Assembly (NCBI RefSeq): GCF_902729405.1
Contig: NZ_LR746496.1
Location: 868,001 to 932,000 of the forward strand
DNA length: 64,000 nucleotides
Direction of reading: 5' to 3'
Source of the DNA: Acididesulfobacillus acetoxydans
GTDB taxonomy: Bacteria; Bacillota; Desulfitobacteriia; Desulfitobacteriales; Desulfitobacteriaceae
This document shows positions 1 to 64,000 of this stretch, piece after piece. A model generated the notes under the pieces. That model did not search any database. It was not told the origin of the DNA and saw nothing but the letters and a program-made list of their open reading frames with translations. The first letter of the stretch is position 1. The number at the start of each line of letters is the position of its first letter. Position numbers and translations under genes: made by a program.

Positions 1-1
1 C

Positions 2-2737
2 GGCGGCCGCTTCGCCACTTCCGACTTAAACGATCTTTACCGCAGGGTGATAAACCGCAACAACCGTTTGAAACGCCTGCTCGATCTGGGTGCGCCGGAT
101 ATTATTGTGCGCAATGAGAAACGGATGCTGCAGGAAGCGGTGGACGCCTTGATCGATAACGGACGCCGCGGGCGGCCGGTAACCGGTCCCGGCAACCGCC
201 CCCTTAAGTCGCTCAGCGATATGTTAAAAGGTAAGCAGGGGCGTTTCCGCCAGAACCTGCTCGGCAAGCGCGTGGATTATTCCGGCCGTTCGGTGATTGT
301 CGTGGGGCCGAACCTCAAGCTGCATCAGTGCGGACTGCCCAAAGAAATGGCCCTCGAACTTTTCAAACCTTTTGTCATGAAAAAGCTGGTCAACGAAGGG
401 CACGCCCATAACATTAAAAGTGCGAAACGGATGGTAGAAAGGGTTCGTCCCGAGGTTTGGGATGTTTTGGAGGAGGTCATCACCGGTCACCCGGTTCTGC
501 TCAACCGGGCGCCTACTTTGCACCGGCTGGGGATTCAGGCTTTCGAACCGGTATTGGTTGAGGGGCGCGCTTTACAGATTCATCCCCTGGTTTGCACGGC
601 TTATAATGCCGATTTTGACGGGGACCAGATGGCTGTGCACGTGCCGCTGTCGGTGGAAGCCCAGGCCGAAGCGAGGCTGCTTATGCTTTCCGCTCACAAT
701 ATTCTCAACCCCAAAGACGGCAGACCGGTGGCTCAACCGAACCAGGACTTGGTTCTGGGAGCTTACTACTTGACGATTGACCGTCCGGGGGCTACGGGCG
801 AGGGCAAGATCTTCCGGGATGTCGATGAAGCGCTCTTGGCCATGGACAGCAAGGAACTCCATCTGCAAGCCATGATGAAAGTGCGCTCGCTGGGCAAACT
901 GGTCGAGACAACGGTGGGGCGCATCCTTTTCAACTCGGTTATTCCCACCGGGAAGAGTGAGCCTTACGTGGTCAACGTCCCGGGGGGACCTGATTACATC
1001 AACGAAGTGGCCGGTAAAAAAACTTTGGCCAATATCGTGGCCAAAACCTATCGCGTCGGGGGATATGCGGCCACAGCCACCCTCTTGGACGGGATCAAGA
1101 GTTTGGGTTTCAAGTACTCCACTCGGGCCGGGATCACGGTCGGCCTCTCGGATATTGTGGTGCCGGCGGAGAAGAAACGGATCTTGTCGGAGGCCGACGG
1201 TCTCGTCGCCAAGATCGAGCAGCAGTACCGGCGGGGACTGATCACAGACGAAGAACGCTACGCCTTGGTTATTGACACCTGGACTAAAGCCACGGATTCT
1301 GTCACTAAGGCCCTAATGGACACTTTGGACAAGTTTAACCCGGTCTACATGATGGCCAACTCCGGTGCGCGCGGCAACATTCAACAGTTGCGCCAGTTGG
1401 CGGGAATGCGGGGCTTAATGGCAGACCCGTCCGGCCGGACGATTGAATTGCCGATCAAGGCGAATTTCCGGGAGGGCCTGACGGTTTTGGAATACTTCAT
1501 CTCCTCGCACGGAGCCAGAAAGGGCCTGGCGGACACGGCTTTGCGGACAGCCGATTCCGGTTATCTCACGCGCCGTCTGGTCGACGTGTCTCAGGATGTC
1601 ATCGTCCGCGAAGACGATTGCGGTACGACGGCCGGCATTACCGTTGAGGACATCAAAGACGGGCCGGAAGTGATCGAAAAACTGGAGGAGCGGCTGGTCG
1701 GACGTTTTCTCTTGGAGGATGTGTATCACCCGGAGTCGGGGGAAATTCTGGCGACAAGCGAGGAAGAGATCAACGAAGACCAGGCAAAACTCATCGCCAA
1801 GTTCTACAAGTCGGTGCGGATTCGCTCGGTGTTGAACTGCAAGACCCGTTTCGGCGTCTGCAAAAAGTGCTATGGGCGCAATTTAGCCACGGGACGCCCG
1901 GTCGAACAGGGTGAGGCAGTGGGAATCATTGCCGCTCAGTCTATCGGCGAGCCGGGAACCCAGCTGACCATGCGCACGTTCCACACGGGTGGGGTCGCCG
2001 GTGATGACATTACTCAGGGTTTGCCCCGGGTCGAGGAACTCTTTGAGGCCCGCAAACCGAAAGGCCAGGCGATTATCGCCGAGATCGACGGGAAAGTGGC
2101 TATGCGGGAGGTTAAACTTCGCCGGGAAGTCGAAGTGACGGGGGCGAAAGAAGAACGCATCGTCTATACGATTCCCTACGGCTCCCGCCTGCGTGTGCAT
2201 GACGGGGATACGGTAGAAGCGGGGGACGAGCTGACGGAGGGCAGCGTCAATCCGCATGACATGTTGAAAGTCAAAGGGCTGCGCGGGGTTCAGGCTTACT
2301 TGCTCAGCGAGGTTCAGCGCGTTTACCGCTTGCAGGGGGTTGACATTAATGATAAGCACATTGAAGTGATGGTTCGCCAGATGCTGCGCAAGGTGAAAAT
2401 CGAAGAGCCGGGCGACACGACCCTGCTGCCGGGCGGGTTGATCGACATTTTCGACTTTGAAGCAGCCAATGCCAAGATTATTGCCGACGGGGGTGAGCCC
2501 GCGGTGGCGAGGCCGGTTTTGCTGGGGATTACGAAAGCCTCTTTAGCCACGGATTCCTTTCTTTCGGCGGCCTCTTTCCAAGAGACGACGCGCGTCCTCA
2601 CGGAGGCTGCCATTAAAGGGAAAGTCGATCCTTTGCTGGGTCTCAAGGAGAACGTCATTATCGGCAAGCTGATTCCCGCCGGAACGGGTATGTCCCGTTA
2701 CCGCAACCTGAAAGTTTCCGCTCCGGCGGAGGTTTGA
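2..2737 (+). CDS. rpoC: RNA polymerase beta' subunit (3' part)
   Basis: The gene runs in from the left edge, and its frame is open from base 2; about 911 codons of the roughly 1,180 expected are present. RpoC forms the catalytic half of RNA polymerase. The catalytic NADFDGDQ motif, whose three aspartates hold the active-site magnesium, lies near bases 605-628. The [17 protein letters not shown] stretch is at about 250-300. The C-terminal zinc site, [11 protein letters not shown], is near 1840-1870. The frame ends in TGA at 2737. The GTG at 47 is an internal valine, not a start. Gene order with the L7Ae-like gene and rpsL is standard for Firmicutes. Confidence 0.98.
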
Positions 2738-2838
2738 ACCGGTCCGTAGTCTGTCGGCTGCACTTTTACGGCAGGGGAATTTGCCCCGAAATAGTTGCAC
2801 GCTCAAAGAACTTGGGGGTTCAGACGGTTTTTTGCAGC

Positions 2839-2867
2839 TTGACAGCGAACTGTGGGAATGCTAAAAT
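2839..2867 (+). promoter_or_regulatory. Sigma-A promoter before the L7Ae-like gene
   Basis: TTGACA (2839-2844), a 17-base spacer and TAAAAT (2862-2867), preceded by TG at 2859-2860 as an extended -10. This is close to the sigma-A consensus. Transcription would start near 2874 and read the L7Ae-like gene and probably the str operon. Confidence 0.8.
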
Positions 2868-2914
2868 GTCATCGTGTGATTTTATGGGTGCAGTGAAGGG
2901 GGAAAGCATGAATC

Positions 2915-3172
2915 TTGCTTGATGAAACCTTGAAACACGCCGGCAGGAAAACGATCGGTCTGAAACAGACCCAAAGGGCCTTGGAAAAAGGGTCGGTGGA
3001 GCGCGTTTACGTGGCTCGCGACGCCGATGCCCGGATCGTGCGGCCGATCAGGGAACTGTGCCAAAGTCACGGTGTGGAATGTGTCGAAGTGGGAAGCATG
3101 TCCGAACTGGGAAGGGCTTGCGGAATCGAGGTCGGAGCGGCGGTGGCAGCGATTTTGGCTGACCGGCCGTAA
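2915..3172 (+). CDS. ybxF: L7Ae-family ribosomal protein (YbxF-like)
   Basis: An 85-residue protein of the L7Ae/L30e/S12e/Gadd45 RNA-binding family. Members bind kink-turn RNA. The Bacillus relative is encoded between rpoC and rpsL, as here. Visible family features are the N-terminal KHAGRKTIGLKQT-like helix, the VYVARDAD segment and the CGIEVGAAVAAIL tail. TTG at 2915 is chosen because an AAGGGGG ribosome site lies about 11 bases upstream, while the nearer ATG (2908) is out of frame and stops at once. The protein may have a translational or regulatory role; its exact function here is inferred from family and position. Confidence 0.88.
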   Translation: MLDETLKHAGRKTIGLKQTQRALEKGSVERVYVARDADARIVRPIRELCQSHGVECVEVGSMSELGRACGIEVGAAVAAILADRP

Positions 3173-3204
3173 ACGGCCGAGAGTTTGTTTTGCATGCGGG
3201 TTTT

Positions 3205-3239
3205 GGAATTGCTTGCCTGATGCTGGGGCAAGCAATTCC
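3205..3239 (+). terminator. 13-bp hairpin between L7Ae-like gene and rpsL
   Basis: GGAATTGCTTGCC (3205-3217) and GGCAAGCAATTCC (3227-3239) are a perfect 13-bp inverted repeat with a 9-base loop. The following sequence (TTGTATATTGTTTATTG) has only a broken T-tract, so it may act as a partial terminator, attenuator or processing site. The SD of rpsL follows 26 bases later. Confidence 0.55.
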
Positions 3240-3280
3240 TTGTATATTGTTTATTGTCCGTGCAGGAAGGAGGTGTAGGC

Positions 3281-3700
3281 ATGCCGACAATCAGTCAGCT
3301 TGTTCGTCTTGGACGTTCCAGAATCGAAAAGAAGTCAACAGCTCCCGCTTTGCAGTGGGGCTATAATTCGCTAGAACGTAAGCAATTCCCTTCAGGTGGA
3401 TCGCCGCAAAAACGCGGAGTGTGCACAAGGGTGTATACAACGACCCCGAAGAAACCGAACTCGGCTCTGCGCAAAGTGGCGCGTGTGCGCCTGACCAATG
3501 GGGTGGAGGTCACTTCTTACATTCCGGGAATTGGTCATAACCTTCAGGAGCACTCCGTGGTTTTGGTCAGGGGAGGCCGTGTGAAAGATATTCCGGGCGT
3601 TCGCTACCACATTGTGAGAGGCGCGTTGGATACGACTGGTGTGCAAAAAAGGAATCAGGCTCGCTCTAAATACGGGGCAAAACGCGCGAAGAAGAAATAG
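3281..3700 (+). CDS. rpsL: 30S ribosomal protein S12
   Basis: A 139-residue S12 of the Firmicutes type. It starts with [12 protein letters not shown], carries the decoding-centre segment [19 protein letters not shown] and the [19 protein letters not shown] loop, and ends in a lysine-rich tail. S12 sits at the A site and controls decoding accuracy; streptomycin-resistance changes fall in this protein in other bacteria. The ATG at 3281 has an ideal AAGGAGGTG site. An in-frame upstream codon at 3254 would add nine residues across that site and is not favoured. First gene of the str operon. Confidence 0.97.
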
Positions 3701-3758
3701 GCGCCGTTTTGGACCCCGGAGTGCGGTGGCCACGGGAGTTTGTGTCATGTTTGTCTGA

Positions 3759-4244
<486 letters not shown>

Positions 4245-4282
4245 TCGGTCCGGTTGTGACTTTGGCAGAAAGGGGGATTATC

Positions 4283-6361
4283 ATGGCAAGGCAATATCCA
4301 TTAGAGAGGACTCGGAATATCGGCATCATGGCTCACATCGATGCCGGCAAAACGACGACGACCGAGCGCATCCTTTTCTACACAGGACGGGTGCACAAGA
4401 TCGGGGAAGTTCATGACGGCGCTGCGACCATGGACTGGATGGTCCAGGAGCAGGAACGCGGCATCACGATTACCTCGGCGGCCACGACCTGTGCCTGGAA
4501 AAATCACCGCATTAACATCATAGACACACCAGGACACGTGGATTTCACAGTAGAAGTGGAGCGTTCTCTGCGCGTGCTCGATGGCGCAGTGGCCGTCTTT
4601 TGTTCGGTTGGCGGTGTTGAGCCACAATCCGAGACAGTATGGCGGCAGGCGGATAAGTACGGGGTTCCCCGTATTGCCTATATCAACAAGATGGATCGGA
4701 TGGGTGCCGATTTTTTTCGGGGAGTTTCAATGATTGCCGACCGGCTGGGTGCTAATCCCGTACCAATCCAACTCCCTATAGGGGTTGAAGATTCCTTCAA
4801 AGGGATCGTGGATTTGGTGACGATGAAAGCCGTCACCTACACGGATGATCTTGGCACCACCAGTGACATCGCCGATATCCCCGGAGACTTAGTCGAGCTA
4901 GCCAATGAATATCGTGAGAAACTCGTCGAGGCCGTGGCCGAGACGGATGAAGGGCTCATGATGAAGTATCTGGAAGGTGAAGAACTGACGGAAGAAGAGA
5001 TCCGCGGCGGGATCCGCCGCGGTACGATTGGGTTGAAATTCATCCCGATCCTTTGCGGTTCTTCGTTCAAGAACAAAGGGGTACAACCGCTGTTGGACGC
5101 GGTCGTTGATTACATGCCATCCCCGCTGGATGTGCCTGCCATTAAAGGGGTGCATCCGGAGACGGGCGAGAATGATCAGAGACATTCTGACGATACTCAG
5201 CCGTTTTCCGCCTTGGCCTTTAAGATCATGGCTGACCCCTATGTGGGTAAATTGGCATTTTTCCGGGTATATTCGGGAGTGCTGTCCTCGGGTTCCTATG
5301 TTTACAATTCGACCAAAGGAAAGCGTGAGCGCATTGGCCGGATTCTGCAGATGCACGCCAATCACCGCGAAGACATTCAGGAGGTGCGCTCCGGGGACAT
5401 CGCGGCGGCCGTCGGTCTGAAGGACACGACCACAGGGGACACTTTGTGTGACGAAAAAAGCCCGATCATTCTTGAGGCCATGCAGTTTCCCGAACCGGTG
5501 ATTCATGTTGCGGTCGAGCCCAAAACGAAGGCCGACCAGGAGAAAATGGGCGGAGCGCTGAGCCGCTTGGCGGAGGAGGACCCGACCTTTCGTATGCACA
5601 CGGATACCGAAACCGGGCAGACGATTATCTCCGGTATGGGCGAGCTCCATCTGGAAATTATCGTCGACCGGCTGCAGCGCGAATTCAAAGTGGACTGCAA
5701 TGTCGGACGTCCGCAAGTTGCGTATAAGGAGACGATCCATCGCGCCGTCAAGGCAGAAGGGAAGTTCGTGCGTCAGTCCGGCGGCCGGGGTCAGTACGGC
5801 CATTGCTGGATTGAGTTGGAACCCCTGGAAGCGGGCAGCGGTTTTGAGTTTGTCAATAAGATTGTCGGCGGCGTGATCCCCAGGGAGTACATTCCGGCGA
5901 TTGGTGCGGGTATAGAAGAGGCCATGCAAAACGGTATCCTGGCGGGGTACCCGGTCCTGGACGTGCGCGCCACGGTTTACGACGGGTCCTACCATGACGT
6001 GGATTCTTCAGAAATGGCTTTCAAGATTGCCGGCTCCATGGCCTTTAAAGCAGCGGCTGCCAAGGCTGATCCCGTGATTCTGGAACCGATCATGAGAGTT
6101 GAAGTCACGGTCCCGGAAGAATACATGGGGGACGTGATCGGGGATATGAATTCAAGGCGGGGACGAATCGAAGGAATGGAAGCCCGGGCGGGAGCTCAAG
6201 TAGTGCGGGGTTTTGTACCGCTGGCCGAAATGTTCGGTTACGCGACGGATCTGCGCTCGCGCACCCAGGGACGGGGTACCTACGTAATGATGTTTGATCA
6301 TTACGAGGATGTGCCCAAGAACATCGCCGAAGGGATCATCACGAAACGGCAAGGCGCCTGA
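4283..6361 (+). CDS. fusA: Translation elongation factor G
   Basis: A 692-residue EF-G, the GTPase that drives translocation. GTPase motifs are all present: [12 protein letters not shown] (G1), the ITSAATT switch region, DTPGHVDF (G3) and NKMD (G4). Domains II to V follow, including the [30 protein letters not shown] region of domain V. ATG at 4283 has an AAAGGGGG site. An upstream in-frame start at 4256 would add nine non-conserved residues. Full length for the family. Confidence 0.98.
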
Positions 6362-6498
6362 TTCAGAGACCGGAAGCCGGAGGTCAGACATCGAGGCTGC
6401 GTCAGCATGGTCAGTTCCGGCCCGGGTACAGTGCCGAGTAATGCCACATTGTGGCCAAATCCTTGACCTTAATTCTATTAAAGGAGTGAAACACTCAA

Positions 6499-7701
6499 AT
6501 GGCAAAACAAAAGTACGAACGTACCAAGCCCCACGTTAACGTCGGAACCATCGGTCACGTTGACCATGGCAAGACGACTACCACGGCGGCCATCACCCTG
6601 GTTCTGTCTAAGACCGGCGGAGCGGTAGCCACGGCTTTTGACCAGATTGACAAGGCCCCGGAGGAGAGGGAACGCGGTATCACGATTTCGACGGCTCACG
6701 TGGAATATGAAACAGCCACCCGGCACTATGCCCACGTGGACTGCCCAGGCCACGCCGATTACATCAAGAACATGATCACCGGCGCCGCCCAGATGGACGG
6801 GGCCATCCTGGTTGTCTCCGCCGCCGACGGACCGATGCCGCAAACGCGGGAGCATATTCTCTTGGCCCGTCAGGTCGGTGTGCCCTATATCGTGGTCTGG
6901 CTCAACAAAGCAGACATGGTGGATGATCCGGAACTGATGGAGCTTGTGGAAATGGAAATCCGTGAGCTGTTGAGCGAATACGAATTCCCGGGCGACGATA
7001 TTCCGATTGTCGCGGGTTCCGGCTTGAAGGCTCTTGAATGCGGCTGCGGTAAACGCGAGTGTGAGTGGTGCGGCAAGATCTGGGAGCTGATGGATGCCAT
7101 CGATTCCTACATTCCCACACCGCAGCGCGATACCGACAAACCTTTCCTTATGCCTGTGGAAGATGTCTTTACCATCACCGGCCGCGGAACCGTGGCTACC
7201 GGCAGGGTTGAGCGCGGCATGGTGAAAGTCGGAGATGAAGTGGAGATCGTCGGCCTGACGGATGCGCCTCGCAAAACCGTGGTGACCGGGGTGGAGATGT
7301 TCCGCAAGCTTCTCGATCAGGCCCAAGCCGGGGACAATATCGGCTGCCTGCTGCGTGGCGTGGAACGCAAGGACGTCGAACGCGGTCAGGTTTTGGCGAA
7401 GACGGGCAGCATTAAGCCTCATACGAAGTTCAGCGGCGAAGTATACGTCTTGAGCAAGGAAGAGGGCGGACGCCATACGCCTTTCTTCAACAACTACCGG
7501 CCGCAGTTCTACTTCCGCACCACGGACGTGACCGGAGTCATCACACTGCCCGAAGGGACGGAGATGATCATGCCGGGAGACCGGGTTACGATCAATGTGG
7601 AACTCATTACCCCGATTGCCATGGAAGTGGGTCTGCGTTTCGCTATCCGCGAGGGCGGCCGTACAGTGGGAGCCGGAGTGGTTGCCAATATCGTGGAATA
7701 A
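6499..7701 (+). CDS. tuf: Translation elongation factor Tu
   Basis: A 400-residue EF-Tu, which delivers aminoacyl-tRNA to the ribosome. GTPase motifs are [28 protein letters not shown] and SGLKAL. After the last motif a short insert carries four cysteines as C-x-C-x4-C-x2-C (C181, C183, C188, C191). This suggests a small metal-binding knuckle, known to me from EF-Tu of some Peptococcaceae. ATG 6499 follows AAAGGAG. It is separated from fusA by 137 bases with no clear promoter or gene. Confidence 0.98.
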
Positions 7702-7953
7702 ATCCTGAAGAACCGGACGGTTCGGCCGGAGAGACTATGTCAAAAGTGCCGAAATCCGCGGGCTGCCCGGAGTTCGGTTTCCCGGTTTCCGCGTTTGGGG
7801 AGGGCGGCCGCTTTGCCTGCCGCCCGTAACTTTCCGGCGAACAGGGCCGGGAAAAAGTGAAGCGTAAAAGGTTGCCGGCACGGGGGCTCCGCCCGGACCG
7901 GGTAATTTTTACGCCATTTGCCCGCTTGAGAGGGCTGAAGGAGGATGGTTATA
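7702..7953 (+). other. tuf-rpsJ spacer with hairpins
   Basis: A 250-base GC-rich spacer with no convincing gene. It holds GAACC-GGAC-GGTTC just after tuf and a GGGCGGC...GCCGCCC hairpin near 7800-7825. Neither is followed by a T-tract, so they look like RNA structure or processing sites rather than strong terminators. I see no consensus promoter in it. Confidence 0.4.
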
Positions 7954-8259
7954 ATGAGCCAAAAGATCCGCATTCGTTTAAAAGCGTTTGATCACAAGGC
8001 GTTGGACCAGTCGGCCGCCAGGATTGTCGAGACGGCGAAACGGACCGGGGCGCAGGTGAGCGGCCCCATTCCTTTGCCCACGGAGAAAAACATCTACACG
8101 ATTCTTCGTTCTCCGCACGTCAATAAGGATTCCCGCGAACAGTTTGAGATGCGAACACACAAGCGCCTTATTGACATTCTCGAGCCCACGTCGAAAACGG
8201 TCGATTCCCTGATGCGTCTGGACCTGCCGGCGGGGGTCGATATTGAGATCAAATTATAA
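7954..8259 (+). CDS. rpsJ: 30S ribosomal protein S10 (NusE)
   Basis: A 101-residue S10, part of the 30S head and, as NusE, of the antitermination complex. It shows the [15 protein letters not shown] start and the [12 protein letters not shown] segment. ATG at 7954 is chosen because AAGGAGG (7938-7944) is spaced 9 bases from it; the ATG at 7945 abuts that site. First gene of the S10 operon, but cut off from rplC by a 220-base spacer with its own promoter candidate. Confidence 0.96.
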
Positions 8260-8289
8260 GGGTGGCTATTCGCCAGAGGGGAAATTTTA

Positions 8290-8319
8290 CTGGCATTGCA
8301 AAGGTATTTGTGCTATAAT
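8290..8319 (+). promoter_or_regulatory. Extended -10 promoter before rplC
   Basis: TATAAT (8314-8319) is preceded by TG at 8311-8312, a full extended -10. A 4/6 match to the -35 (CTGGCA, 8290-8295) is spaced 18 bases away. Transcription from here would give a leader of about 150 bases before rplC. Confidence 0.65.
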
Positions 8320-8421
8320 ATCTGTGTTTGTTGTGTGAAACGCCCGGAGGCGTGGTTCCAAAGTGCGGGCCGCGGTCAAGCCCGAAAGTGCGGGTATGGC
8401 GCAGGTTCCGAGCAAAATAGA

Positions 8422-8465
8422 AACGCTCTCGTGCTCCGGAAAACTTCGGTGCACTTCAAAGCGTT
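8422..8465 (+). promoter_or_regulatory. Leader hairpin abutting the rplC ribosome site
   Basis: AACGCT (8422-8427) pairs with AGCGTT (8460-8465). Inside it GTGC-T-CCG (8431-8438) pairs with CGG-T-GCAC (8447-8454) around an 8-base loop. The structure ends one base before AGGAGG, the rplC ribosome site. A translational or autogenous control element of the S10 operon is possible; this is inference. Confidence 0.5.
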
Positions 8466-8479
8466 AGGAGGTGGCATTC

Positions 8480-9124
8480 GTGTCTAAAGGGATCTTGGGC
8501 AGAAAAGTCGGGATGACCCAAGTCTTCGTGGAGAATGGGCACTTGATTCCCGTCACGGTTGTGGAAGCAGGACCCTGTTATGTCGTGCAGAAGAAAACTG
8601 CCGCAACGGACGGGTATAACGCCATTCAAGTAGGCTTTGGCGAGAAAAGGGAGAGCTTGGCGAATAAGCCGGAGAAAGGCCATTTTCAAAAAGCTCAGCA
8701 GAAGCCGCTGCGTTTTCTCAGAGAGTTTAAAGTGTCGGCGGACGACGTGGAAGGCTACCAGTTAGGGCAGGAAATCAAGGCGGATGTTTTTCAAAGCGGG
8801 GATCGCATCGACGTCGTGGGCGTGTCCAGAGGAAAAGGCTTTGAAGGGATGATCAAGCGGCACGGCGCGCGGCGGGGACCTATGAAACATGGGTCGAAAT
8901 ACCATCACCGCACAGGTTCGTTAGGCGCGAAGGGTCCGGCTCGCGTTTTTAAAGGACGCAAACTTCCCGGACGTATGGGCGGAGACCGGGTTACGGTGCA
9001 AAACCTTGAAATTGTCCGGGTTGATGTGGATAAGAACATGGTTTTAGTCAAAGGGGCAGTTCCGGGGGCAAAAAAAGGATTGCTCATTCTGAAAGCTTCC
9101 GTCAAGGGCGTTAAGGCGAAGTAA
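8480..9124 (+). CDS. rplC: 50S ribosomal protein L3
   Basis: A 214-residue L3, one of the first proteins to bind 23S rRNA. It starts [15 protein letters not shown] and contains the loop that reaches the peptidyl-transferase centre ([13 protein letters not shown] and [13 protein letters not shown]). GTG at 8480 is chosen: it gives the standard N-terminus and lies 7 bases after AGGAGG, while the in-frame GTG at 8471 overlaps that site. Confidence 0.96.
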
Positions 9125-9148
9125 CGCGAGAGAAAGGAGGAATCGGGC

Positions 9149-9772
9149 ATGCCTAAAGTTCAAGTATTAAATATGCAAGGCGCTCCCGTCGGGGAGATTG
9201 ACTTGAACGAAGATATTTTCGGAATAAAACCTAACCAACACGCGGTGCATACGACGGTTGTCTCTCTCCTGGCCGGCCGGCGCAGCGGCAGCCAGTCCGC
9301 CTTGTTGCGCAGTGAAGTGCGCGGCGGCGGACGCAAGCCCTGGCGGCAGAAAGGAACGGGCAAGGCGCGCTCCGGCAGCACACGTTCGCCGATTTGGCGG
9401 GGCGGCGGAGTAGTATTCGCCCCCAAGCCCCGCAAGTATGGTTTCCAAGTGCCGAAGAAAGTACGGCGGCTGGCGTTGTGCTCCGCTCTCTCAGCCAAAG
9501 TTCAGTTGGAGAATTTGATTGTTCTGGACCAATTGAAGCTGGCGGAAGCGAAAACACGAGAGATGGTTAAAGTTCTGGAGGCGTTGAAGGCCGGCAAGAA
9601 GGCCCTGGTTGTAACCGCTCAGAGCGACGAGACAATCAGCCGGGCGGCGCGCAACATCGCCGGCGTGAAGGCCACGCCGGTCCAGGGCTTGAACGTTTTT
9701 GATATTTTAAACCACGATGTTTTGGTTTTGACCCAAGAGGCCGTAGCGAAAGCGGAGGAGGTGTTTGCGTAA
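9149..9772 (+). CDS. rplD: 50S ribosomal protein L4
   Basis: A 207-residue L4, which lines the peptide exit tunnel. In Escherichia coli L4 also represses the S10 operon. The extended loop is visible as [24 protein letters not shown] 9149 has an AAAGGAGG site. The stop codon overlaps the start of rplW by one base (TAATG), a sign of coupled translation. Confidence 0.97.
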
Positions 9773-10059
9773 TGCGCGATGCACGTGATGTTCTCAGACG
9801 TCCGGTCATTTCCGAAAAATCGGTGAACCTGTCGGCTGAAAACAAATACTCCTTCTGGGTCGACCCGGCCGCCAATAAGATCGAAATCAAAAACGCGGTG
9901 GAGAAGATGTTTAAAGTGGGTGTGACCGAAGTCCGGACCATGAATGTCAAAGGCCGCGTGAAACGGGTGGGTCGCCACAGCGGCAGAACTCCGGATCGGA
10001 AGAAGGCCGTCGTGACCTTGAGACCCGGAGACGCGATCGAAGGATTTGCCGGTCTCTAA
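9772..10059 (+). CDS. rplW: 50S ribosomal protein L23
   Basis: A 95-residue L23, located beside the exit tunnel and the docking site for trigger factor and SRP. It shows [12 protein letters not shown] near the start, [18 protein letters not shown], and the [17 protein letters not shown] loop. It begins on the last base of the rplD stop codon, with GGAGGTG inside the end of rplD. Confidence 0.96.
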
Positions 10060-10084
10060 AGCGGATGCGAAGGGAGTGTTAGCC

Positions 10085-10912
10085 ATGCCGGTTAAAGCAT
10101 TTAAACCAACCTCTCCGGGTCGGCGTCAGATGAGTGTCTCGACCTTCGAGGAAATTACGAAAAGTGAACCCGAGCGTTCCCTGACCGAGCCTCTGCGCAA
10201 ACGCGCCGGTCGCAACCAGCAAGGGCGTTTGACCGTTAGGCATAAGGGCGGGGGGCATAAACGCCTCTATCGGGTTATTGATTTTAAGCGCGGCAAAGAC
10301 GGGGTTGCGGCCAAAGTTGCCGCGATAGAATATGATCCCAACCGTTCGGCCAATATCGCCTTGCTCCATTATGCGGACGGTCTCAAAACTTATATTCTGG
10401 CTCCCAACGGCCTGCAGGTGGGTATGACAGTCGTTTCCGGGGCGGATGCCGACATCAAGGTGGGAAACGCTTTGCCCCTGAGGAACATCCCCGTGGGAAC
10501 TCTTTTGCACAATATTGAGATGAAACCCGGCAAAGGGGCTCAGTTGGTCAGGACAGCCGGCGGCTCCGCCCAGTTGATGGCCAAGGAAGGGGCTTACGCC
10601 ACTCTGCGCCTGCCCTCCGGAGAAATGAGGCTGGTGCATCTGAATTGCCGGGCCACCATCGGCCAGGTCGGCAACCTCGAGCACGAAAATATTCACCTCG
10701 GCAAAGCCGGGAGAACGCGGTGGCTGGGCATCAGGCCGACCGTGCGCGGTTCGGTGATGAACCCCGTCGATCACCCCCATGGCGGGGGCGAGGGGCGCAA
10801 CCCGATTGGGCGCAATCCTGTCACTCCTTGGGGCAAACCGGCCCTGGGTGCCAAGACGCGCAAGAAAAAGAATCCGACGAGTCGCTTTATCGTCAAGCGG
10901 CGCAGCAAATAA
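10085..10912 (+). CDS. rplB: 50S ribosomal protein L2
   Basis: A 275-residue L2, needed for subunit association and the peptidyl-transferase centre. The N-terminus [18 protein letters not shown], the [18 protein letters not shown] segment and the C-terminal [13 protein letters not shown] motif are intact. ATG 10085 follows GGGAGTG; upstream in-frame codons from 10046 overlap the end of rplW and are not conserved. Confidence 0.97.
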
Positions 10913-10942
10913 GGTTTATACCAGCCGAAAGGAGGCCCAGGA

Positions 10943-11224
10943 ATGAGCAGATCCCTCAAAAAAGGACCCTACGCGCAAGCCCGGCTGTTGCAGCGGGTGG
11001 AAGCGATGAATCAATCCGGCGAAAAACGCGTCCTCAAGACGTGGTCCCGGCGTTCGACCATCTACCCTCAGATGGTAGGGCATACGATTGCCGTTCATGA
11101 CGGCCGTAAGCATATTCCCATTTATTTGACCGAAGATATGGTGGGGCACAAACTGGGTGAGTTTGCGCCGACCCGCACCTTTAAGGGCCACGCCGGCAGT
11201 GAAAAATCAAGCGGGCTACGTTAA
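10943..11224 (+). CDS. rpsS: 30S ribosomal protein S19
   Basis: A 93-residue S19 with [11 protein letters not shown] at the start and the [23 protein letters not shown] core, where it meets the 50S A-site finger. ATG 10943 has AAAGGAGG about 11 bases upstream. Standard place between rplB and rplV. Confidence 0.97.
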
Positions 11225-11242
11225 TCTGGAGGAGGTATTGGA

Positions 11243-11584
11243 ATGCAAGCCAAAGCGATTGCCAAATATGTGCGTGTCTCTCCTCGCAAGGTACGCCAGG
11301 TTGTCGATCTGATACGCGGCAAGAAAGTTCCCGAGGCATTGGCCATCCTCCGCTTTACCCCGAACGGATCGACGGAGCCGGTGACGAAAGTCCTCAAGTC
11401 GGCCGTAGCCAACGCGGAGCATAATCTGGAACTTAACCCGGACGAACTTTTTGTTACCCGGATTTACGTGGACCAGGGGCCGACTATGAAAAGGATTAAA
11501 CCGCGCGCTATGGGCCGGGCGGATCAAATTCGCAAACGGGGCAGTCACATCACCGTGGTGGTCGGCGACAAGAAGGAGGACTAG
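11243..11584 (+). CDS. rplV: 50S ribosomal protein L22
   Basis: A 113-residue L22. It begins [20 protein letters not shown] and carries the beta-hairpin that reaches into the exit tunnel ([19 protein letters not shown]), the site of macrolide-resistance changes in other bacteria. ATG 11243 has GGAGGAGGT upstream. Confidence 0.97.
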
Positions 11585-11587
11585 GCG

Positions 11588-12247
11588 ATGGGTCAAAAAG
11601 TTAATCCGAAAGGCTTTCGCGTCGGAATCATCCGTGACTGGGAAGGCCGCTGGTATGCCGATAAGAATTACTCGGAACTCCTGCATGAGGACCTGAAAGT
11701 CCGCAAGTTTATCAAAAAGAAGCTGTTCCAGGCCGGGGTGCCGAAAGTGGAAATTGAACGCGCGGCCAACCGGGTCAAAGTCTCCGTCCATGCCGCGAAA
11801 CCCGGGATAGTTATCGGCAGAGGCGGTGTCGAAGTCGAGAACCTGCGCAAACAGTTGGAGGGGCTGACCGGGAAACAGGTCGCCGTCAACATCGTGGAAG
11901 TAAAGAAGCCGGAGCTGGACGCCCAACTCGTGGCCGAGAGCGTGGCTCAGCAGTTGGAAAAGAGGATCTCCTTCCGCCGGGCGATGAAACAAACCGTCGG
12001 CCGCACCATGCGCCAGGGAGCCCAGGGGATCAAGATTTCCTGTGCCGGCCGCTTGGCTGGCGCGGAGATTGCCCGGACGGAGTGGTATAACGAGGGGAAA
12101 GTACCCCTTCATACTTTGCGCGCCGACATAGACTACGGCTTCGCGGAAGCGAACACGACCTATGGCAAAATCGGCGTTAAAGTTTGGATTTACAAAGGAG
12201 AAATTCTTCCCGCCAAGAAAGTCTCTCAGGTGGAAGGAGGAAAATAG
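11588..12247 (+). CDS. rpsC: 30S ribosomal protein S3
   Basis: A 219-residue S3 with [14 protein letters not shown] at the start and a KH domain ([19 protein letters not shown]). S3 is part of the mRNA entry tunnel and helicase. It starts three bases after rplV, with a GGAGGA site inside the end of rplV. Confidence 0.97.
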
Positions 12248-12685
12248 ATGCTTGTTCCAACCAGAGTAAAACACCGGAAACAACACCGCGGCCGCATGAG
12301 AGGGAAAGCGACCCGCGGCAATACCGTGACCTTTGGCGAATTCGGTTTGGCAGCTCTGGAACCCGCCTGGATTACCAACCGGCAGATTGAGGCAGCCCGT
12401 ATCGCCATGACCCGTTACATCAAACGGGGCGGTCAAGTGTGGATTAAGATTTTCCCGGATAAACCGATAACCGCGAAGCCGGCGGAGACCCGCATGGGCA
12501 GCGGCAAGGGAGCGCCGGAGTATTGGGTGGCGGTTGTCAAGCCCGGACGCGTGATGTTTGAACTGGCCGGCATCCCGGAAGAGGTGGCCCGTGAGGCCTT
12601 GCGGCTGGCGGCTCATAAACTTCCGATTAAATGCCAAATCGTGCGCCGTGAGGAGCTCGAAGGGGGTGGCGCGGATGAGGAGTAA
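12248..12685 (+). CDS. rplP: 50S ribosomal protein L16
   Basis: A 145-residue L16, which helps position A-site tRNA. It has the [15 protein letters not shown] start, the GFGLAAL-type motif (here [20 protein letters not shown]) and the [22 protein letters not shown] core. ATG 12248 directly follows the rpsC stop; GGAGGAAAA precedes it. Confidence 0.97.
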
Positions 12686-12878
12686 GGAATTCCGCGATCT
12701 GACGGACGAAGAGGTTCTAAAGAAAATCGATGAGCTCAAAACGGAACTGTTTAATTTACGTTTTCAACTGGCCACGGGACAACTTGACAATTTTATGCGC
12801 ATCCGTGAAGTGCGCAAGGGCATTGCGAGAGGGCAGACAATTCTCCGCGAGCGCGAACTGAACATCGAGCGCGTTTAG
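12675..12878 (+). CDS. rpmC: 50S ribosomal protein L29
   Basis: A 67-residue L29, at the exit-tunnel rim next to L23. It reads [20 protein letters not shown] at its start and contains the family signature [13 protein letters not shown] 12675 overlaps the end of rplP by 11 bases and has AGGGGGTGG upstream. The start was set by the conserved N-terminus; the same frame is open for 117 bases upstream. Confidence 0.95.
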
Positions 12879-12900
12879 GCTGGGAAAGGAGGATACACGA

Positions 12901-13161
12901 GTGGAAAGAAACCAACGTAAAGTCCGGATCGGTAAGGTCGTCAGCGATAAAATGGAAAAGACGGTGGTCGTGGCGGTTGAAATCAAAGAGCGTCATCCAA
13001 TCTACAAGCGCACGATTGCCCATACCAAGAGGTTTCACGCCCACGACGAAAATAACTCCGCTCATGTGGGGGACACTGTGGTTATCATGGAAACCCGCCC
13101 GCTCAGTAAGAGCAAGAGGTGGCGTGTGGTCGAAGTTACGGAAAGAGCGGTCGTCCTCTGA
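12901..13161 (+). CDS. rpsQ: 30S ribosomal protein S17
   Basis: An 86-residue S17, an early 16S rRNA binder. It shows [17 protein letters not shown], the HPIYKR loop and [15 protein letters not shown]. The start is GTG at 12901 after AAAGGAGG. Confidence 0.97.
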
Positions 13162-13196
13162 TATGCTCTGCAGCACAGGAAAGGGGGTCTTAAGGG

Positions 13197-13565
13197 ATGA
13201 TCCAGGTTCAAACGACACTCAAGGTCGGCGATAACACCGGAGCGAAAAAAGTCATGTGCATCCGGGTTTTGGGGGGTTCATTCAGGCGTTATGCCTCGGT
13301 CGGCGATATTATTGTCGTTGCGGTGAAAGAAGCAACACCAGGCGGCGTTGTCAAAAAAGGAGAGGTCGCAAAAGCCGTGGTTGTGCGGACAACGAAGGAA
13401 ATCAGGCGACCGGACGGTTCGTACATCCGCTTCAGCGAAAACGCGGCCGTTCTCATTAAAGACGACAGGAGCCCGCGGGGTACACGTATTTTTGGCCCGG
13501 TGGCCCGCGAACTGCGCGACCGGGATTTTATGAAGATTATCTCTCTGGCCCCGGAAGTGATCTAA
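13197..13565 (+). CDS. rplN: 50S ribosomal protein L14
   Basis: A 122-residue L14, which lies at the subunit interface. [20 protein letters not shown] and the C-terminal [28 protein letters not shown] are typical. ATG 13197 has AAAGGGGG upstream. First gene of the spc part of the cluster. Confidence 0.98.
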
Positions 13566-13594
13566 AGAACGTATGGCAGCGGAGGTGAAATAAA

Positions 13595-13930
13595 GTGGCC
13601 GCAGTAAGGCAAAAGATGCATGTGAGGAAGGGCGACACGGTGATGGTGATCACCGGCAAAGATGTCGGCAGAAAAGGGAAAGTCCTGCAGGTGCTGCCGA
13701 AAAAAGGCCGGGTGATCGTGGAGAAAGTGAATATCGTGAAACGCCATACACGCCCGTCACAAAGCCTGCCGCAGGGGGGTATCGTTGAAAAAGAGGCCCC
13801 CATCGCGAGTTCCAACGTCATGCTCTACTGTCCGGAGTGCAATTCCGTGACGCGTTTGAGGGTGAAGATGACGGATTCCGGCAAGGTACGGGTTTGTACT
13901 AAGTGCGGTATGAATTTGCCGGAGAAATAG
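13595..13930 (+). CDS. rplX: 50S ribosomal protein L24
   Basis: A 111-residue L24 with a KOW motif (VRKGDTVMVITGKDVGRKGK). It starts 50S assembly. The C-terminal half has two cysteine pairs, CPEC and CTKC, as in many Firmicutes L24 proteins, suggesting a zinc site. The start is GTG at 13595 after GGAGGTG. Confidence 0.96.
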   Translation: MAAVRQKMHVRKGDTVMVITGKDVGRKGKVLQVLPKKGRVIVEKVNIVKRHTRPSQSLPQGGIVEKEAPIASSNVMLYCPECNSVTRLRVKMTDSGKVRVCTKCGMNLPEK

Positions 13931-13954
13931 ATTAGGGCGAAAGGAGGGACCTAG

Positions 13955-14494
13955 GTGGCTCGCCAAAAAGAACGGTACACCAGCGAAATAGCTCCCGCTT
14001 TGCAGCAGAAGTTTGGCTATAAAAACGTTATGCAGATTCCGAAAATGGAAAAGATCGTGATTAACGTCGGCGTGGGGGAAAACATTCAAAACTCCAAGGC
14101 CATCGACGCGGCGGTCGGAGATCTGACGAAGATCAGCGGACAGCGTCCGATTGTCACCCGGGCCAAGAAGTCGATAGCGGCCTTTAAGCTCCGCGAAGGT
14201 ATGGCGATCGGAACGAAGGTGACCCTGCGCGGGGAGCGGATGTACGAATTCATGGATCGGCTTTTGAATGTCGCCCTGCCGCGGGTCCGGGATTTCCGCG
14301 GGGTTTCCGCCAAGTCTTTTGATGGGCGCGGGAATTACACCTTGGGCTTAAAAGAACAGATTATTTTCCCCGAGATCGAGTATGACAAGATCGATAAGGT
14401 ACGGGGTATGAACGTTGTCTTTGTCACGACGGCTCAAACCGACGAAGAAGCGCGCGAATTGCTGCGCCTGTTTGGTATGCCGTTCCACGAATAG
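13955..14494 (+). CDS. rplE: 50S ribosomal protein L5
   Basis: A 179-residue L5, which binds 5S rRNA and touches P-site t[34 protein letters not shown] and [18 protein letters not shown] are all present. The start is GTG at 13955 after AAAGGAGG. Confidence 0.97.
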
Positions 14495-14511
14495 GGGAGG
14501 GGGTCGAAAGC

Positions 14512-14697
14512 GTGGCTAAGAAGTCAATGATTGTTCGTCAATTAAAGGAACCGTCATTTAAGGTGCGTGTTCACAATCGCTGCAAAATCTGTGGCCGTCC
14601 CCATGCTTACATGCGCAAATTTGGGATTTGTCGGATCTGTTTCCGGGAATTGGCCTATAAAGGCGAGCTTCCCGGAATTACGAAAGCCAGCTGGTAG
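14512..14697 (+). CDS. rpsZ: 30S ribosomal protein S14 type Z
   Basis: A 61-residue zinc-binding S14. The four metal cysteines are in [20 protein letters not shown]. The short zinc form is typical of Gram-positive bacteria. The start is GTG at 14512 after GGGGAGGGGG. No S14 of the long zinc-free type is in the window. Confidence 0.97.
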
Positions 14698-14725
14698 GCC
14701 ACTGTAAGGAAGGGGGAAGATTCTA

Positions 14726-15124
14726 GTGTCAATGTCAGATCCTATCGCCGATTTCCTGACAAGGATCCGCAACGCGGGTTTGGTTTACCACGATAAAGTC
14801 GAAATTCCCGCCTCGCGGATTAAAAGAGATATCGCGCAGCTGATGAAAGCGGAAGGCTTAATCAAAGACGTGGAAACGATTCAGGACGACAAGCAGGGTG
14901 TGATCCGGCTTTACTTGAAATACGGCCCCAATCGGGAACGCGTGATCAGCGGCTTAAAACGCATCAGCCGGCCAGGGCTGCGCGTATATGCCAAGAAAGA
15001 TGAGGTTCCAAAAGTACTGGGCGGCCTGGGCATCGCCGTGATCTCCACGTCCAAGGGAATTATGTCGGATAAACAGGCCCGCAAGGAAGGATTGGGCGGA
15101 GAAGTCATTTGCTATATCTGGTAA
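14726..15124 (+). CDS. rpsH: 30S ribosomal protein S8
   Basis: A 132-residue S8, a 16S rRNA central-domain binder. It has [15 protein letters not shown] near the start and the C-terminal [20 protein letters not shown] motif. GTG at 14726 fits the AAGGAAGGGGG site better (spacing near 9) than ATG at 14732. The length then equals the usual Firmicutes form. Confidence 0.96.
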
Positions 15125-15164
15125 GTTAAGGGAGCTATTGGACTATAAGACGGAGGTGCAGTGA

Positions 15165-15719
15165 ATGTCCAGAATTGGCAAGCTGCCCATTGGCATTCCC
15201 GGCGGCGTGGTGGTCAAAATGGAGGGCAACACAGTCACGGTGCAGGGACCGAAAGGGTCTTTGACGAAGGAGTTGCATCCGTCCATCCATCTGGCTGTGG
15301 AAGACGGGCAAATTCTTGTGACGCGTTCCGGTGACGAGCCTGCAGACCGTTCTTTGCATGGGCTGACCAGGTCTCTCGTGGCCAACATGGTGCAAGGGGT
15401 TACCGATGGTTTCAGCAAAGGGCTGGAACTGGTGGGTGTCGGCTACCGGGCGGCGAAGCAGGGGAATAAACTGGTCTTGACGGTGGGCAAATCCCATCCG
15501 GTGGAACTGACACCCAGCGAGGGCATTGAAATTGAAGTGCCCGCTCCGACGAAAATCCTGGTCAAAGGGATGGACAAGGAGAAAGTGGGCGCTTTTGCCG
15601 CCATCGTGCGCACGCAACGGGAGCCGGAACCCTACAAGGGCAAGGGGATAAAGTATGAAAACGAAGTGATTCGGCGCAAGGTCGGTAAGACGGGCGGCAA
15701 GAAAGGTGCTAAAAAATAG
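15165..15719 (+). CDS. rplF: 50S ribosomal protein L6
   Basis: A 184-residue L6 near the sarcin-ricin loop. MSRIGKLPI starts it, and the C-terminal [21 protein letters not shown] motif is present. ATG 15165 lies 6 bases after a GGAGGTG site. Confidence 0.97.
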
Positions 15720-15761
15720 GGCAAGAGGTATGGCGTTTGCCCGGGAAAGGAGCGAGTTTCG

Positions 15762-16130
15762 TTGAGAAAAACCGTTGATCGCCAGGCGATTCGCAGACAC
15801 AAGCATACCAGGGTGCGCAAGAGCGTGACCGGGACGGCCGAACGCCCGCGTCTGGCCGTGTTCCGCAGCCTCAATCATATTTACGCTCAGGTTATTGATG
15901 ACACTCTGGGGGCGACCCTCGCGGCGGCCTCTTCCCTGGACGCGGAGTTTAAAGAGGCGAAACTGTCCGGGGGCAATGTCGAGGGCGCTCAGAAAGTGGG
16001 CGAACTTATTGCCAAGAGGGCTCGGGATAAAGGAATAGGGCAAGTGGTTTTCGACAGGGGAGGAAATATATACCAGGGACGGGTTGCGGCGTTGGCCGCC
16101 GGAGCGCGCGAAGGCGGGCTGAACTTCTGA
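15762..16130 (+). CDS. rplR: 50S ribosomal protein L18
   Basis: A 122-residue L18, which binds 5S rRNA with L5. It shows [20 protein letters not shown] and ends [10 protein letters not shown]. The start is TTG at 15762 after AAAGGAG; it gives the expected short basic N-terminus. Confidence 0.96.
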
Positions 16131-16153
16131 GAAAGGTAAAGGAGGGAAAATCG

Positions 16154-16654
16154 TTGGCGAAAATCGATGCGAGTAAGCTGGAACTGACGGAAAAAGTAGT
16201 GCATATCGCCCGGGTCGCGAAAGTCGTGAAAGGCGGGCGCCGCTTCAGCTTCAGTGCTCTCGTGGTTGTCGGGGACGGGCAGGGCCATGTGGGCGCCGGT
16301 CTGGGCAAAGCCGGAGAAGTTCCCGAGGCCATTCGCAAAGGGATTGAAGATGCCAAGAAGAGTCTGATCTTGATTCCGCTGACGGGGACGACGATACCGC
16401 ATCCGATCGTAGGGGTGTTCGGGGCCGGTGAGGTCCTGCTCAAGCCGGCTTCTGCCGGTACGGGTGTCATAGCCGGTGGCGCGGTCAGGGCGGTTTTGGA
16501 AGCGGCCGGGGTGCATGATATTCTGACGAAATCATTGGGTTCGGCCAACCCGCACAATATGGTGAATGCGACTATGGCGGGCTTGACGTCCCTGAAACGG
16601 GCGGAAGAAGTGGCCAAACTCCGCGGCAAGACTGTGGAAGAAATCCTGGGTTAG
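16154..16654 (+). CDS. rpsE: 30S ribosomal protein S5
   Basis: A 166-residue S5, which helps control decoding fidelity. It contains the loop [24 protein letters not shown] and [19 protein letters not shown]. The start is TTG at 16154 after GGAGGGAAAA. Confidence 0.97.
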
Positions 16655-16665
16655 GAGGGTTAGCC

Positions 16666-16848
16666 GTGAAGATTAAAGTGACACTCGTCAGGAGTCCGAT
16701 CAGCCATCCGCAAAAGCAGCGCCTGGTCCTCCGGTCTTTGGGACTTGGCAAAGTCGGCTCCAGCGCCATTCATGCAGATTCGCCTTCTATCCAAGGCATG
16801 ATCAGCAAGTGTGCCCATCTGGTGTCCGTTGAACAAATTGCCGAGTAA
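16666..16848 (+). CDS. rpmD: 50S ribosomal protein L30
   Basis: A 60-residue L30: [18 protein letters not shown] followed by the SLGLGKVG turn typical of the family. The start is GTG at 16666 after GGAGGG. Absent from many bacteria but common in Firmicutes at this place. Confidence 0.95.
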
Positions 16849-16865
16849 GGAGGTGTTTTACCAGC

Positions 16866-17309
16866 ATGAAACTGCATGAGCTGAAACCGGCCCCGGGCTC
16901 GACCAGGGACAGCAAACGTCTCGGCCGGGGGATAGGTTCGGGGCAGGGAAAAACTGCGGGCAAAGGGCACAAAGGCCAGAAAGCCCGCTCAGGCGGCGGC
17001 GTGCGCCCCGGGTTTGAGGGCGGGCAGCAGCCGTTGTACCGCCGATTGCCGAAGCGGGGTTTTACCAATATCTTTGGTAAAGAATATACCATCGTCAATG
17101 TCGGTGACTTGGAAAGCCGCTTTGAAAGCGGGGAAGAGGTTACGATTGAAAAGTTGTTTGAAGTCGGCCTCATTAAGAAAGTTCGGGACGGAGTGAAAGT
17201 CCTGGCCGAAGGAGAGTTGACGAAAGCCCTGACCGTCAAGGTGGACAAGGTCAGTGAGGCGGCGAAAGGAAAAATCGAGGCCGTTGGCGGCAAAGTCGAG
17301 GTGGGGTAA
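16866..17309 (+). CDS. rplO: 50S ribosomal protein L15
   Basis: A 147-residue L15, a late 50S assembly protein. [21 protein letters not shown] and the glycine-rich [21 protein letters not shown] are typical. ATG 16866 has AAGGAGGTG upstream. Its stop is one base before the secY start. Confidence 0.97.
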
Positions 17310-17310
17310 G

Positions 17311-20005
<2,695 letters not shown>

Positions 20006-20034
20006 CCGCGAGGACGCCAGAGGAGGGATGACGC

Positions 20035-20253
20035 ATGTCTAAAGAGGACGTAATCGAAGTTGAAGGAAAAGTCTTGGAACCACTGCCCAACGCCATGTTT
20101 CTGGTCGAGTTGGCGAACGGACACAAGGTTCTGGCGCACGTCTCCGGGAAAATTCGCATGAATTTTATCCGGATCCTTCCCGGTGATCGGGTTACGGTGG
20201 AGCTTTCTCCCTACGACCTTTCCCGGGGACGAATCGTGTATCGGTTTAAGTAA
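20035..20253 (+). CDS. infA: Translation initiation factor IF-1
   Basis: A 72-residue S1-like OB-fold protein that occupies the A site during initiation. [20 protein letters not shown] and the [19 protein letters not shown] segment are typical. ATG 20035 is preceded by GGAGGGATG. No KOW-domain protein gene lies between map and infA, unlike in some Firmicutes. Confidence 0.97.
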
Positions 20254-20275
20254 GGACCAAAGGGAGTGGATACGG

Positions 20276-20389
20276 GTGAAAGTCAAGCCTTCCGTTAAGA
20301 AGATGTGTGAGAAGTGCAAGATCATTAAACGCCACGGCAAAGTCATGGTGATTTGCGAAAATCCCAAACACAAGCAGAGACAGGGTTGA
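20276..20389 (+). CDS. rpmJ: 50S ribosomal protein L36
   Basis: A 37-residue zinc-type L36 (C11, C14, C27, H32), read from GTG at 20276: [19 protein letters not shown] then [17 protein letters not shown]. The ribosome site AAAGGGAG is 8-9 bases upstream. Too short for most length cut-offs but certain by sequence and position. Confidence 0.96.
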
Positions 20390-20426
20390 AGAAACCCAGA
20401 CTGAATAATTGGGGGTGTACAAATAA

Positions 20427-20798
20427 GTGGCACGTATCGCAGGAGTCGATTTGCCGCGCGAGAAACGTGTAGAGGTGGGCCTGACCTATATTTTCGGCAT
20501 AGGGATACCAACCTCGCGCAAGATTCTCGCTCTAACAGGTGTCAACCCGGATACCCGTGTGCGCGATTTGTCCGAAGTGGAAGTGACACGCCTGCGGGAA
20601 GCAATTGATAAAGAATATAAAGTTGAAGGAGACCTGCGCCGGGAGGTATCCCTCAATGTCAAGCGGCTGATCGAGATCGGGTCCTACCGCGGTTTGCGCC
20701 ACCGGCGCGGGTTGCCTGTGCGGGGACAGCGGACAAAGACCAATGCCCGGACGCGCAAGGGGCCGGCCCGTACCGTTGGGGCACGGCGCAAGAAGTAA
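20427..20798 (+). CDS. rpsM: 30S ribosomal protein S13
   Basis: A 123-residue S13, which contacts the 50S subunit through bridges B1a/b. [26 protein letters not shown] and the basic tail [19 protein letters not shown] are standard. The start is GTG at 20427; the ribosome site (GGGGGTG) is set about 9 bases upstream. Confidence 0.97.
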
Positions 20799-20816
20799 TG
20801 AGGGGGGATAACCGAA

Positions 20817-21206
20817 ATGCCGCGTAAAGCAGTCCGGACAAAGCGCCGGGAACGCAAGAATATTGCTTCCGGGGTTGCCCATATCAAGTCGACGTTTAAC
20901 AATACCATTGTGACCATAGCCGATACGACGGGGAATGCGATTTCGTGGTCAAGTTCCGGCGCCCTGGGGTTCAAGGGCTCGCGTAAAAGCACGCCCTTTG
21001 CCGCTCAAATGGCGGCGGAAACCGCCGCCAAAGAGGCGATGGAGCACGGCATGAAAGAAGTTGAGTGCTTCGTGAAAGGCCCGGGTGCCGGGCGCGAAGC
21101 GGCGATCCGGGCCCTCCAGGCCGCCGGGTTGGAAGTCAATTTAATTAAGGACGTTACGCCCATTCCGCATAACGGCTGTCGTCCGCCGAAGCGCAGAAGG
21201 GTTTAA
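20817..21206 (+). CDS. rpsK: 30S ribosomal protein S11
   Basis: A 129-residue S11 of the platform. [25 protein letters not shown] and the C-terminal [18 protein letters not shown] are diagnostic. ATG 20817 after GGGGGGATA. Confidence 0.98.
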
Positions 21207-21218
21207 GGAGGTGTCAGC

Positions 21219-21848
21219 ATGGCAAGATACACGGGGCCCGTTTGCCGTTTGTGCCGCCGCGAAGGAATGAAACTCTTTCTCAAAGGCGACCGTTGTTATA
21301 CCGGCAAGTGTGCCATAGATCGCAGGCAGTACGCGCCGGGCCAGCACGGCCAAAGCCGGGGGAAGAAACCGACCGAATATGGCATTCAGTTGCGCGAAAA
21401 ACAAAAGGCACGCCGTTTTTACGGCGTGATGGAAGGCCAGTTCCGCAGCTATTTTGTGGAAGCCAATCGTCAAAAAGGGATGACCGGCGAAAATCTTTTG
21501 CGCCTCTTGGAAAGGCGTCTGGATAATGTCGTTTACCGTTTGGGTTTCGCTTCCTCGCGGCCCGAAGCCCGTCAGTTGGTACGGCATGGGCACTTCACCG
21601 TCAACGGCAGACGGGTGGACATTCCTTCCTATTCTCTGCGGGTCGGGGAGATTGTCGCGGTGAAGGAAGGAAGCAAGAGTTCGCCGCGCATAAAAGAAAT
21701 TCTGCAGAACCTGGGAACCCGACCGGTTCCCGGCTGGATTAGCTTGGATGTCAATGCCGCAGCCGGAACGATCCTCGCCTTTCCGTCTCGTGAAGACGTT
21801 CAATTACCCATCCAAGAACACCTCATCGTTGAGAAATACTCCCGTTAA
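21219..21848 (+). CDS. rpsD: 30S ribosomal protein S4
   Basis: A 209-residue S4, an assembly initiator and, in other bacteria, an autogenous repressor. The N-terminal four cysteines (CRLC, then C and C in GDRCYTGKC) mark the zinc-binding form. The S4 RNA-binding domain ([31 protein letters not shown]) follows. ATG 21219 has AAGGAGGTG. A 183-base spacer separates it from rpoA. Confidence 0.97.
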
Positions 21849-22031
21849 CCTATGAGTGCCGGACGTCAGGGGCTGGGGCGGACGGGGAGTAAGGTATGCC
21901 GCTAAAGAAAGAGCGCTTTGCTTCCGGCTGTCGGCTTCATTCCCTGGGGTAGGCCTCAGAGGGGGGGTCGCTCTGAAAATAGATGTCAGGATGGATTTGA
22001 ATCAAGTTCCCGAGAAAGAAGGTGCAACCCG

Positions 22032-22979
22032 ATGTTAGAAATCGAGAAGCCAAAAATCGAATGCGTTGAGCGTTCAGATAACAATACCTACGCCAAGTTT
22101 GTGGTGGAGCCGCTGGAGAGAGGGTATGGTATCACTCTGGGCAACTCCTTGCGCAGGATTCTGCTTTCCTCCCTGGAGGGGACTGCCGTGACCTCGATCA
22201 AGATAGAAGGAGTTCTCCATGAATTCTCAACGATTCCCGGTGTTTTGGAAGATGTCACCGACATTATTCTCAACCTGAAAACCCTGGCACTTAAGGGGCA
22301 CACCGATGAACCCCGGATCTTGCGTCTGGAAATGGAAGGGGAAGGGGTTGTGCGGGCCGGCGATATCATCACAGACCCGGACATTGAGATTTTGAATCCG
22401 GACCTGAAAATCGCCACCTTGGACCGTGACGGGCGCCTCTTCATGGAAATGTCTGCCGAACGGGGACGGGGCTATGTTTCTGCCGAGAAGAACAAGAAAG
22501 CGGACGACGTGATCGGTGTTATCCCGATCGATTCCATCTTCGCCCCGATCTACAAAGTGAATTATACTGTGGAAGACACCCGGGTGGGCATGGTTACCGA
22601 CTATGACAAGCTCACTTTGGAAGTTTGGTCCAACGGCAGCGTTTCCCCCGAAGAAGCGACGAGTTTGGCCGCCAAGATTCTCAGCGAGCACCTGCGCCTG
22701 TTCATGGGCCTGACGGACAAAATTTCCGGCGTCGAGATAATGGTGGAGAAGGAAGAAGAGCCGAAGGACAAGATTCTCGAGATGACCATCGAAGAGCTGG
22801 ACCTCTCGGTCCGATCCTACAACTGCTTGAAGCGGGCGGGGATCAATACGGTCGAAGAGTTGACGCTGAAGACGGAAGAGGATATGATCAAAGTACGCAA
22901 TCTGGGCCGCAAGTCCCTGGAAGAGGTCGAGCAAAAGCTGGGGGCACTCGGACTGGGTTTTCGGAAACCGGAAGACTAG
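22032..22979 (+). CDS. rpoA: RNA polymerase alpha subunit
   Basis: A 315-residue alpha subunit. The N-terminal assembly domain shows [24 protein letters not shown]. The C-terminal domain that binds UP elements and activators has [22 protein letters not shown] and [18 protein letters not shown] 22032 gives the standard [10 protein letters not shown] start with an AGAAGGTG site. Upstream in-frame sequence from 21918 is not conserved and is excluded. Confidence 0.97.
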
Positions 22980-23000
22980 CCCGTAAAGGAGGGGAAAGCA

Positions 23001-23342
23001 ATGGCATATCGTAAACTGGGGAGAAATATGGGTCATCGCAACGCCATGTTGCGCAACATTGTGACCTCCCTCTTCAAACATGAGCGTATCGAGACCACAG
23101 CAGCCCGGGCCAAAGAATTGAACGCTGTCGCGGAGAAACTGATCACGCTCGGCAAACAAGGAGATTTGGCGGCCCGGCGTCAGGCTATGGCTTACATGCT
23201 TGATGAAGATACGGTAAAGAAACTTTTCGAAACGATTGCACCGCAGTATGACGGTCGTCAAGGCGGCTATACCCGAACCATGAAGCTCGGCAGCCGTCGG
23301 GGCGACGCCGCTGAGATGGTACTGGTTGAGCTGGTGAAATAA
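23001..23342 (+). CDS. rplQ: 50S ribosomal protein L17
   Basis: A 113-residue L17, near the exit tunnel. [19 protein letters not shown] and [21 protein letters not shown] are typical. ATG 23001 has AAAGGAGGGG. It is the last gene of the alpha operon; the terminator candidate is 245 bases downstream. Confidence 0.97.
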
Positions 23343-23586
23343 AGTCAGGCGCAAAGTCCCAACCCGCGACGGCCAGGCAGCGGTGCGGGACAGCCCGCTG
23401 GTTTGCCCCCCGTCCGGATGCCCCTTGTGATCCGGATTTCAGGCCGGGACGGGGAGCTTTCGGGACAGACCCCCAGGTCGCAGCAATGTGGCACCGGCAA
23501 GGGACGAAAGGAGCGAGCGTGCCTTGCCGGGACGCGCGTTAACTCCGCGGATTGGCGGGGGTTAGCGGGGCTTTCGGGACAGGACG
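23343..23586 (+). other. Structured spacer after rplQ, no gene seen
   Basis: No coding frame is convincing here. The stretch is unusually rich in inverted repeats. CCCCGTCC (23408-23415) pairs with GGACGGGG (23447-23454), with a competing inner pair TCCGGAT/ATCCGGA. CCGGCAAGG (23494-23502) pairs with CCTTGCCGG (23522-23530). An imperfect stem of about 12 bp spans about 23536-23568. The word CTTTCGGGACAG occurs twice. It could be the processed 3' tail of the rplQ transcript or an independent RNA. Confidence 0.4.
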
Positions 23587-23617
23587 AAGATGCTTACAAA
23601 GGTGGGCATCTTTTTTT
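23587..23617 (+). terminator. Rho-independent terminator of the alpha operon
   Basis: AAGATGC (23587-23593) and GCATCTT (23606-23612) form a 7-bp stem with a 12-base loop, running straight into seven Ts (23611-23617). Modest stem but the only T-tract terminator after rplQ. Confidence 0.65.
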
Positions 23618-23683
23618 ATTCTCGCTTTCTGGTCCAATCGGGCCCCGGGACTGCGTCATGAAAGCCATAAAAGATGATCCGAG

Positions 23684-23712
23684 TTAAGCGTAAGCAAAAT
23701 TTTTGGTATTCT
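23684..23712 (+). promoter_or_regulatory. Possible promoter for the nfeD-flotillin pair
   Basis: TATTCT (23707-23712) with TG at 23704-23705 as extended -10, and TTAAGC (23684-23689) spaced 17 bases as a poor -35. Placed between the terminator and the nfeD-like gene. Confidence 0.4.
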
Positions 23713-23796
23713 ACCGAACCGCGGAGGAATGAACGGGCAGGTGCCGAATAAGTATAGAGATTGGAGAAAGTTAAGTCGGGGAGGGGAGGGTTGCAA

Positions 23797-24627
23797 TTGA
23801 CGGGGAATTTGATGTTTGATCCCCTTAGCGCCTTTTTTCTCATTTGCTTCGGCGTTGGTTTACTGACCAGTGTGGGCGCACTATTGCTTGGCGGCTTCCA
23901 CGGAGGGGACATGTCCCATGGCGGGGGCATCTCTCACGGAGGGGGTATCTTGCACGCCGGGGATATCGCTCACGGCGGGGGCGTCTCCCACGGAGGGGAT
24001 ATCCTGCACGGTGGGGATATCGCTCACGGCGGGGGCGTCTCCCACGGAGGGGATATTGCGGCCCAGGGTGGGACCGCCTATACCCCCGGCGGTTCGGGGA
24101 GCGCGGGCGCCGGCTCGGGCCAGGGCAGCGGCTCGTCCGCTCAGGCGGCGCACGGGATGTCCGGACAGAGCGCGGGCTCACAACAGGTTTCCCTTCTCAA
24201 TGTGAACACGCTTTTGGGTTTTCTCTTGGGTTTTGGTGCAGCCGGTTTTGCCGTGCAGCACGTATGGGCCGGACTTCCCTTGTTTTTGATTCTTTTCGCC
24301 GCTGCCGTGGGCGGTCTCGCCTTTGCCTACATCATCTACTGGGTGCTGGTCAATATTCTCGTCAAAGGGCAGACCGAGTATTTGCGGGCCGACGATTTCA
24401 ATTTAATAGGAATGGAGGGAAGTGTGAGTTCGACGATTTTTGCCGGCCATTGGGGAGAGGTCAGCTACGTTTTGAACCATAGCCGTGCGGCCATACCCGC
24501 GAAAGAGCGGGACGGCCGGGAGATTAGGAAAGGGGAGACCGTGATTATCATCGGAGTCGATGAAGGAGTGGCGGTGGTGCTGCTCAAGGAAGAATTCATG
24601 CTGTATAGCGGAAAAATGGAGGGATAA
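23797..24627 (+). CDS. NfeD-like membrane protein with His-rich repeat
   Basis: About 276 residues. One membrane helix lies near the N-terminus (LSAFFLICFGVGLLTSVGALLLGG). Then come nine HGG-type hexapeptides, a Gly/Ser-rich stretch, and two more helices (about residues 138-190). The C-terminal domain is a small beta-barrel of the NfeD/YuaF type (GMEGSVSSTIFAGHWGEVSYVL and the final EFMLYSGK). NfeD proteins partner the flotillin encoded next to them; only six bases separate the two genes. The start is uncertain: TTG 23797, six bases after GGAGGG, is preferred over TTG 23791 and ATG 23812. The histidine-rich loop could bind metal; that is inference. Confidence 0.8.
   Translation: MTGNLMFDPLSAFFLICFGVGLLTSVGALLLGGFHGGDMSHGGGISHGGGILHAGDIAHGGGVSHGGDILHGGDIAHGGGVSHGGDIAAQGGTAYTPGGSGSAGAGSGQGSGSSAQAAHGMSGQSAGSQQVSLLNVNTLLGFLLGFGAAGFAVQHVWAGLPLFLILFAAAVGGLAFAYIIYWVLVNILVKGQTEYLRADDFNLIGMEGSVSSTIFAGHWGEVSYVLNHSRAAIPAKERDGREIRKGETVIIIGVDEGVAVVLLKEEFMLYSGKMEG
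23899..24060 (+). repeat. Nine 18-bp in-frame repeats (His-Gly hexapeptides)
   Basis: Nine successive 18-base units each encode H-[GA]-G-[DG]-[IVM]-[SAL], for example HGGDMS, HGGGIS, HAGDIA and HGGDIL. Within them a 54-base block is repeated almost exactly (about 23953-24006 and 24007-24060), a sign of recent slippage or duplication. The array is part of the nfeD-like gene, not a CRISPR. Confidence 0.9.
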
Positions 24628-24633
24628 AATCGG

Positions 24634-26148
24634 ATGGAGTTGCTATCAATTCTTCTCGTAGTGATCTTGGCGGTTATCGGTCTCTTAATCATCCTGTTTA
24701 TTCTGGCCCGCATGTTTCAAAAGGTGGGTCCGGACGAGGCTCTGATTATCTATGGCATCGGGGGAAACCATGTGGTCACCGGGGGAGGCAGGGTGGTATG
24801 GCCTCTCATTCAAACCTCAAAGAAGCTTTCCCTGGAACTCATGTCTTTTGACGTTATTCCGTCCAACGAGCTTTACACCAATCAAGGCGTAGCCGTGATG
24901 GTGGAGGCGGTGGCCCAGATCAAGGTGAAAGACGATCCGGACAGCATTACGACGGCATCCATCCAATTCCTGAACAAGACCGAGGAAGAACGGCAAAGCA
25001 TGATCAGACTGGTCATGGAAGGACATTTGCGCGGAATTGTCGGTACTCTGACGGTGGAACAGATCGTCAAAGAGCCGGAAATGGTGCAGTCCCAGATGCT
25101 GCAAACCTGCGCGGGGGACCTGATCAAAATGGGTCTCGAAGTCCGTTCTTTCACGATTAAAAATGTTAAAGACGGCAACGATTATATTGTCAACATGGGG
25201 AAACCGGAGATCGCCCGGATTAAGAAAGAGGCTGCCATTGCCGAGGCTATCGCTTTCAAAGAAACCGAAATGCAAAAAGCCGTGGCTCTAAGAGAAGCCG
25301 CGGTTGCCAGAGCCGGGGCCGACCAGGAGCGGGTGTTGGCCCAAACGGCTTCGGAAGCCAAACAGGCGGAATTTACCAAGGATATGAACTTGAAAAAAGC
25401 CGCCTTTGACGCCGAAGTGGCCAAAGCGACGGCGGAAAAGGAACGGGCTTACGACATTCGCAACATTGAGTTGGAACAAACGGTGACCCAGGAAAAACTG
25501 CGCGTGCAACAGATTGAGCGCGAAGGTCAAATCAAGGTTCAGGAAGCCGAGATCATCCGCAAAGAAAAGGAATTAATCGCGACCGTTCTCAAAGAGACAG
25601 AAGCCGAGCAGCAGAAAATCCGCGCGCTCGCCGAAGCGGAAAAAGCACGCTTGACTTTGACCGCGGCCGGCCGGGCCGAGGCGCTGCGGTCGGAAGGGCT
25701 GGCTCAAGCCGACGCGGCTAAAGCGCAGGGTTTGGCTGCGGCTGAAGCGGAACGAGCGGCCGGTATGGCCCGAGCCGACGTTCTCAAAGCCCAGGGATTG
25801 GCTGAAGCGGAGGCCGTGGAAGCAAAAGCCAAGGCCTATCAGAATTATTCGCAGGCGGCTATTCTCGATAAACTTTTGGCCGGCTTGCCCGAACTGGCCA
25901 AAGCGGTTACGCTGCCGCTCGAACATGTCGACAAGATCACGGTGCTTTCCACGGGCGGGGCTAATACCGGATTACAGAAAGTGACTCAAGACGTGGCGCA
26001 AATCATGGCCCAGGCGCCGGAACTCGTAGAAGGACTGACCGGAATCTCCGTAGGGGATTGGCTCAAACAGCTGAAACCTGTGCCTGCGGAGAACCGCGGA
26101 GACGTCGTAAAGTCCGATAGCGGTGAATCTTCCTCGCCTGCGCTTTAA
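24634..26148 (+). CDS. floT: Flotillin-like membrane scaffold protein
   Basis: A 504-residue SPFH-domain protein. It has an N-terminal membrane segment (residues about 4-28), a prohibitin-homology domain (about 30-200) and a long alanine/glutamate-rich coiled coil with repeated EAEK/AEAE motifs (about 200-420), ending in a short flexible tail. Flotillins organise membrane microdomains with their NfeD partner. ATG 24634 has its GGAGGG site inside the end of the nfeD-like gene, so the two are co-translated. The equivalent pair in Bacillus is yuaF-yuaG. Confidence 0.92.
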   Translation: MELLSILLVVILAVIGLLIILFILARMFQKVGPDEALIIYGIGGNHVVTGGGRVVWPLIQTSKKLSLELMSFDVIPSNELYTNQGVAVMVEAVAQIKVKDDPDSITTASIQFLNKTEEERQSMIRLVMEGHLRGIVGTLTVEQIVKEPEMVQSQMLQTCAGDLIKMGLEVRSFTIKNVKDGNDYIVNMGKPEIARIKKEAAIAEAIAFKETEMQKAVALREAAVARAGADQERVLAQTASEAKQAEFTKDMNLKKAAFDAEVAKATAEKERAYDIRNIELEQTVTQEKLRVQQIEREGQIKVQEAEIIRKEKELIATVLKETEAEQQKIRALAEAEKARLTLTAAGRAEALRSEGLAQADAAKAQGLAAAEAERAAGMARADVLKAQGLAEAEAVEAKAKAYQNYSQAAILDKLLAGLPELAKAVTLPLEHVDKITVLSTGGANTGLQKVTQDVAQIMAQAPELVEGLTGISVGDWLKQLKPVPAENRGDVVKSDSGESSSPAL

Positions 26149-26449
26149 GGGGCGGGGGCGTCTTCCACGCAAGCCCGAAAGTACTGACCAAGAGGCTTAG
26201 CCGCATGTGCGTTCAACACCCGGACAACCGCATGATCTCAGGTTTGTCAAAGACGGCGTTCTTCATGCAACCAAGTCTTGTAAGGCTTGGTCGGGTGCGG
26301 AATCGTTCCTGCGGGCGGCGTGGAGAAATTCACAACAACTTGCGGCGAGTGGCAGGGCAATCCCTGCCTCCTTCGGCTCTCAGAAACCCTTGGCTTTAGC
26401 AGGCCTTAGCCGGGGGGAAGTTCAGGAGAGCTGCGGAAGAGGTGTTGGG
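26149..26449 (+). other. 300-base structured spacer after the flotillin gene
   Basis: No credible gene: the only frame (26207-26686) has no family resemblance and no ribosome site. The stretch contains a compact dyad, ACCAAG-T-CTT/AAG-G-CTTGGT (about 26270-26292), a more distant GACCAAG/CTTGGTC pair, and two copies of CTTAGCCG. It ends in a strong terminator, so a transcript, possibly the flotillin mRNA tail or a small RNA, is implied. Confidence 0.4.
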
Positions 26450-26490
26450 CGGAGAGCCGGGAAGAGTTATTTCCCGGCTCTCCGGTTTTT
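26450..26490 (+). terminator. Strong rho-independent terminator
   Basis: CGGAGAGCCGGGAA (26450-26463) and TTCCCGGCTCTCCG (26471-26484) form a perfect 14-bp stem with a 7-base loop, followed by G and five Ts (26486-26490). It ends the flotillin transcript or whatever RNA is made from the spacer. Confidence 0.88.
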
Positions 26491-26656
26491 GGTCATCTTC
26501 AGATTCTATTTGAAATTCTATGTCCGAGTTCACTTCGAATTCTGCTTCGGATTACACGAGGCATTTTGCCGTACGGGCAGCTCCGCCGGCGGCTTCCCAG
26601 GCCCCAAAAGAGCAAGCGGAAGGGGCCTGCCCGGCGTGAGTGGCGGGACTTGTTCG

Positions 26657-26665
26657 TGGTATACT
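26657..26665 (+). promoter_or_regulatory. Extended -10 promoter before truA
   Basis: TG at 26657-26658, one base, then TATACT (26660-26665). No good -35 is seen at 16-18 bases. It lies between the terminator and truA. Confidence 0.5.
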
Positions 26666-26717
26666 ATGGATGGAGAAGTCTGCTGAACGAGTTCACTAGC
26701 TGTGAAGGAGCGGATTT

Positions 26718-27524
26718 ATGCGCAATATTTGTCTAACCCTCGCTTACGACGGGACAAGCTACCATGGATTCCAACGTCAGCCTCAGCCCCATGGGCCGAC
26801 CATCCAAGGTACCTTGGAAAGGGTTTGGGAGTCCCTGGTGGGGGAGAAAATCCAAGTTCACACCGCCGGACGGACTGACACCGGGGTGCATGCCAAAGGG
26901 CAGGTCGTGAATTTCCAGTCTGAGACGCGCATTCCGGAGGAAAAGATCCCAAAGGCTTTCAACAGCCTGCTTCCGCGCGATATCCGAATCCTCAGCGCGC
27001 TGAATGAGCGGCCGGAGTTTCACTCTCGCTTCTCCGCCCGCTGGAAACGCTATGACTACCTGATTGATAACCGTCCGGTTCCCGATGTCTTTCAGCGCCT
27101 TTACGCCCTGCACGAGCCCCTGCCGCTGAGGCGGGAAGCCATGGCCGAAGCGGCTGACCTGCTGGAGGGGAAACATGACTTCCGGGCCTTTGCGGCCGCC
27201 GGCGGTACGAGTAAGACCTTTGAGCGGACGCTGTACGTTTGCCGGGTGGCGGAGGGAGAAAACGGGCTCCTAAGCGTCACCTGCGCCGCGGACGGGTTTC
27301 TCTACCACATGGTCCGGATCTTGGTCGGAACACTGCTGGAAGTCGGCCGCGGGAAAATCCCGGTGGAACGGGTTGAGGGGATTTTAGCCGGCAGAGAACG
27401 CAAAGAGGCGGGAGAAACGGCCCCCGCCCACGGTCTTACCCTGGTCCATGTGCATTACGGAGAAGAATTGCCCCGGGAGGTCTTTCCCGACTTGAGGCGG
27501 GGGAAGGGGAAAAAGGATCGTTAG
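26718..27524 (+). CDS. truA: tRNA pseudouridine(38-40) synthase
   Basis: A 268-residue TruA that makes pseudouridine in the anticodon stem of tRNAs. The catalytic aspartate is D54 in AGRTDTGVHA. The N-terminal LTLAYDGTSYHGFQRQP and the FLYHMVRILVGTLLEVGRGK segment are typical. ATG 26718 follows GAAGGAG. In many Firmicutes truA is followed directly by rplM and rpsI; here about 14 kb of hydrogenase genes lie between. Confidence 0.96.
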   Translation: MRNICLTLAYDGTSYHGFQRQPQPHGPTIQGTLERVWESLVGEKIQVHTAGRTDTGVHAKGQVVNFQSETRIPEEKIPKAFNSLLPRDIRILSALNERPEFHSRFSARWKRYDYLIDNRPVPDVFQRLYALHEPLPLRREAMAEAADLLEGKHDFRAFAAAGGTSKTFERTLYVCRVAEGENGLLSVTCAADGFLYHMVRILVGTLLEVGRGKIPVERVEGILAGRERKEAGETAPAHGLTLVHVHYGEELPREVFPDLRRGKGKKDR

Positions 27525-27651
27525 CAGCAACCGAAAGTACAACGGCTTATCTTCAAAAAGGACAACAGTTTTCGTGCAAAAGTACAGAACCCTATTCGGC
27601 AAAAGCAGAAAGCTTCACCGTCTGCCCGGGATGCAAGGAGGTTGTAACGAA

Positions 27652-28743
27652 GTGAACGCCATGTCAGCGCTCCTGCGCCGGGCGGAACAAATACATGATC
27701 TGAGCCGCGATGAACTGGTCTGCCTGCTCTCCGGCCGCGAGTATGACCGCGAGATTTTTGCCGCGGCCGACAGGGTGAGGCGAAAGTATGTCGGAGACGA
27801 AGTGCACCTTAGGGGTCTCATCGAATTTTCGAATATCTGCCGGAGAAATTGTTTTTACTGTGGGCTGAGAGCGGGCAACCGGGGGCTGGGGCGCTACCGG
27901 CTCACCCCGGAAGAAATCATCGGGCTTGCCCGGAAAGGCCGGGAGTATGGCTACAGGACCGTGGTCCTGCAATCCGGGGAGGATGACTACTACACGGTGG
28001 CCAAGATGTGCCAGATCATCAGAGAATTAAAGCAGTATGGTTTGGCCGTCGCTCTGAGTATCGGCGAGAAAAGCGGTGCGGACTACGCAGCTTTCAGAGA
28101 GGCGGGGGCGGACCGCTACTTGCTTAGGATCGAGACAACGGACAGAAGGCTTTATGAAGACTTGGATCCGGGCATGAGTCACGAGAATCGAAAACGCTGT
28201 CTGCGTGACCTGAAAAGGCTCGGGTATGAAGTCGGCTGCGGTTCTCTGGTGGGGCTGCCCGGCCAAACGATTGCTTCCCTGGCCGACGATATTCTCTATT
28301 TTCGGTCGCTTGAGGCGGATATGGTGGGCATAGGCCCGTTCATACCGCATATGGATACTCCTTTGAAAGGAGCCCAAGGAGGAGACTTCCTGCTCAGTTT
28401 GAAGGTCATGGCCTTGACACGCCTGCTCCTCCCGGACAGCAATATCCCGGCCACCACGGCTATGGAGACGCTGCGCCGGGAAGGGCGCCTTCTCGCCTTG
28501 CAAAGCGGGGCCAATGTAGTCATGCCGAATATCTCGGAACTGCAATACAGAAGACTCTATGCCTTATACCCGGGCAAAGCGGGAGCGGATGAGTCCCCGG
28601 AGGAAAGCCGCGCGGAGCTCTGCCGGAAGCTCGAGGGCATGGGCAGAACGGTGGGAAAGGGTTACGGGTCAAGACAGAAGCTTTATGCCCGGGAGAAAGC
28701 GGGCCGGCGGCGACCGGGCGCTGCTCGCAGGGAAAATTCTTAG
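27652..28743 (+). CDS. hydE: [FeFe]-hydrogenase maturase HydE (radical SAM)
   Basis: A 363-residue radical-SAM protein. The cluster motif is C63-x3-C67-x2-C70 in FSNICRRNCFYCGLR, followed by YRLTPEEI and the EKSGADYAAFREAGADRYLLRIET segment typical of HydE rather than biotin synthase. HydE, with HydF and HydG, builds the 2Fe subcluster of the H-cluster. GTG at 27652 is chosen because AAGGAGG (27635-27641) is 10 bases upstream; an in-frame GTG at 27574 lacks a site. This is the only + strand gene of the island and it converges on hypE. Confidence 0.9.
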   Translation: MNAMSALLRRAEQIHDLSRDELVCLLSGREYDREIFAAADRVRRKYVGDEVHLRGLIEFSNICRRNCFYCGLRAGNRGLGRYRLTPEEIIGLARKGREYGYRTVVLQSGEDDYYTVAKMCQIIRELKQYGLAVALSIGEKSGADYAAFREAGADRYLLRIETTDRRLYEDLDPGMSHENRKRCLRDLKRLGYEVGCGSLVGLPGQTIASLADDILYFRSLEADMVGIGPFIPHMDTPLKGAQGGDFLLSLKVMALTRLLLPDSNIPATTAMETLRREGRLLALQSGANVVMPNISELQYRRLYALYPGKAGADESPEESRAELCRKLEGMGRTVGKGYGSRQKLYAREKAGRRRPGAARRENS

Positions 28744-28858
28744 GGTAATGCAGACACTCCGTTTGCTCGGTACCGACAACACGATGAGAAGGCAGCGCAG
28801 ACAGGCTAGACCGCTTAGAGCCTTGTTACGGCACACTGCTGACAAAGCTGTGAGAGGG

Positions 28859-28883
28859 CAGCCCCCGGCCATCCCGGGGGCTG
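28859..28883. other. Hairpin between convergent hydE and hypE
   Basis: CAGCCCCCGG (28859-28868) and CCGGGGGCTG (28874-28883) form a perfect 10-bp stem with a 5-base loop. Neither side has a T-tract, so it is a weak candidate for a two-way terminator. Confidence 0.45.
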
Positions 28884-28944
28884 TGGGAATCCCCTGTGTT
28901 TGAGGCGGGCCACTCGGTCGAGGCGGACAGAGAGGCGGAAACCG

Positions 28945-29975
28945 TCAGCAGATTCTGGGCAGGGGCGCACCTGCCAGCATATCGACCAGACGGGTACCCC
29001 CTAAAGGCGTTTCCAGAAGTACACGGCCCCGGCCCTCACGAACTTCCCCGATCACGGCGCTCCTTTCCCCTGTCGGAAAACGGCGGAGGAAACGACGATT
29101 TCGTCGGCCATGGAGGCGGCTGTGATGAGGATGCATTTGCCTTCATTCGCCAAATAAAGCGGATCCAGACCCAGGAACTCAGTGGCGCCGCGTACTTCGG
29201 CGCGCACCGGGATGGCTGTCTCCTCCAGCCAAAGGTCGCGGCCGCTGGCAAGGGCGATCTCTTTGGCCGTGGTGGCCAGGCCCCCGCGGGTCGGATCGCG
29301 CATAAACTTGACAGCCGGGCCGAACGTTTCCAGAAGAGGGGTAATAAGGGTATTGAGGGGGGCACAGTCGCTGAGAATGGTTTGGTCAAAAGTGAAGCCC
29401 GCGCGCTCAGCCAAAACGGCGACTCCGTGTTCGCCGATTCCCCCGTTTAGAAGAATCTTATCCCCGGGCTCGATCCGCTCATAGCCCAAGGACGCGTTTT
29501 CGTCTTTAAAGCCGATTCCGGTCGTGTTGATATAAATCCCGTCTCCTTTGCCCCGTTCCACCACTTTGGTATCGCCGGCGACCAGAGAAATGCCGCATGA
29601 TTCGGCGGTAGCGGCCATGGATGCGACCGCGCGTTCCAGGAGAGCGAGATCAAGCCCTTCCTCGAGGATGAAGCCGGCGGTGAGGTATTTGGGTTTAGAG
29701 CCGCTTACGGCCAGATCATTGACGGTTCCGGCCACTGCCAGTTTGCCGATGTCCCCGCCCGGGAAGAAAAGGGGATTGACGACGAAGGAGTCTGTCGTCA
29801 GGGCAATCGTGCCCGCGCCGGGCAGCAGGGCGGCATCTGTCAGGGCCAGAAGTTCGGGGGCCGTCAGGTATTTCTGAAATACCCCTTTGATTAATTCATG
29901 GGTCAGAATTCCGCCGTCGCCGTGGGCGAGAAGGAGGAGTCCGGGCTCATTTTTCCGCAAACCGGTGAAGGTCAC
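28945..29975 (-). pseudogene. hypE: hypE, hydrogenase maturation protein, one-base frameshift
   Basis: HypE dehydrates the thiocarbamate on its own C-terminal cysteine to make the cyanide ligands of [NiFe] hydrogenase. The frame from GTG 29975 (site AGAGGGG 8 bases upstream) codes the N-terminal AHGDGG and the DPTRGG motif, but stops at 29052. A frame shifted by one base continues with SAVIGEV and PLGG and ends PRIC at 28945, the essential C-terminal motif. Adding one G to the GGGG run (29067-29070 on +) restores a single 343-residue protein of normal length. So the gene is mutated, recoded, or affected by a homopolymer read error. hypD overlaps or abuts its start. Confidence 0.88.
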
Positions 29976-29980
29976 CGAAA

Positions 29981-31117
29981 TCACCCCTCTCTTCGCTCGT
30001 ATTTATAATAAGTGGCACAGGTACCTTCGCCGGAAACCATGCACGGACCCACCGGATGGACAGGTGTGCAGGATTTGGCAAAGTGCCGGCAATCGAAGGG
30101 CAGGACCTTTCCTTTGAGGACTTCGCCGCAAAGACAGCCGGGGGGTAGGTGTGCGGGCGGGAGGTTGAGAGGAAAACGCTGCTGGGCGTCAAATCTCCGA
30201 TATTCCGGACGCAGGACCAGGCCGCTGTCCGGCAGCAGGCCAAGCCCTCTCCACCTGACATCTCCCTGCGTGAAATAGCGGTCGACGAGGTTCCAAGCCT
30301 TGCGGTTGCCCTCTTCCCGAACGATGCGGGGGTAGCAATTGCTCACACGGGCGGAACCTTCATGGTACTGAGTCAGGAGATCTTGTATTCCGCCCAAGAG
30401 ATCAAGCTCGGCAAAACCGGTCACGGCGGCAGGAAGGGAAAAATCAGAGGCCACAAAAGCAAAGGGGCGGCGACCGGTGATGGCCGCAACATGGCCTGGG
30501 AGAATGAGGCCGTCCAGTTTCAGTTCCGGATCCTGAAGGAGCTGTCGGATGACAGGGGCGGCCAGCTTGTGCACACTGTAGACGGAGAAGTTTTCCAGTC
30601 CTTCTTCGACGGCCTTGCGTAAAGCGGCGGCTACAGTAGGAACGGTGGTTTCAAAACCTATGCCCATAAAGACGATCTGCCTCTGGGGTTCGGCTTGGGC
30701 CAAATCCACGGCTTCGAGAGGGGAATAAACAATCCGCACATCTGCCCCGGCGGCTTTGGCTTGTGCCAGATTCCTACGGCTTCCGGGTACGCGGACCATG
30801 TCGCCGAAGGTTGTGACGGTCAAACCGGGCAGGGTGGCGAGTTCCAGCATGGCGTCGATGTCTTCTTGATCCGTGACACAGACGGGACAGCCGGGGCCGC
30901 TGCGGAAATCCACCCAAGGACGCAGGGCATCCCGGATGCCGCTGTGGGAGAGAGCGACGGTATGTGTGCCGCAAACTTCCATGAGGGTTAATTTACGCCC
31001 GTGCGCCCGCTGCCAGTCAGCAAGACCCTCCTTGATTCGGGCAAGCATCGCGCGTCCCAAAGCGAGGTCATCGTTGAAAGGCAGAAGGGGAGAGGGCTCA
31101 GCTCGATTGAACGGCAT
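29981..31117 (-). CDS. hypD: [NiFe]-hydrogenase maturation protein HypD
   Basis: A 378-residue Fe-S protein that, with HypC, carries the Fe(CN)2CO group. Key motifs are EVCGTHT near residue 45-50, SGPGCPVCVT, HKLAAPVI and the C-terminal cysteine set for the 4Fe-4S cluster (CLCGEVLKG, C in DCRHFAKSCTP, and C in GPCMVSGEGTCATYY). ATG 31117 is set by the GGAGGG site; upstream in-frame codons to 31201 lie in hypC. It overlaps hypC by 20 bases and meets hypE. Confidence 0.94.
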   Translation of the reverse strand: MPFNRAEPSPLLPFNDDLALGRAMLARIKEGLADWQRAHGRKLTLMEVCGTHTVALSHSGIRDALRPWVDFRSGPGCPVCVTDQEDIDAMLELATLPGLTVTTFGDMVRVPGSRRNLAQAKAAGADVRIVYSPLEAVDLAQAEPQRQIVFMGIGFETTVPTVAAALRKAVEEGLENFSVYSVHKLAAPVIRQLLQDPELKLDGLILPGHVAAITGRRPFAFVASDFSLPAAVTGFAELDLLGGIQDLLTQYHEGSARVSNCYPRIVREEGNRKAWNLVDRYFTQGDVRWRGLGLLPDSGLVLRPEYRRFDAQQRFPLNLPPAHLPPGCLCGEVLKGKVLPFDCRHFAKSCTPVHPVGPCMVSGEGTCATYYKYERREG

Positions 31118-31325
31118 ACATTTCCCTCCAGAGTGCCAAACTTTCCTGGGCGGAGTCTTGATCGACGATCTCAATCGCAAAACCGGCGTGAACCAGCACA
31201 TAGTCGCCGAGTTTGACTTGCTCGATCAGGGAGGTGTTCACGCGCGCGTGGTTGCCAAAGGTCTCCACCTCCACGGTGAAATCATTCAGAATACGGACTA
31301 CTTTTGCGGGGACAGCCAGACACAA
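31098..31325 (-). CDS. hypC: Hydrogenase assembly chaperone HypC
   Basis: A 75-residue HypC/HupF protein. The start is decided by function: TTG at 31325 gives M-C-LAVPAKV, exposing Cys2, which binds the iron precursor and the large-subunit apoprotein. The in-frame GTG at 31334 would bury that cysteine and lies inside the GGGGTGG ribosome site. The motif GDYVLVHAGFAIE is typical. First gene of the hypC-hypD-hypE unit; no hypA, hypB or hypF is in the window. Confidence 0.92.
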   Translation of the reverse strand: MCLAVPAKVVRILNDFTVEVETFGNHARVNTSLIEQVKLGDYVLVHAGFAIEIVDQDSAQESLALWREMYAVQSS

Positions 31326-31386
31326 GGTTTCCACCCCTTTCTTGTATGGTAGCAGGTAAGGGAAAAACGAACTGTGGTTAATTTTT

Positions 31387-31392
31387 ATTATA
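31387..31392 (-). promoter_or_regulatory. Perfect -10 element before hypC
   Basis: TATAAT on the minus strand (31392 down to 31387), about 60 bases before the hypC start and just after the hairpin at 31411-31435. The -35 is poor (GTGCTC at 17 bases). It may give hypCDE its own low-level transcription. Confidence 0.4.
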
Positions 31393-31410
31393 CCTCACAA
31401 AAAGCGATAG

Positions 31411-31435
31411 AGCACTCCCTGTCCGAAGGAGTGCT
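31411..31435 (-). terminator. Hairpin between peptidase gene and hypC
   Basis: AGCACTCC (31411-31418) and GGAGTGCT (31428-31435) form an 8-bp stem. On the minus strand a TTTTT run begins about nine bases after the stem, so termination would be partial, allowing read-through into hypCDE. Confidence 0.45.
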
Positions 31436-31519
31436 TGTAATCATTTGATTATAACTCATTAGTCAGCGGAGCCAGGCTCGGGGGCCGGGACCAAGGGAGG
31501 AGCGGAAAAGCCCTGTCGT

Positions 31520-32008
31520 TTAGGCCCCGGCTCGGCCCGGTGCGGGTGCAAGTTCTGAGTAGACAAGGTTTGTGAAGTCGCGGAGCCTAGCTTGAATTTC
31601 GGGCGAAGGAGCAAGGCCCCAGGCAATCACAGCCGGTTGCATAGCGAAAATATCAGTGTCGGGTTCCTGTCCCAGGAGATCGGCGATTTGCAACACTTCC
31701 AGCAGCCCGACGTCGTGGATCGAAGCCATATAACCTTGCGGAAAAGCCCCTAAATCGGCCGGTTTAAAATGAAAGATGGCACCGGGTTCGGCCTTGGCGT
31801 CTATAGAATCCAGCACGATCAGATGCTCCACTCCTTCAATCAAAGACAGGAGCTGAGGGCCGGCTGTGCCGGCCTCGATCACTTCCACATTGGGGGGAAG
31901 GTCATAGTGAGTGAGGAGGCGGGCGGCGTGAATACCCAGGCCCTCGTCCTGAAGGAGTTCATTTCCGACTCCCAGTATCAAAGTTTTGGCGTGAGCTGCG
32001 ACTGACAT
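31520..32008 (-). CDS. hyaD: [NiFe]-hydrogenase maturation peptidase (HyaD/HupD type)
   Basis: A 162-residue nickel-dependent endopeptidase that removes the C-terminal tail of the large subunit after metal insertion. It shows the family start LGVGNELLQDEGLGIHAAR, whose acidic residue binds nickel, the second acidic site in VLDSIDAK, and a histidine in SIHDVG. ATG 32008 has AAGGAG 11 bases upstream. The substrate tail is visible at the end of the large subunit gene in the same operon. Confidence 0.92.
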   Translation of the reverse strand: MSVAAHAKTLILGVGNELLQDEGLGIHAARLLTHYDLPPNVEVIEAGTAGPQLLSLIEGVEHLIVLDSIDAKAEPGAIFHFKPADLGAFPQGYMASIHDVGLLEVLQIADLLGQEPDTDIFAMQPAVIAWGLAPSPEIQARLRDFTNLVYSELAPAPGRAGA

Positions 32009-32154
32009 CGTGTTTAATGCTCCTTCGGGTTTATCGTGCGGGGAAGGCTTCCTGAGGGCAGGGTCCCAGCCGCAACGCTGCACATGTTCGCGGGCTTGTA
32101 TCTTGCGCTGACGGGGGCGGCGAATTCACTTGACGCGGTCAAGCGAGGGTACCG

Positions 32155-32754
32155 TCAAATGCGTTCATGGGCCATATTCTTGCCGACAGAGCGGCTCTCT
32201 TTGCGTTGCCGTCCCGTAAACATTTCCCAGAAGGCCTGCGGGGATTCGGTGAAGACGAGGTAGAGATGGATGACCAGGAAGGTGATGAACAACCAGGTGA
32301 AAAGATAGTGGATCGAACGAATTTCCGCCAGGCCCAACCATCCGACGAGGAAAGACATGGTTCCCTGCGGCCAGCCCATGGCGAATCCGGTAAGGGCTTG
32401 CAAAATGATCATGAGGATGACCGCGAGATAGGCCAGACGCTGCAGGGGATTATAAAGCCCCTGCTTGGCATCCTTATTACTTAAAAAGAGATAGTATTTC
32501 ACCTGTTGAGGCAACGACCGAACATTCGGTTTAAACTCCCAATAGTCCCGATAGCGTCCGAGAAAGGCATAATAGATGCGGAGGGCCAAATTGGCGAGAA
32601 GCACGAATGCTGCCACATAGTGGACATAGCGGATGGTGCCCATCTGCCCGTAAGCAGCCGGCCGGTGCAGATAGAACCCGGTAGCTGCCAGTACTACCAT
32701 GGCGGTCAAGTTGACGGCATGGGCAACTCTCTGCGGCAGGTGATGGGTTTCCAT
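32155..32754 (-). CDS. hyaC: [NiFe]-hydrogenase cytochrome b subunit
   Basis: A 199-residue membrane protein with four helices (about residues 15-35, 50-72, 105-130, 140-165). Candidate haem-ligand histidines lie in PQRVAHAVNL, RYVHYVAAF, RSIHYLFTW and VIHLYLVF. It passes electrons from the hydrogenase small subunit to quinone or another membrane acceptor. ATG 32754 follows GAGGAGGAATG. It lies directly downstream of the large subunit; a 146-base gap separates it from the peptidase gene. Confidence 0.92.
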   Translation of the reverse strand: METHHLPQRVAHAVNLTAMVVLAATGFYLHRPAAYGQMGTIRYVHYVAAFVLLANLALRIYYAFLGRYRDYWEFKPNVRSLPQQVKYYLFLSNKDAKQGLYNPLQRLAYLAVILMIILQALTGFAMGWPQGTMSFLVGWLGLAEIRSIHYLFTWLFITFLVIHLYLVFTESPQAFWEMFTGRQRKESRSVGKNMAHERI

Positions 32755-32782
32755 TGAACATTCCTCCTCACATTCACGAATT

Positions 32783-34342
32783 TCAGCCAATCCGGAACTC
32801 AAGTACACGGTTGCTCTCCGGATGGATAATATGAATGGCGCAAGCCAAGCAAGGGTCGTACGAGCGCACGACGCGCACGATGTTGTTCGGATTTTCCGGA
32901 TCGGGTACGGGTACCCCAATCAGGGCTTGCTCAAGGGGTCCCGGCTGGCCGTTCTCGTCTCGGGGCGAGTGGTTCCACGTTGTGGGGACGACCATTTGAT
33001 AATTGGCGATTTTGTGGTTGGCAATTTCCACCCAGTGACCCAGGGCGCCCCGCGGCGCATCAATCATGCCGATACCGGCGCCCGTTGCGGGCGGGTCCCA
33101 GTGTTCTGTGTCATGGATGCGCGTCCTGCCTTGCTTGATATACCCTTCCAGTTCATCAAGCCAGCCGGGCATGGCCTTGGCCAAGAGGACTGTCTCATAG
33201 GCCCTGGCCGCATGGCGGGCGACCGCTCCGGGTTTTATGCCGTACTTGGTGACGATATCCATGAAAGGAGCGGGCTTGAGGACCAGCATGCGGGCCAGGG
33301 GGCCCACCTCCATGGGTTTGCCGTCGTAGCGGGGAGCTTTGATGAACGAGTAGGCTCCGGGTTTATTCAAATCGAAAACAGTGTCACCCTGCACCGGATT
33401 CTTGGTGCCGCAGGCGGGTGTGTACCAAGAGTACTTTACGGCCTCCGTGATCTTAGCTTGGTCAACAGGCTGGACATTGCCGAACCGGTTGTCGAAAATG
33501 ACACCGGCGGGAAAGAAGAGTTCACCTTTGCCCGCGAGAGGAAAGCCTCCGTAGGTGAGATAGTGCCCGTAGCCGCCGCCGATGCCGGCTCGGGCCAGGG
33601 GAAGCAGGGGCCCGGTGCCGAAAGTGGCGACATCCTTCCAGTATACGTTTTCCGCAAAGTCAGCCTGTTCGGCCAGAAGCGTACGGAATTGCTCAATTTG
33701 GGTAATATCAGGCAGCATGGTCACACCGCCGGCGACGATGCTGGACTGGTGGGGCTGCTTGCCGGAAAAGATGGCGGACATCTTTTTCGCTTTAGCCTGC
33801 ATTTCCAGGGCTTTGATATAATGGGACACCGCTAAAGTCACTAGATCAGGATCGTTGACGCTGAATTCGTCAGGTTTATAGCGGGGGAGGAGCGGAGAGG
33901 TATCCCCGGAGTGCACCAGTTTGACTATTTTGTCCTTGACGGCCAGGAGTTTCGGGTCTTTGCCCTGATAATGGGTTACCGCCGTTACATCGAGGTAGTC
34001 GAGAGCGGAGAGATGATAGAAATGCAGGGGGTGATCATGGAGCCACATAGCCCCCAGAATAAGGTTTCGCAGGACCCGGGCCGCTTGTGGGAGTTTGGCT
34101 CCCTGCGCGTTTTCAACGGCGACTGAGGATACCCAGCCATGTGAGCCGGCACAGACCCCGCAGACGCGTTCTGTGACGTAAGTGGCGTCGCGCGGATCTT
34201 TTCCCTTCAGGAGGACCTCCAGTCCCCGGGCCATGGTACCGCTGGCGTGGGCATTGGTCACCTTGCCGCCTTCTATCTCAACTTCGACTTTGAGATGCCC
34301 TTCAATACGGGTGATGGGATCGATCACAATTTTTTGAGTCAT
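32783..34342 (-). CDS. hyaB: [NiFe]-hydrogenase large (catalytic) subunit
   Basis: A 519-residue subunit that holds the NiFe(CN)2CO site. The four nickel-iron cysteines are C61 and C64 in ERVCGVC and C498 and C501 in DPCLACAIH. The protein continues 15 residues past H504, the tail cut off during maturation. TRIEGHLKVEVE near the start is typical of membrane-bound uptake enzymes. Its ATG overlaps the stop of the small subunit (TAATG), so synthesis of the two subunits is coupled. Confidence 0.97.
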   Translation of the reverse strand: MTQKIVIDPITRIEGHLKVEVEIEGGKVTNAHASGTMARGLEVLLKGKDPRDATYVTERVCGVCAGSHGWVSSVAVENAQGAKLPQAARVLRNLILGAMWLHDHPLHFYHLSALDYLDVTAVTHYQGKDPKLLAVKDKIVKLVHSGDTSPLLPRYKPDEFSVNDPDLVTLAVSHYIKALEMQAKAKKMSAIFSGKQPHQSSIVAGGVTMLPDITQIEQFRTLLAEQADFAENVYWKDVATFGTGPLLPLARAGIGGGYGHYLTYGGFPLAGKGELFFPAGVIFDNRFGNVQPVDQAKITEAVKYSWYTPACGTKNPVQGDTVFDLNKPGAYSFIKAPRYDGKPMEVGPLARMLVLKPAPFMDIVTKYGIKPGAVARHAARAYETVLLAKAMPGWLDELEGYIKQGRTRIHDTEHWDPPATGAGIGMIDAPRGALGHWVEIANHKIANYQMVVPTTWNHSPRDENGQPGPLEQALIGVPVPDPENPNNIVRVVRSYDPCLACAIHIIHPESNRVLEFRIG

Positions 34343-35463
34343 TAGTTACGCCTCCCTTTCTCCGGTTTGTCCGGCTTGCCGGGTTTTTCTTGTTTCTCCT
34401 GCTTAAGCCGCCCGGTCGCCGCGTTTCCAATCAGGTGTACGCCGGCTCCCACCACGGCGGCACCGGCGATGACTTTTCCCACCGTTCCGGGGCTGACTCC
34501 GCCCACTCCGGGCAGGCTCATGGTGTCGGTCCGGACATAGAGAGGAGCAAAACCGGCGCGGTGATCCAGGGGCCCGGCGGCATAGAATTCGGGTTGGGTG
34601 CAGCCGGCACAGGGAGAGGAAGCGTTGATACAGAAATTGACACCGTCATTCCACCAGCTTTGGGCACAATCCGTATAAGTCTTGGGCCCCTTGCAGCCTT
34701 TGAGCAAAAGGCAGTAGTCCTTTTGCGATGGGTCATTCCAGTCCGTTAAAAACTGACTTTGTTCGAAATGTCCCCTGCGAGGACAGTTATCGTGAAGAAG
34801 GGTTCCGAAGTAAGCCAGGGGACGTTTGTTGCCGTCAAGTTGGGGTACTTTCTTAAAAACTAAGTACTGAAGGACGGTGCCCAGAACCCACGTCGGTTTG
34901 ACCGGGCAGCCGGGCAAATTGATGACTGGTTTGTTCTTAACCACGTCCTGAACCCCTTTGGCTCCCGTCGGTCCGGCTGCGGGAATTCCTCCGAAGCAGG
35001 CGCAGGCCCCCACGGCTACGATGGCGCCGGCCTTAGCGGCGGCCTCTTCAACAATTTGCCTGAACGGCCTGCCGCCGATCGTTAAGAAACGGTCGTCCGC
35101 AGTGGGGATTGACCCTTCCACGACGAGCAGATAACCCCCCTGTTTAATGTTGTCTTCCAACCAGCTTTCGGCCACCGTACCGCTGGCCGCCATGATTGTC
35201 TCATGATAGCGGACCGAAAGAAGATCGAGGACGATTTCGGCGGGACCGGGGTCAAACGAAGCCAGTACGGACTCCGTGCATCCGGTACAATCCTGCCCCT
35301 CAAGCCAAATGACGGGCGGTTTGGCGGCGGCTTTTTCAACGGCTTCCGCAATGCGCGGTTCATAAATGGCCGGCAGGCCCAGGGCCGCAGTGGCGGCAGC
35401 GACCGCTTTCAGAAATTCGCGGCGATTCAAACCCTTTCTCTCGAGTCGAGATTGAAAATCCAT
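34342..35463 (-). CDS. hyaA: [NiFe]-hydrogenase small subunit, Tat-exported
   Basis: A 373-residue Fe-S subunit. A twin-arginine signal, NRREFLK (R14, R15), precedes a hydrophobic stretch. Proximal-cluster cysteines are in EGQDCTGCTE, VGACACFGG and LPGCPVKP; further cysteines for the medial and distal clusters are in the C-terminal half. A hydrophobic helix near residues 327-347 would anchor it outside the membrane beside the cytochrome b. ATG 35463, nine bases after GGAGGT, is preferred to GTG 35469. First gene of the hya-hyp operon. Confidence 0.96.
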   Translation of the reverse strand: MDFQSRLERKGLNRREFLKAVAAATAALGLPAIYEPRIAEAVEKAAAKPPVIWLEGQDCTGCTESVLASFDPGPAEIVLDLLSVRYHETIMAASGTVAESWLEDNIKQGGYLLVVEGSIPTADDRFLTIGGRPFRQIVEEAAAKAGAIVAVGACACFGGIPAAGPTGAKGVQDVVKNKPVINLPGCPVKPTWVLGTVLQYLVFKKVPQLDGNKRPLAYFGTLLHDNCPRRGHFEQSQFLTDWNDPSQKDYCLLLKGCKGPKTYTDCAQSWWNDGVNFCINASSPCAGCTQPEFYAAGPLDHRAGFAPLYVRTDTMSLPGVGGVSPGTVGKVIAGAAVVGAGVHLIGNAATGRLKQEKQEKPGKPDKPEKGRRN

Positions 35464-35500
35464 TCTCACACCTCCAGCAATATTAGCGCCAAACGGTTTG

Positions 35501-35512
35501 TCTAAGCTTAGA
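35501..35512. promoter_or_regulatory. Palindrome TCTAAGCTTAGA in the hyaA leader
   Basis: A perfect 12-bp palindrome about 40 bases before the hyaA start and downstream of the predicted sigma-54 transcription start. It shares the GTCTAA...TTAGA half-sites found upstream at 35870-35884, so the same protein may bind both. Confidence 0.5.
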
Positions 35513-35606
35513 TGGCCAATGAAACCGTCTGCCCCCTCCTCGGGCGATCGGTCTCATAAAGGGAAAAATTAAGGTATTTATAATAAGTCAGATAAAGGGA
35601 TTTCCA

Positions 35607-35622
35607 TGCAAAAAGCATACCA
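35607..35622 (-). promoter_or_regulatory. Sigma-54 promoter of the hydrogenase operon
   Basis: On the minus strand TGGTATGCTTTTTGCA: the GG of -24 and GC of -12 are separated by exactly 10 bases, and 10 of the 12 fixed positions of TGGCACG-N4-TTGCA match. Transcription would start near 35596, giving a leader of about 130 bases before hyaA. A sigma-54 activator gene lies immediately upstream. Confidence 0.8.
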
Positions 35623-35750
35623 ACAAGTGAGCGAGGCTGCCCGGGCCCGGCGCGAGAAGGGTGCATATTGCCTGAATAGTGCCGAAAATAGCCGGCCGCG
35701 GGTCAAACGGAGTACGAAACGCGAAATGTAAACTTTCTGAATAGGCACAG

Positions 35751-35772
35751 AAAAAGCGCTTGCGTAAGCGCT
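35751..35772 (-). terminator. Terminator after the sigma-54 regulator
   Basis: On the minus strand AGCGCTT (35772-35766) pairs with AAGCGCT (35761-35755) around a 4-base loop and runs into TTTT (35754-35751). It separates the hydF-hydG-regulator transcript from the hydrogenase operon. Confidence 0.75.
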
Positions 35773-35884
35773 CCAATTGTCTAGATATTGGACAGTGACA
35801 AGAGCTTGTTCGCTTGTCCAGACTCGAAAAGAGTTGGGAAAATGCTAAATGTGTCTAGATATTAAACATGTCTAAGAGTTAGAC
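35773..35884. promoter_or_regulatory. Cluster of repeated dyads, likely activator sites
   Basis: Three related sites: TGTCTAGATATTGGACA (35778-35794, itself inside CCAAT...ATTGG), TGTCTAGATATTAAACA (35852-35868) and GTCTAA-GAG-TTAGAC (35870-35884). Between the first two lies a further dyad, GGACA...TGTCC (about 35790-35819). They sit about 190-280 bases upstream of the predicted sigma-54 start, the usual position for enhancer sites. Which protein binds them is inferred from the adjacent activator gene. Confidence 0.6.
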
Positions 35885-35973
35885 GGAAATTACGGCCGCG
35901 GCAGTCGGCAAATGCCTCGGAGAGTGCGGCCGAACAGGATAATTTACTGGCAAGTGCGGTTGGCGCCGGTTCT

Positions 35974-38184
35974 TCAGCCGCTTTCCATGAGTCCGTACTC
36001 TTTCAACTTGAGGTAGAAGGTGGCCCGGGGCATGCCGAGAGTCTGGGCGGCGGCGGCGCGGTTATTTCCGCTCGTCTTCAAAGCCTGGGCGATCATTTTC
36101 TTTTCCAGTTCCTGCACAGCCTCTTTTAAAGGTTTTAATTCTACAGAGGAGTCGCTTTTCGCCAACTTTGTCAGGAAAGGGGGCAGGTGGTAGGGCTGAA
36201 TGACATTTTCGTCAACGGTATAGTGCAGGCGTTCAATGATATTCTCCAATTCGCGCACGTTTCCCGGCCAGTCGTACTGCATAAAGCAGCCGATGGTGTC
36301 TTCACTGAAGATTTTCGGCGGAACCTTGCGGGCCAGGCCCATTTTCTGGGAGAAGTGGTTGACTAGGTGGGGAATATCTTCTTTGTGGTCGCGCAAAGGG
36401 GGCATTGTAATGCTGATGACATTTAAGCGGTAGAAGAGATCGGCCCGGAATTTTCCTTCGTGCACGAGACGGCGCAGCTCACGGTTGGTGGCGGCGATGA
36501 TCCGGGCATCAAGCCTGAGCGTATGAGTTCCGCCCACTCGCTCAAATTCCCGTTCCTGCAAGACGCGCAGCAGTTTGGCCTGCATGGTTAAGGGCATGTC
36601 CCCTATTTCGTCAAGTAAAATGCTGCCTCCTTTCGCCAATTCGAATTTGCCGGGTTTTCCCCCTTTTTTGGCGCCTGTGAAAGCCCCTTCTTCATAACCG
36701 AAAAGTTCCGATTCAAGCAGGTTTTCCGGCAGGGCTGCGCAATTGATGCCGATGAAGGGGTGGTCCCGCCTATTGCTCAGGCGATGGACGAATTGGGCGA
36801 AGACCTCTTTGCCCCCTCCGCTTTCACCCTGAATGAGTACGTTGGCGTCATTACGGCTGGCTTTGACGGCGAGACGCCGCAATTCCAGGTTGGCAGCGCT
36901 GATGCCGATAAGAAACTGCTCATTCTCGTGATAGGTCTGTTTGAGGCGCAGGCGCTCTTTATAGATTTCGATTTCGCCGTGTGACTGTTCAATCAGATAA
37001 GGAAGGCACATATCAATTTCCGCCAAGCCTTGGTATACGGCCACCGCTTTTTCGCGGCAGGAGTCATAGCCGCAGGAGCCGCAGTTCAATTCGTCTTCGG
37101 GCTTGAACTTGTTGGTATAGCGTAGAATTTCCTTGATTTCCGATTCACTCGGTTCCTTGAGAACGTGATGCTTGTCCGCGAATTCCCGGTGCAAATTAAG
37201 GGGCGGATTAGGTTCGATTTCGTCGCGTTTCTTGCGCTGGGCATATTTGAAAATTTGATATTTGCGGCTGAAGAGGTCGAGGGGGCTGTCCATTTCCGGG
37301 CCGTCGATACAACCCCGGCAGAGCAGGATATCGATGAAGCGGGCTTGCACCAGGCCGTCCTGCAGGTTATGCAGAAATTCGAGACAGTCCTCTTTGCCGT
37401 CGACGATGGCGATGTCTTCTTCCCTATAGAGGGTGCCGTCCGGATCAAGGTTGCGGGTCAGGCCGCCGCTGAGCGGGAAAAGGGGCGGCAGGGATTCGCC
37501 CCGGGGCCGTTGGGGGACGGAACGGTCGAGTTCGCGGTGAAAGCCATGGCTGTCCAGCATGCCTTTGAGTTCTTTGAAAGTAAGCACGGCATCAAGCACA
37601 CCTTGCCCGAATTCCGTCATTTCTTCTTTCTTGGCAATGCAAGGGCCGATAAAGACGATTTTTGCCTGAGGGAATTTCCAGCGCGCATATTTGGCACTGG
37701 CGAGTACCGCGGAGTCGACCGGGACGAGAAAAGGAATGAGAGTGGGAAAATGGCGTTCAATCATGCCCACGATGGCGGGGCAGTATGAGCTGATGGCCAA
37801 ATCCGGGTTGTTGACCAGAAATTCCCGGTAAGCCGGAACGGTCAATTCAATACCGTGGGTGACTTCGATGACCTGGGTAAAGCCGAGACTTTTCAAATCG
37901 GCGAAGAGCTCCTCGGCTTCCAAGTAGTAAAAAGAAGCCGGGAAAGAGGGGGCAAGCAAGGCGACTGTTTCGCCCCCGGCGAAGAAGCGCGGCAGGTCTT
38001 CCACATAACTCACGATTTGCTTGGCATTTTGGGAACATACCCGCACGCAGTTGCCGCAGCTGATGCAGCGTTCTTCCACGACAGTAGCCTGACCGAGTTC
38101 GACCTTGATTGCTTTCACCGGGCAGTTGCGGACACAGGAATAGCAGGCTTTGCATTTGTCAGCAATCGTTTTGACGACAGGCAT
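35974..38184 (-). CDS. H-cluster sensor fused to sigma-54 transcription activator
   Basis: A 736-residue fusion. Residues 8-52 hold two 4Fe-4S ferredoxin motifs (C11, C14, C17, C21; C40, C43, C46, C50). Residues about 70-330 form an [FeFe]-hydrogenase large-subunit-like domain with three degenerate H-cluster motifs: SSYCP (C135), GPCIAKK (C182) and [10 protein letters not shown] (C289, C292). The usual proton-relay cysteine before C135 is tyrosine, as in sensory rather than catalytic enzymes. [10 protein letters not shown] motif (C368, C371, C376, C393) marks a further Fe-S domain. The AAA+ domain has Walker A GESGGGKE (453-460), the sigma-54 contact GAFTGA (500-505) and Walker B ILLDEI (522-527). 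A Fis-type helix-turn-helix ends it (about 706-731). It lies between hydG and the [NiFe] hydrogenase operon. Proposed role: H2 or redox sensing and activation of that operon. Confidence 0.93.
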
Positions 38185-38284
38185 GGTATGACCTCCGAAG
38201 TTTGTACTTTTTAGAACAAAAAATACACTCGCAGAAAGCGCTCCGGGTACAGCCGGTCGGGAATGCCGGATTTAAAAATAGGGT

Positions 38285-39712
38285 TTAAAAATACAGATCC
38301 CTTTCACCCTGAACCAGGCGTTCCAGGCGGGCCTCAGTTTCGGCACGGGTCTTGGCCAGGGGAATCCGGGCCAGGTGTTGGGCGATGGTTTCTTCGCCCA
38401 GGGAGCGCACGGCCGGGGAAGCGTAGTCCAGCAGATACTCTTTAAACGTCAAGATGGCATTGGGCTGACACATGTTCTGAATGGAGCCGCTTTTAGCGAG
38501 AGGCATAAAATGGTCCCCGGTACGCCCTTGGCGGTAACAGGCGGTGCAGAAGCTCGGCAAGAAACCTTTTTGGCAGAGGTCGGCGATCACCTCGTCAGGA
38601 GAACGCCGGTCACTCAGCTGAAACTGAGGGGCAGCCGGGGAGCTCTGCGCGCTGCCGGCGGAGGCATACCCGCCCACATCGGTGGAAGAACCCGCGCTCA
38701 ATTGGGAAATGCCCAGGGCGAACAGTTCATCGCGCAAAGCGGGTTCTTCCCGAGTGGAAATGATGAGGCCGGTGTAAGGTACGGCGAGCCGCAGGACAGC
38801 CACGATTTTCTTGAGGTCCCGATCCGTGACTAAATGAGGAAAAGTCCGCAAATCAACTCCTGCGGCCGGGCGCAGGCGGGGTACGGAAAGAGTGTGCGGT
38901 CCTACCCCGAACGACTTTTCCAGGGCCTGAGCGTGACTCAGCAGGGCCAGCACTTCAAAATGATAATCATAGAGGCCGAAGAGCACACCGAGCCCTACAT
39001 CATCGATGCCGGCGCTCATGGCGCGATGGTGGGCCGTGGTATGGTAGTCGTAATCTCTCTTGGGACCGGAGGGATGTACTTGGCTATAGGTTTCCCGGTG
39101 ATAAGTCTCCTGGAAGAGAATATAAGTGCCGATTTGGGCCTTTTTCAGGCGCCGGTAGTTTTCAACGCTTGTTGCGGCGATGTTGACGTTGACCCGCCGG
39201 ATACGGCCGTTTCCTTCCCGCACTCTGTAGATAGCAGAAATGGCTTTCTCCAAGTAATCCAGGTCACACTCGCCGGGATCCTCCCCGCATTCCAAAGCCA
39301 GGCGCTTGTGCCCCATGCGCTCCAGGGCTCGGATTTCTGCCTCTATCTCATCTAGGGTTAAACGGTGGCGTTCAAATTTATTGTCCCTGCGGTAGCCGCA
39401 ATACAGGCAGTTGTTGATACAGAAACTGCTCAAATAGAGAGGAGCGAAAAAGACCATACGCCGGCCGTAGATTTTCTGCTTGATGGCGCCGGCCGTGCGA
39501 AAAAGTTCGCCGAGCACCGCGTCATCCTCACAAAAGAGAAGTTGGGCGGTCTCCTCCAAGCTGAGCCCTTCTGCCTCCCGCGCCCGGTCGATGACAGCCA
39601 GCAGGTGCGCGGGGGCGGAAGACGCGCTTTGCCGCCGGGCCTCGGCCAAAAGGCGGTTAATCCGGTCTTCGTCGATAAAAGAGGCGTCAAACAACGGATT
39701 TTTTTGCTCCAT
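38285..39712 (-). CDS. hydG: [FeFe]-hydrogenase maturase HydG (radical SAM)
   Basis: A 475-residue radical-SAM tyrosine lyase that makes the CO and CN ligands of the H-cluster. The SAM cluster motif is C98-x3-C102-x2-C105 in SFCINNCLYCGYR. The C-terminal auxiliary-cluster motif is CTACYRQGRTGDHF. ILFQETYHRETY and GLYDYHFEVLALL are typical of HydG and separate it from ThiH. ATG 39712 gives the normal N-terminus, though its ribosome site is weak; the frame is open to 39826. It lies 100 bases upstream of the H-cluster sensor gene. Confidence 0.93.
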   Translation of the reverse strand: MEQKNPLFDASFIDEDRINRLLAEARRQSASSAPAHLLAVIDRAREAEGLSLEETAQLLFCEDDAVLGELFRTAGAIKQKIYGRRMVFFAPLYLSSFCINNCLYCGYRRDNKFERHRLTLDEIEAEIRALERMGHKRLALECGEDPGECDLDYLEKAISAIYRVREGNGRIRRVNVNIAATSVENYRRLKKAQIGTYILFQETYHRETYSQVHPSGPKRDYDYHTTAHHRAMSAGIDDVGLGVLFGLYDYHFEVLALLSHAQALEKSFGVGPHTLSVPRLRPAAGVDLRTFPHLVTDRDLKKIVAVLRLAVPYTGLIISTREEPALRDELFALGISQLSAGSSTDVGGYASAGSAQSSPAAPQFQLSDRRSPDEVIADLCQKGFLPSFCTACYRQGRTGDHFMPLAKSGSIQNMCQPNAILTFKEYLLDYASPAVRSLGEETIAQHLARIPLAKTRAETEARLERLVQGERDLYF

Positions 39713-39906
39713 CAATTTTTTCCCGGTCGCTAAATAACATGCCAGGCTCCCTTGCCGCCCAGGCTCTGCCGGACGCTGAAAGTTACTGTCGCACGGCCAC
39801 TGGACGAAACACTTCAATAAAGACATGTTTATTCCCGCCGACTCAAACGGAAAACCGGGTTGTTCACTCCTTCCGTAAATTGATCAAACAGGTGGGGACA
39901 GTCGGG

Positions 39907-41280
39907 TCAGAACTGTCCCGGGGCCAGGGTGTCTTCCGGCTGCGCGGGTTGCAGTCCGCATTGCTGGCGTGAACGGATAACCCGTAAGGCATCTGGAAAA
40001 GGTGACAAGGTCCTGGGCAGAATCCCGTGCAGATAGGCGATGCCGACTCCGTAATTGACCACAGGCACTCCGGCGGAGGTAATCCGGTGCAGGCGGGCGA
40101 GCATCTGCCGGCGATTCAGCATACAAGCTCCGCAATGTACGACGAGTTGAAATTCACTCAGGTCCGCGGGCAGAGTGCCGCCGCTGACCCAAGTATAGGA
40201 GAGTTTGCCGCCGACCTTTTGTTCAAGCCAGGAGGGAATTTTCACTTTGCCGATATCGTCATCCGTCCGGTGGTGGGTGCAGGCCTCGGCAATTAAGATG
40301 TGATCCCCCCTCCGTAAACGTTCGATCGCCTTGGCACCGGCGGCTAACTCGCACAGATCTCCTTTATAGCGAGCGAAAAGAATGGAGAAGGAGGTCAGGG
40401 TGATTTCCGCCGGAGTCAGGGTGTTAACCGTTTTGAAGGCTTGAGAGTCCGTGATGACCATTCTGGGCGGGTTTCTCAATGAGGCCAAGGCCGCGGGCAG
40501 TTCTTCGCTCTGTATGGTCAGGGCCTGGGCGTGATGGTCGAGAAGGTCGCGAATGACCTGAACCTGGGGCAGGATCAAACGGCTCTTGGGGGCGGAACGG
40601 TCAATGGGCGCCACGAGGATCACGGTATCCCCGGCTTGGACCAGATCTCCGATCAGGGTGGGTTCCTCCCGGTCCGGAGAGGCGGCTTCAATAATAGCGG
40701 ACTTGAGGGCCTCGATCCCGGCTTTGGTTCGCGCGCTTGCCGGGATGACCGGGACTGTCGGGGGAAACCGGTTCGCAGCCGCAGTACGGATCCGGGCTAC
40801 CGTGTCCGGGCTGAGAACGTCCACTTTGTTCAGAGCGACAACGAGTGGCAGCCGGCGTTCCTGTAAAAGGGAGACGATCTTGTCTTCTGGGCTTCCCCAA
40901 CCTTCCGGGGTATCGACGGCGAGGAGGGCGAGGTCGGTTTTGTCCAGGACGTCGAGACTGCGCCGGACCCGTTCGCCGCCTAAGATTCCTTCGTCGTCCA
41001 GACCCGCGGTATCGACCAGAACGACCGGGCCGATGGGTAAGATCTCCATGGTTTTGTAGACAGGGTCGGTGGTTGTCCCGGGCGTGGATGAGACAATCGA
41101 CACTTCCTGGTTGGCAATCGCGTTGATCAGGCTGGATTTGCCGGCGTTGCGGCGGCCGAAAACCGCGATGTGCAGGCGTTCTCCCCGTGGGGTCTCGTTG
41201 AGTCCGGCTGCCCCGCCTGTTGTTGCGGAGTGGCTGGGGTGGGCGTTGTTCGGTAAATCATGGTCCGCTGGTTTGTACAT
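39907..41280 (-). CDS. hydF: [FeFe]-hydrogenase maturation GTPase HydF
   Basis: A 457-residue scaffold protein on which the 2Fe subcluster is assembled. The GTPase P-loop is GRRNAGKS (residues 42-49), with STPGTTTDP, VDTAGLDD and NKVD following. The C-terminal Fe-S ligands are in EACTHH and HCGAC. ATG 41280 is preferred: the sigma-A promoter at 41432-41404 would start transcription near 41397, downstream of the alternative ATG at 41403, and the extra 41 residues are not conserved. First gene of the minus-strand hydF-hydG-regulator unit. Confidence 0.92.
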   Translation of the reverse strand: MYKPADHDLPNNAHPSHSATTGGAAGLNETPRGERLHIAVFGRRNAGKSSLINAIANQEVSIVSSTPGTTTDPVYKTMEILPIGPVVLVDTAGLDDEGILGGERVRRSLDVLDKTDLALLAVDTPEGWGSPEDKIVSLLQERRLPLVVALNKVDVLSPDTVARIRTAAANRFPPTVPVIPASARTKAGIEALKSAIIEAASPDREEPTLIGDLVQAGDTVILVAPIDRSAPKSRLILPQVQVIRDLLDHHAQALTIQSEELPAALASLRNPPRMVITDSQAFKTVNTLTPAEITLTSFSILFARYKGDLCELAAGAKAIERLRRGDHILIAEACTHHRTDDDIGKVKIPSWLEQKVGGKLSYTWVSGGTLPADLSEFQLVVHCGACMLNRRQMLARLHRITSAGVPVVNYGVGIAYLHGILPRTLSPFPDALRVIRSRQQCGLQPAQPEDTLAPGQF

Positions 41281-41403
41281 GGGTATCCATCCGTTTCTCA
41301 GCCAAAATACTGGGTTCTTGAGCGGCCGTAACAAGTGCCTGGCGGGTTCGCCTGAAAATGCGGCACCGCTTGGGACAGCACTGTCTAAAAATTGTACATC
41401 CAT

Positions 41404-41432
41404 ATTGTAATCCTTTGCGGGCGATTGTTCAA
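41404..41432 (-). promoter_or_regulatory. Sigma-A promoter of hydF
   Basis: On the minus strand TTGAAC (41432-41427), 17 bases, TACAAT (41409-41404). A strong match, reading hydF-hydG-regulator. It suggests that maturases and sensor are made by housekeeping transcription while the hydrogenase itself waits for sigma-54. Confidence 0.75.
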
Positions 41433-41537
41433 GGATATGCGCTTCGGAGGTGGGAAATGCTGTTACGGGTGACTATTCACCGGTTGAAAAATTTCCGAAA
41501 ACAGCGGGTTCCGTGGGCTGCCGGAAAGCGAAATCGC

Positions 41538-41566
41538 TTGACAGGGACTTTGAATTTTTATATCAT
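41538..41566 (+). promoter_or_regulatory. Sigma-A promoter of rplM-rpsI
   Basis: TTGACA (41538-41543), 17 bases, TATCAT (41561-41566). Divergent from the hydF promoter about 100 bases away. It frees rplM-rpsI from the upstream ribosomal operons, as needed once the hydrogenase island separates them from truA. Confidence 0.8.
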
Positions 41567-41572
41567 ACATAT

Positions 41573-41779
41573 ATGAGTCTCCGGGCTGTGGTTTATGTTT
41601 GAGCCCCATAAAGCACGAGCTCGGGCTGCCGGTGTGCTTGAGCCCCACACTCGGCGCAGAGGATTTTCAGCAAATATGGTCGTCAAGGACCGTTCATCAC
41701 AGGGAGGACCCGCCCTGGGCCAAATCCCCAACCATGAGGGAGCAGTCCGGACCGATTCTTGTTATTGGAGGGAAAAAAT
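41573..41779 (+). other. Long 5' leader of rplM
   Basis: About 200 untranslated bases between the promoter and rplM. It contains a direct repeat of TTGAGCCCCA (about 41599 and 41638) and several GC-rich pairs. L13 leaders that bind the ribosomal protein are known in Bacillaceae; whether this is one cannot be told by eye. Confidence 0.4.
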
Positions 41780-42232
41780 ATGTCGACCTACTTCGCGAAA
41801 GCGGCTGATATAGAGCGCAAGTGGTATGTGATTGACGCGGCGGGGCTGCCGTTGGGCCGTGTAGCTACGGAAGCTGCCCGTCTCCTCAGAGGGAAACATA
41901 AGCCCACCTTCACCCCGAATGTTGATACAGGGGATCATGTGATCATTCTGAATGCGGAACAAGTGGTACTGACGGGAAACAAGCTGATGACGAAAATCTA
42001 TCGGACCCATTCCGGCTATCCGGGAGGGTTGAAGGAAATGCCCTATAAGAGGCTAATGCAGATTTTTCCGCAACGGGCGGTGGAACACGCCATTAAAGGA
42101 ATGCTTCCTCACAATAGCTTGGGGGCCCAAATGTTTCGCAAGTTAAAGGTATACCGGGGAGCCGAGCACCCGCACCTGGCCCAGAAGCCAGAGGTGTGGG
42201 CGGTTCAGGGAAAACGGGAAGGAGGAAAATAA
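41780..42232 (+). CDS. rplM: 50S ribosomal protein L13
   Basis: A 150-residue L13, an early 50S assembly protein. [20 protein letters not shown] and the [18 protein letters not shown] and [18 protein letters not shown] segments are typical. ATG 41780 has GGAGGG nine bases upstream; in-frame codons from 41759 overlap that site. Confidence 0.97.
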
Positions 42233-42235
42233 AGG

Positions 42236-42631
42236 ATGGCTGCTCAATTACACTACCAGGGGACCGGGCGCCGGAAGAATGCGGTTGCGCGAGTACGCTT
42301 GCTGCCCGGCCAGGGGAAAGTTTTAGTGAATAAACGGGAGCTGGCCGAATACTTCGGCAAAAAAACGCTGGAGATGATCGTTCAGCAGCCCTTGGAGGTT
42401 ACGGAAACTCTTGGCAGGTACGATATAATCGCTTTGGTGAATGGGGGCGGGACGACCGGCCAGGCCGGGGCTCTGCGCTTGGGGATAGCCCGGGCTCTGC
42501 TTAAAGCAGATGTCAGTCTTCGGCCCGCTTTAAAAAGGGCCGGCTTTTTAACCCGCGATCCTCGTATGAAAGAACGCCGTAAATACGGTTTGAAGAAAGC
42601 GCGCAAAGCCCCCCAATTCTCGAAACGGTAA
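42236..42631 (+). CDS. rpsI: 30S ribosomal protein S9
   Basis: A 131-residue S9 whose C-terminal tail touches P-site t[22 protein letters not shown] at the start and the [25 protein letters not shown] end are diagnostic. It follows rplM after three bases, with GGAGGA inside the end of rplM. Confidence 0.98.
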
Positions 42632-42649
42632 TTATCAGGAGAACGAGAA

Positions 42650-42685
42650 ATCCCCAAACCCGCGTGGTTTGGGGATATTTTTTTT
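42650..42685 (+). terminator. Terminator of rplM-rpsI
   Basis: ATCCCCAAACC (42650-42660) and GGTTTGGGGAT (42666-42676) form a perfect 11-bp stem with a 5-base loop, followed by A and eight Ts. Confidence 0.95.
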
Positions 42686-42842
42686 CCTGGCGGGATAATC
42701 CTTCTTTTCCGGACAGGCAATGTTCGTGAAAAGGCACGGCGGCGGCCGCGCAAGTGAACTCTGTGTCAAACCTCAAGCGTTAAGTATATTCCCGGATTTT
42801 TGCCCATAGTTTTAAGCATGAAGACTGGGAAGGAGAATGCGA

Positions 42843-43568
42843 ATGCGCAGGTGGGGTAAGAGGCGGGCCGGAGCGGCCCTGGGCATTTTGTTGCTTCTCA
42901 TCGCGGGGGGTGTGGTGGTTCTGCACCGTCAACCCACGGACAGCAGGATTTGGAGCTGGGCGGTCGGGAAGAAAATCGTCGTGATTGACGCGGGGCATGG
43001 AGGGCCGGACCCGGGAGCCGTCGGGAAAACGAAGGTTTTGGAAAAGGATGTGACGTTGGCCGTGGCCAAGCGTCTCCAGGCTTTTATACAGCAGGGAGGC
43101 GGAAAGCCCGTCATGGTGCGGGAGGAAGATAAAGACCTCGGTACGGCGTCCGGCCTTTTGCGGAGAAAGCGTGAAGACCTGGCTCAGCGCATTCAACTCG
43201 CGGCCGAGGCCCAAGCGGACGTCTATTTGAGTATCCATGCCAACAGTTTTCCCAATGAAAAACTGACCGGGCCGCAGACTTTCTACCATACGGATTCGGT
43301 GGAAGGGCGGGTTTTAGCCCAGGCTATCCAGCGGGAATTGAACCTCATTTCAGGAGGCAAGCGCGTGGCCAAAGCCAATAAGGATTTCTTCATTCTGAAA
43401 AAGGCCGATCAAGCCGCGGTTACTGTGGAGCTGGGCTTTCTCTCCAATCCGGCGGAGGAGCAGCTGTTGAACAGTCCGGAGTATCAGCAAAAGATGGCTT
43501 GGGGCATCTACCAAGGCCTCTGCCATTATTTCGCCGGGACGGATAAAGCCAAAATCCAGGCTCCCTAA
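42843..43568 (+). CDS. cwlD: N-acetylmuramoyl-L-alanine amidase, CwlD type
   Basis: A 241-residue amidase of the Amidase_3 family. A short basic start and one membrane segment (about residues 8-27) are followed by the zinc-ligand motifs IDAGHGGPDPGA, a conserved glutamate, SIHAN, and the catalytic ELGFLSN segment. In spore formers CwlD makes muramic-delta-lactam in spore cortex and its gene follows rpsI, as here. ATG 42843, seven bases after GGAAGGAG, is preferred over ATG 42837. Confidence 0.9.
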   Translation: MRRWGKRRAGAALGILLLLIAGGVVVLHRQPTDSRIWSWAVGKKIVVIDAGHGGPDPGAVGKTKVLEKDVTLAVAKRLQAFIQQGGGKPVMVREEDKDLGTASGLLRRKREDLAQRIQLAAEAQADVYLSIHANSFPNEKLTGPQTFYHTDSVEGRVLAQAIQRELNLISGGKRVAKANKDFFILKKADQAAVTVELGFLSNPAEEQLLNSPEYQQKMAWGIYQGLCHYFAGTDKAKIQAP

Positions 43569-43810
43569 AGCAGCGGGAGTGAGGGCCCGGGTCAGGCCGT
43601 CGCGTTTCACTGGGTACGGGCGCGCCATTTTGCCTGAGCACCGGGAAGGACCCCGGGGACCGGAAGGCTCAGCGCGGATTCCCGTCGGATTGGTCTTGGC
43701 AAGGGGAATGTGCATCAGCCCGTCATCGTCGACGCCTCCTCCAGGGGAGTTAAGCCGGCTGCCTCTTCCGGAGAACAAGCGCTTGAATCCCCTCTTAGGC
43801 GGGCTTATGA

Positions 43811-44350
43811 TCAGGCGTCTCTTGCAGAAGCTCGTTCTAGAGGTTTTTTCGGGTGCGCTTGGGCTGTGGCGCTGAAGTGCTTGGCGGTGAATTCGTATTG
43901 TTTGATGGCAATGATTTTGGTCCTAAACCACTCGGCGTGCAGGTGTTCGTCTATAAAATTTGCCTGCAGGATTTTTGTCAGTCCCCGGTCGCCGTGCTTA
44001 TCTTGATGCAGCCGCTCGATTAAGTCGTTGTAATCTTTCATGGCTTTTTCTTCGATCATGATATCTATAGCGAGGGTGTCTTCCAGGCCGGCCATGGCCG
44101 TCAGCCCACCGGCCAGCTTGCCGATGATCGGGGAAATGAGATCTCCTAAAACCGTAGGGTTGGCGCCCAATTCTTTGATTTTCTCGCCGATGTTGTCCAC
44201 ATGGTTCTGTTCTATGTAGGCTAAGCGCTCTAAAACCAAGCCGCTGTATCTGCCCCGGAAGGCTTTACTCTGGGCATTGTATAAGTCCACCTGATTCAGT
44301 TCCAAACTGTAAAACCAATTGAGCTTGGCAATCAGTGTCTCTTGATCCAT
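43811..44350 (-). CDS. Ferritin-like di-iron domain protein
   Basis: A 179-residue, mostly helical protein. Carboxylate/histidine motifs of a ferritin-like four-helix bundle can be seen: E in SLELNQVDLYNAQ, YIEQNHVDN, IMIEEKAMKDYNDLIE and IDEHLHAEWF. Such proteins bind two irons and act as oxidases, peroxidases or stores; the exact family could not be fixed by eye. ATG 44350 has AAAGGAG eight bases upstream. It stands alone, convergent with cwlD. Confidence 0.75.
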   Translation of the reverse strand: MDQETLIAKLNWFYSLELNQVDLYNAQSKAFRGRYSGLVLERLAYIEQNHVDNIGEKIKELGANPTVLGDLISPIIGKLAGGLTAMAGLEDTLAIDIMIEEKAMKDYNDLIERLHQDKHGDRGLTKILQANFIDEHLHAEWFRTKIIAIKQYEFTAKHFSATAQAHPKKPLERASARDA

Positions 44351-44917
44351 GGGGGTCTCCTTTCGTTACCGTGTCCAAGGTATTAAACGTTTGGGATATT
44401 GAATCTTTGCAGGGCAGAACCTTTTGAGCCCATCGTTGTTCGGGATGTGATTCACCTGCAGGTCCGGAAAGATAACGGGATTATGTCCGCTCGCATTTAG
44501 TATTCCCCAAGACGCCGTGAACATCCGCCGAAATACGGGTGACTGTTCGCGGAAGCGGGAGCCGCGGTTTTTCCTTCGGTGCAGCCGGACCGGGTGCGCA
44601 TAGGGAGCGGCGTTTTATCCCTTTTGCTGCTTAAAAAAATTTGCGGGCCCTCAGCGCAGGATTTTTTCGGGTAAAGTCGAATCTTATCTCAGAAGTGCAA
44701 ACAAATTTGCGGCTATTTGTCGTCAAGAGTCCGGCAAAGATTAGCTCACAGCTGGCATTGGTTGACCTGGGACTATGCACTTGGCACTTTAAGGACAAAA
44801 CAGCGAGTCTGGTAAGGCGTGGTATTGTGGCCTCAGGGAATGGACCGCACGGTGCGGACGACCAGCTGAGGTATCTTTTCGGAATTTGCGGGGAATTTTC
44901 GGGATGGGATGAGGTAA
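44351..44917 (+). other. 570-base spacer before the RocR-like gene
   Basis: No gene seen. The one clear signal is a perfect dyad GCAAA-CAAA-TTTGC (44697-44710), the same design as two sites upstream of the ornithine operon, so the activator may control its own gene. A TTGACC word at 44762 has no convincing -10 partner. Confidence 0.55.
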
Positions 44918-44977
44918 GTGACGGAAGACAAGGTGACGGAAGATAAGGTAACGGAAGACAAGATGACGGAAGACGAT
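44918..44977 (+). repeat. Four 15-bp tandem repeats at a gene start
   Basis: Four near-identical units of GTGACGGAAGACAAG encode TEDKV-like pentapeptides. Three of the four first codons could start translation (GTG, GTG, GTA, ATG), each with a GGAAG-type purine run before it. Copy number could change without a frameshift. Confidence 0.85.
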
Positions 44978-46528
44978 TGGTTTGTGCAGGTGCTGGACAG
45001 GCTGGCGGAAGGAATTCACATTGTGAATACGGAGGGTGTGACGCTTTTTTACAACCGGGCCATGGGGCGAATGGAAGGCCTGGGTCCCGGGGATGTCCTC
45101 GGCAAGCAACTTTTAAGCCAGTTTCCTTCGCTTTCCCAAGAAACCAGCACTCTGTGGCAGGTTTTGCGGACCCGGGAGCCGGTTCTTGGGGTCAGTCAGA
45201 CCTACTTGAATCCGCGCGGAGAAAAGATTACCTCTGTAAACGACTCTTATCCTCTGTTTAGAGAGGGACTTTTCACAGGGGCTTTGGAAGTGGCCCGGGA
45301 CCTGAGCCACGAGGCTAAATTGACCGAACGGGTGGCGTTGCTGCAAAGCCGCTTGCGCTCTTCTCCGGCCGGTTCCGGGGATAAGCCTTACTATACATTT
45401 GGCGACATAAAGACGCAGAGTTCCTTGATGCTCAAAACGCTGGCTAAAGCGGAAAAAGCTGCCAGGAGCTCGGTGAACGTGCTCATTTCCGGGGAGACGG
45501 GCACCGGCAAGGAAATGGTCGCTCAAAGCATTCACGCGGCTAGTCCGCGGGCCGGGGGGCCATTCGTCGCCCAGAACTGTGCCGCATTTCCGGAGGGGCT
45601 TTTGGAAGGCATTCTCTTCGGCACGGTCCGGGGGAGTTTCACCGGAGCCCTGGACCGCCCAGGGCTGTTCGAACAGACGCAAGGCGGGACGATTCTCCTC
45701 GACGAGCTGGATTCTATGGGTTGGAATTTGCAGGCCAAATTGCTGCGGGTTTTGCAGGAAGGCAAGGTCCGGCGGCTGGGGGATACGCGTGAGCGGGAAC
45801 TCGATGTGCGGTTTCTGGCGACGACCAATGCTCCGGCTCATCAGAGTGTGAAGGAGGGCCGGCTGCGCCCGGATCTTTTTTATAGGCTGAGCGTGGTCGA
45901 TCTTTATCTCCCGCCTCTCAGGGAACGGGGCAGGGATGTTGATCTTCTCATTGATTATTTCTTGGCGCTTTATGCCCGGCTGCACGCCAGGAACGTTCCC
46001 CGGCTCCTGCCGGCAGCCGCTCAGGCCCTTAAAGAGCATGATTGGCCGGGTAATGTGCGGGAGCTGGCGCACGTTATAGAAGGAGGACTGGTTATTGCGG
46101 GCGAGGAGTTCGGTCTGGAGGAACTGCCCAATTACCTGCGCTGCGGCACGGGACGCGGCTCCGCAAAGGAGGCGGGCACGGCCGGCGGGGACGGTGAAAG
46201 AGGGGGCGGCGCGGGCTATCTTTCTAAGGTGAAAGAGTCGGATTTTGCCGGGACAAAAGAGCAAACTTCCGCCGCAAACGGGAACCCCGGCCGGCAGGTG
46301 GGAGTGTCGGGTTGTGAGGCGGAAGAGCGGGTGGCGAACGGTTTTAATTTTTCCCCGGAGATGCCCTCGGGGATGAGTCTGCCGGAACGGGTCGAATGGC
46401 TGGAACGGCGGTCGATTCAGGCCGCTCTGGCGGAAACCCGGGGAAATGTCACGAAAGCGGCATTCACATTGGGAATTTCCCGGCAGTTGCTGCAGTACAA
46501 GATGCGGCGCTGGTCTTTGTGGCGCTAA
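44918..46528 (+). CDS. RocR-like PAS/sigma-54 activator
   Basis: About 536 residues. A PAS sensor domain (about 22-130) is followed by a sigma-54 AAA+ domain with Walker A GETGTGKE (192-199), GSFTGA (239-244, a variant of GAFTGA) and Walker B TILLDEL (258-264), then a Gly/Ala-rich linker of about 75 residues not typical of the family, and a Fis-type helix-turn-helix at the end. Domain order and its place before ornithine genes resemble RocR, the arginine/ornithine activator of Bacillus. The start is uncertain because four 15-base repeats offer starts at 44918, 44933 and 44963; all are in frame. Confidence 0.85.
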   Translation: MTEDKVTEDKVTEDKMTEDDWFVQVLDRLAEGIHIVNTEGVTLFYNRAMGRMEGLGPGDVLGKQLLSQFPSLSQETSTLWQVLRTREPVLGVSQTYLNPRGEKITSVNDSYPLFREGLFTGALEVARDLSHEAKLTERVALLQSRLRSSPAGSGDKPYYTFGDIKTQSSLMLKTLAKAEKAARSSVNVLISGETGTGKEMVAQSIHAASPRAGGPFVAQNCAAFPEGLLEGILFGTVRGSFTGALDRPGLFEQTQGGTILLDELDSMGWNLQAKLLRVLQEGKVRRLGDTRERELDVRFLATTNAPAHQSVKEGRLRPDLFYRLSVVDLYLPPLRERGRDVDLLIDYFLALYARLHARNVPRLLPAAAQALKEHDWPGNVRELAHVIEGGLVIAGEEFGLEELPNYLRCGTGRGSAKEAGTAGGDGERGGGAGYLSKVKESDFAGTKEQTSAANGNPGRQVGVSGCEAEERVANGFNFSPEMPSGMSLPERVEWLERRSIQAALAETRGNVTKAAFTLGISRQLLQYKMRRWSLWR

Positions 46529-46558
46529 AGGGCCCCGGTACCTCGGTGAATAAGCGGC

Positions 46559-46582
46559 AGCGGGAATATTACGCCCGCTTTT
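46559..46582 (+). terminator. Weak terminator after the RocR-like gene
   Basis: AGCGGG (46559-46564) pairs with CCCGCT (46574-46579) around a 9-base loop, followed by TTTC. Confidence 0.4.
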
Positions 46583-46648
46583 CGGGTATTTTGAACGTAG
46601 ATGGACGGTAGGAGAGGCTCAATGGTTGGGGTTTATGAGCAGGTAACA

Positions 46649-46677
46649 TTGACTTTGCCCCCAAACTGGCCTATATA
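46649..46677 (+). promoter_or_regulatory. Sigma-A promoter of the phasin-like gene
   Basis: TTGACT (46649-46654), 17 bases, TATATA (46672-46677), about 25 bases before the ATG. Confidence 0.7.
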
Positions 46678-46701
46678 TTAGTTAAAAGCGGAGGTGTCAA
46701 G

Positions 46702-47025
46702 ATGAAAGATTTGCTAAAGAAGGGCTTGGCCTTGGCTTTGGGCATGGCTGTGGCCAGCCGCGAACAGATTGAAAAACTGGTGGACGAACTGGTAAAAAAA
46801 GGCGAGGTCTCCGCCGCGGAGTCCAAGAACTTGGTGGATGAACTGATTAAGAAAGGAGAAGAAGAACACCAGGCGCTGCGTGCGAAGATGCGCGAGAATG
46901 TCAATGAACGTGTCAAGGAACGTTTGAGCGAACTTGAGGTTCCTTCCCATGAGACAGTGAAGAATTTGGAGAACCGGGTAGAGGAACTGATAAGGCGGCT
47001 GGAGAAGCTGGAGAACCGGGAGTGA
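46702..47025 (+). CDS. Phasin-like coiled-coil protein
   Basis: A 107-residue, highly charged helical protein (LVDELVKKGEVSAAESKNLVDELIKKGEEE, then a heptad-like region to the end). It resembles the PHA-granule phasin-related proteins often encoded before UbiB-family kinases in Firmicutes. A hydrophobic N-terminal stretch (GLALALGMAV) may touch a membrane or granule surface. ATG 46702 follows GGAGGTG. Whether the cell makes PHA cannot be judged here. Confidence 0.75.
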   Translation: MKDLLKKGLALALGMAVASREQIEKLVDELVKKGEVSAAESKNLVDELIKKGEEEHQALRAKMRENVNERVKERLSELEVPSHETVKNLENRVEELIRRLEKLENRE

Positions 47026-47051
47026 ACTCGTTTGGCTTAAGCTGAACATCA

Positions 47052-47296
47052 CGATAGTGTCCCGTGGATACTATCGCCGAACCGCAAGCTTTCGAAGAAT
47101 ACTTGTGCGGTGAGGATGACTTCGGTGACGAAAGTGTTCAGTGGACACTTTCGTCGAAAGCGCTGAGCCTTTGACGAATACTATCGGGCTGAAGGCGTCG
47201 TTGTCCGGTGGACGATGACGGCCGAAGGCTGAGTCTACCCCCACCGAAGAGGGGTACGTGGGACCCACTCCCACTTGTAGAAGTGGGAGTCTTACG
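47052..47296 (+). repeat. Tandem hairpins with a conserved GTGG loop
   Basis: Hairpins in a row have different stems but 7-base loops containing GTGG: stem CGATAGTGT/ATACTATCG (47052-47076, two wobble or mismatch allowances), stem GACGAAAGTGT/ACACTTTCGTC (47127-47155), stem CGTCGTTGT/ACGATGACG (47196-47220), and GGGT/ACCC (47252-47266). Sequence between the first two hairpins also aligns (CGAA, AG, TTTCGA or TTTGACGAATACT). A 10-bp hairpin ACTCCCACTT/AAGTGGGAGT (47267-47290) closes the set. Stems change while pairing is kept. No protein is coded here. Confidence 0.75.
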
Positions 47297-47304
47297 CTTT
47301 GGAT
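47237..47304 (+). mobile_element. Transposon-end-like repeat, copy 1
   Basis: About 70 bases shared with 52970-53041: GGGTACGTGGGACCC, then a hairpin, then GAGTCT-ACG-TTGGAT. The hairpin stem differs between copies. The layout resembles the hairpin ends of IS200/IS605-type elements, but no transposase or TnpB remnant is visible, so this is a tentative label. Confidence 0.4.
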
Positions 47305-47315
47305 AAAGGCAGAGG

Positions 47316-47339
47316 GCCTGAAGCTATTCAGGCTCTTTT
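47316..47339 (+). terminator. Terminator-like hairpin before ubiB
   Basis: GCCTGAA (47316-47322) and TTCAGGC (47327-47333) with a 4-base loop, followed by TCTTTTA. It may end the phasin/hairpin RNA; the ubiB start is 32 bases farther on. Confidence 0.6.
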
Positions 47340-47364
47340 ATATAGGTGTGAAGGGGTTTCGCTT

Positions 47365-49047
47365 ATGATTGGAAGAAGGATGCGGCATTTCAGGCGCTAT
47401 CGTTTTGTGGCCTCCGTCATGGCCCGGCATGGGTTGGGGTTCCTGGTCGAGGAAATCGGCTTGCTGCACCTGCTCTCTTTGCCCAGGCGTCTTTTTACGG
47501 ATACGGAGCCGGCGGCAAGCGACCCGAAATCGATTGGTCAAAGAATTCGGGAAGTTTGCGAAGAACTGGGTCCTACGTTTATCAAAATAGGTCAAATGGC
47601 GAGCTCCCGACCGGATTTAATTCCCGAAGGGATCATGCTGGAACTGGCCAAGCTGCAGGACCAGGTGCCGCCGTTTCCTTCGGCCGCGGCCCGGCAAATC
47701 ATCGAAGACGAGATGGGCGTCCCTTTGGAGAAAGTCTTCCGGGAGTTCGACGACGTTCCTCTGGCTGCGGCTTCCATCGGCCAAGTGCACCGGGGAGTGC
47801 TTCTCAGCGGCGAAGAGGTGGCGGTAAAAGTCCAGAGGCCGGAAATCAAAAATCTGATCAAGACGGATTTAGAAATTCTCACGGACTTTGCCGCCCTGGC
47901 TGAACACCGCTTGGAATGGGCCGCCCGTTACCAACTGACCGAAATCGTCGAGGAGTTTGTGCGCTCGCTGACGGCCGAGATGGACTACACCATCGAGGCC
48001 CGCAATGCGGCACGTATTGCCAAACAATTCAGCGGCGAGGCGTACCTCAAGGTTCCGGCTATTTTCTGGGATCTGACGACGGCCAGGGTTTTGACCATGG
48101 AGTATATCGAGGGGATCAAACTTACCGATGTGGCGGAGTTGGAGAGGCGGGGTTACAACCCCGGGCATATGGCGAACATGATCGTCCGGACGATTCTCCA
48201 GCAGATTTTAATGGAGGGTTTTTTTCACGGAGACCCCCATCCCGGTAATATTTTGGCCGTGTCTGCCGATGTCATCGCCCTGATCGATTTTGGCATGGTT
48301 GGGCGTTTGACTCCGGACATGAGGTACAATTTCGCTTCAATTGTTATTGCCATGATGCGTCAGAACACCGACGGCATGCTGCAAGCGGTTCTGCGCATGG
48401 GGATTGTGCCGGACGATGTCAACATGCGCCGTCTGCGCCAGGATGTCGATGACCTCAGGGAAAAATACATGGAGGTGCCGCTCAGCAGGATTAGTTTGGG
48501 TGAGGCTGTCAATGATCTGTTCGTGGTTGCTTTTCGCCATAGGATCCGTATTCCGGCCGATTTGACCCTAGTAGGGAAATCCCTGCTCACGCTGGAAGGA
48601 CTGGTGGAGGCACTGGACCCTGAATTGAGCATTATGGACGTTGCTCAGCCCTTCGGGCGCCGGCTTTTAAGGGAGCGCTTCCGGCCGGACTACCTGGGGC
48701 AGAAAGCTTGGCATAATTTGAATGAATACGGAGAACTTCTCCTGGATTTGCCCAAACAGTTAAAGGAGCTTTTGCGCAATGTCCAGCGGGGGCAGTTGAA
48801 CTTGCACGTTCGCCTGCCGGAGGCGGATGACCTTCTGCACAAACTCGATCGCATGACGAATCAAATTTCTTTCAGTATTGTTTTGTTGGCTTTCAGCATT
48901 GTCATGGCGGGGCTCATCATCGCCTCGGCCCAAAGCAGGCAGCCCATCATGCTCTTTCATTTCCCGGCCATAGAACTGGGTTTTGGCGTCGCGGGTATTA
49001 TGTTTATCTGGATGATCTTTGCCATCTTCCGTTCGGGAAGATTCTGA
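47365..49047 (+). CDS. ubiB: UbiB/ABC1-family atypical kinase
   Basis: A 560-residue UbiB-type protein. It carries the family's KxGQ motif (FIKIGQMASSRPDLIP), the alanine-rich AAASIGQVH loop that replaces the kinase glycine-rich loop, VAVKVQRP, HGDPHPGN and IDFGMVGRL. Two helices close the protein (about residues 500-555) and anchor it in the membrane. Members support quinone biosynthesis or lipid handling; the function in this organism is unknown. ATG 47365 follows AAGGGG. The phasin-like gene upstream is its usual neighbour. Confidence 0.9.
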   Translation: MIGRRMRHFRRYRFVASVMARHGLGFLVEEIGLLHLLSLPRRLFTDTEPAASDPKSIGQRIREVCEELGPTFIKIGQMASSRPDLIPEGIMLELAKLQDQVPPFPSAAARQIIEDEMGVPLEKVFREFDDVPLAAASIGQVHRGVLLSGEEVAVKVQRPEIKNLIKTDLEILTDFAALAEHRLEWAARYQLTEIVEEFVRSLTAEMDYTIEARNAARIAKQFSGEAYLKVPAIFWDLTTARVLTMEYIEGIKLTDVAELERRGYNPGHMANMIVRTILQQILMEGFFHGDPHPGNILAVSADVIALIDFGMVGRLTPDMRYNFASIVIAMMRQNTDGMLQAVLRMGIVPDDVNMRRLRQDVDDLREKYMEVPLSRISLGEAVNDLFVVAFRHRIRIPADLTLVGKSLLTLEGLVEALDPELSIMDVAQPFGRRLLRERFRPDYLGQKAWHNLNEYGELLLDLPKQLKELLRNVQRGQLNLHVRLPEADDLLHKLDRMTNQISFSIVLLAFSIVMAGLIIASAQSRQPIMLFHFPAIELGFGVAGIMFIWMIFAIFRSGRF

Positions 49048-49119
49048 AAAACAGAGCTTAACGGGGCAGTGCCGGTCTTCTTGCCGGGACGCTTGACCTC
49101 ATCCCGGCTCCGGGCAATT

Positions 49120-49147
49120 GGAACGAAAAATATGGAACGAAAAATAT
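49120..49147 (+). repeat. Tandem 14-bp repeat
   Basis: GGAACGAAAAATAT occurs twice head to tail (49120-49133, 49134-49147), just upstream of the predicted activator sites. No function recognised. Confidence 0.7.
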
Positions 49148-49154
49148 CTCAGCA

Positions 49155-49196
49155 GCAGGCAAATACTTTTGCACACGTGCAAGATTGTTTGCCTGC
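49155..49196. promoter_or_regulatory. Paired activator sites upstream of the ornithine operon
   Basis: Two dyads, GCAAA-TACT-TTTGC (49159-49172) and GCAAG-ATTG-TTTGC (49179-49192), centres 20 bp apart, nested in a larger palindrome GCAGGCAAA...TTTGCCTGC with an inner TTGCAC/GTGCAA. They lie about 190-215 bases before the predicted sigma-54 start. Half-sites resemble those I recall for RocR in Bacillus. The large palindrome followed by TCTTTT could also serve as the ubiB terminator. Confidence 0.65.
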
Positions 49197-49351
49197 TCTT
49201 TTCGTGAATCGGATAGTCCGAGAAGGCACAGAATGAAAAAGAAATTGACGGGGGAGGGCCGGCAAAATTCAACCGGGGAGCCGGATTCAAACGGGTGCCG
49301 TAAGGAATAGGATTTGGGCAGAGAGAAGAAGCTAAATGAGATCGTAAACAT

Positions 49352-49367
49352 TGGCATCGAAATTGCA
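49352..49367 (+). promoter_or_regulatory. Sigma-54 promoter of the ornithine operon
   Basis: TGGCATCGAAATTGCA: GG and GC are separated by exactly 10 bases and TTGCA is intact; only two fixed bases deviate (T for C, C for G). Transcription would start near 49378, about 33 bases before ord. Confidence 0.85.
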
Positions 49368-49411
49368 ATTGATTAAGGGTCGGACTAATCAGGAGGGGAG
49401 AGATTGACCGT

Positions 49412-50497
49412 ATGACAACTCCGATTCAAGTGGTTCAATGGGGCCTGGGAGCCATGGGCAGCGGAATGGCCCGTTTGCTCCGGCAAAAAGACGGTATTGA
49501 AATAGTGGCTGCTTTTGACCGGGATGCGAATAAGATAGGGCAGGACCTCGGTGCTTTCCTGGGAGGAGAAAAAAACGGAGTGCTGATTCAGGCGCCGCCG
49601 CTGACAGAAGCAGATGGGCCCGAAGCCGGTAGGCCGGCCGGGAAATGGCCGCAAAGGGCGGACCTGGTGCTTCTCGCCACCTCGTCCTTCACCCGGGAGG
49701 TCGCTCCCCAGATCAAGGAGGCTCTTAGGCAGGGTCTGAACGTGATCAGCATTGCTGAGGAGATGGCTTATCCCTATGCCCGGGAAGAAGGTCTGGCCCG
49801 AGAGATTGACCAAGAGGCCGGGAGCCGGGGAGTCAGCGTTTTAGGAACGGGGATTAACCCGGGCTTTGTGCTCGATACGCTGGTTCTCGCTTTAACGGGG
49901 CCGTGTTTAGAGGTGAAAAAAATTAAAGCTACGCGAATCAATGATCTTTCTCCCTTTGGGCCGACGGTCATGCGGACTCAGGGTGTGGGCACGACGGTGG
50001 ACGAGTTTGCCGCGGGTTTGGCGAGCGGGGCGATCGTCGGGCACGTGGGTTTCCGGGAGTCGATTCATTTAATCGCCAAGGCTTTGGGCTGGCGCCTGGA
50101 GCGGATCGAGGAACAGCGTTCACCCATCGTCGCCAAGGTTCGGCGGGAAACGCCGTACGTCAAGGTGGAACCGGGCCAAGTGGCGGGCTGCCGCCATACG
50201 GCGGTGGGCTATGTCGGCGGGGAAGCTAAGATCGAACTCATTCATCCCCAACAAGTGCTGCCCCAGGTGGAAGGAGCAGAGACGGGAGATTACATTGAAA
50301 TCAGCGGGAAACCGAGCCTGAATCTCATGATCAAACCGGAAATCCCCGGCGGACTCGGGACCATGGCCATGGCGGTGAACATGATTCCCCAAGTGCTCGC
50401 CGCCCGGCCGGGGCTGCTCAGTATGGCCGAGCTTCCCCTCCCCAGTGCTCTGCTGGGGGATGTGCGGGAAATCCTGAAGTGGCGGAAAGGGGAATGA
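49412..50497 (+). CDS. ord: 2,4-diaminopentanoate dehydrogenase
   Basis: A 361-residue NAD(P)-dependent enzyme with an N-terminal Rossmann motif (VVQWGLGAMGSGMARLL) and the dihydrodipicolinate-reductase-like fold seen in Ord. It oxidatively deaminates (2R,4S)-2,4-diaminopentanoate to 2-amino-4-oxopentanoate in the ornithine pathway. ATG 49412 has GGAGGGG upstream. Its stop overlaps the ortA region (ATGA at 50494), and the following genes are the next enzymes of the pathway, which supports the call. Confidence 0.9.
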   Translation: MTTPIQVVQWGLGAMGSGMARLLRQKDGIEIVAAFDRDANKIGQDLGAFLGGEKNGVLIQAPPLTEADGPEAGRPAGKWPQRADLVLLATSSFTREVAPQIKEALRQGLNVISIAEEMAYPYAREEGLAREIDQEAGSRGVSVLGTGINPGFVLDTLVLALTGPCLEVKKIKATRINDLSPFGPTVMRTQGVGTTVDEFAAGLASGAIVGHVGFRESIHLIAKALGWRLERIEEQRSPIVAKVRRETPYVKVEPGQVAGCRHTAVGYVGGEAKIELIHPQQVLPQVEGAETGDYIEISGKPSLNLMIKPEIPGGLGTMAMAVNMIPQVLAARPGLLSMAELPLPSALLGDVREILKWRKGE

Positions 50498-50499
50498 GC

Positions 50500-50931
50500 A
50501 TGACTCAGGAAGCTCAGGGGAGGCAATTCCAAGGTGCGGAATTTCGGGAGGGTAAGTCTCCGGATGTAAGATCTCAGGGGGCGAAAGCTGAGGCTAATTC
50601 CTTGTCTGGGCGGGCACAGGGCGGAGCGGCCCGGCGCGGGCAATGGGTTGAAATAGGGAACACTGTCTTGGCCGGGGGGGAGAGAGCGCCTCAGGTCCCG
50701 GAGGATACGGCCGGGGTGCCGCTGGAAATGCGGTTACGCGGGTTCCTGATCGAGGAAGAGGCCCAATTGGGGGATTCAGTCAGCATCCGCACCCGGATCG
50801 ACCGGACGGTGGAAGGGCGCTTAGTGGATGTGGCTCCGCGCTGGCGGCATGATTTCGGCAATCCCCAGGCGGAGTTACTGGCCATCGGATTAGAATTGCG
50901 GCGACTGCTGGGGAGGGGGGGAGAAAAATGA
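50500..50931 (+). CDS. ortA: 2-amino-4-oxopentanoate thiolase, alpha subunit
   Basis: About 143 residues. The conserved OrtA part is the C-terminal 100: GQWVEIGNTVL, ERAPQVPEDTAGVPLEMRLRGFL and HDFGNPQAELLAIG. The first 45 residues are polar, glutamine- and glycine-rich and not part of the known family length. ATG 50500, eight bases after AAAGGGG, is preferred; ATG 50494 overlaps the ord stop. With OrtB it cleaves 2-amino-4-oxopentanoate with CoA to acetyl-CoA and alanine. Confidence 0.88.
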   Translation: MTQEAQGRQFQGAEFREGKSPDVRSQGAKAEANSLSGRAQGGAARRGQWVEIGNTVLAGGERAPQVPEDTAGVPLEMRLRGFLIEEEAQLGDSVSIRTRIDRTVEGRLVDVAPRWRHDFGNPQAELLAIGLELRRLLGRGGEK

Positions 50932-52346
50932 GTGCCGGGAACGGCTATTTGGAAGTGATGGCGCGCAAGGCGGAGATTATGCGTCAGGCGGTGGGTATCG
51001 ACTACTCCCGCTTTGAGAGAGGAAAGATCGCTTTTAATTATGACGAGATGATGCGCTCGGTGGCTTATTCCATAGAAGAAACCCGTCATATTCAGAGGGA
51101 AACGGGGGTGGGAGATACGCCCCTGTTGGAGTTGCGCAATTTAACCGAACTGGCTCGCCGGGTGGCGGCTCCGGGCAAAGGGGCCCGCATCTTCGTTAAG
51201 GACGAAGCGGCCAACCCCGCGGGCAGTTTTAAAGCCAGGCGGGCTGCCCTCTCCGTCTATGAGGCGGTGAAAAGAGGGTATCCCGGAGTGATTGCGGCGA
51301 CGTCCGGCAATTACGGTGCGGCGGTGGCCTCCCAGGCCGCCATGCGGGGAATTCCGGCTCTGATCGTCCAGGAAGTGTTCGATTCCGCCGGGCGGGGCCA
51401 GCCGGAAATTGTGGAGAAGAGCCGAGTCTGCGAGGCTTATGGGGCGGAGGTTCTCCAGCTTTCCGTCGGTCCGGAATTGTTCTACGTTTTTTTGCAGCTG
51501 CTCGAGGAAACCGGCTTTTTTAACGCTTCCCTGTATACGCCCTTCGGGATCGCCGGGGTTGAAACTTTGGGCTGGGAATTGGCGGAGCAGACAAAAAATT
51601 TGACTGGAAAATTCCCGGACGCGGTGGTGGTCACACACGCGGGAGGGGGCAATGTCACCGGAACGGCGAGGGGTCTGCGCAAAATCGGCTGTCCCGCGCC
51701 GGTGATCGGGGCCAGCATCGACCTAAAAGGGTTGCACATGGCTTCTGATCACGACTTTAACCGCAAGTCTTTCACCACAGGACATACCGGTTTCGGACTT
51801 CCTTTCGCCAGCTGGCCGGATCGCTCGGATGTTCCGCGCAACGCCGCTCGTCCTTTGCGCTATCTGGATCGCTATGTCACGGTGACTCAGGGGGAGGCCT
51901 TTTACATTACGGAGGCTTTGGCGCAGGTGGAAGGTCTGGAAAGGGGTCCGGCGGGCAATACATCTTTGGCGGCCGCCTTTGCCCTGGCTCAGGAACTCGA
52001 GCAAGATCAGGTCGTCGTGGTTCAGGAAACCGAATATACCGGCGCGGGCAAGCACCCGCAGGCCCAGCTGACTTTCGCCCGTGAGCAGGGAATAGAAGTC
52101 AGGCGGGGTGACCCGAGGTCCAGCGTTCCCGGGAAAAATATCATTATCCCCGAGCATCCCGGCCAAATCCGGGCGGTGGAGGTTGACCTCGACCATGTCC
52201 GGCTCAGTTACTTAAAAAACGCTATGGCCCGGGTCTCTCGCTCGGAGCTGACGGAGGCGGACTGGGAGTTTCTCGGCCTCGAGACCCGTTGGAGCCGGGA
52301 ACGTTTGGCTCAAGAACTGCCGGCGGCGGAGGCCGTCGGCCGCTGA
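50928..52346 (+). CDS. ortB: 2-amino-4-oxopentanoate thiolase, beta subunit (PLP)
   Basis: A 472-residue PLP enzyme of the threonine-synthase/tryptophan-synthase-beta fold. The Schiff-base lysine is K102 in NPAGSFKARRA; the phosphate-binding loop is GGGNVTG. OrtB is the catalytic subunit of the ornithine-pathway thiolase. It overlaps ortA by four bases (ATGA). The gene is followed by a 139-base gap before oraS. Confidence 0.92.
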   Translation: MSAGNGYLEVMARKAEIMRQAVGIDYSRFERGKIAFNYDEMMRSVAYSIEETRHIQRETGVGDTPLLELRNLTELARRVAAPGKGARIFVKDEAANPAGSFKARRAALSVYEAVKRGYPGVIAATSGNYGAAVASQAAMRGIPALIVQEVFDSAGRGQPEIVEKSRVCEAYGAEVLQLSVGPELFYVFLQLLEETGFFNASLYTPFGIAGVETLGWELAEQTKNLTGKFPDAVVVTHAGGGNVTGTARGLRKIGCPAPVIGASIDLKGLHMASDHDFNRKSFTTGHTGFGLPFASWPDRSDVPRNAARPLRYLDRYVTVTQGEAFYITEALAQVEGLERGPAGNTSLAAAFALAQELEQDQVVVVQETEYTGAGKHPQAQLTFAREQGIEVRRGDPRSSVPGKNIIIPEHPGQIRAVEVDLDHVRLSYLKNAMARVSRSELTEADWEFLGLETRWSRERLAQELPAAEAVGR

Positions 52347-52485
52347 CCCGTTGGGGAACGCGCCGGCCGTTCCTCCGACGGTTTATCTCGCAGCCTCAGG
52401 GGCGAAGCGGGTGGCGAACCGGAGGCGTAAAGCGGTTTCGAGCGTTTTTGTGCCTTAAGCGAAGCGAAAGGAATGGTTTATAGAG

Positions 52486-52857
52486 ATGGGAAAGCCGCGT
52501 GCGGATGATTTTGCCGAGAGACGCGAGCATCTGGCTCATTTGACTGAGGAACAATTGGAAGAGCGTTTTTGGAGCCTGGCCAATGAGGTGGTGGAGCCTT
52601 TGCTGGATTTGGCCCGGACCCATACCTCGCCTTCTATTGAACGTTCTGTGCTATTGCGCATGGGTTTTGACAGTCTGACCGCCCGGGGTATTGCGGAGCA
52701 GGCTATGGCCCACGGACTGCTCGGACATGGAGCGGGACACCTAGTCTGGCGCTATGCTAAAGGCCAAGGGCTGGGAATAGAAGCGGCGGGGCTGGCTCTG
52801 GCGCGGGGTGAAGGCTGGGACAGCCTGGAAAGCTATTTTGGGCCGCGGGAGCAGTAA
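52486..52857 (+). CDS. oraS: D-ornithine 4,5-aminomutase, small subunit
   Basis: A 123-residue OraS: FAERREHLAHLTEEQLEERFW, then SVLLRMGFDSLTARGI and GHGAGHLVWRYAKGQGL. It is the structural partner of the B12- and PLP-dependent OraE and matches the family length. ATG 52486 has AAAGGAATGG about 14 bases upstream. Confidence 0.92.
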   Translation: MGKPRADDFAERREHLAHLTEEQLEERFWSLANEVVEPLLDLARTHTSPSIERSVLLRMGFDSLTARGIAEQAMAHGLLGHGAGHLVWRYAKGQGLGIEAAGLALARGEGWDSLESYFGPREQ

Positions 52858-52969
52858 AGCGCTGCCGTTCAGGGGCCGAGTCCGGACATCCGTGAGATTC
52901 GGGCGGAAAATCCGGACCGTTCCGGCTCGGTAATCTCGCGCAGTTTAGAGAAAAGCGGCTGTTCGGCGG

Positions 52970-53041
52970 TGGGTCAAGCCCGACCGTAGCAGGGTACGTG
53001 GGACCCCCTTCCGCCTGTGGAAGCGGAGTCTCACGATTGGA
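52970..53041 (+). mobile_element. Transposon-end-like repeat, copy 2
   Basis: It shares GGGTACGTGGGACCC, a following hairpin and GAGTCT-ACG-TTGGAT with 47237-47304. Here the hairpin arms are CT-T-CCGC and GCGGAG. It lies between oraS and oraE, directly before the oraE ribosome site, so it is in the operon leader of oraE. Confidence 0.4.
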
Positions 53042-53057
53042 TGAAAAGGTGAGGACA

Positions 53058-55244
53058 ATGAAAAAATCAGACCCTAACCAAAAGATGGATATTGAAGAAA
53101 TTCTCCGGGATCTTGCCGCTTACCGGCCGCGCCGGCGGGGATGGCACTGGCGGGAGGAAGTCTCCCGGCAGGAACTCGGTCCTTTTACTTATGAGCAGAC
53201 TTCAAAGGGGTTAAAACAGAGTCAGCCTCTGCCGGCGGCCAAATTCTTCGCGGGAATTGATCCGCAGCCGGAGTGTACGATTACTTCGGAAATCGCTTCC
53301 GGGCGTTTTGAAGATGATCTGCGCCGTATGCGCATGGCGGCTTACCACGGAGCGGACCACATCATGGTGATTCGCACGGCGGGGCAAAGCCATTTTGACG
53401 GTTTGATCGAGGGCACACCGGAGGGAGTCGGCGGAGTGCCGATCAGCCGCAAGCAGCTGAGAGCTACCCGTAAGGCCCTGGATCTCATTGAAGACGAAGT
53501 GGGCCGGCCCATCAATCTGCACTCTTATGTGAGCGGGGTGGCGGGCCCGGAGGTGGCGGTGCTGCTGGCCGAAGAGGGAGTCAACGGCGCCCATCAGGAT
53601 CCCCAGTATAATGTGCTTTACCGCAATATTAATGCCATCCGCTCCTTTGTGGACGCGGCTGAAGCGAAAAAGGTGATGAACTGGGGAGAAATGGCTCAGA
53701 TCGATGGGGCGCACAATGCCAATGCCACGGCTCATGAAGCCTGGAAGGTCATGCCGGAACTTTTAGTCCAACACGCTCTCAATTGTGCCTATTCCGTGCA
53801 AGTGGGCCTGCCCAAAGACCGCATCTGTCTTTCCACCGTGCCGCCGGATGCTCCTCCCGCCCCGGCTCTGCGCCTGGATCTTCCTTACGCGGTGGCTTTG
53901 CGCGAGCTTTTTCGCGGTTACCGCATGCGGGCCCAGATGAACACGAAATACATGGAGTCCGATACCCGGGAAGTGACGGTCACCCATACCCTGAACGTGC
54001 TTTTGTCCCGGCTCACTTCGGCTGACATCCAAAGCACGATCACCCCGGATGAGGGCAGAAATGTTCCCTGGCATTATAACTCAATTCACGCGGTCAACAC
54101 GGCCAAGCAGGCTTTGATCGGCTTGGACGGGCTGCAGGAAATGGTGGAGATCAAACGGAACGGAGTGCTGGGGGAGAAGGTCCGCGAGCTCAAGGAACGG
54201 GCGGTACTGTTTTTGGAGGAAATCAAGGCGGCCGGAGGGTATTTTGCGGCGGTGGAACAAGGCTTTTTCGTCGATTCCGGCCTCTATCCGGAACGGAACG
54301 GAGACGGGATCGCCCGGGATAGCAAAGGGGGAGTGGGTTTCGAGGTAATCCCGAGGGCGGAGGATTATTTCGCCCCGGTCTGCAGCCATTTCGGCCGCAA
54401 CACTTTGCCGGAGGGGATTAAGGAGCCCTGTGCCGCGATCGACGGCTGCACCCTCTGCCATCCGGAAAAGATAAAGTATCTGGATGAACTGGACGAGGAG
54501 GACAATGCGGACAAGCGGCTCAGCCGGAGCCGGCCTTTTCGCCAAGAATTTCTTCGCCCTGAAGTGGAATGGGCCGGGGACGGGGTGGTGAGTATGACGC
54601 TGTTCCTGCCCGCGGAGAGCCGCACCGCTCAGTTTGCCGCTTTGGCGATTGCCCGGCAGATGGGTTGGGAGGACGCCGAAGTTATCCACCGTCAGGTCAT
54701 GCACCCGGCGGAGGGGACCCTGGTCGAGGTTAAGGGGAAAGTGAACGTTAAGATCGATCCGGCCGCTCTCAATATTCCGCCTGAGGAGGAGAGACTGAGC
54801 CCTGAGGAGATCCGGCGGGCGCTCAAAGCAAACCCCCTGACGGTGGTGGCGGCCACGGTAGGCGAAGATGAGCACTCTGTGGGCTTGAGGGAGATTCTCG
54901 ATATTAAGCATGGGGGAATTGAGGGTTTCGGCATCAAAGTGCGTTATCTCGGCACTTCGGTTCCGGTCTCCAAGGTCGTCGACGCGGCCATCGAGTCCGG
55001 GGCTAAAGCCATTCTCATCAGTACGATCATCACCCACGGGGAGGTTCATCGCCTCAATATGGAGCGTTTGCACCAATTGTGCCTCGAACGCGGGGTCAGA
55101 GACAGGTTTATCCTGATTGGAGGCGGAACCCAGGTCAATCAGGAATCGGCCCGGGCCTGGGGTATGGACGCGGGTTTTGGCCGGGGCACCAAAGGGATCG
55201 ATGTGGCGAGCTTCCTGGTCAAATTCAGAGAAAGTAAGATGTAA
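53058..55244 (+). CDS. oraE: D-ornithine 4,5-aminomutase, large subunit (B12/PLP)
   Basis: A 728-residue OraE. It moves the terminal amino group of D-ornithine to C4, giving 2,4-diaminopentanoate. A TIM-barrel part comes first. The C-terminal cobalamin-binding domain shows D604-x-H606-x2-G609 (EDEHSVG), with H606 expected as the lower cobalt ligand, then LGTSVPVSK and LIGGGTQVNQ. ATG 53058 follows AAAGGTGAGG; the open frame from 52998 lies in the repeat element and is excluded. Confidence 0.93.
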   Translation: MKKSDPNQKMDIEEILRDLAAYRPRRRGWHWREEVSRQELGPFTYEQTSKGLKQSQPLPAAKFFAGIDPQPECTITSEIASGRFEDDLRRMRMAAYHGADHIMVIRTAGQSHFDGLIEGTPEGVGGVPISRKQLRATRKALDLIEDEVGRPINLHSYVSGVAGPEVAVLLAEEGVNGAHQDPQYNVLYRNINAIRSFVDAAEAKKVMNWGEMAQIDGAHNANATAHEAWKVMPELLVQHALNCAYSVQVGLPKDRICLSTVPPDAPPAPALRLDLPYAVALRELFRGYRMRAQMNTKYMESDTREVTVTHTLNVLLSRLTSADIQSTITPDEGRNVPWHYNSIHAVNTAKQALIGLDGLQEMVEIKRNGVLGEKVRELKERAVLFLEEIKAAGGYFAAVEQGFFVDSGLYPERNGDGIARDSKGGVGFEVIPRAEDYFAPVCSHFGRNTLPEGIKEPCAAIDGCTLCHPEKIKYLDELDEEDNADKRLSRSRPFRQEFLRPEVEWAGDGVVSMTLFLPAESRTAQFAALAIARQMGWEDAEVIHRQVMHPAEGTLVEVKGKVNVKIDPAALNIPPEEERLSPEEIRRALKANPLTVVAATVGEDEHSVGLREILDIKHGGIEGFGIKVRYLGTSVPVSKVVDAAIESGAKAILISTIITHGEVHRLNMERLHQLCLERGVRDRFILIGGGTQVNQESARAWGMDAGFGRGTKGIDVASFLVKFRESKM

Positions 55245-55444
55245 GACGCGGGACGTAAGACGTGAGAAATGAGACGCGCAGGTGAGACGTGGCTGACAAG
55301 ATGCCGAAGTCGGGAAATCAGCTGCGGGACGTGGGATGCGGAGGTGGGGGCAACGGGAAGTGGGGACAAGGGGTACATGGCAAGAGATAAGAGACAGTAA
55401 TTTGTGGCCGTCGGCCGAATGAGTTGAAGTCCGAGCCGCGAAAG
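55245..55444 (+). repeat. Degenerate G-rich heptamer repeats after oraE
   Basis: A run of loose seven-base units around GACGTGA and GACGCGG, then G-rich words such as GTGGGGACAAGGGG. Low complexity, no inverted repeats of note, and no gene seen. Confidence 0.45.
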
Positions 55445-56815
55445 ATGGTGATTCTTGTGAACAAGGTCTTGGTAGCCGAGATCGGCAGCACGACGACGGT
55501 GGTCAATGCCTTTGGGGATTTGGAGAGTGAACATCCCCTTCTCCTTGGGCAGGGTATGGCGCCCACGACCGTCCCGGAGGGAGATGTCAGGCAGGGCTTG
55601 CGCCAAGCGGTGGCTGATTTGGAAAAACGGATCGGGCCGGTCGGAACGCTGGGAGAGGTGCCTTTTTACGCCACCAGTTCGGCCGCCGGGGGACTTAAGA
55701 TGACGGTCCACGGACTGGTGCCGGAAATGACGGCGCGGGCGGCCCGGGAGGCGGCACTGGGGGCCGGCGCCGTCTTGCGCTACCAGACGGCGGGGGAACT
55801 GGAGGAAGCGGATTGGCGGGAAATTGAACGGCTGAGGCCCAACATCATGCTCCTGGCCGGTGGGGTGGATCACGGCGATAAACGGGTTGTGACGGAGAAT
55901 GCGCGCAAACTGGCCGACTGGTTCCGGCAAGCCAACTGGAAAGTGCCGGTGGTTTATGCGGGCAATGCGGCCGCTGCGAACTCGGTGCGGGAGATCCTGG
56001 AGGGCGGGGGGCTTAGTGTCCGGGTGGTGGCCAATGTTTACCCGGATATTGATGAACTAAACATTGAACCTACGCGCGCTGTCATCCAGGAAGTCTTTGA
56101 ACAACACATTACAGAGGCTCCGGGGATGCAAGCCATCCGCGAAATCGTCAACGGGGGCATCCGCCCCACCCCGGAGGCCGTGTTGCAAGCGGCCCGGTTG
56201 ATCTACGAAGAAGCCGGGGATGTGCTCATCTTCGACGTGGGAGGGGCTACCACGGATGTCCATTCCGTGACGACCGGGGCCGAAGAAAACCAAAGGCTGG
56301 CCTTGGCTCCCGAGCCATTGGCTAAACGCACGGTGGAGGGAGATCTCGGAGTTTATGTCAACGCCGGCCGGGTGGCGGATCTTTTAGGGGCAGATTTTCT
56401 TAGGCGTTGGGGAGAGAACTGGCGCGCCCACTTGCGCCCGCTGCCGGAAATTGCCGCGGAAATCGCACTAAGTGAAGAGTTGGCCTCAGCTGCCCTTGTG
56501 CATGCCCTGCGCCGGCATGCCGGGCGCTTCCGCCATTATTATGGAGCTTCGGGGCGAATTACCCGGGTGGAAGGCCGCGATCTAAGCCGTATTCGCTGGG
56601 TAATCGGCACGGGAGGAGCCTTAACCCGCTTGCCCAACGGCTTGAAGATGATGAAAGAAGCTTTTGCTCATCCAGGCGAGGCGCTTTTTCCCCAAGAAAG
56701 GGTGGCTTATTTTCTGGACCAATCCTACATTATGGCTTCTCTGGGCGTGCTCAGCCGGGATTACAGGCAAGCGGCCTGGCGGCTCCTGCTGGAGTCCTTG
56801 GGGGTTGACAGTTGA
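55445..56815 (+). CDS. GlmL/MutL-family protein of the ornithine cluster
   Basis: A 456-residue protein of the actin/hexokinase-like ATPase family that includes GlmL, the partner of glutamate mutase. Visible motifs are VAEIGSTTTVVNAF (phosphate 1), DVGGATTDVHSV (phosphate 2) and VIGTGGALTRLP. Such proteins probably act as reactivation factors or chaperones for B12 mutases; here the client would be OraSE. The start is uncertain: ATG 55445 is chosen over TTG 55424 and GTG 55457, none with a strong site. Confidence 0.85.
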   Translation: MVILVNKVLVAEIGSTTTVVNAFGDLESEHPLLLGQGMAPTTVPEGDVRQGLRQAVADLEKRIGPVGTLGEVPFYATSSAAGGLKMTVHGLVPEMTARAAREAALGAGAVLRYQTAGELEEADWREIERLRPNIMLLAGGVDHGDKRVVTENARKLADWFRQANWKVPVVYAGNAAAANSVREILEGGGLSVRVVANVYPDIDELNIEPTRAVIQEVFEQHITEAPGMQAIREIVNGGIRPTPEAVLQAARLIYEEAGDVLIFDVGGATTDVHSVTTGAEENQRLALAPEPLAKRTVEGDLGVYVNAGRVADLLGADFLRRWGENWRAHLRPLPEIAAEIALSEELASAALVHALRRHAGRFRHYYGASGRITRVEGRDLSRIRWVIGTGGALTRLPNGLKMMKEAFAHPGEALFPQERVAYFLDQSYIMASLGVLSRDYRQAAWRLLLESLGVDS

Positions 56816-56939
56816 CCTGGGGGAAGGTCCGGTCTGCCGGCATGCAAACGGTTCCGGGATCATGAGACTCGCCGGTGGGCCGTTGGCTCAGGAGCGCAAG
56901 GACAGAGGAAAGGTAGGAATAGGCTTTGAGGGCAATGAC

Positions 56940-56984
56940 ATGGGCTTACCGCAGAATTTGAATTGCGCGGAGGGCTCCTTGTGA
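56940..56984 (+). other. Short frame copying the orr start
   Basis: A 14-codon frame MGLPQNLNCAEGSL begins within AATGACATGGGCTTACCG, nearly identical to the true orr start 66 bases later (AATGACATGGGCCTACCG). It may be a duplicated start or a leader peptide. Confidence 0.4.
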
Positions 56985-57005
56985 AAGAGGTTTGGGGGTA
57001 ATGAC

Positions 57006-58070
57006 ATGGGCCTACCGGAAATTATTATTGATTTAAATAAGATACGACAGAATACGGAGACTGTCTTGGCATTGGCCCGCCCCTTTGGTATAGAAGTGGT
57101 CGGGGTGACGAAAGTCTTCCTAGGGGAGCCGCGCATTGCCGGGGCCATGTTGGCGGGAGGAGTGCGGATGTTGGCTGATTCCCGCCTGGAAAACCTGTTC
57201 AAACTCAAGCAGGCTTTTCCCGACGTGCCGCTTATGCTCCTGCGCTTGCCGGGCATTTCCCAGGTCGAGGAAACGGTGAGGTTGGCAAAGGTGAGCCTTA
57301 ACTCCGAGATTCGGGTGTTGGAGGCCCTGGCGGCGGAGGGCCGGAACCAGGGCAAAGTCCACGGAGTGATTGTCATGGTGGACCTGGGTGACCTGCGGGA
57401 AGGGGTGTGGCCGGAGGATCTGCCCGATTTTATCGGGCAAGTTCTGCCCCTGGAGGGAATCAAACTGCAGGGTCTGGGTGTTAACCTGGCTTGTTACGGG
57501 GGAGTGGTTCCGACGGAGGCCAACCTGGGCAGGCTGGTTGAGCTGGCGGCCAGCCTGGAAGAGAAATTCGAGATCAGGCTGCCGGTGATCTCCGGCGGAA
57601 ATTCCGCCAGCCTCCCTCTTCTCCTCGAGCAAAGAATGCCCGCGGATGTGAACCAACTGCGGGTGGGGGAAGGGATTGTTTTGGGCCGGGAGACCGTGAA
57701 ACGGCAAATCATCCCGGGTGCGGCGGGAGATGCCTTTACCCTGAGGGCGGAGATCCTGGAGGCGCACGAGAAACCCTCGGTCCCGATCGGGGAGGTTGGG
57801 CAGGATGCTTTCGGACAAGTGCCCGCGTTCGTGGATGAGGGCCGGCGGCGGCGGGGCATACTGGCTTTAGGGCGGCAGGACGTGCCGACTGAGGGTCTCT
57901 CGCCCAGGGACGGGCGCTTAAAGATCATCGGGGCCAGTTCCGATCATTTGATTGTAGATTTGTCGGGGGCATCTGAGTTGGAGATTGGGTCGGTTTTGGA
58001 GTTTGATCTGAGTTACGGCGGACTCCTTGGGGCCATGACTTCACCCTATGTCCATAAACGCTACATCTGA
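57006..58070 (+). CDS. orr: Ornithine racemase (PLP)
   Basis: A 354-residue fold-III PLP enzyme of the alanine-racemase type. The PLP lysine is K36 in VGVTKVFLGEP. HGVIVMVDLGDLREGV and ISGGNSASLPLL are typical of Orr. It converts L-ornithine to D-ornithine, the substrate of OraSE. ATG 57006 has TTTGGGGGT as ribosome site. Last enzyme of the ornithine cluster on the + strand. Confidence 0.9.
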   Translation: MGLPEIIIDLNKIRQNTETVLALARPFGIEVVGVTKVFLGEPRIAGAMLAGGVRMLADSRLENLFKLKQAFPDVPLMLLRLPGISQVEETVRLAKVSLNSEIRVLEALAAEGRNQGKVHGVIVMVDLGDLREGVWPEDLPDFIGQVLPLEGIKLQGLGVNLACYGGVVPTEANLGRLVELAASLEEKFEIRLPVISGGNSASLPLLLEQRMPADVNQLRVGEGIVLGRETVKRQIIPGAAGDAFTLRAEILEAHEKPSVPIGEVGQDAFGQVPAFVDEGRRRRGILALGRQDVPTEGLSPRDGRLKIIGASSDHLIVDLSGASELEIGSVLEFDLSYGGLLGAMTSPYVHKRYI

Positions 58071-58294
58071 CGGCAATAAACAACCCGGTTTCTCCCCGCC
58101 CCGGCGGCAACCCCGGGAAACGGCCTCCGGCTCTAGACGAAGTTGAAAAATCGGCAAAAACACGACGGTGAAACGGGTCGCCGCACGAGCATATTGGGCG
58201 TGCTATTCCGGGCAAAAAGGTTATGTACGGGGACGAAAAGGGTTTCTCTGGGCCGAGGTGTTTTGATAAAAAATCAGTGGCAGGAGGCATAAGG

Positions 58295-59197
58295 ATGACT
58301 GACAGAGTGATTCGGATCATCGGGGTTCCGATCGATTTGGGGGCTGACCGGCGGGGCGTGGACATGGGACCGAGCGCCATTCGCTATGCCGGACTGAATG
58401 CCCGGTTACAGCGTTTGGGTTGGCAGGTTGAGGATTTGGGGAATCTCAATGTCCCCGTTCCGGAAACACGGGAGATTCAGGATACACACTTAAAGTATTT
58501 GCCGGAAATCGCCAAAGTGAGCGCGGAACTGACAGAGACGGTGGCCAAAGCGTTAAAAGACGGAGTGGTACCGTTGGTGCTCGGCGGGGACCACAGTATC
58601 GGGATCGGTTCCTTGGCGGGGATTGCGGCAGCCGGGAAAAAGCGCGGCCTGATTTGGTTTGATACCCATGGGGATTACAATTCTCCGCAAACGACGCACA
58701 GCGGTAACATCCACGGGATGCCCCTGGCCGTAGCCAACGGTATCGGGGTCCGGGAACTGACAGAGATTGGGGGTCCGGGCAAGAAAATTTCAGAGGAGAA
58801 TACCGTCATCATCGGAGCACGGGATTTTGACCTGGACGAGCGGGAAATGCTGCACCGTTCAAAGATCACGGTCTTCACCATGAGCGATATCGATCAACTG
58901 GGAATGAAGGAGGTGGTCTCCAGGGGTCTGGAGATTGCCGGACGGGGGACGGAAGGCATTCACGTCAGCTTTGATCTTGATGTGATCGATCCGAGCGAAG
59001 CCCCCGGTGTCGGGACTCCGGTAGCCGGAGGGATTACCTATCGCGAGGCGCATTTGGCGATGGAGTTGGTGGCAGAGTCGGGACTCCTCCTCAGTTTGGA
59101 TATGGCGGAAGTGAACCCTATCCTCGATACACACAACAAAACGGCGGAACTGGCGGTGGGCTTGATCTGTTCGGCTTTCGGCAAGAAAATCTTTTGA
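58295..59197 (+). CDS. rocF: Arginase (ureohydrolase family)
   Basis: A 300-residue ureohydrolase. Manganese ligands are seen in GGDHS (H100), DTHGD (D123, H125, D127) and SFDLDVIDP. The second motif is DTHGD where DAHxD is commoner. The protein starts IGVPIDLGADRRGVDMGPSAIR, as arginases of the RocF type do. ATG 58295 follows GGAGGCATAAGG; the open frame from 58223 is not conserved. Next to the ornithine genes, arginase would supply ornithine from arginine; agmatinase is less likely. Confidence 0.88.
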   Translation: MTDRVIRIIGVPIDLGADRRGVDMGPSAIRYAGLNARLQRLGWQVEDLGNLNVPVPETREIQDTHLKYLPEIAKVSAELTETVAKALKDGVVPLVLGGDHSIGIGSLAGIAAAGKKRGLIWFDTHGDYNSPQTTHSGNIHGMPLAVANGIGVRELTEIGGPGKKISEENTVIIGARDFDLDEREMLHRSKITVFTMSDIDQLGMKEVVSRGLEIAGRGTEGIHVSFDLDVIDPSEAPGVGTPVAGGITYREAHLAMELVAESGLLLSLDMAEVNPILDTHNKTAELAVGLICSAFGKKIF

Positions 59198-59336
59198 CAG
59201 ACAGCGTCCTCAGAATGCGGACTCGAAGCGGACGCTGGGCCTGGCATTCAAATTGCAAGCGGAAACGTGCCAAAAAGCGGAGCGTGTGCTAAAATGAAAG
59301 AATAAAAGTATGGCGTCCGTCCTTTAAATCACGGAC

Positions 59337-59377
59337 AATGTCCGGTGTTAAAGACAGGTATAATGTCCGGTGTTAAA
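59337..59377 (+). promoter_or_regulatory. Direct repeat and -10 before the ECF sigma gene
   Basis: AATGTCCGGTGTTAAA occurs twice, 25 bases apart (59337-59352, 59362-59377), with TATAAT (59359-59364) between and overlapping them. No good -35 is seen. The repeats could be sites for an activator or for the sigma factor itself. Confidence 0.45.
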
Positions 59378-59461
59378 AGCAATAATTTTATTGGCGGCGC
59401 CCGGAACACGGGGGCGGTCGGCGGGAACTCGACGGAAAAAAGGAACAGAGGCGGGAAAATA

Positions 59462-60037
59462 ATGGAAGACTCCGAATTGATTCGGCGGGTGTTGGCCGGG
59501 GAGCACGAGCAATTTTCCCTTCTCGTTCAACGTCACCAGGAACCGTTAATCCATTTCTTACAACGTTTGCTGGGGCCGGAAGAGGAAGTGTTTGATTGCG
59601 CCCAGGAGGCATTTTTGGCGGCGTATCGCAATCTTTGGCGCTATTCGGAGGCTTATTCATTCAGAGCCTGGTTGTATGCCATTGCCAAGAACAAGGCCAC
59701 GGATCTCCGGAGGAAACGCCGCAGAGAGATGCCCTCGCTCATAGACGACTCCATTGCGGACAGGGAGGCAGGGCCCGAGGATCGCTGGCTGGCGAAAGAG
59801 GAAGCCGAGGGGCTGGCCGGGGTCCTGGAGAAGTTGCCGGATTCGTACCGCCAGGCTTTATATCTGCGTTATAAACAGGAACTTTCCTATGAGGAAATTG
59901 CCCAAGTCTTGTGCGTACCGGTGAGCAGGGTTAAGACCTACCTGCACCGCGGGAAACAAAAGTTGCGTCGGGAGATGGAAAGGGGGAGCCATGATGCACG
60001 AGGGAAACGATTCCTGGATCCCGGCATTTCAGGATAA
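59462..60037 (+). CDS. ECF-type RNA polymerase sigma factor
   Basis: A 191-residue sigma-70-family protein with region 2 (FSLLVQRHQEPLIHFLQRLL, DCAQEAFLAAYRNLWRYSEAYSFRAWLYAIAKN) and region 4 (LPDSYRQALYLRYKQELSYEEIAQVL, VPVSRVKTYLHRGKQKL). ATG 59462 is chosen for its GAGGCGGG site and because upstream residues are not conserved. It overlaps the next gene by 47 bases, which suggests a sigma/anti-sigma pair. Confidence 0.92.
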   Translation: MEDSELIRRVLAGEHEQFSLLVQRHQEPLIHFLQRLLGPEEEVFDCAQEAFLAAYRNLWRYSEAYSFRAWLYAIAKNKATDLRRKRRREMPSLIDDSIADREAGPEDRWLAKEEAEGLAGVLEKLPDSYRQALYLRYKQELSYEEIAQVLCVPVSRVKTYLHRGKQKLRREMERGSHDARGKRFLDPGISG

Positions 60038-60407
60038 ACCCCTGGCTTCCGGGACTCTTAGCGATTTTCACGCTCAGATTATGGTCAAGGTTCTCAGCGA
60101 TCCGGTGGATTTCCGCGCCCGGACCGAGTTGGCCCGGCGTCGCCGTTGGGGTTTAGCCTTTGTGGGCAGTTGGCTTGGTTTGGGGCTTTCCTGTTTGTGG
60201 GTTCTCATCTTCATGCCGCAAGCAGGGTGGGGCTTTCTTTTGGGCAAAATCAGGTTTGCGGTAGGTCTGGGAATAGCGGCGGAGTCTCTTTGGCAAGAGT
60301 ATTCGTGGCATTTGACCGGATTGGCCGTTACCGCAGGCTTCTTGGTTGCCGGATTAAAAGGACGCTCCTCTTCGCTTGGGCCGGAGGATTCACGCGCCGC
60401 CGGGTAG
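59991..60407 (+). CDS. Small membrane protein, probable anti-sigma partner
   Basis: A 138-residue protein with a soluble N-terminal 50 residues and about three hydrophobic segments (about 52-72, 78-95, 105-123). No family is recognised. It overlaps the ECF sigma gene and has GGGGGAG before ATG 59991 (ATG 59994 also possible). By position it may hold the sigma factor at the membrane; there is no zinc-anti-sigma HxxxCxxC motif. Confidence 0.7.
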   Translation: MMHEGNDSWIPAFQDKPLASGTLSDFHAQIMVKVLSDPVDFRARTELARRRRWGLAFVGSWLGLGLSCLWVLIFMPQAGWGFLLGKIRFAVGLGIAAESLWQEYSWHLTGLAVTAGFLVAGLKGRSSSLGPEDSRAAG

Positions 60408-60557
60408 AAGGAAAGGCTCGGTTTTAAACTCATCCTATCTAAGTTAAGCTCACCGTAAAGAAAAATTTTCCGGAGACTCGTCATGGCCGGCCGGGCATTC
60501 AGTCCGACGTACGCCTCTCGACAGAAGTTTTCGGCTTATCAGAGGAGCAAGAGCGGG

Positions 60558-61724
60558 ATGGACGCAATCAAAGGTTTTTTTCAAGACCAGGCACTTGAAC
60601 TGCTGCCCGCGATTTGGGATGTCGCCAAGAGAATCGGCGAAAATCCCGAGCTTGGGTATCAGGAACACTATGCCGGTCGATTGGTCACCGATTTTTTAAG
60701 AGAACATGGCTTCGAGACCCGTCTGGGGGTGGCAGGTCTGGAGACCGCTTTTCTGGCACGGTATCGGGGGTTACGCCCGGGGCCGAGGGTGGCTTTTCTG
60801 GCGGAATATGACGCCTTGCCTGAGGTTGGCCACGGCTGCGGGCATAACCTGATCGGGGCGGCCAGCACAGGAGCGGCGGTTGTTCTCAGTAAGAGTCTGG
60901 AACTGCCCGGAGAAGTTCTGGTTATCGGTACCCCGGCGGAAGAAACAAGCGGGGCCAAAGTTACCTTGGTCGAGCAGGGGATATTTGAGGGCATCGACGC
61001 GGCGATGATGTTTCACCCCGGCAGTCAGAACGTTGCGGAAATCTCCACGTTGGCCCTGGATGCCCTTGAGTTTACCTTTCGGGGGCGGGCGGCCCACGCC
61101 GTGGCGGCGACGAATTACGGAATCAATGCTCTGGATGCCATGGTTAGTTTCTTTGTCGGCTTATATGCCTTGAAAAAACAGATTCCCGATGACGCCAAGA
61201 TTAACGGCATTATTGTGGAAGGCGGCACGGCCCCCAACATTATTCCCGAGAGGACAGTGGGACGCTTCTATCTGCGTGCCGCTAAGCGGAAAGACTTGGA
61301 TCGCTTGCGGGAACGGGTTGTGCGCTGTGCTCAAGGAGCGGCGGCCATGGTGGGAGCTCAGGTCTCCTGGGAGAAGTTCGAATTTTCTTATGACGAAATG
61401 CGGACCAACAAAGTACTTGCCGACTGTTTTGCCCATAATCTCAAGGAACTGGGAGTAGAAGATATCGCTCCACCGCAAACGGCCATGGGTTCGGTCGACA
61501 TGGGAAATGTCAGCCGGGTCGTTCCTGCCATCCACCCTTATCTTACACTCGGCACGGGGACAGAGATTCCCCACACCCGTGACTTTGCCCACGTGGCGGT
61601 TTCCCGCGAAGGGGAGAACCTACTCTTGCTGGCTATTCAGGCCCTCGCTTTCACCGGCTGGGATGTCTTAACGAATGCCAAGCTTTTGCAGAGGATCAAG
61701 CGGGAGTTCAAGGCGCGGCATTAG
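60558..61724 (+). CDS. M20-family amidohydrolase
   Basis: A 388-residue metallo-hydrolase of the M20D type (aminoacyl or p-aminobenzoyl-glutamate hydrolase-like). Metal and catalytic motifs are AEYDALPEVGHGCGHNLIG, GTPAEETSGAK and the dimerisation domain around GRAAHAVAATNYGINALDAMV, ending with HTRDFA. ATG 60558 is chosen with GAGGAG upstream; an in-frame ATG at 60483 would add 25 residues without a good site. Substrate unknown. Confidence 0.88.
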   Translation: MDAIKGFFQDQALELLPAIWDVAKRIGENPELGYQEHYAGRLVTDFLREHGFETRLGVAGLETAFLARYRGLRPGPRVAFLAEYDALPEVGHGCGHNLIGAASTGAAVVLSKSLELPGEVLVIGTPAEETSGAKVTLVEQGIFEGIDAAMMFHPGSQNVAEISTLALDALEFTFRGRAAHAVAATNYGINALDAMVSFFVGLYALKKQIPDDAKINGIIVEGGTAPNIIPERTVGRFYLRAAKRKDLDRLRERVVRCAQGAAAMVGAQVSWEKFEFSYDEMRTNKVLADCFAHNLKELGVEDIAPPQTAMGSVDMGNVSRVVPAIHPYLTLGTGTEIPHTRDFAHVAVSREGENLLLLAIQALAFTGWDVLTNAKLLQRIKREFKARH

Positions 61725-61891
61725 GTCGAATTGAGTCCGGTTGTGAAGTGAAAATTATCGTCAATTCCCCGGCACGTTATGGTCCACGCGAATTCACTCG
61801 GGGAATCGACCGAGAAGGTAGCTGGCAAGATAGCAGGAAGTCTCCCGAAAAGCCGAAAAGGAGATCAGTTTTGTTCCATAAAACAAAAGGG

Positions 61892-61897
61892 TATAAT
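61892..61897 (+). promoter_or_regulatory. -10 element before the Uma2-type gene
   Basis: TATAAT at 61892-61897 with only a poor -35 upstream (TTGTTC, 15 bases away). It directly precedes the GGGAGGAGGGGG ribosome site. Confidence 0.4.
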
Positions 61898-61917
61898 AGG
61901 GAGGAGGGGGAGTTAGC

Positions 61918-62487
61918 TTGAGTACTCCAGATCCATCAAGGCAATATTCCTACAAAGATTGGCTGAACTGGGAAGGTCGGTGGGAGATCATTAATGGAAA
62001 AGCATACGACCTGACTCCCGCTCCTTCCGCCCAACATCAATTTGCGGTTGGAGCGTTGTTTTTCATGATCAGGTCGTAAATACAAGGCAAGAACTGCCTC
62101 TTATTTACGGCCCCATTCGATGTCTTTTTTAGTGAGAGTGGAAACTATGAACTGCCGGACGATGCAACCCAGCCTGATATTGCGGTAATTTGCGACAAAA
62201 AGCAGATAGCTGAAAAAGGCTGTTATGGTTCTCCGACACTCATTGTTGAGGTCTTGTCTCCCTCAACGGCTGTAAAAGATTTCAACGAAGAATTCGAATT
62301 ATATCAAAAGTATGGGGTGAAAGAGTATTGGATTGTTGATCCCGCCAATCGAATGATTCATGTCCACAGTCTGCATGAAGGCTTGTATACCAAACGGATC
62401 ACTTATGGAGATAGGGACAACTTAAAATCGGCAACTTTTGTGGATTTGGCGATCCCTTTGGTATCCGTCTTCGAACTGGAAGCATAG
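61918..62487 (+). pseudogene. Uma2-type endonuclease-fold gene, internal stop
   Basis: From TTG 61918 (strong site GGAGGAGGGGG) the frame codes SYKDWLNWEGRWEIINGKAYDLTP, then hits TAA at 62077-62079 (codon 54). The same frame continues without shift: APFDVFFSE, DDATQPDIAVIC, GSPTLIVEVLSPSTAVKDFNEEFELY and GVKEYWIVDP, the Uma2/DUF820 nuclease-fold motifs, to 62487. One base change, probably from a tyrosine codon, has broken an otherwise intact 189-residue gene. Confidence 0.88.
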
Positions 62488-62665
62488 CGGACAGCGAGAT
62501 CCTTTTTGCGCTAATAGGCAAATGCGGGTCTGCGGCTATCCGTGAAATACTCTCGCGCGTATCTGGCAGCGGGGACCCAGTTAGCGCAGTGGGAATGGGT
62601 AAGAAGAAAAAGCTCAGTCGACCATGTATCGCGGCAGGAAGACTGAGCAGGGCATGGGAGGTAAG

Positions 62666-62995
62666 ATGGCTGCATTTGATGACTTTGAGAAGTTAGATAT
62701 CCGGGTGGGGGAAATCGTCAGGGCGGAAGTATTCGAAAAGGCAAAAAGGCCGGCATATAAACTTTGGGTCGATTTTGGTGAGGAGATTGGCACAAAGAAA
62801 TCGAGTGCTCAAATTGCGGACTGCTACGACAAGGGAGAACTCATCGGGAAACAAGTCTTGGGGGTGGTCAATTTCCCTCCCCGACAAATTGCGGATTTCA
62901 TGTCGGAGGTCTTAATCCTGGGGGTTTACGCCAAACAGGGAGTTGTACTCGTTCAGCCGGAGCAAGCCGTGAGAAAAGGTGACAGGCTTGGTTGA
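62666..62995 (+). CDS. csaA: CsaA-like tRNA-binding domain protein
   Basis: A 109-residue stand-alone tRNA-binding (EMAP-like) OB-fold protein: FDDFEKLDIRVGEIVRAEV, KSSAQIADCY and VVNFPPRQIADFMSEVLILG. CsaA is described as a secretion-related chaperone with tRNA-binding activity. ATG 62666 follows GGGAGGTAAG. A 7-bp inverted repeat GCTCAGT/ACTGAGC (62612-62648) lies just before the site. Confidence 0.9.
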   Translation: MAAFDDFEKLDIRVGEIVRAEVFEKAKRPAYKLWVDFGEEIGTKKSSAQIADCYDKGELIGKQVLGVVNFPPRQIADFMSEVLILGVYAKQGVVLVQPEQAVRKGDRLG

Positions 62996-63028
62996 AAAAG
63001 TCAATAGGGGCAATAGCAAAGGAAATTG

Positions 63029-63058
63029 TTGGCCGCATGGCTTTCCTCCTGCGGCCAA
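63029..63058. terminator. Hairpin between convergent csaA and CMD-like gene
   Basis: TTGGCCGCA (63029-63037) and TGCGGCCAA (63050-63058), a perfect 9-bp stem with a 12-base loop. No long T-tract on either side; a weak two-way terminator. Confidence 0.45.
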
Positions 63059-63072
63059 ACCGTGGGAGCACG

Positions 63073-63381
63073 TCAGTCCGGTTTGTTGCGGGAAAAAGCG
63101 GCGGCAGATGCCGCCAGAATACCGTTGCCGAACGCGTAGTAAGCGATGCGCAGGGCTTCGGCAATTTCCGCGTCTGTGGTGCCCATGCCCCTGAGAGTGC
63201 GGGCGATGCTTTCGACTCCGGTGGCGGCTCCATGGGCTGCATCCAGAGCCATGGCGATCAGGAGTTTCGTTTTGGCGTCGAGAGTTTCCGGTTTCATGGC
63301 TGTTGATGCGACTTTTTCAATAGCCTGAGCGAACTCGGGATCGGTTTGATCGAGAAAGGCTAAAAAGGGTGGCAAAGCCAT
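63073..63381 (-). CDS. Carboxymuconolactone-decarboxylase-like protein without cysteines
   Basis: A 102-residue helical protein of the CMD/AhpD fold: TLDAKTKLLIAMALDAAHGAATGVESIARTLRGMG, then EIAEALRIAYYAFGNGILAAS. Where AhpD-type members have a redox CxxC or CxxH pair, this protein has GAATGVES with no cysteine at all, so it is not a thiol peroxidase partner. ATG 63381 has AAAGGAGG upstream. Function unknown. Confidence 0.8.
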   Translation of the reverse strand: MALPPFLAFLDQTDPEFAQAIEKVASTAMKPETLDAKTKLLIAMALDAAHGAATGVESIARTLRGMGTTDAEIAEALRIAYYAFGNGILAASAAAFSRNKPD

Positions 63382-63530
63382 AGTGAATTCCTCCTTTTGC
63401 TCAGTTCCTCCGGTCTTCTTACTGCTTGGCCGGGATGTTCAATTTTACTTTATCCGAGGAAAGGCTGCGCGTCAAGAAAGGATTTGTGTCTATTGTTAAC
63501 GAGCTGCTGAAAATACTGAGCCTGCATTAG

Positions 63531-64000
63531 AACAAGGACTTCCTCACTTTGCTCCATGCCTTGACCGGTAAGTTATCTTTATCGGCGACTGAGGTGACGG
63601 CAAAAATCAAAGAGGTGACGGACAGCATTGAGGACTACGAAAAGGTTGAACAGACTACGTCTTTTGAAGAAGGAGCCACCCAAACCTTTTCTCCCTCCCG
63701 GATATGGTTCAAACGCCCCCACTTTTACCGGGTGGAGTCAACTCATCCTTCCTGGGGAAGAACTGCCGTTATCATGCGGGGGAGTGAAGGTTTAACCATA
63801 ATGGAGAAGAGCCGGCAGGCCACTTGGCTGAAAATGAGTGATAAGCTGAGGGGGCAGATGGATCTGGGCTTTGCCGATACCCTGAAAACCCTGGCTGCGG
63901 ACAAATCAAGCCGCTTATTGGGGACAGAGTATATTGAGGGCCGTCCGGCTCTGCACCTTCAGTTCACGGAACAGGTAAGCAACAAGGGAGAGATGACGAC
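63531..64000 (+). CDS. LolA-like lipoprotein-sorting protein (5' part, start unclear)
   Basis: The frame is open from the TAG at 63528 to the window end. It codes TEVTAKIKEVTDSIEDYEKVEQ, then IWFKRPHFYRVEST, GLTIMEKSRQATWLKMSDKL and LLGTEYIEGRPALHLQF, a pattern of the LolA/RseB-like superfamily found also in Firmicutes. No good start or ribosome site and no clear signal peptide is seen. Candidates are TTG 63549, GTG 63594 and GTG 63615; the 5' end may be degraded. The gene runs off the right edge. Confidence 0.6.

Follow-up and report, generated by a model that had tools for sequence, protein, structure and literature searches.

A predicted one-protein hydrogen sensor-activator and the control region of the hyaABCD hydrogenase operon in Acididesulfobacillus acetoxydans

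Proteobacteria are known to control hydrogenase operons through sigma-54 enhancers, and sensory [FeFe] modules have been recognised both as proteins on their own and in linkage to PAS domains. The hyaABCD locus of Acididesulfobacillus acetoxydans raises the question of how a [NiFe] uptake hydrogenase operon is controlled when the gene in front of it encodes a fusion of both elements, an [FeFe]-hydrogenase-like module and a sigma-54 activator. The genome is a single contig of 4.52 Mb, and the window, the whole stretch of 64,000 nucleotides that was analysed, covers its positions 868001-932000. The gene order on the minus strand is hydF, hydG, the fusion regulator, a 510-bp spacer, hyaA, hyaB, hyaC, hyaD, hypD and hypE-like genes, and the features are listed in Table 1. 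The actual start of hyaC is probably further downstream than the first start given there. A second [NiFe] large-subunit-like frame with a weak match, the only one besides hyaB, was found about 58 kb past the end of the window (G000:C1:990282-991547). The closest relative in the comparison was Peptococcaceae bacterium CEB3 (L002), the regulators of the two being 96% identical. The answer considered likely is that a one-protein H2 sensor-activator switches on the [NiFe] uptake hydrogenase through three operators (1-3) and a sigma-54 promoter, and represses its own synthesis at a fourth.

Table 1. Positions of genes and predicted control elements in the window (the last row lies in another genome).
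Feature	Coordinates	Strand	Description
hydE	27574..28743	+	Third H-cluster maturase, about 7 kb off on the opposite strand; TIGR03956, score above cut-off
hyaD	31520..32083	-	Hydrogenase maturation protease
hyaC	32155..32919	-	Cytochrome b subunit; first-start ORF
hyaB	32783..34342	-	[NiFe] hydrogenase large subunit; NF033181, score above cut-off
hyaA	34342..35463	-	[NiFe] hydrogenase small subunit, Tat signal; operon gene 1; Pfam and NCBIfam
Leader palindrome	35501..35512	.	TCTAAGCTTAGA; present, excluded from the operator count
Sigma-54 -24/-12 element	35607..35623	-	TTGGTATGCTTTTTGCA; predicted start about 35596
Terminator-like hairpin and T-run	~35748..35775	-	AGCGCTT-ACGC-AAGCGCT, between operator 3 and the promoter
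Operator 3	35778..35794	-	TGTCCAATATCTAGACA; centre about -190
Operator 2	35852..35868	-	TGTTTAATATCTAGACA; centre about -264
Operator 1	35869..35885	-	CGTCTAACTCTTAGACA; 17-bp palindrome, centre about -281, abuts operator 2
Fusion regulator	35974..38184	-	2x[4Fe-4S], [FeFe]-hydrogenase H-domain, Cx2Cx4Cx16C, sigma-54 AAA+, Fis HTH
hydG	38285..39826	-	H-cluster maturase directly upstream of the regulator; TIGR03955, score above cut-off
hydF	39907..41280	-	H-cluster maturation GTPase; ORF from Met 42 (first-ATG ORF to 41403)
Operator 4	41382..41398	-	TGTACAATTTTTAGACA; covers predicted start of the hydF-hydG-regulator unit; 21.2 bits
Sigma-A-type promoter	41404..41432	-	TTGAAC-N17-TACAAT, just upstream of operator 4
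PAS-AAA-HTH activator	44918-46528		Second sigma-54 activator, about 9 kb from the locus
Second triple-operator and sigma-54 unit, Paradesulfitobacterium	L089 5724-5870		Genes at 6024-7679

Residues 1-420 of the regulator hold two ferredoxin-type motifs, an H-domain and a Cx2Cx4Cx16C motif, and the cluster cysteines (C11/14/17/21, C40/43/46/50 and C368/371/376/393) are invariant in 15 diverse homologues. The bEBP features are likewise present (PF00158, PF25601 for the lid and PF02954 for the Fis HTH), with an intact GAFTGA. The fold predicted for it has a mean pLDDT of 72 and matches that of [FeFe] hydrogenases (best E 1.9e-16, TM 0.5-0.6), the H-domain part of the model being of moderate confidence only, and a long helix connects the sensor module to the AAA+ domain in that model. 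Two N-terminal clusters, the absence of C299 and a C-terminal Cx2Cx4Cx16C motif are hallmarks of the sensory groups C and D of [FeFe] hydrogenases (PMC8163306, PMC13104023). The regulator shares all of these with both groups (TmHydS, TamHydS; M2f, M2e). The cluster is followed by a PAS domain in group C and is the last element in group D, whereas the regulator continues into AAA+ and HTH domains and has CxxC at L3. Judged by its sequence, it is a group C/D-type sensory [FeFe]-hydrogenase module fused directly to a sigma-54 activator.

The genes hydF and hydG lie immediately upstream of the regulator in the window as well as in L002, L004 and L005. In two relatives (G039, 100% complete, and G040, 83%) no Fe_hyd_lg_C protein besides the regulator was detected, yet both encode HydF and HydG, and G039 also encodes HydE. 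Since the maturases there have no other detected client, the regulator is argued to be the one they serve, with the reservation that both genomes were assembled from metagenomes, so that a catalytic [FeFe] hydrogenase could be encoded on a missing contig. The regulator likely carries an H-cluster, for which C135, C182, C289 and C292 are the candidate cysteines. An intact H-cluster is not certain because the L3 spacing is CxxC in the compared sigma-54 fusions as against CxxxC in group A enzymes. The same L3 spacing, the replacement of the proton-transfer cysteine C299 by Tyr/Phe (SS[YF]CPAIV in close orthologues), the several Fe-S clusters predicted and the only moderate confidence of the H-domain model would also suit a general redox or oxygen sensor, which would use the control region as proposed but sense through Fe-S clusters with a hydrogenase-like domain devoid of H2 chemistry. 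Such a sensor is unlikely, though worth keeping in mind: none of the four candidate H-cluster cysteines varies among 15 diverse fusions, hydF and hydG adjoin the regulator and the maturases are retained where no other [FeFe] protein was detected, hydrogenases are the neighbours of the fusion family, and TmHydS and TamHydS, which also have no proton-transfer cysteine, nevertheless turn over H2 (PMC8163306). For the preferred reading, sensing by an H-cluster, it is more tentatively proposed by analogy that H2 would be the signal and would be activating rather than inhibiting; induction of an uptake hydrogenase by H2 has its precedent in HoxA (PMC10073562).

A -24/-12 element with exact 10-base GG-GC spacing had been placed on the minus strand about 130 bases before hyaA in the initial annotation, and the coordinates agree: in TTGGTATGCTTTTTGCA the GG is at 35621/35620 and the GC at 35609/35608, exactly 10 bases apart, the bases flanking them are close to consensus, and the predicted start is 133 bases ahead of the hyaA ATG (35463). 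The chance of a match this good in the spacer on this strand is about 0.002-0.004. The sigma-54 reading depended on the presence of rpoN, of which the genome has one copy (E 6.1e-60), and sigma-54 activators are numerous, 14 of 14 scored candidates having matched. The pattern TGGYAYRN5TGCW occurs 66 times genome-wide, compared with 27 times for the reversed control pattern, so the genome uses -24/-12-type promoters. The terminator that had been proposed to isolate the activator gene from the operon was also found, as a hairpin and T-run folding at -12.5 kcal/mol (z -2.0), although a simple terminator scan did not report it; several relatives show a hairpin at the equivalent position, between operator 3 and the sigma-54 element.

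That hyaA owes most of its transcription to a sigma-A promoter or to read-through from the regulator gene, the sigma-54 element being minor or inactive, is very improbable. The element (TGGTATG-N4-TTGCA in this genome) does fall short of the full consensus and is unusually distant from operator 3 (171 bp in the window and CEB3, 250 bp in L003), but a scan of the regulator-hyaA spacer detected no sigma-70-like site, the hairpin follows operator 3, and the element is identical in CEB3 with equivalents in eight more genomes. About 40 bases directly after the -12 element (35554-35606, minus strand; CTTTATCTGACTTATTATAAATACCTTAATTTTT) are near-identical in CEB3 while the flanks diverge, and a role of this stretch in the early transcript is possible.

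Upstream of this sigma-54 promoter, three related dyads at about -190 to -280 had been described. All three were found again, but their form was redefined: comparison shows each to be a copy of a 17-bp palindrome, TGTCTA-N5-TAGACA, and two of the copies abut. The layout of three sites and a sigma-54 element between the regulator and hyaA was present in 10 of 10 genomes with a readable spacer. Operators 1 and 2 are always at a pitch of 17 bp, that is in exact abutment, and operator 3 follows operator 2 after 71-96 bp. In seven of these ten genomes, 44-46 bp separate the start of operator 3 from that of the sigma-54 element behind it. None of 20,000 first-order shuffled spacers contained an abutting pair or two sites of at least 17 bits; the matrix used contained the window's own sites, which makes this result flattering and leaves the other, independent tests unaffected. 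The palindrome in the leader, TCTAAGCTTAGA, had been counted as a fourth site. The sequence exists, but its 4-base spacer puts it in a 16-bp register, and it is degenerate in the nearest relative and missing in the other eight spacers; for these reasons it was rejected as an operator. A leader hairpin around it was rejected as well, with a z of -1.0, no better than shuffles, and loss in L002.

A fourth operator, overlooked in the initial annotation, is found instead at the regulator's own promoter. The operator matrix was trained on 30 spacer sites only, so that operator 4 lay outside the training set, and scanning with it gave exactly one extra strong site, of 20-23 bits, in every one of the 11 loci, in each case immediately ahead of the regulator or of the hydF-hydG-regulator unit. 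By eye, a TTGACA/TATAAT-like promoter precedes this site by a few bases in each locus, and in L003 the site stands before the regulator gene although hydFG is absent. Operator 4 is a probable autorepression site, because a position just downstream of a sigma-A-type promoter is that of a repressor. The start of hydF is probably at 41280, because the first-ATG reading begins upstream of operator 4. Read from sequence and comparison, the region as a whole is the control region of hyaABCD, with a sigma-54 promoter, three operators and a hairpin, together with the fourth operator at the regulator promoter.

The sites are tied to the adjacent fusion regulator by the conserved spacer layout, the restriction of the pair to regulator-bearing genomes and the operator at the regulator's own unit in all 11 loci. 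A survey of 74 genomes of the order found the abutting pair in 9 of 11 with a close regulator orthologue and in none of 63 without one (Fisher p about 5e-10, the kinship among the genomes being ignored). In 8 of the 9 the pair is in the regulator-hyaA spacer; the match in G031 and a second one in G014 are strays. Together with rpoN and the conservation in 10 of 10 spacers, these results uphold the earlier proposal of an enhancer-activated promoter for the adjacent fusion regulator. A genome-wide search for the dyads, which that proposal had called for, confined the strong 17-bp sites to this locus. It was carried out as two pattern searches rather than with the matrix, and these found no other strong site that would point to further targets in this genome. 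Ten one-mismatch matches were copies of one sequence, TGTCCACGACGTAGACA (e.g. C1:443294-443310), presumably in a repeated mobile element and resembling the operator by chance, and two weak stray sites scored 12.8-13.1 bits.

The same kind of fusion adjoins [NiFe] hydrogenase genes in other Bacillota families. Several spacers there contain related palindromes, some as pair plus single, and in seven arrangements the distance from operator 3 to the sigma-54 element is 45-46 bp, similar to the 44-46 bp of seven near relatives. Regulators with the recognition helix PRAT go mostly with TGTCTA- or TGTATA-type sites and those with TRVT with TGTAAA/TGTATA-type sites (by eye), a covariation between families that an HTH reading these sites would give. 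No operators of the 17-bp type were found at the locus of the G041 regulator (47% identity), which probably reads other DNA, nor beside the activators that adjoin catalytic [FeFe] hydrogenases (L082, L083, L085 and L087). The TnrA box is TGTNAN7TNACA. The least probable alternative is that the 17-bp sites serve another regulator, either the PAS-AAA-HTH activator about 9 kb away or one of the GlnR/TnrA type whose box the operator resembles in length and ends, the fusion acting elsewhere, since abutting sites were restricted to genomes that carry the fusion regulator, the own-gene site persists even without hydFG (L003), no PAS-AAA-HTH-type neighbour was matched beside the regulator in relatives, and operator letters and HTH recognition helix covary between families. 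The GlnR/TnrA box itself was rejected because 58 of 60 half-sites have T or C at position 5, whereas the TnrA box has A there.

With the fusion regulator as the protein acting at these sites, a sequence of events can be proposed. HydE, HydF and HydG would charge the [FeFe]-hydrogenase-like domain with an H-cluster, and the charged domain would sense H2, or a redox state set by H2. The signal would travel via the C-terminal Fe-S cluster and the helical linker to the AAA+ domain. Through its Fis HTH the protein would bind all four operators. On operators 1-3 the activated form would assemble and, with the DNA looped, contact the sigma-54 RNA polymerase; its ATPase would open the promoter so that the uptake hydrogenase is made under H2. 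The hairpin would separate the regulator transcript from the hya operon, and regulator bound at operator 4 would block its own promoter and thus keep the regulator level constant.

The NtrC operator is TGCACY-N5-RGTGCA. The regulator is like NtrC, NifA, NorR and PspF in its AAA+/GAFTGA and Fis HTH, in palindromic enhancers upstream of a -24/-12 promoter and in a likely negative autoregulation, and unlike these systems in its operator sequence, in the fixed layout of abutting pair plus single and in its hydrogenase-type sensor input. In Cupriavidus necator, a sensory hydrogenase controls the sigma-54 activator of [NiFe] uptake hydrogenase operons (HoxBC-HoxJ-HoxA; PMC10073562). The principle of a hydrogenase-type sensor governing a sigma-54 activator for a [NiFe] uptake hydrogenase is common to both, but HoxBC is a separate [NiFe] sensor acting via a histidine kinase, whereas here an [FeFe]-type sensor is fused to the activator and there is no kinase. 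No regulatory [NiFe] hydrogenase with a histidine kinase of the HoxA type was found among the proteins annotated around the regulator. In the literature searched, which missed most subscription papers, no description was found of an [FeFe]-hydrogenase module joined directly to a sigma-54 activator, nor of the operators and regulon of such a fusion. Although sensory [FeFe] hydrogenases have long been proposed, the output of their signalling is unproven; the study of group D explicitly asks how the signal is relayed (PMC8163306), and the role of the C-terminal cluster in sensory [FeFe] hydrogenases is not settled (PMC13104023). In the present case sensor and output domain share one polypeptide, the DNA sites and the promoter are identified and conserved and the target is physiologically sensible, by which H2 sensing at an H-cluster could be reduced to simple reporter, footprint and ATPase assays. 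The protein is a possible part for an [FeFe]-based H2 biosensor, and the conserved operator can serve as a search tool for the regulon.

In Paradesulfitobacterium ferrireducens (G042) a third site, a terminator-like sequence and TTTGGTATAAATATTGCAAT accompany a second abutting pair (coordinates in Table 1). The genes behind this second unit are FolD-like (weak match) and methylenetetrahydrofolate reductase (MetF)-like (below curated cut-offs), which suggests that folate C1 steps are under H2 control in Paradesulfitobacterium. It is an evenly balanced proposal that a Bacillota-wide class of one-protein H2 switches exists, negatively autoregulated and built from a sensory [FeFe] module with a variant (CxxC) H-cluster site, a fixed pair-plus-single enhancer and sigma-54, whose targets are the [NiFe] uptake hydrogenase and sometimes Wood-Ljungdahl-type folate genes. 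At another locus (L086 8246-11909) a histidine kinase carries a related sensor module as a fusion and the sigma-54 activator next to it is a protein of its own, an arrangement that amounts to the same logic split over two proteins.
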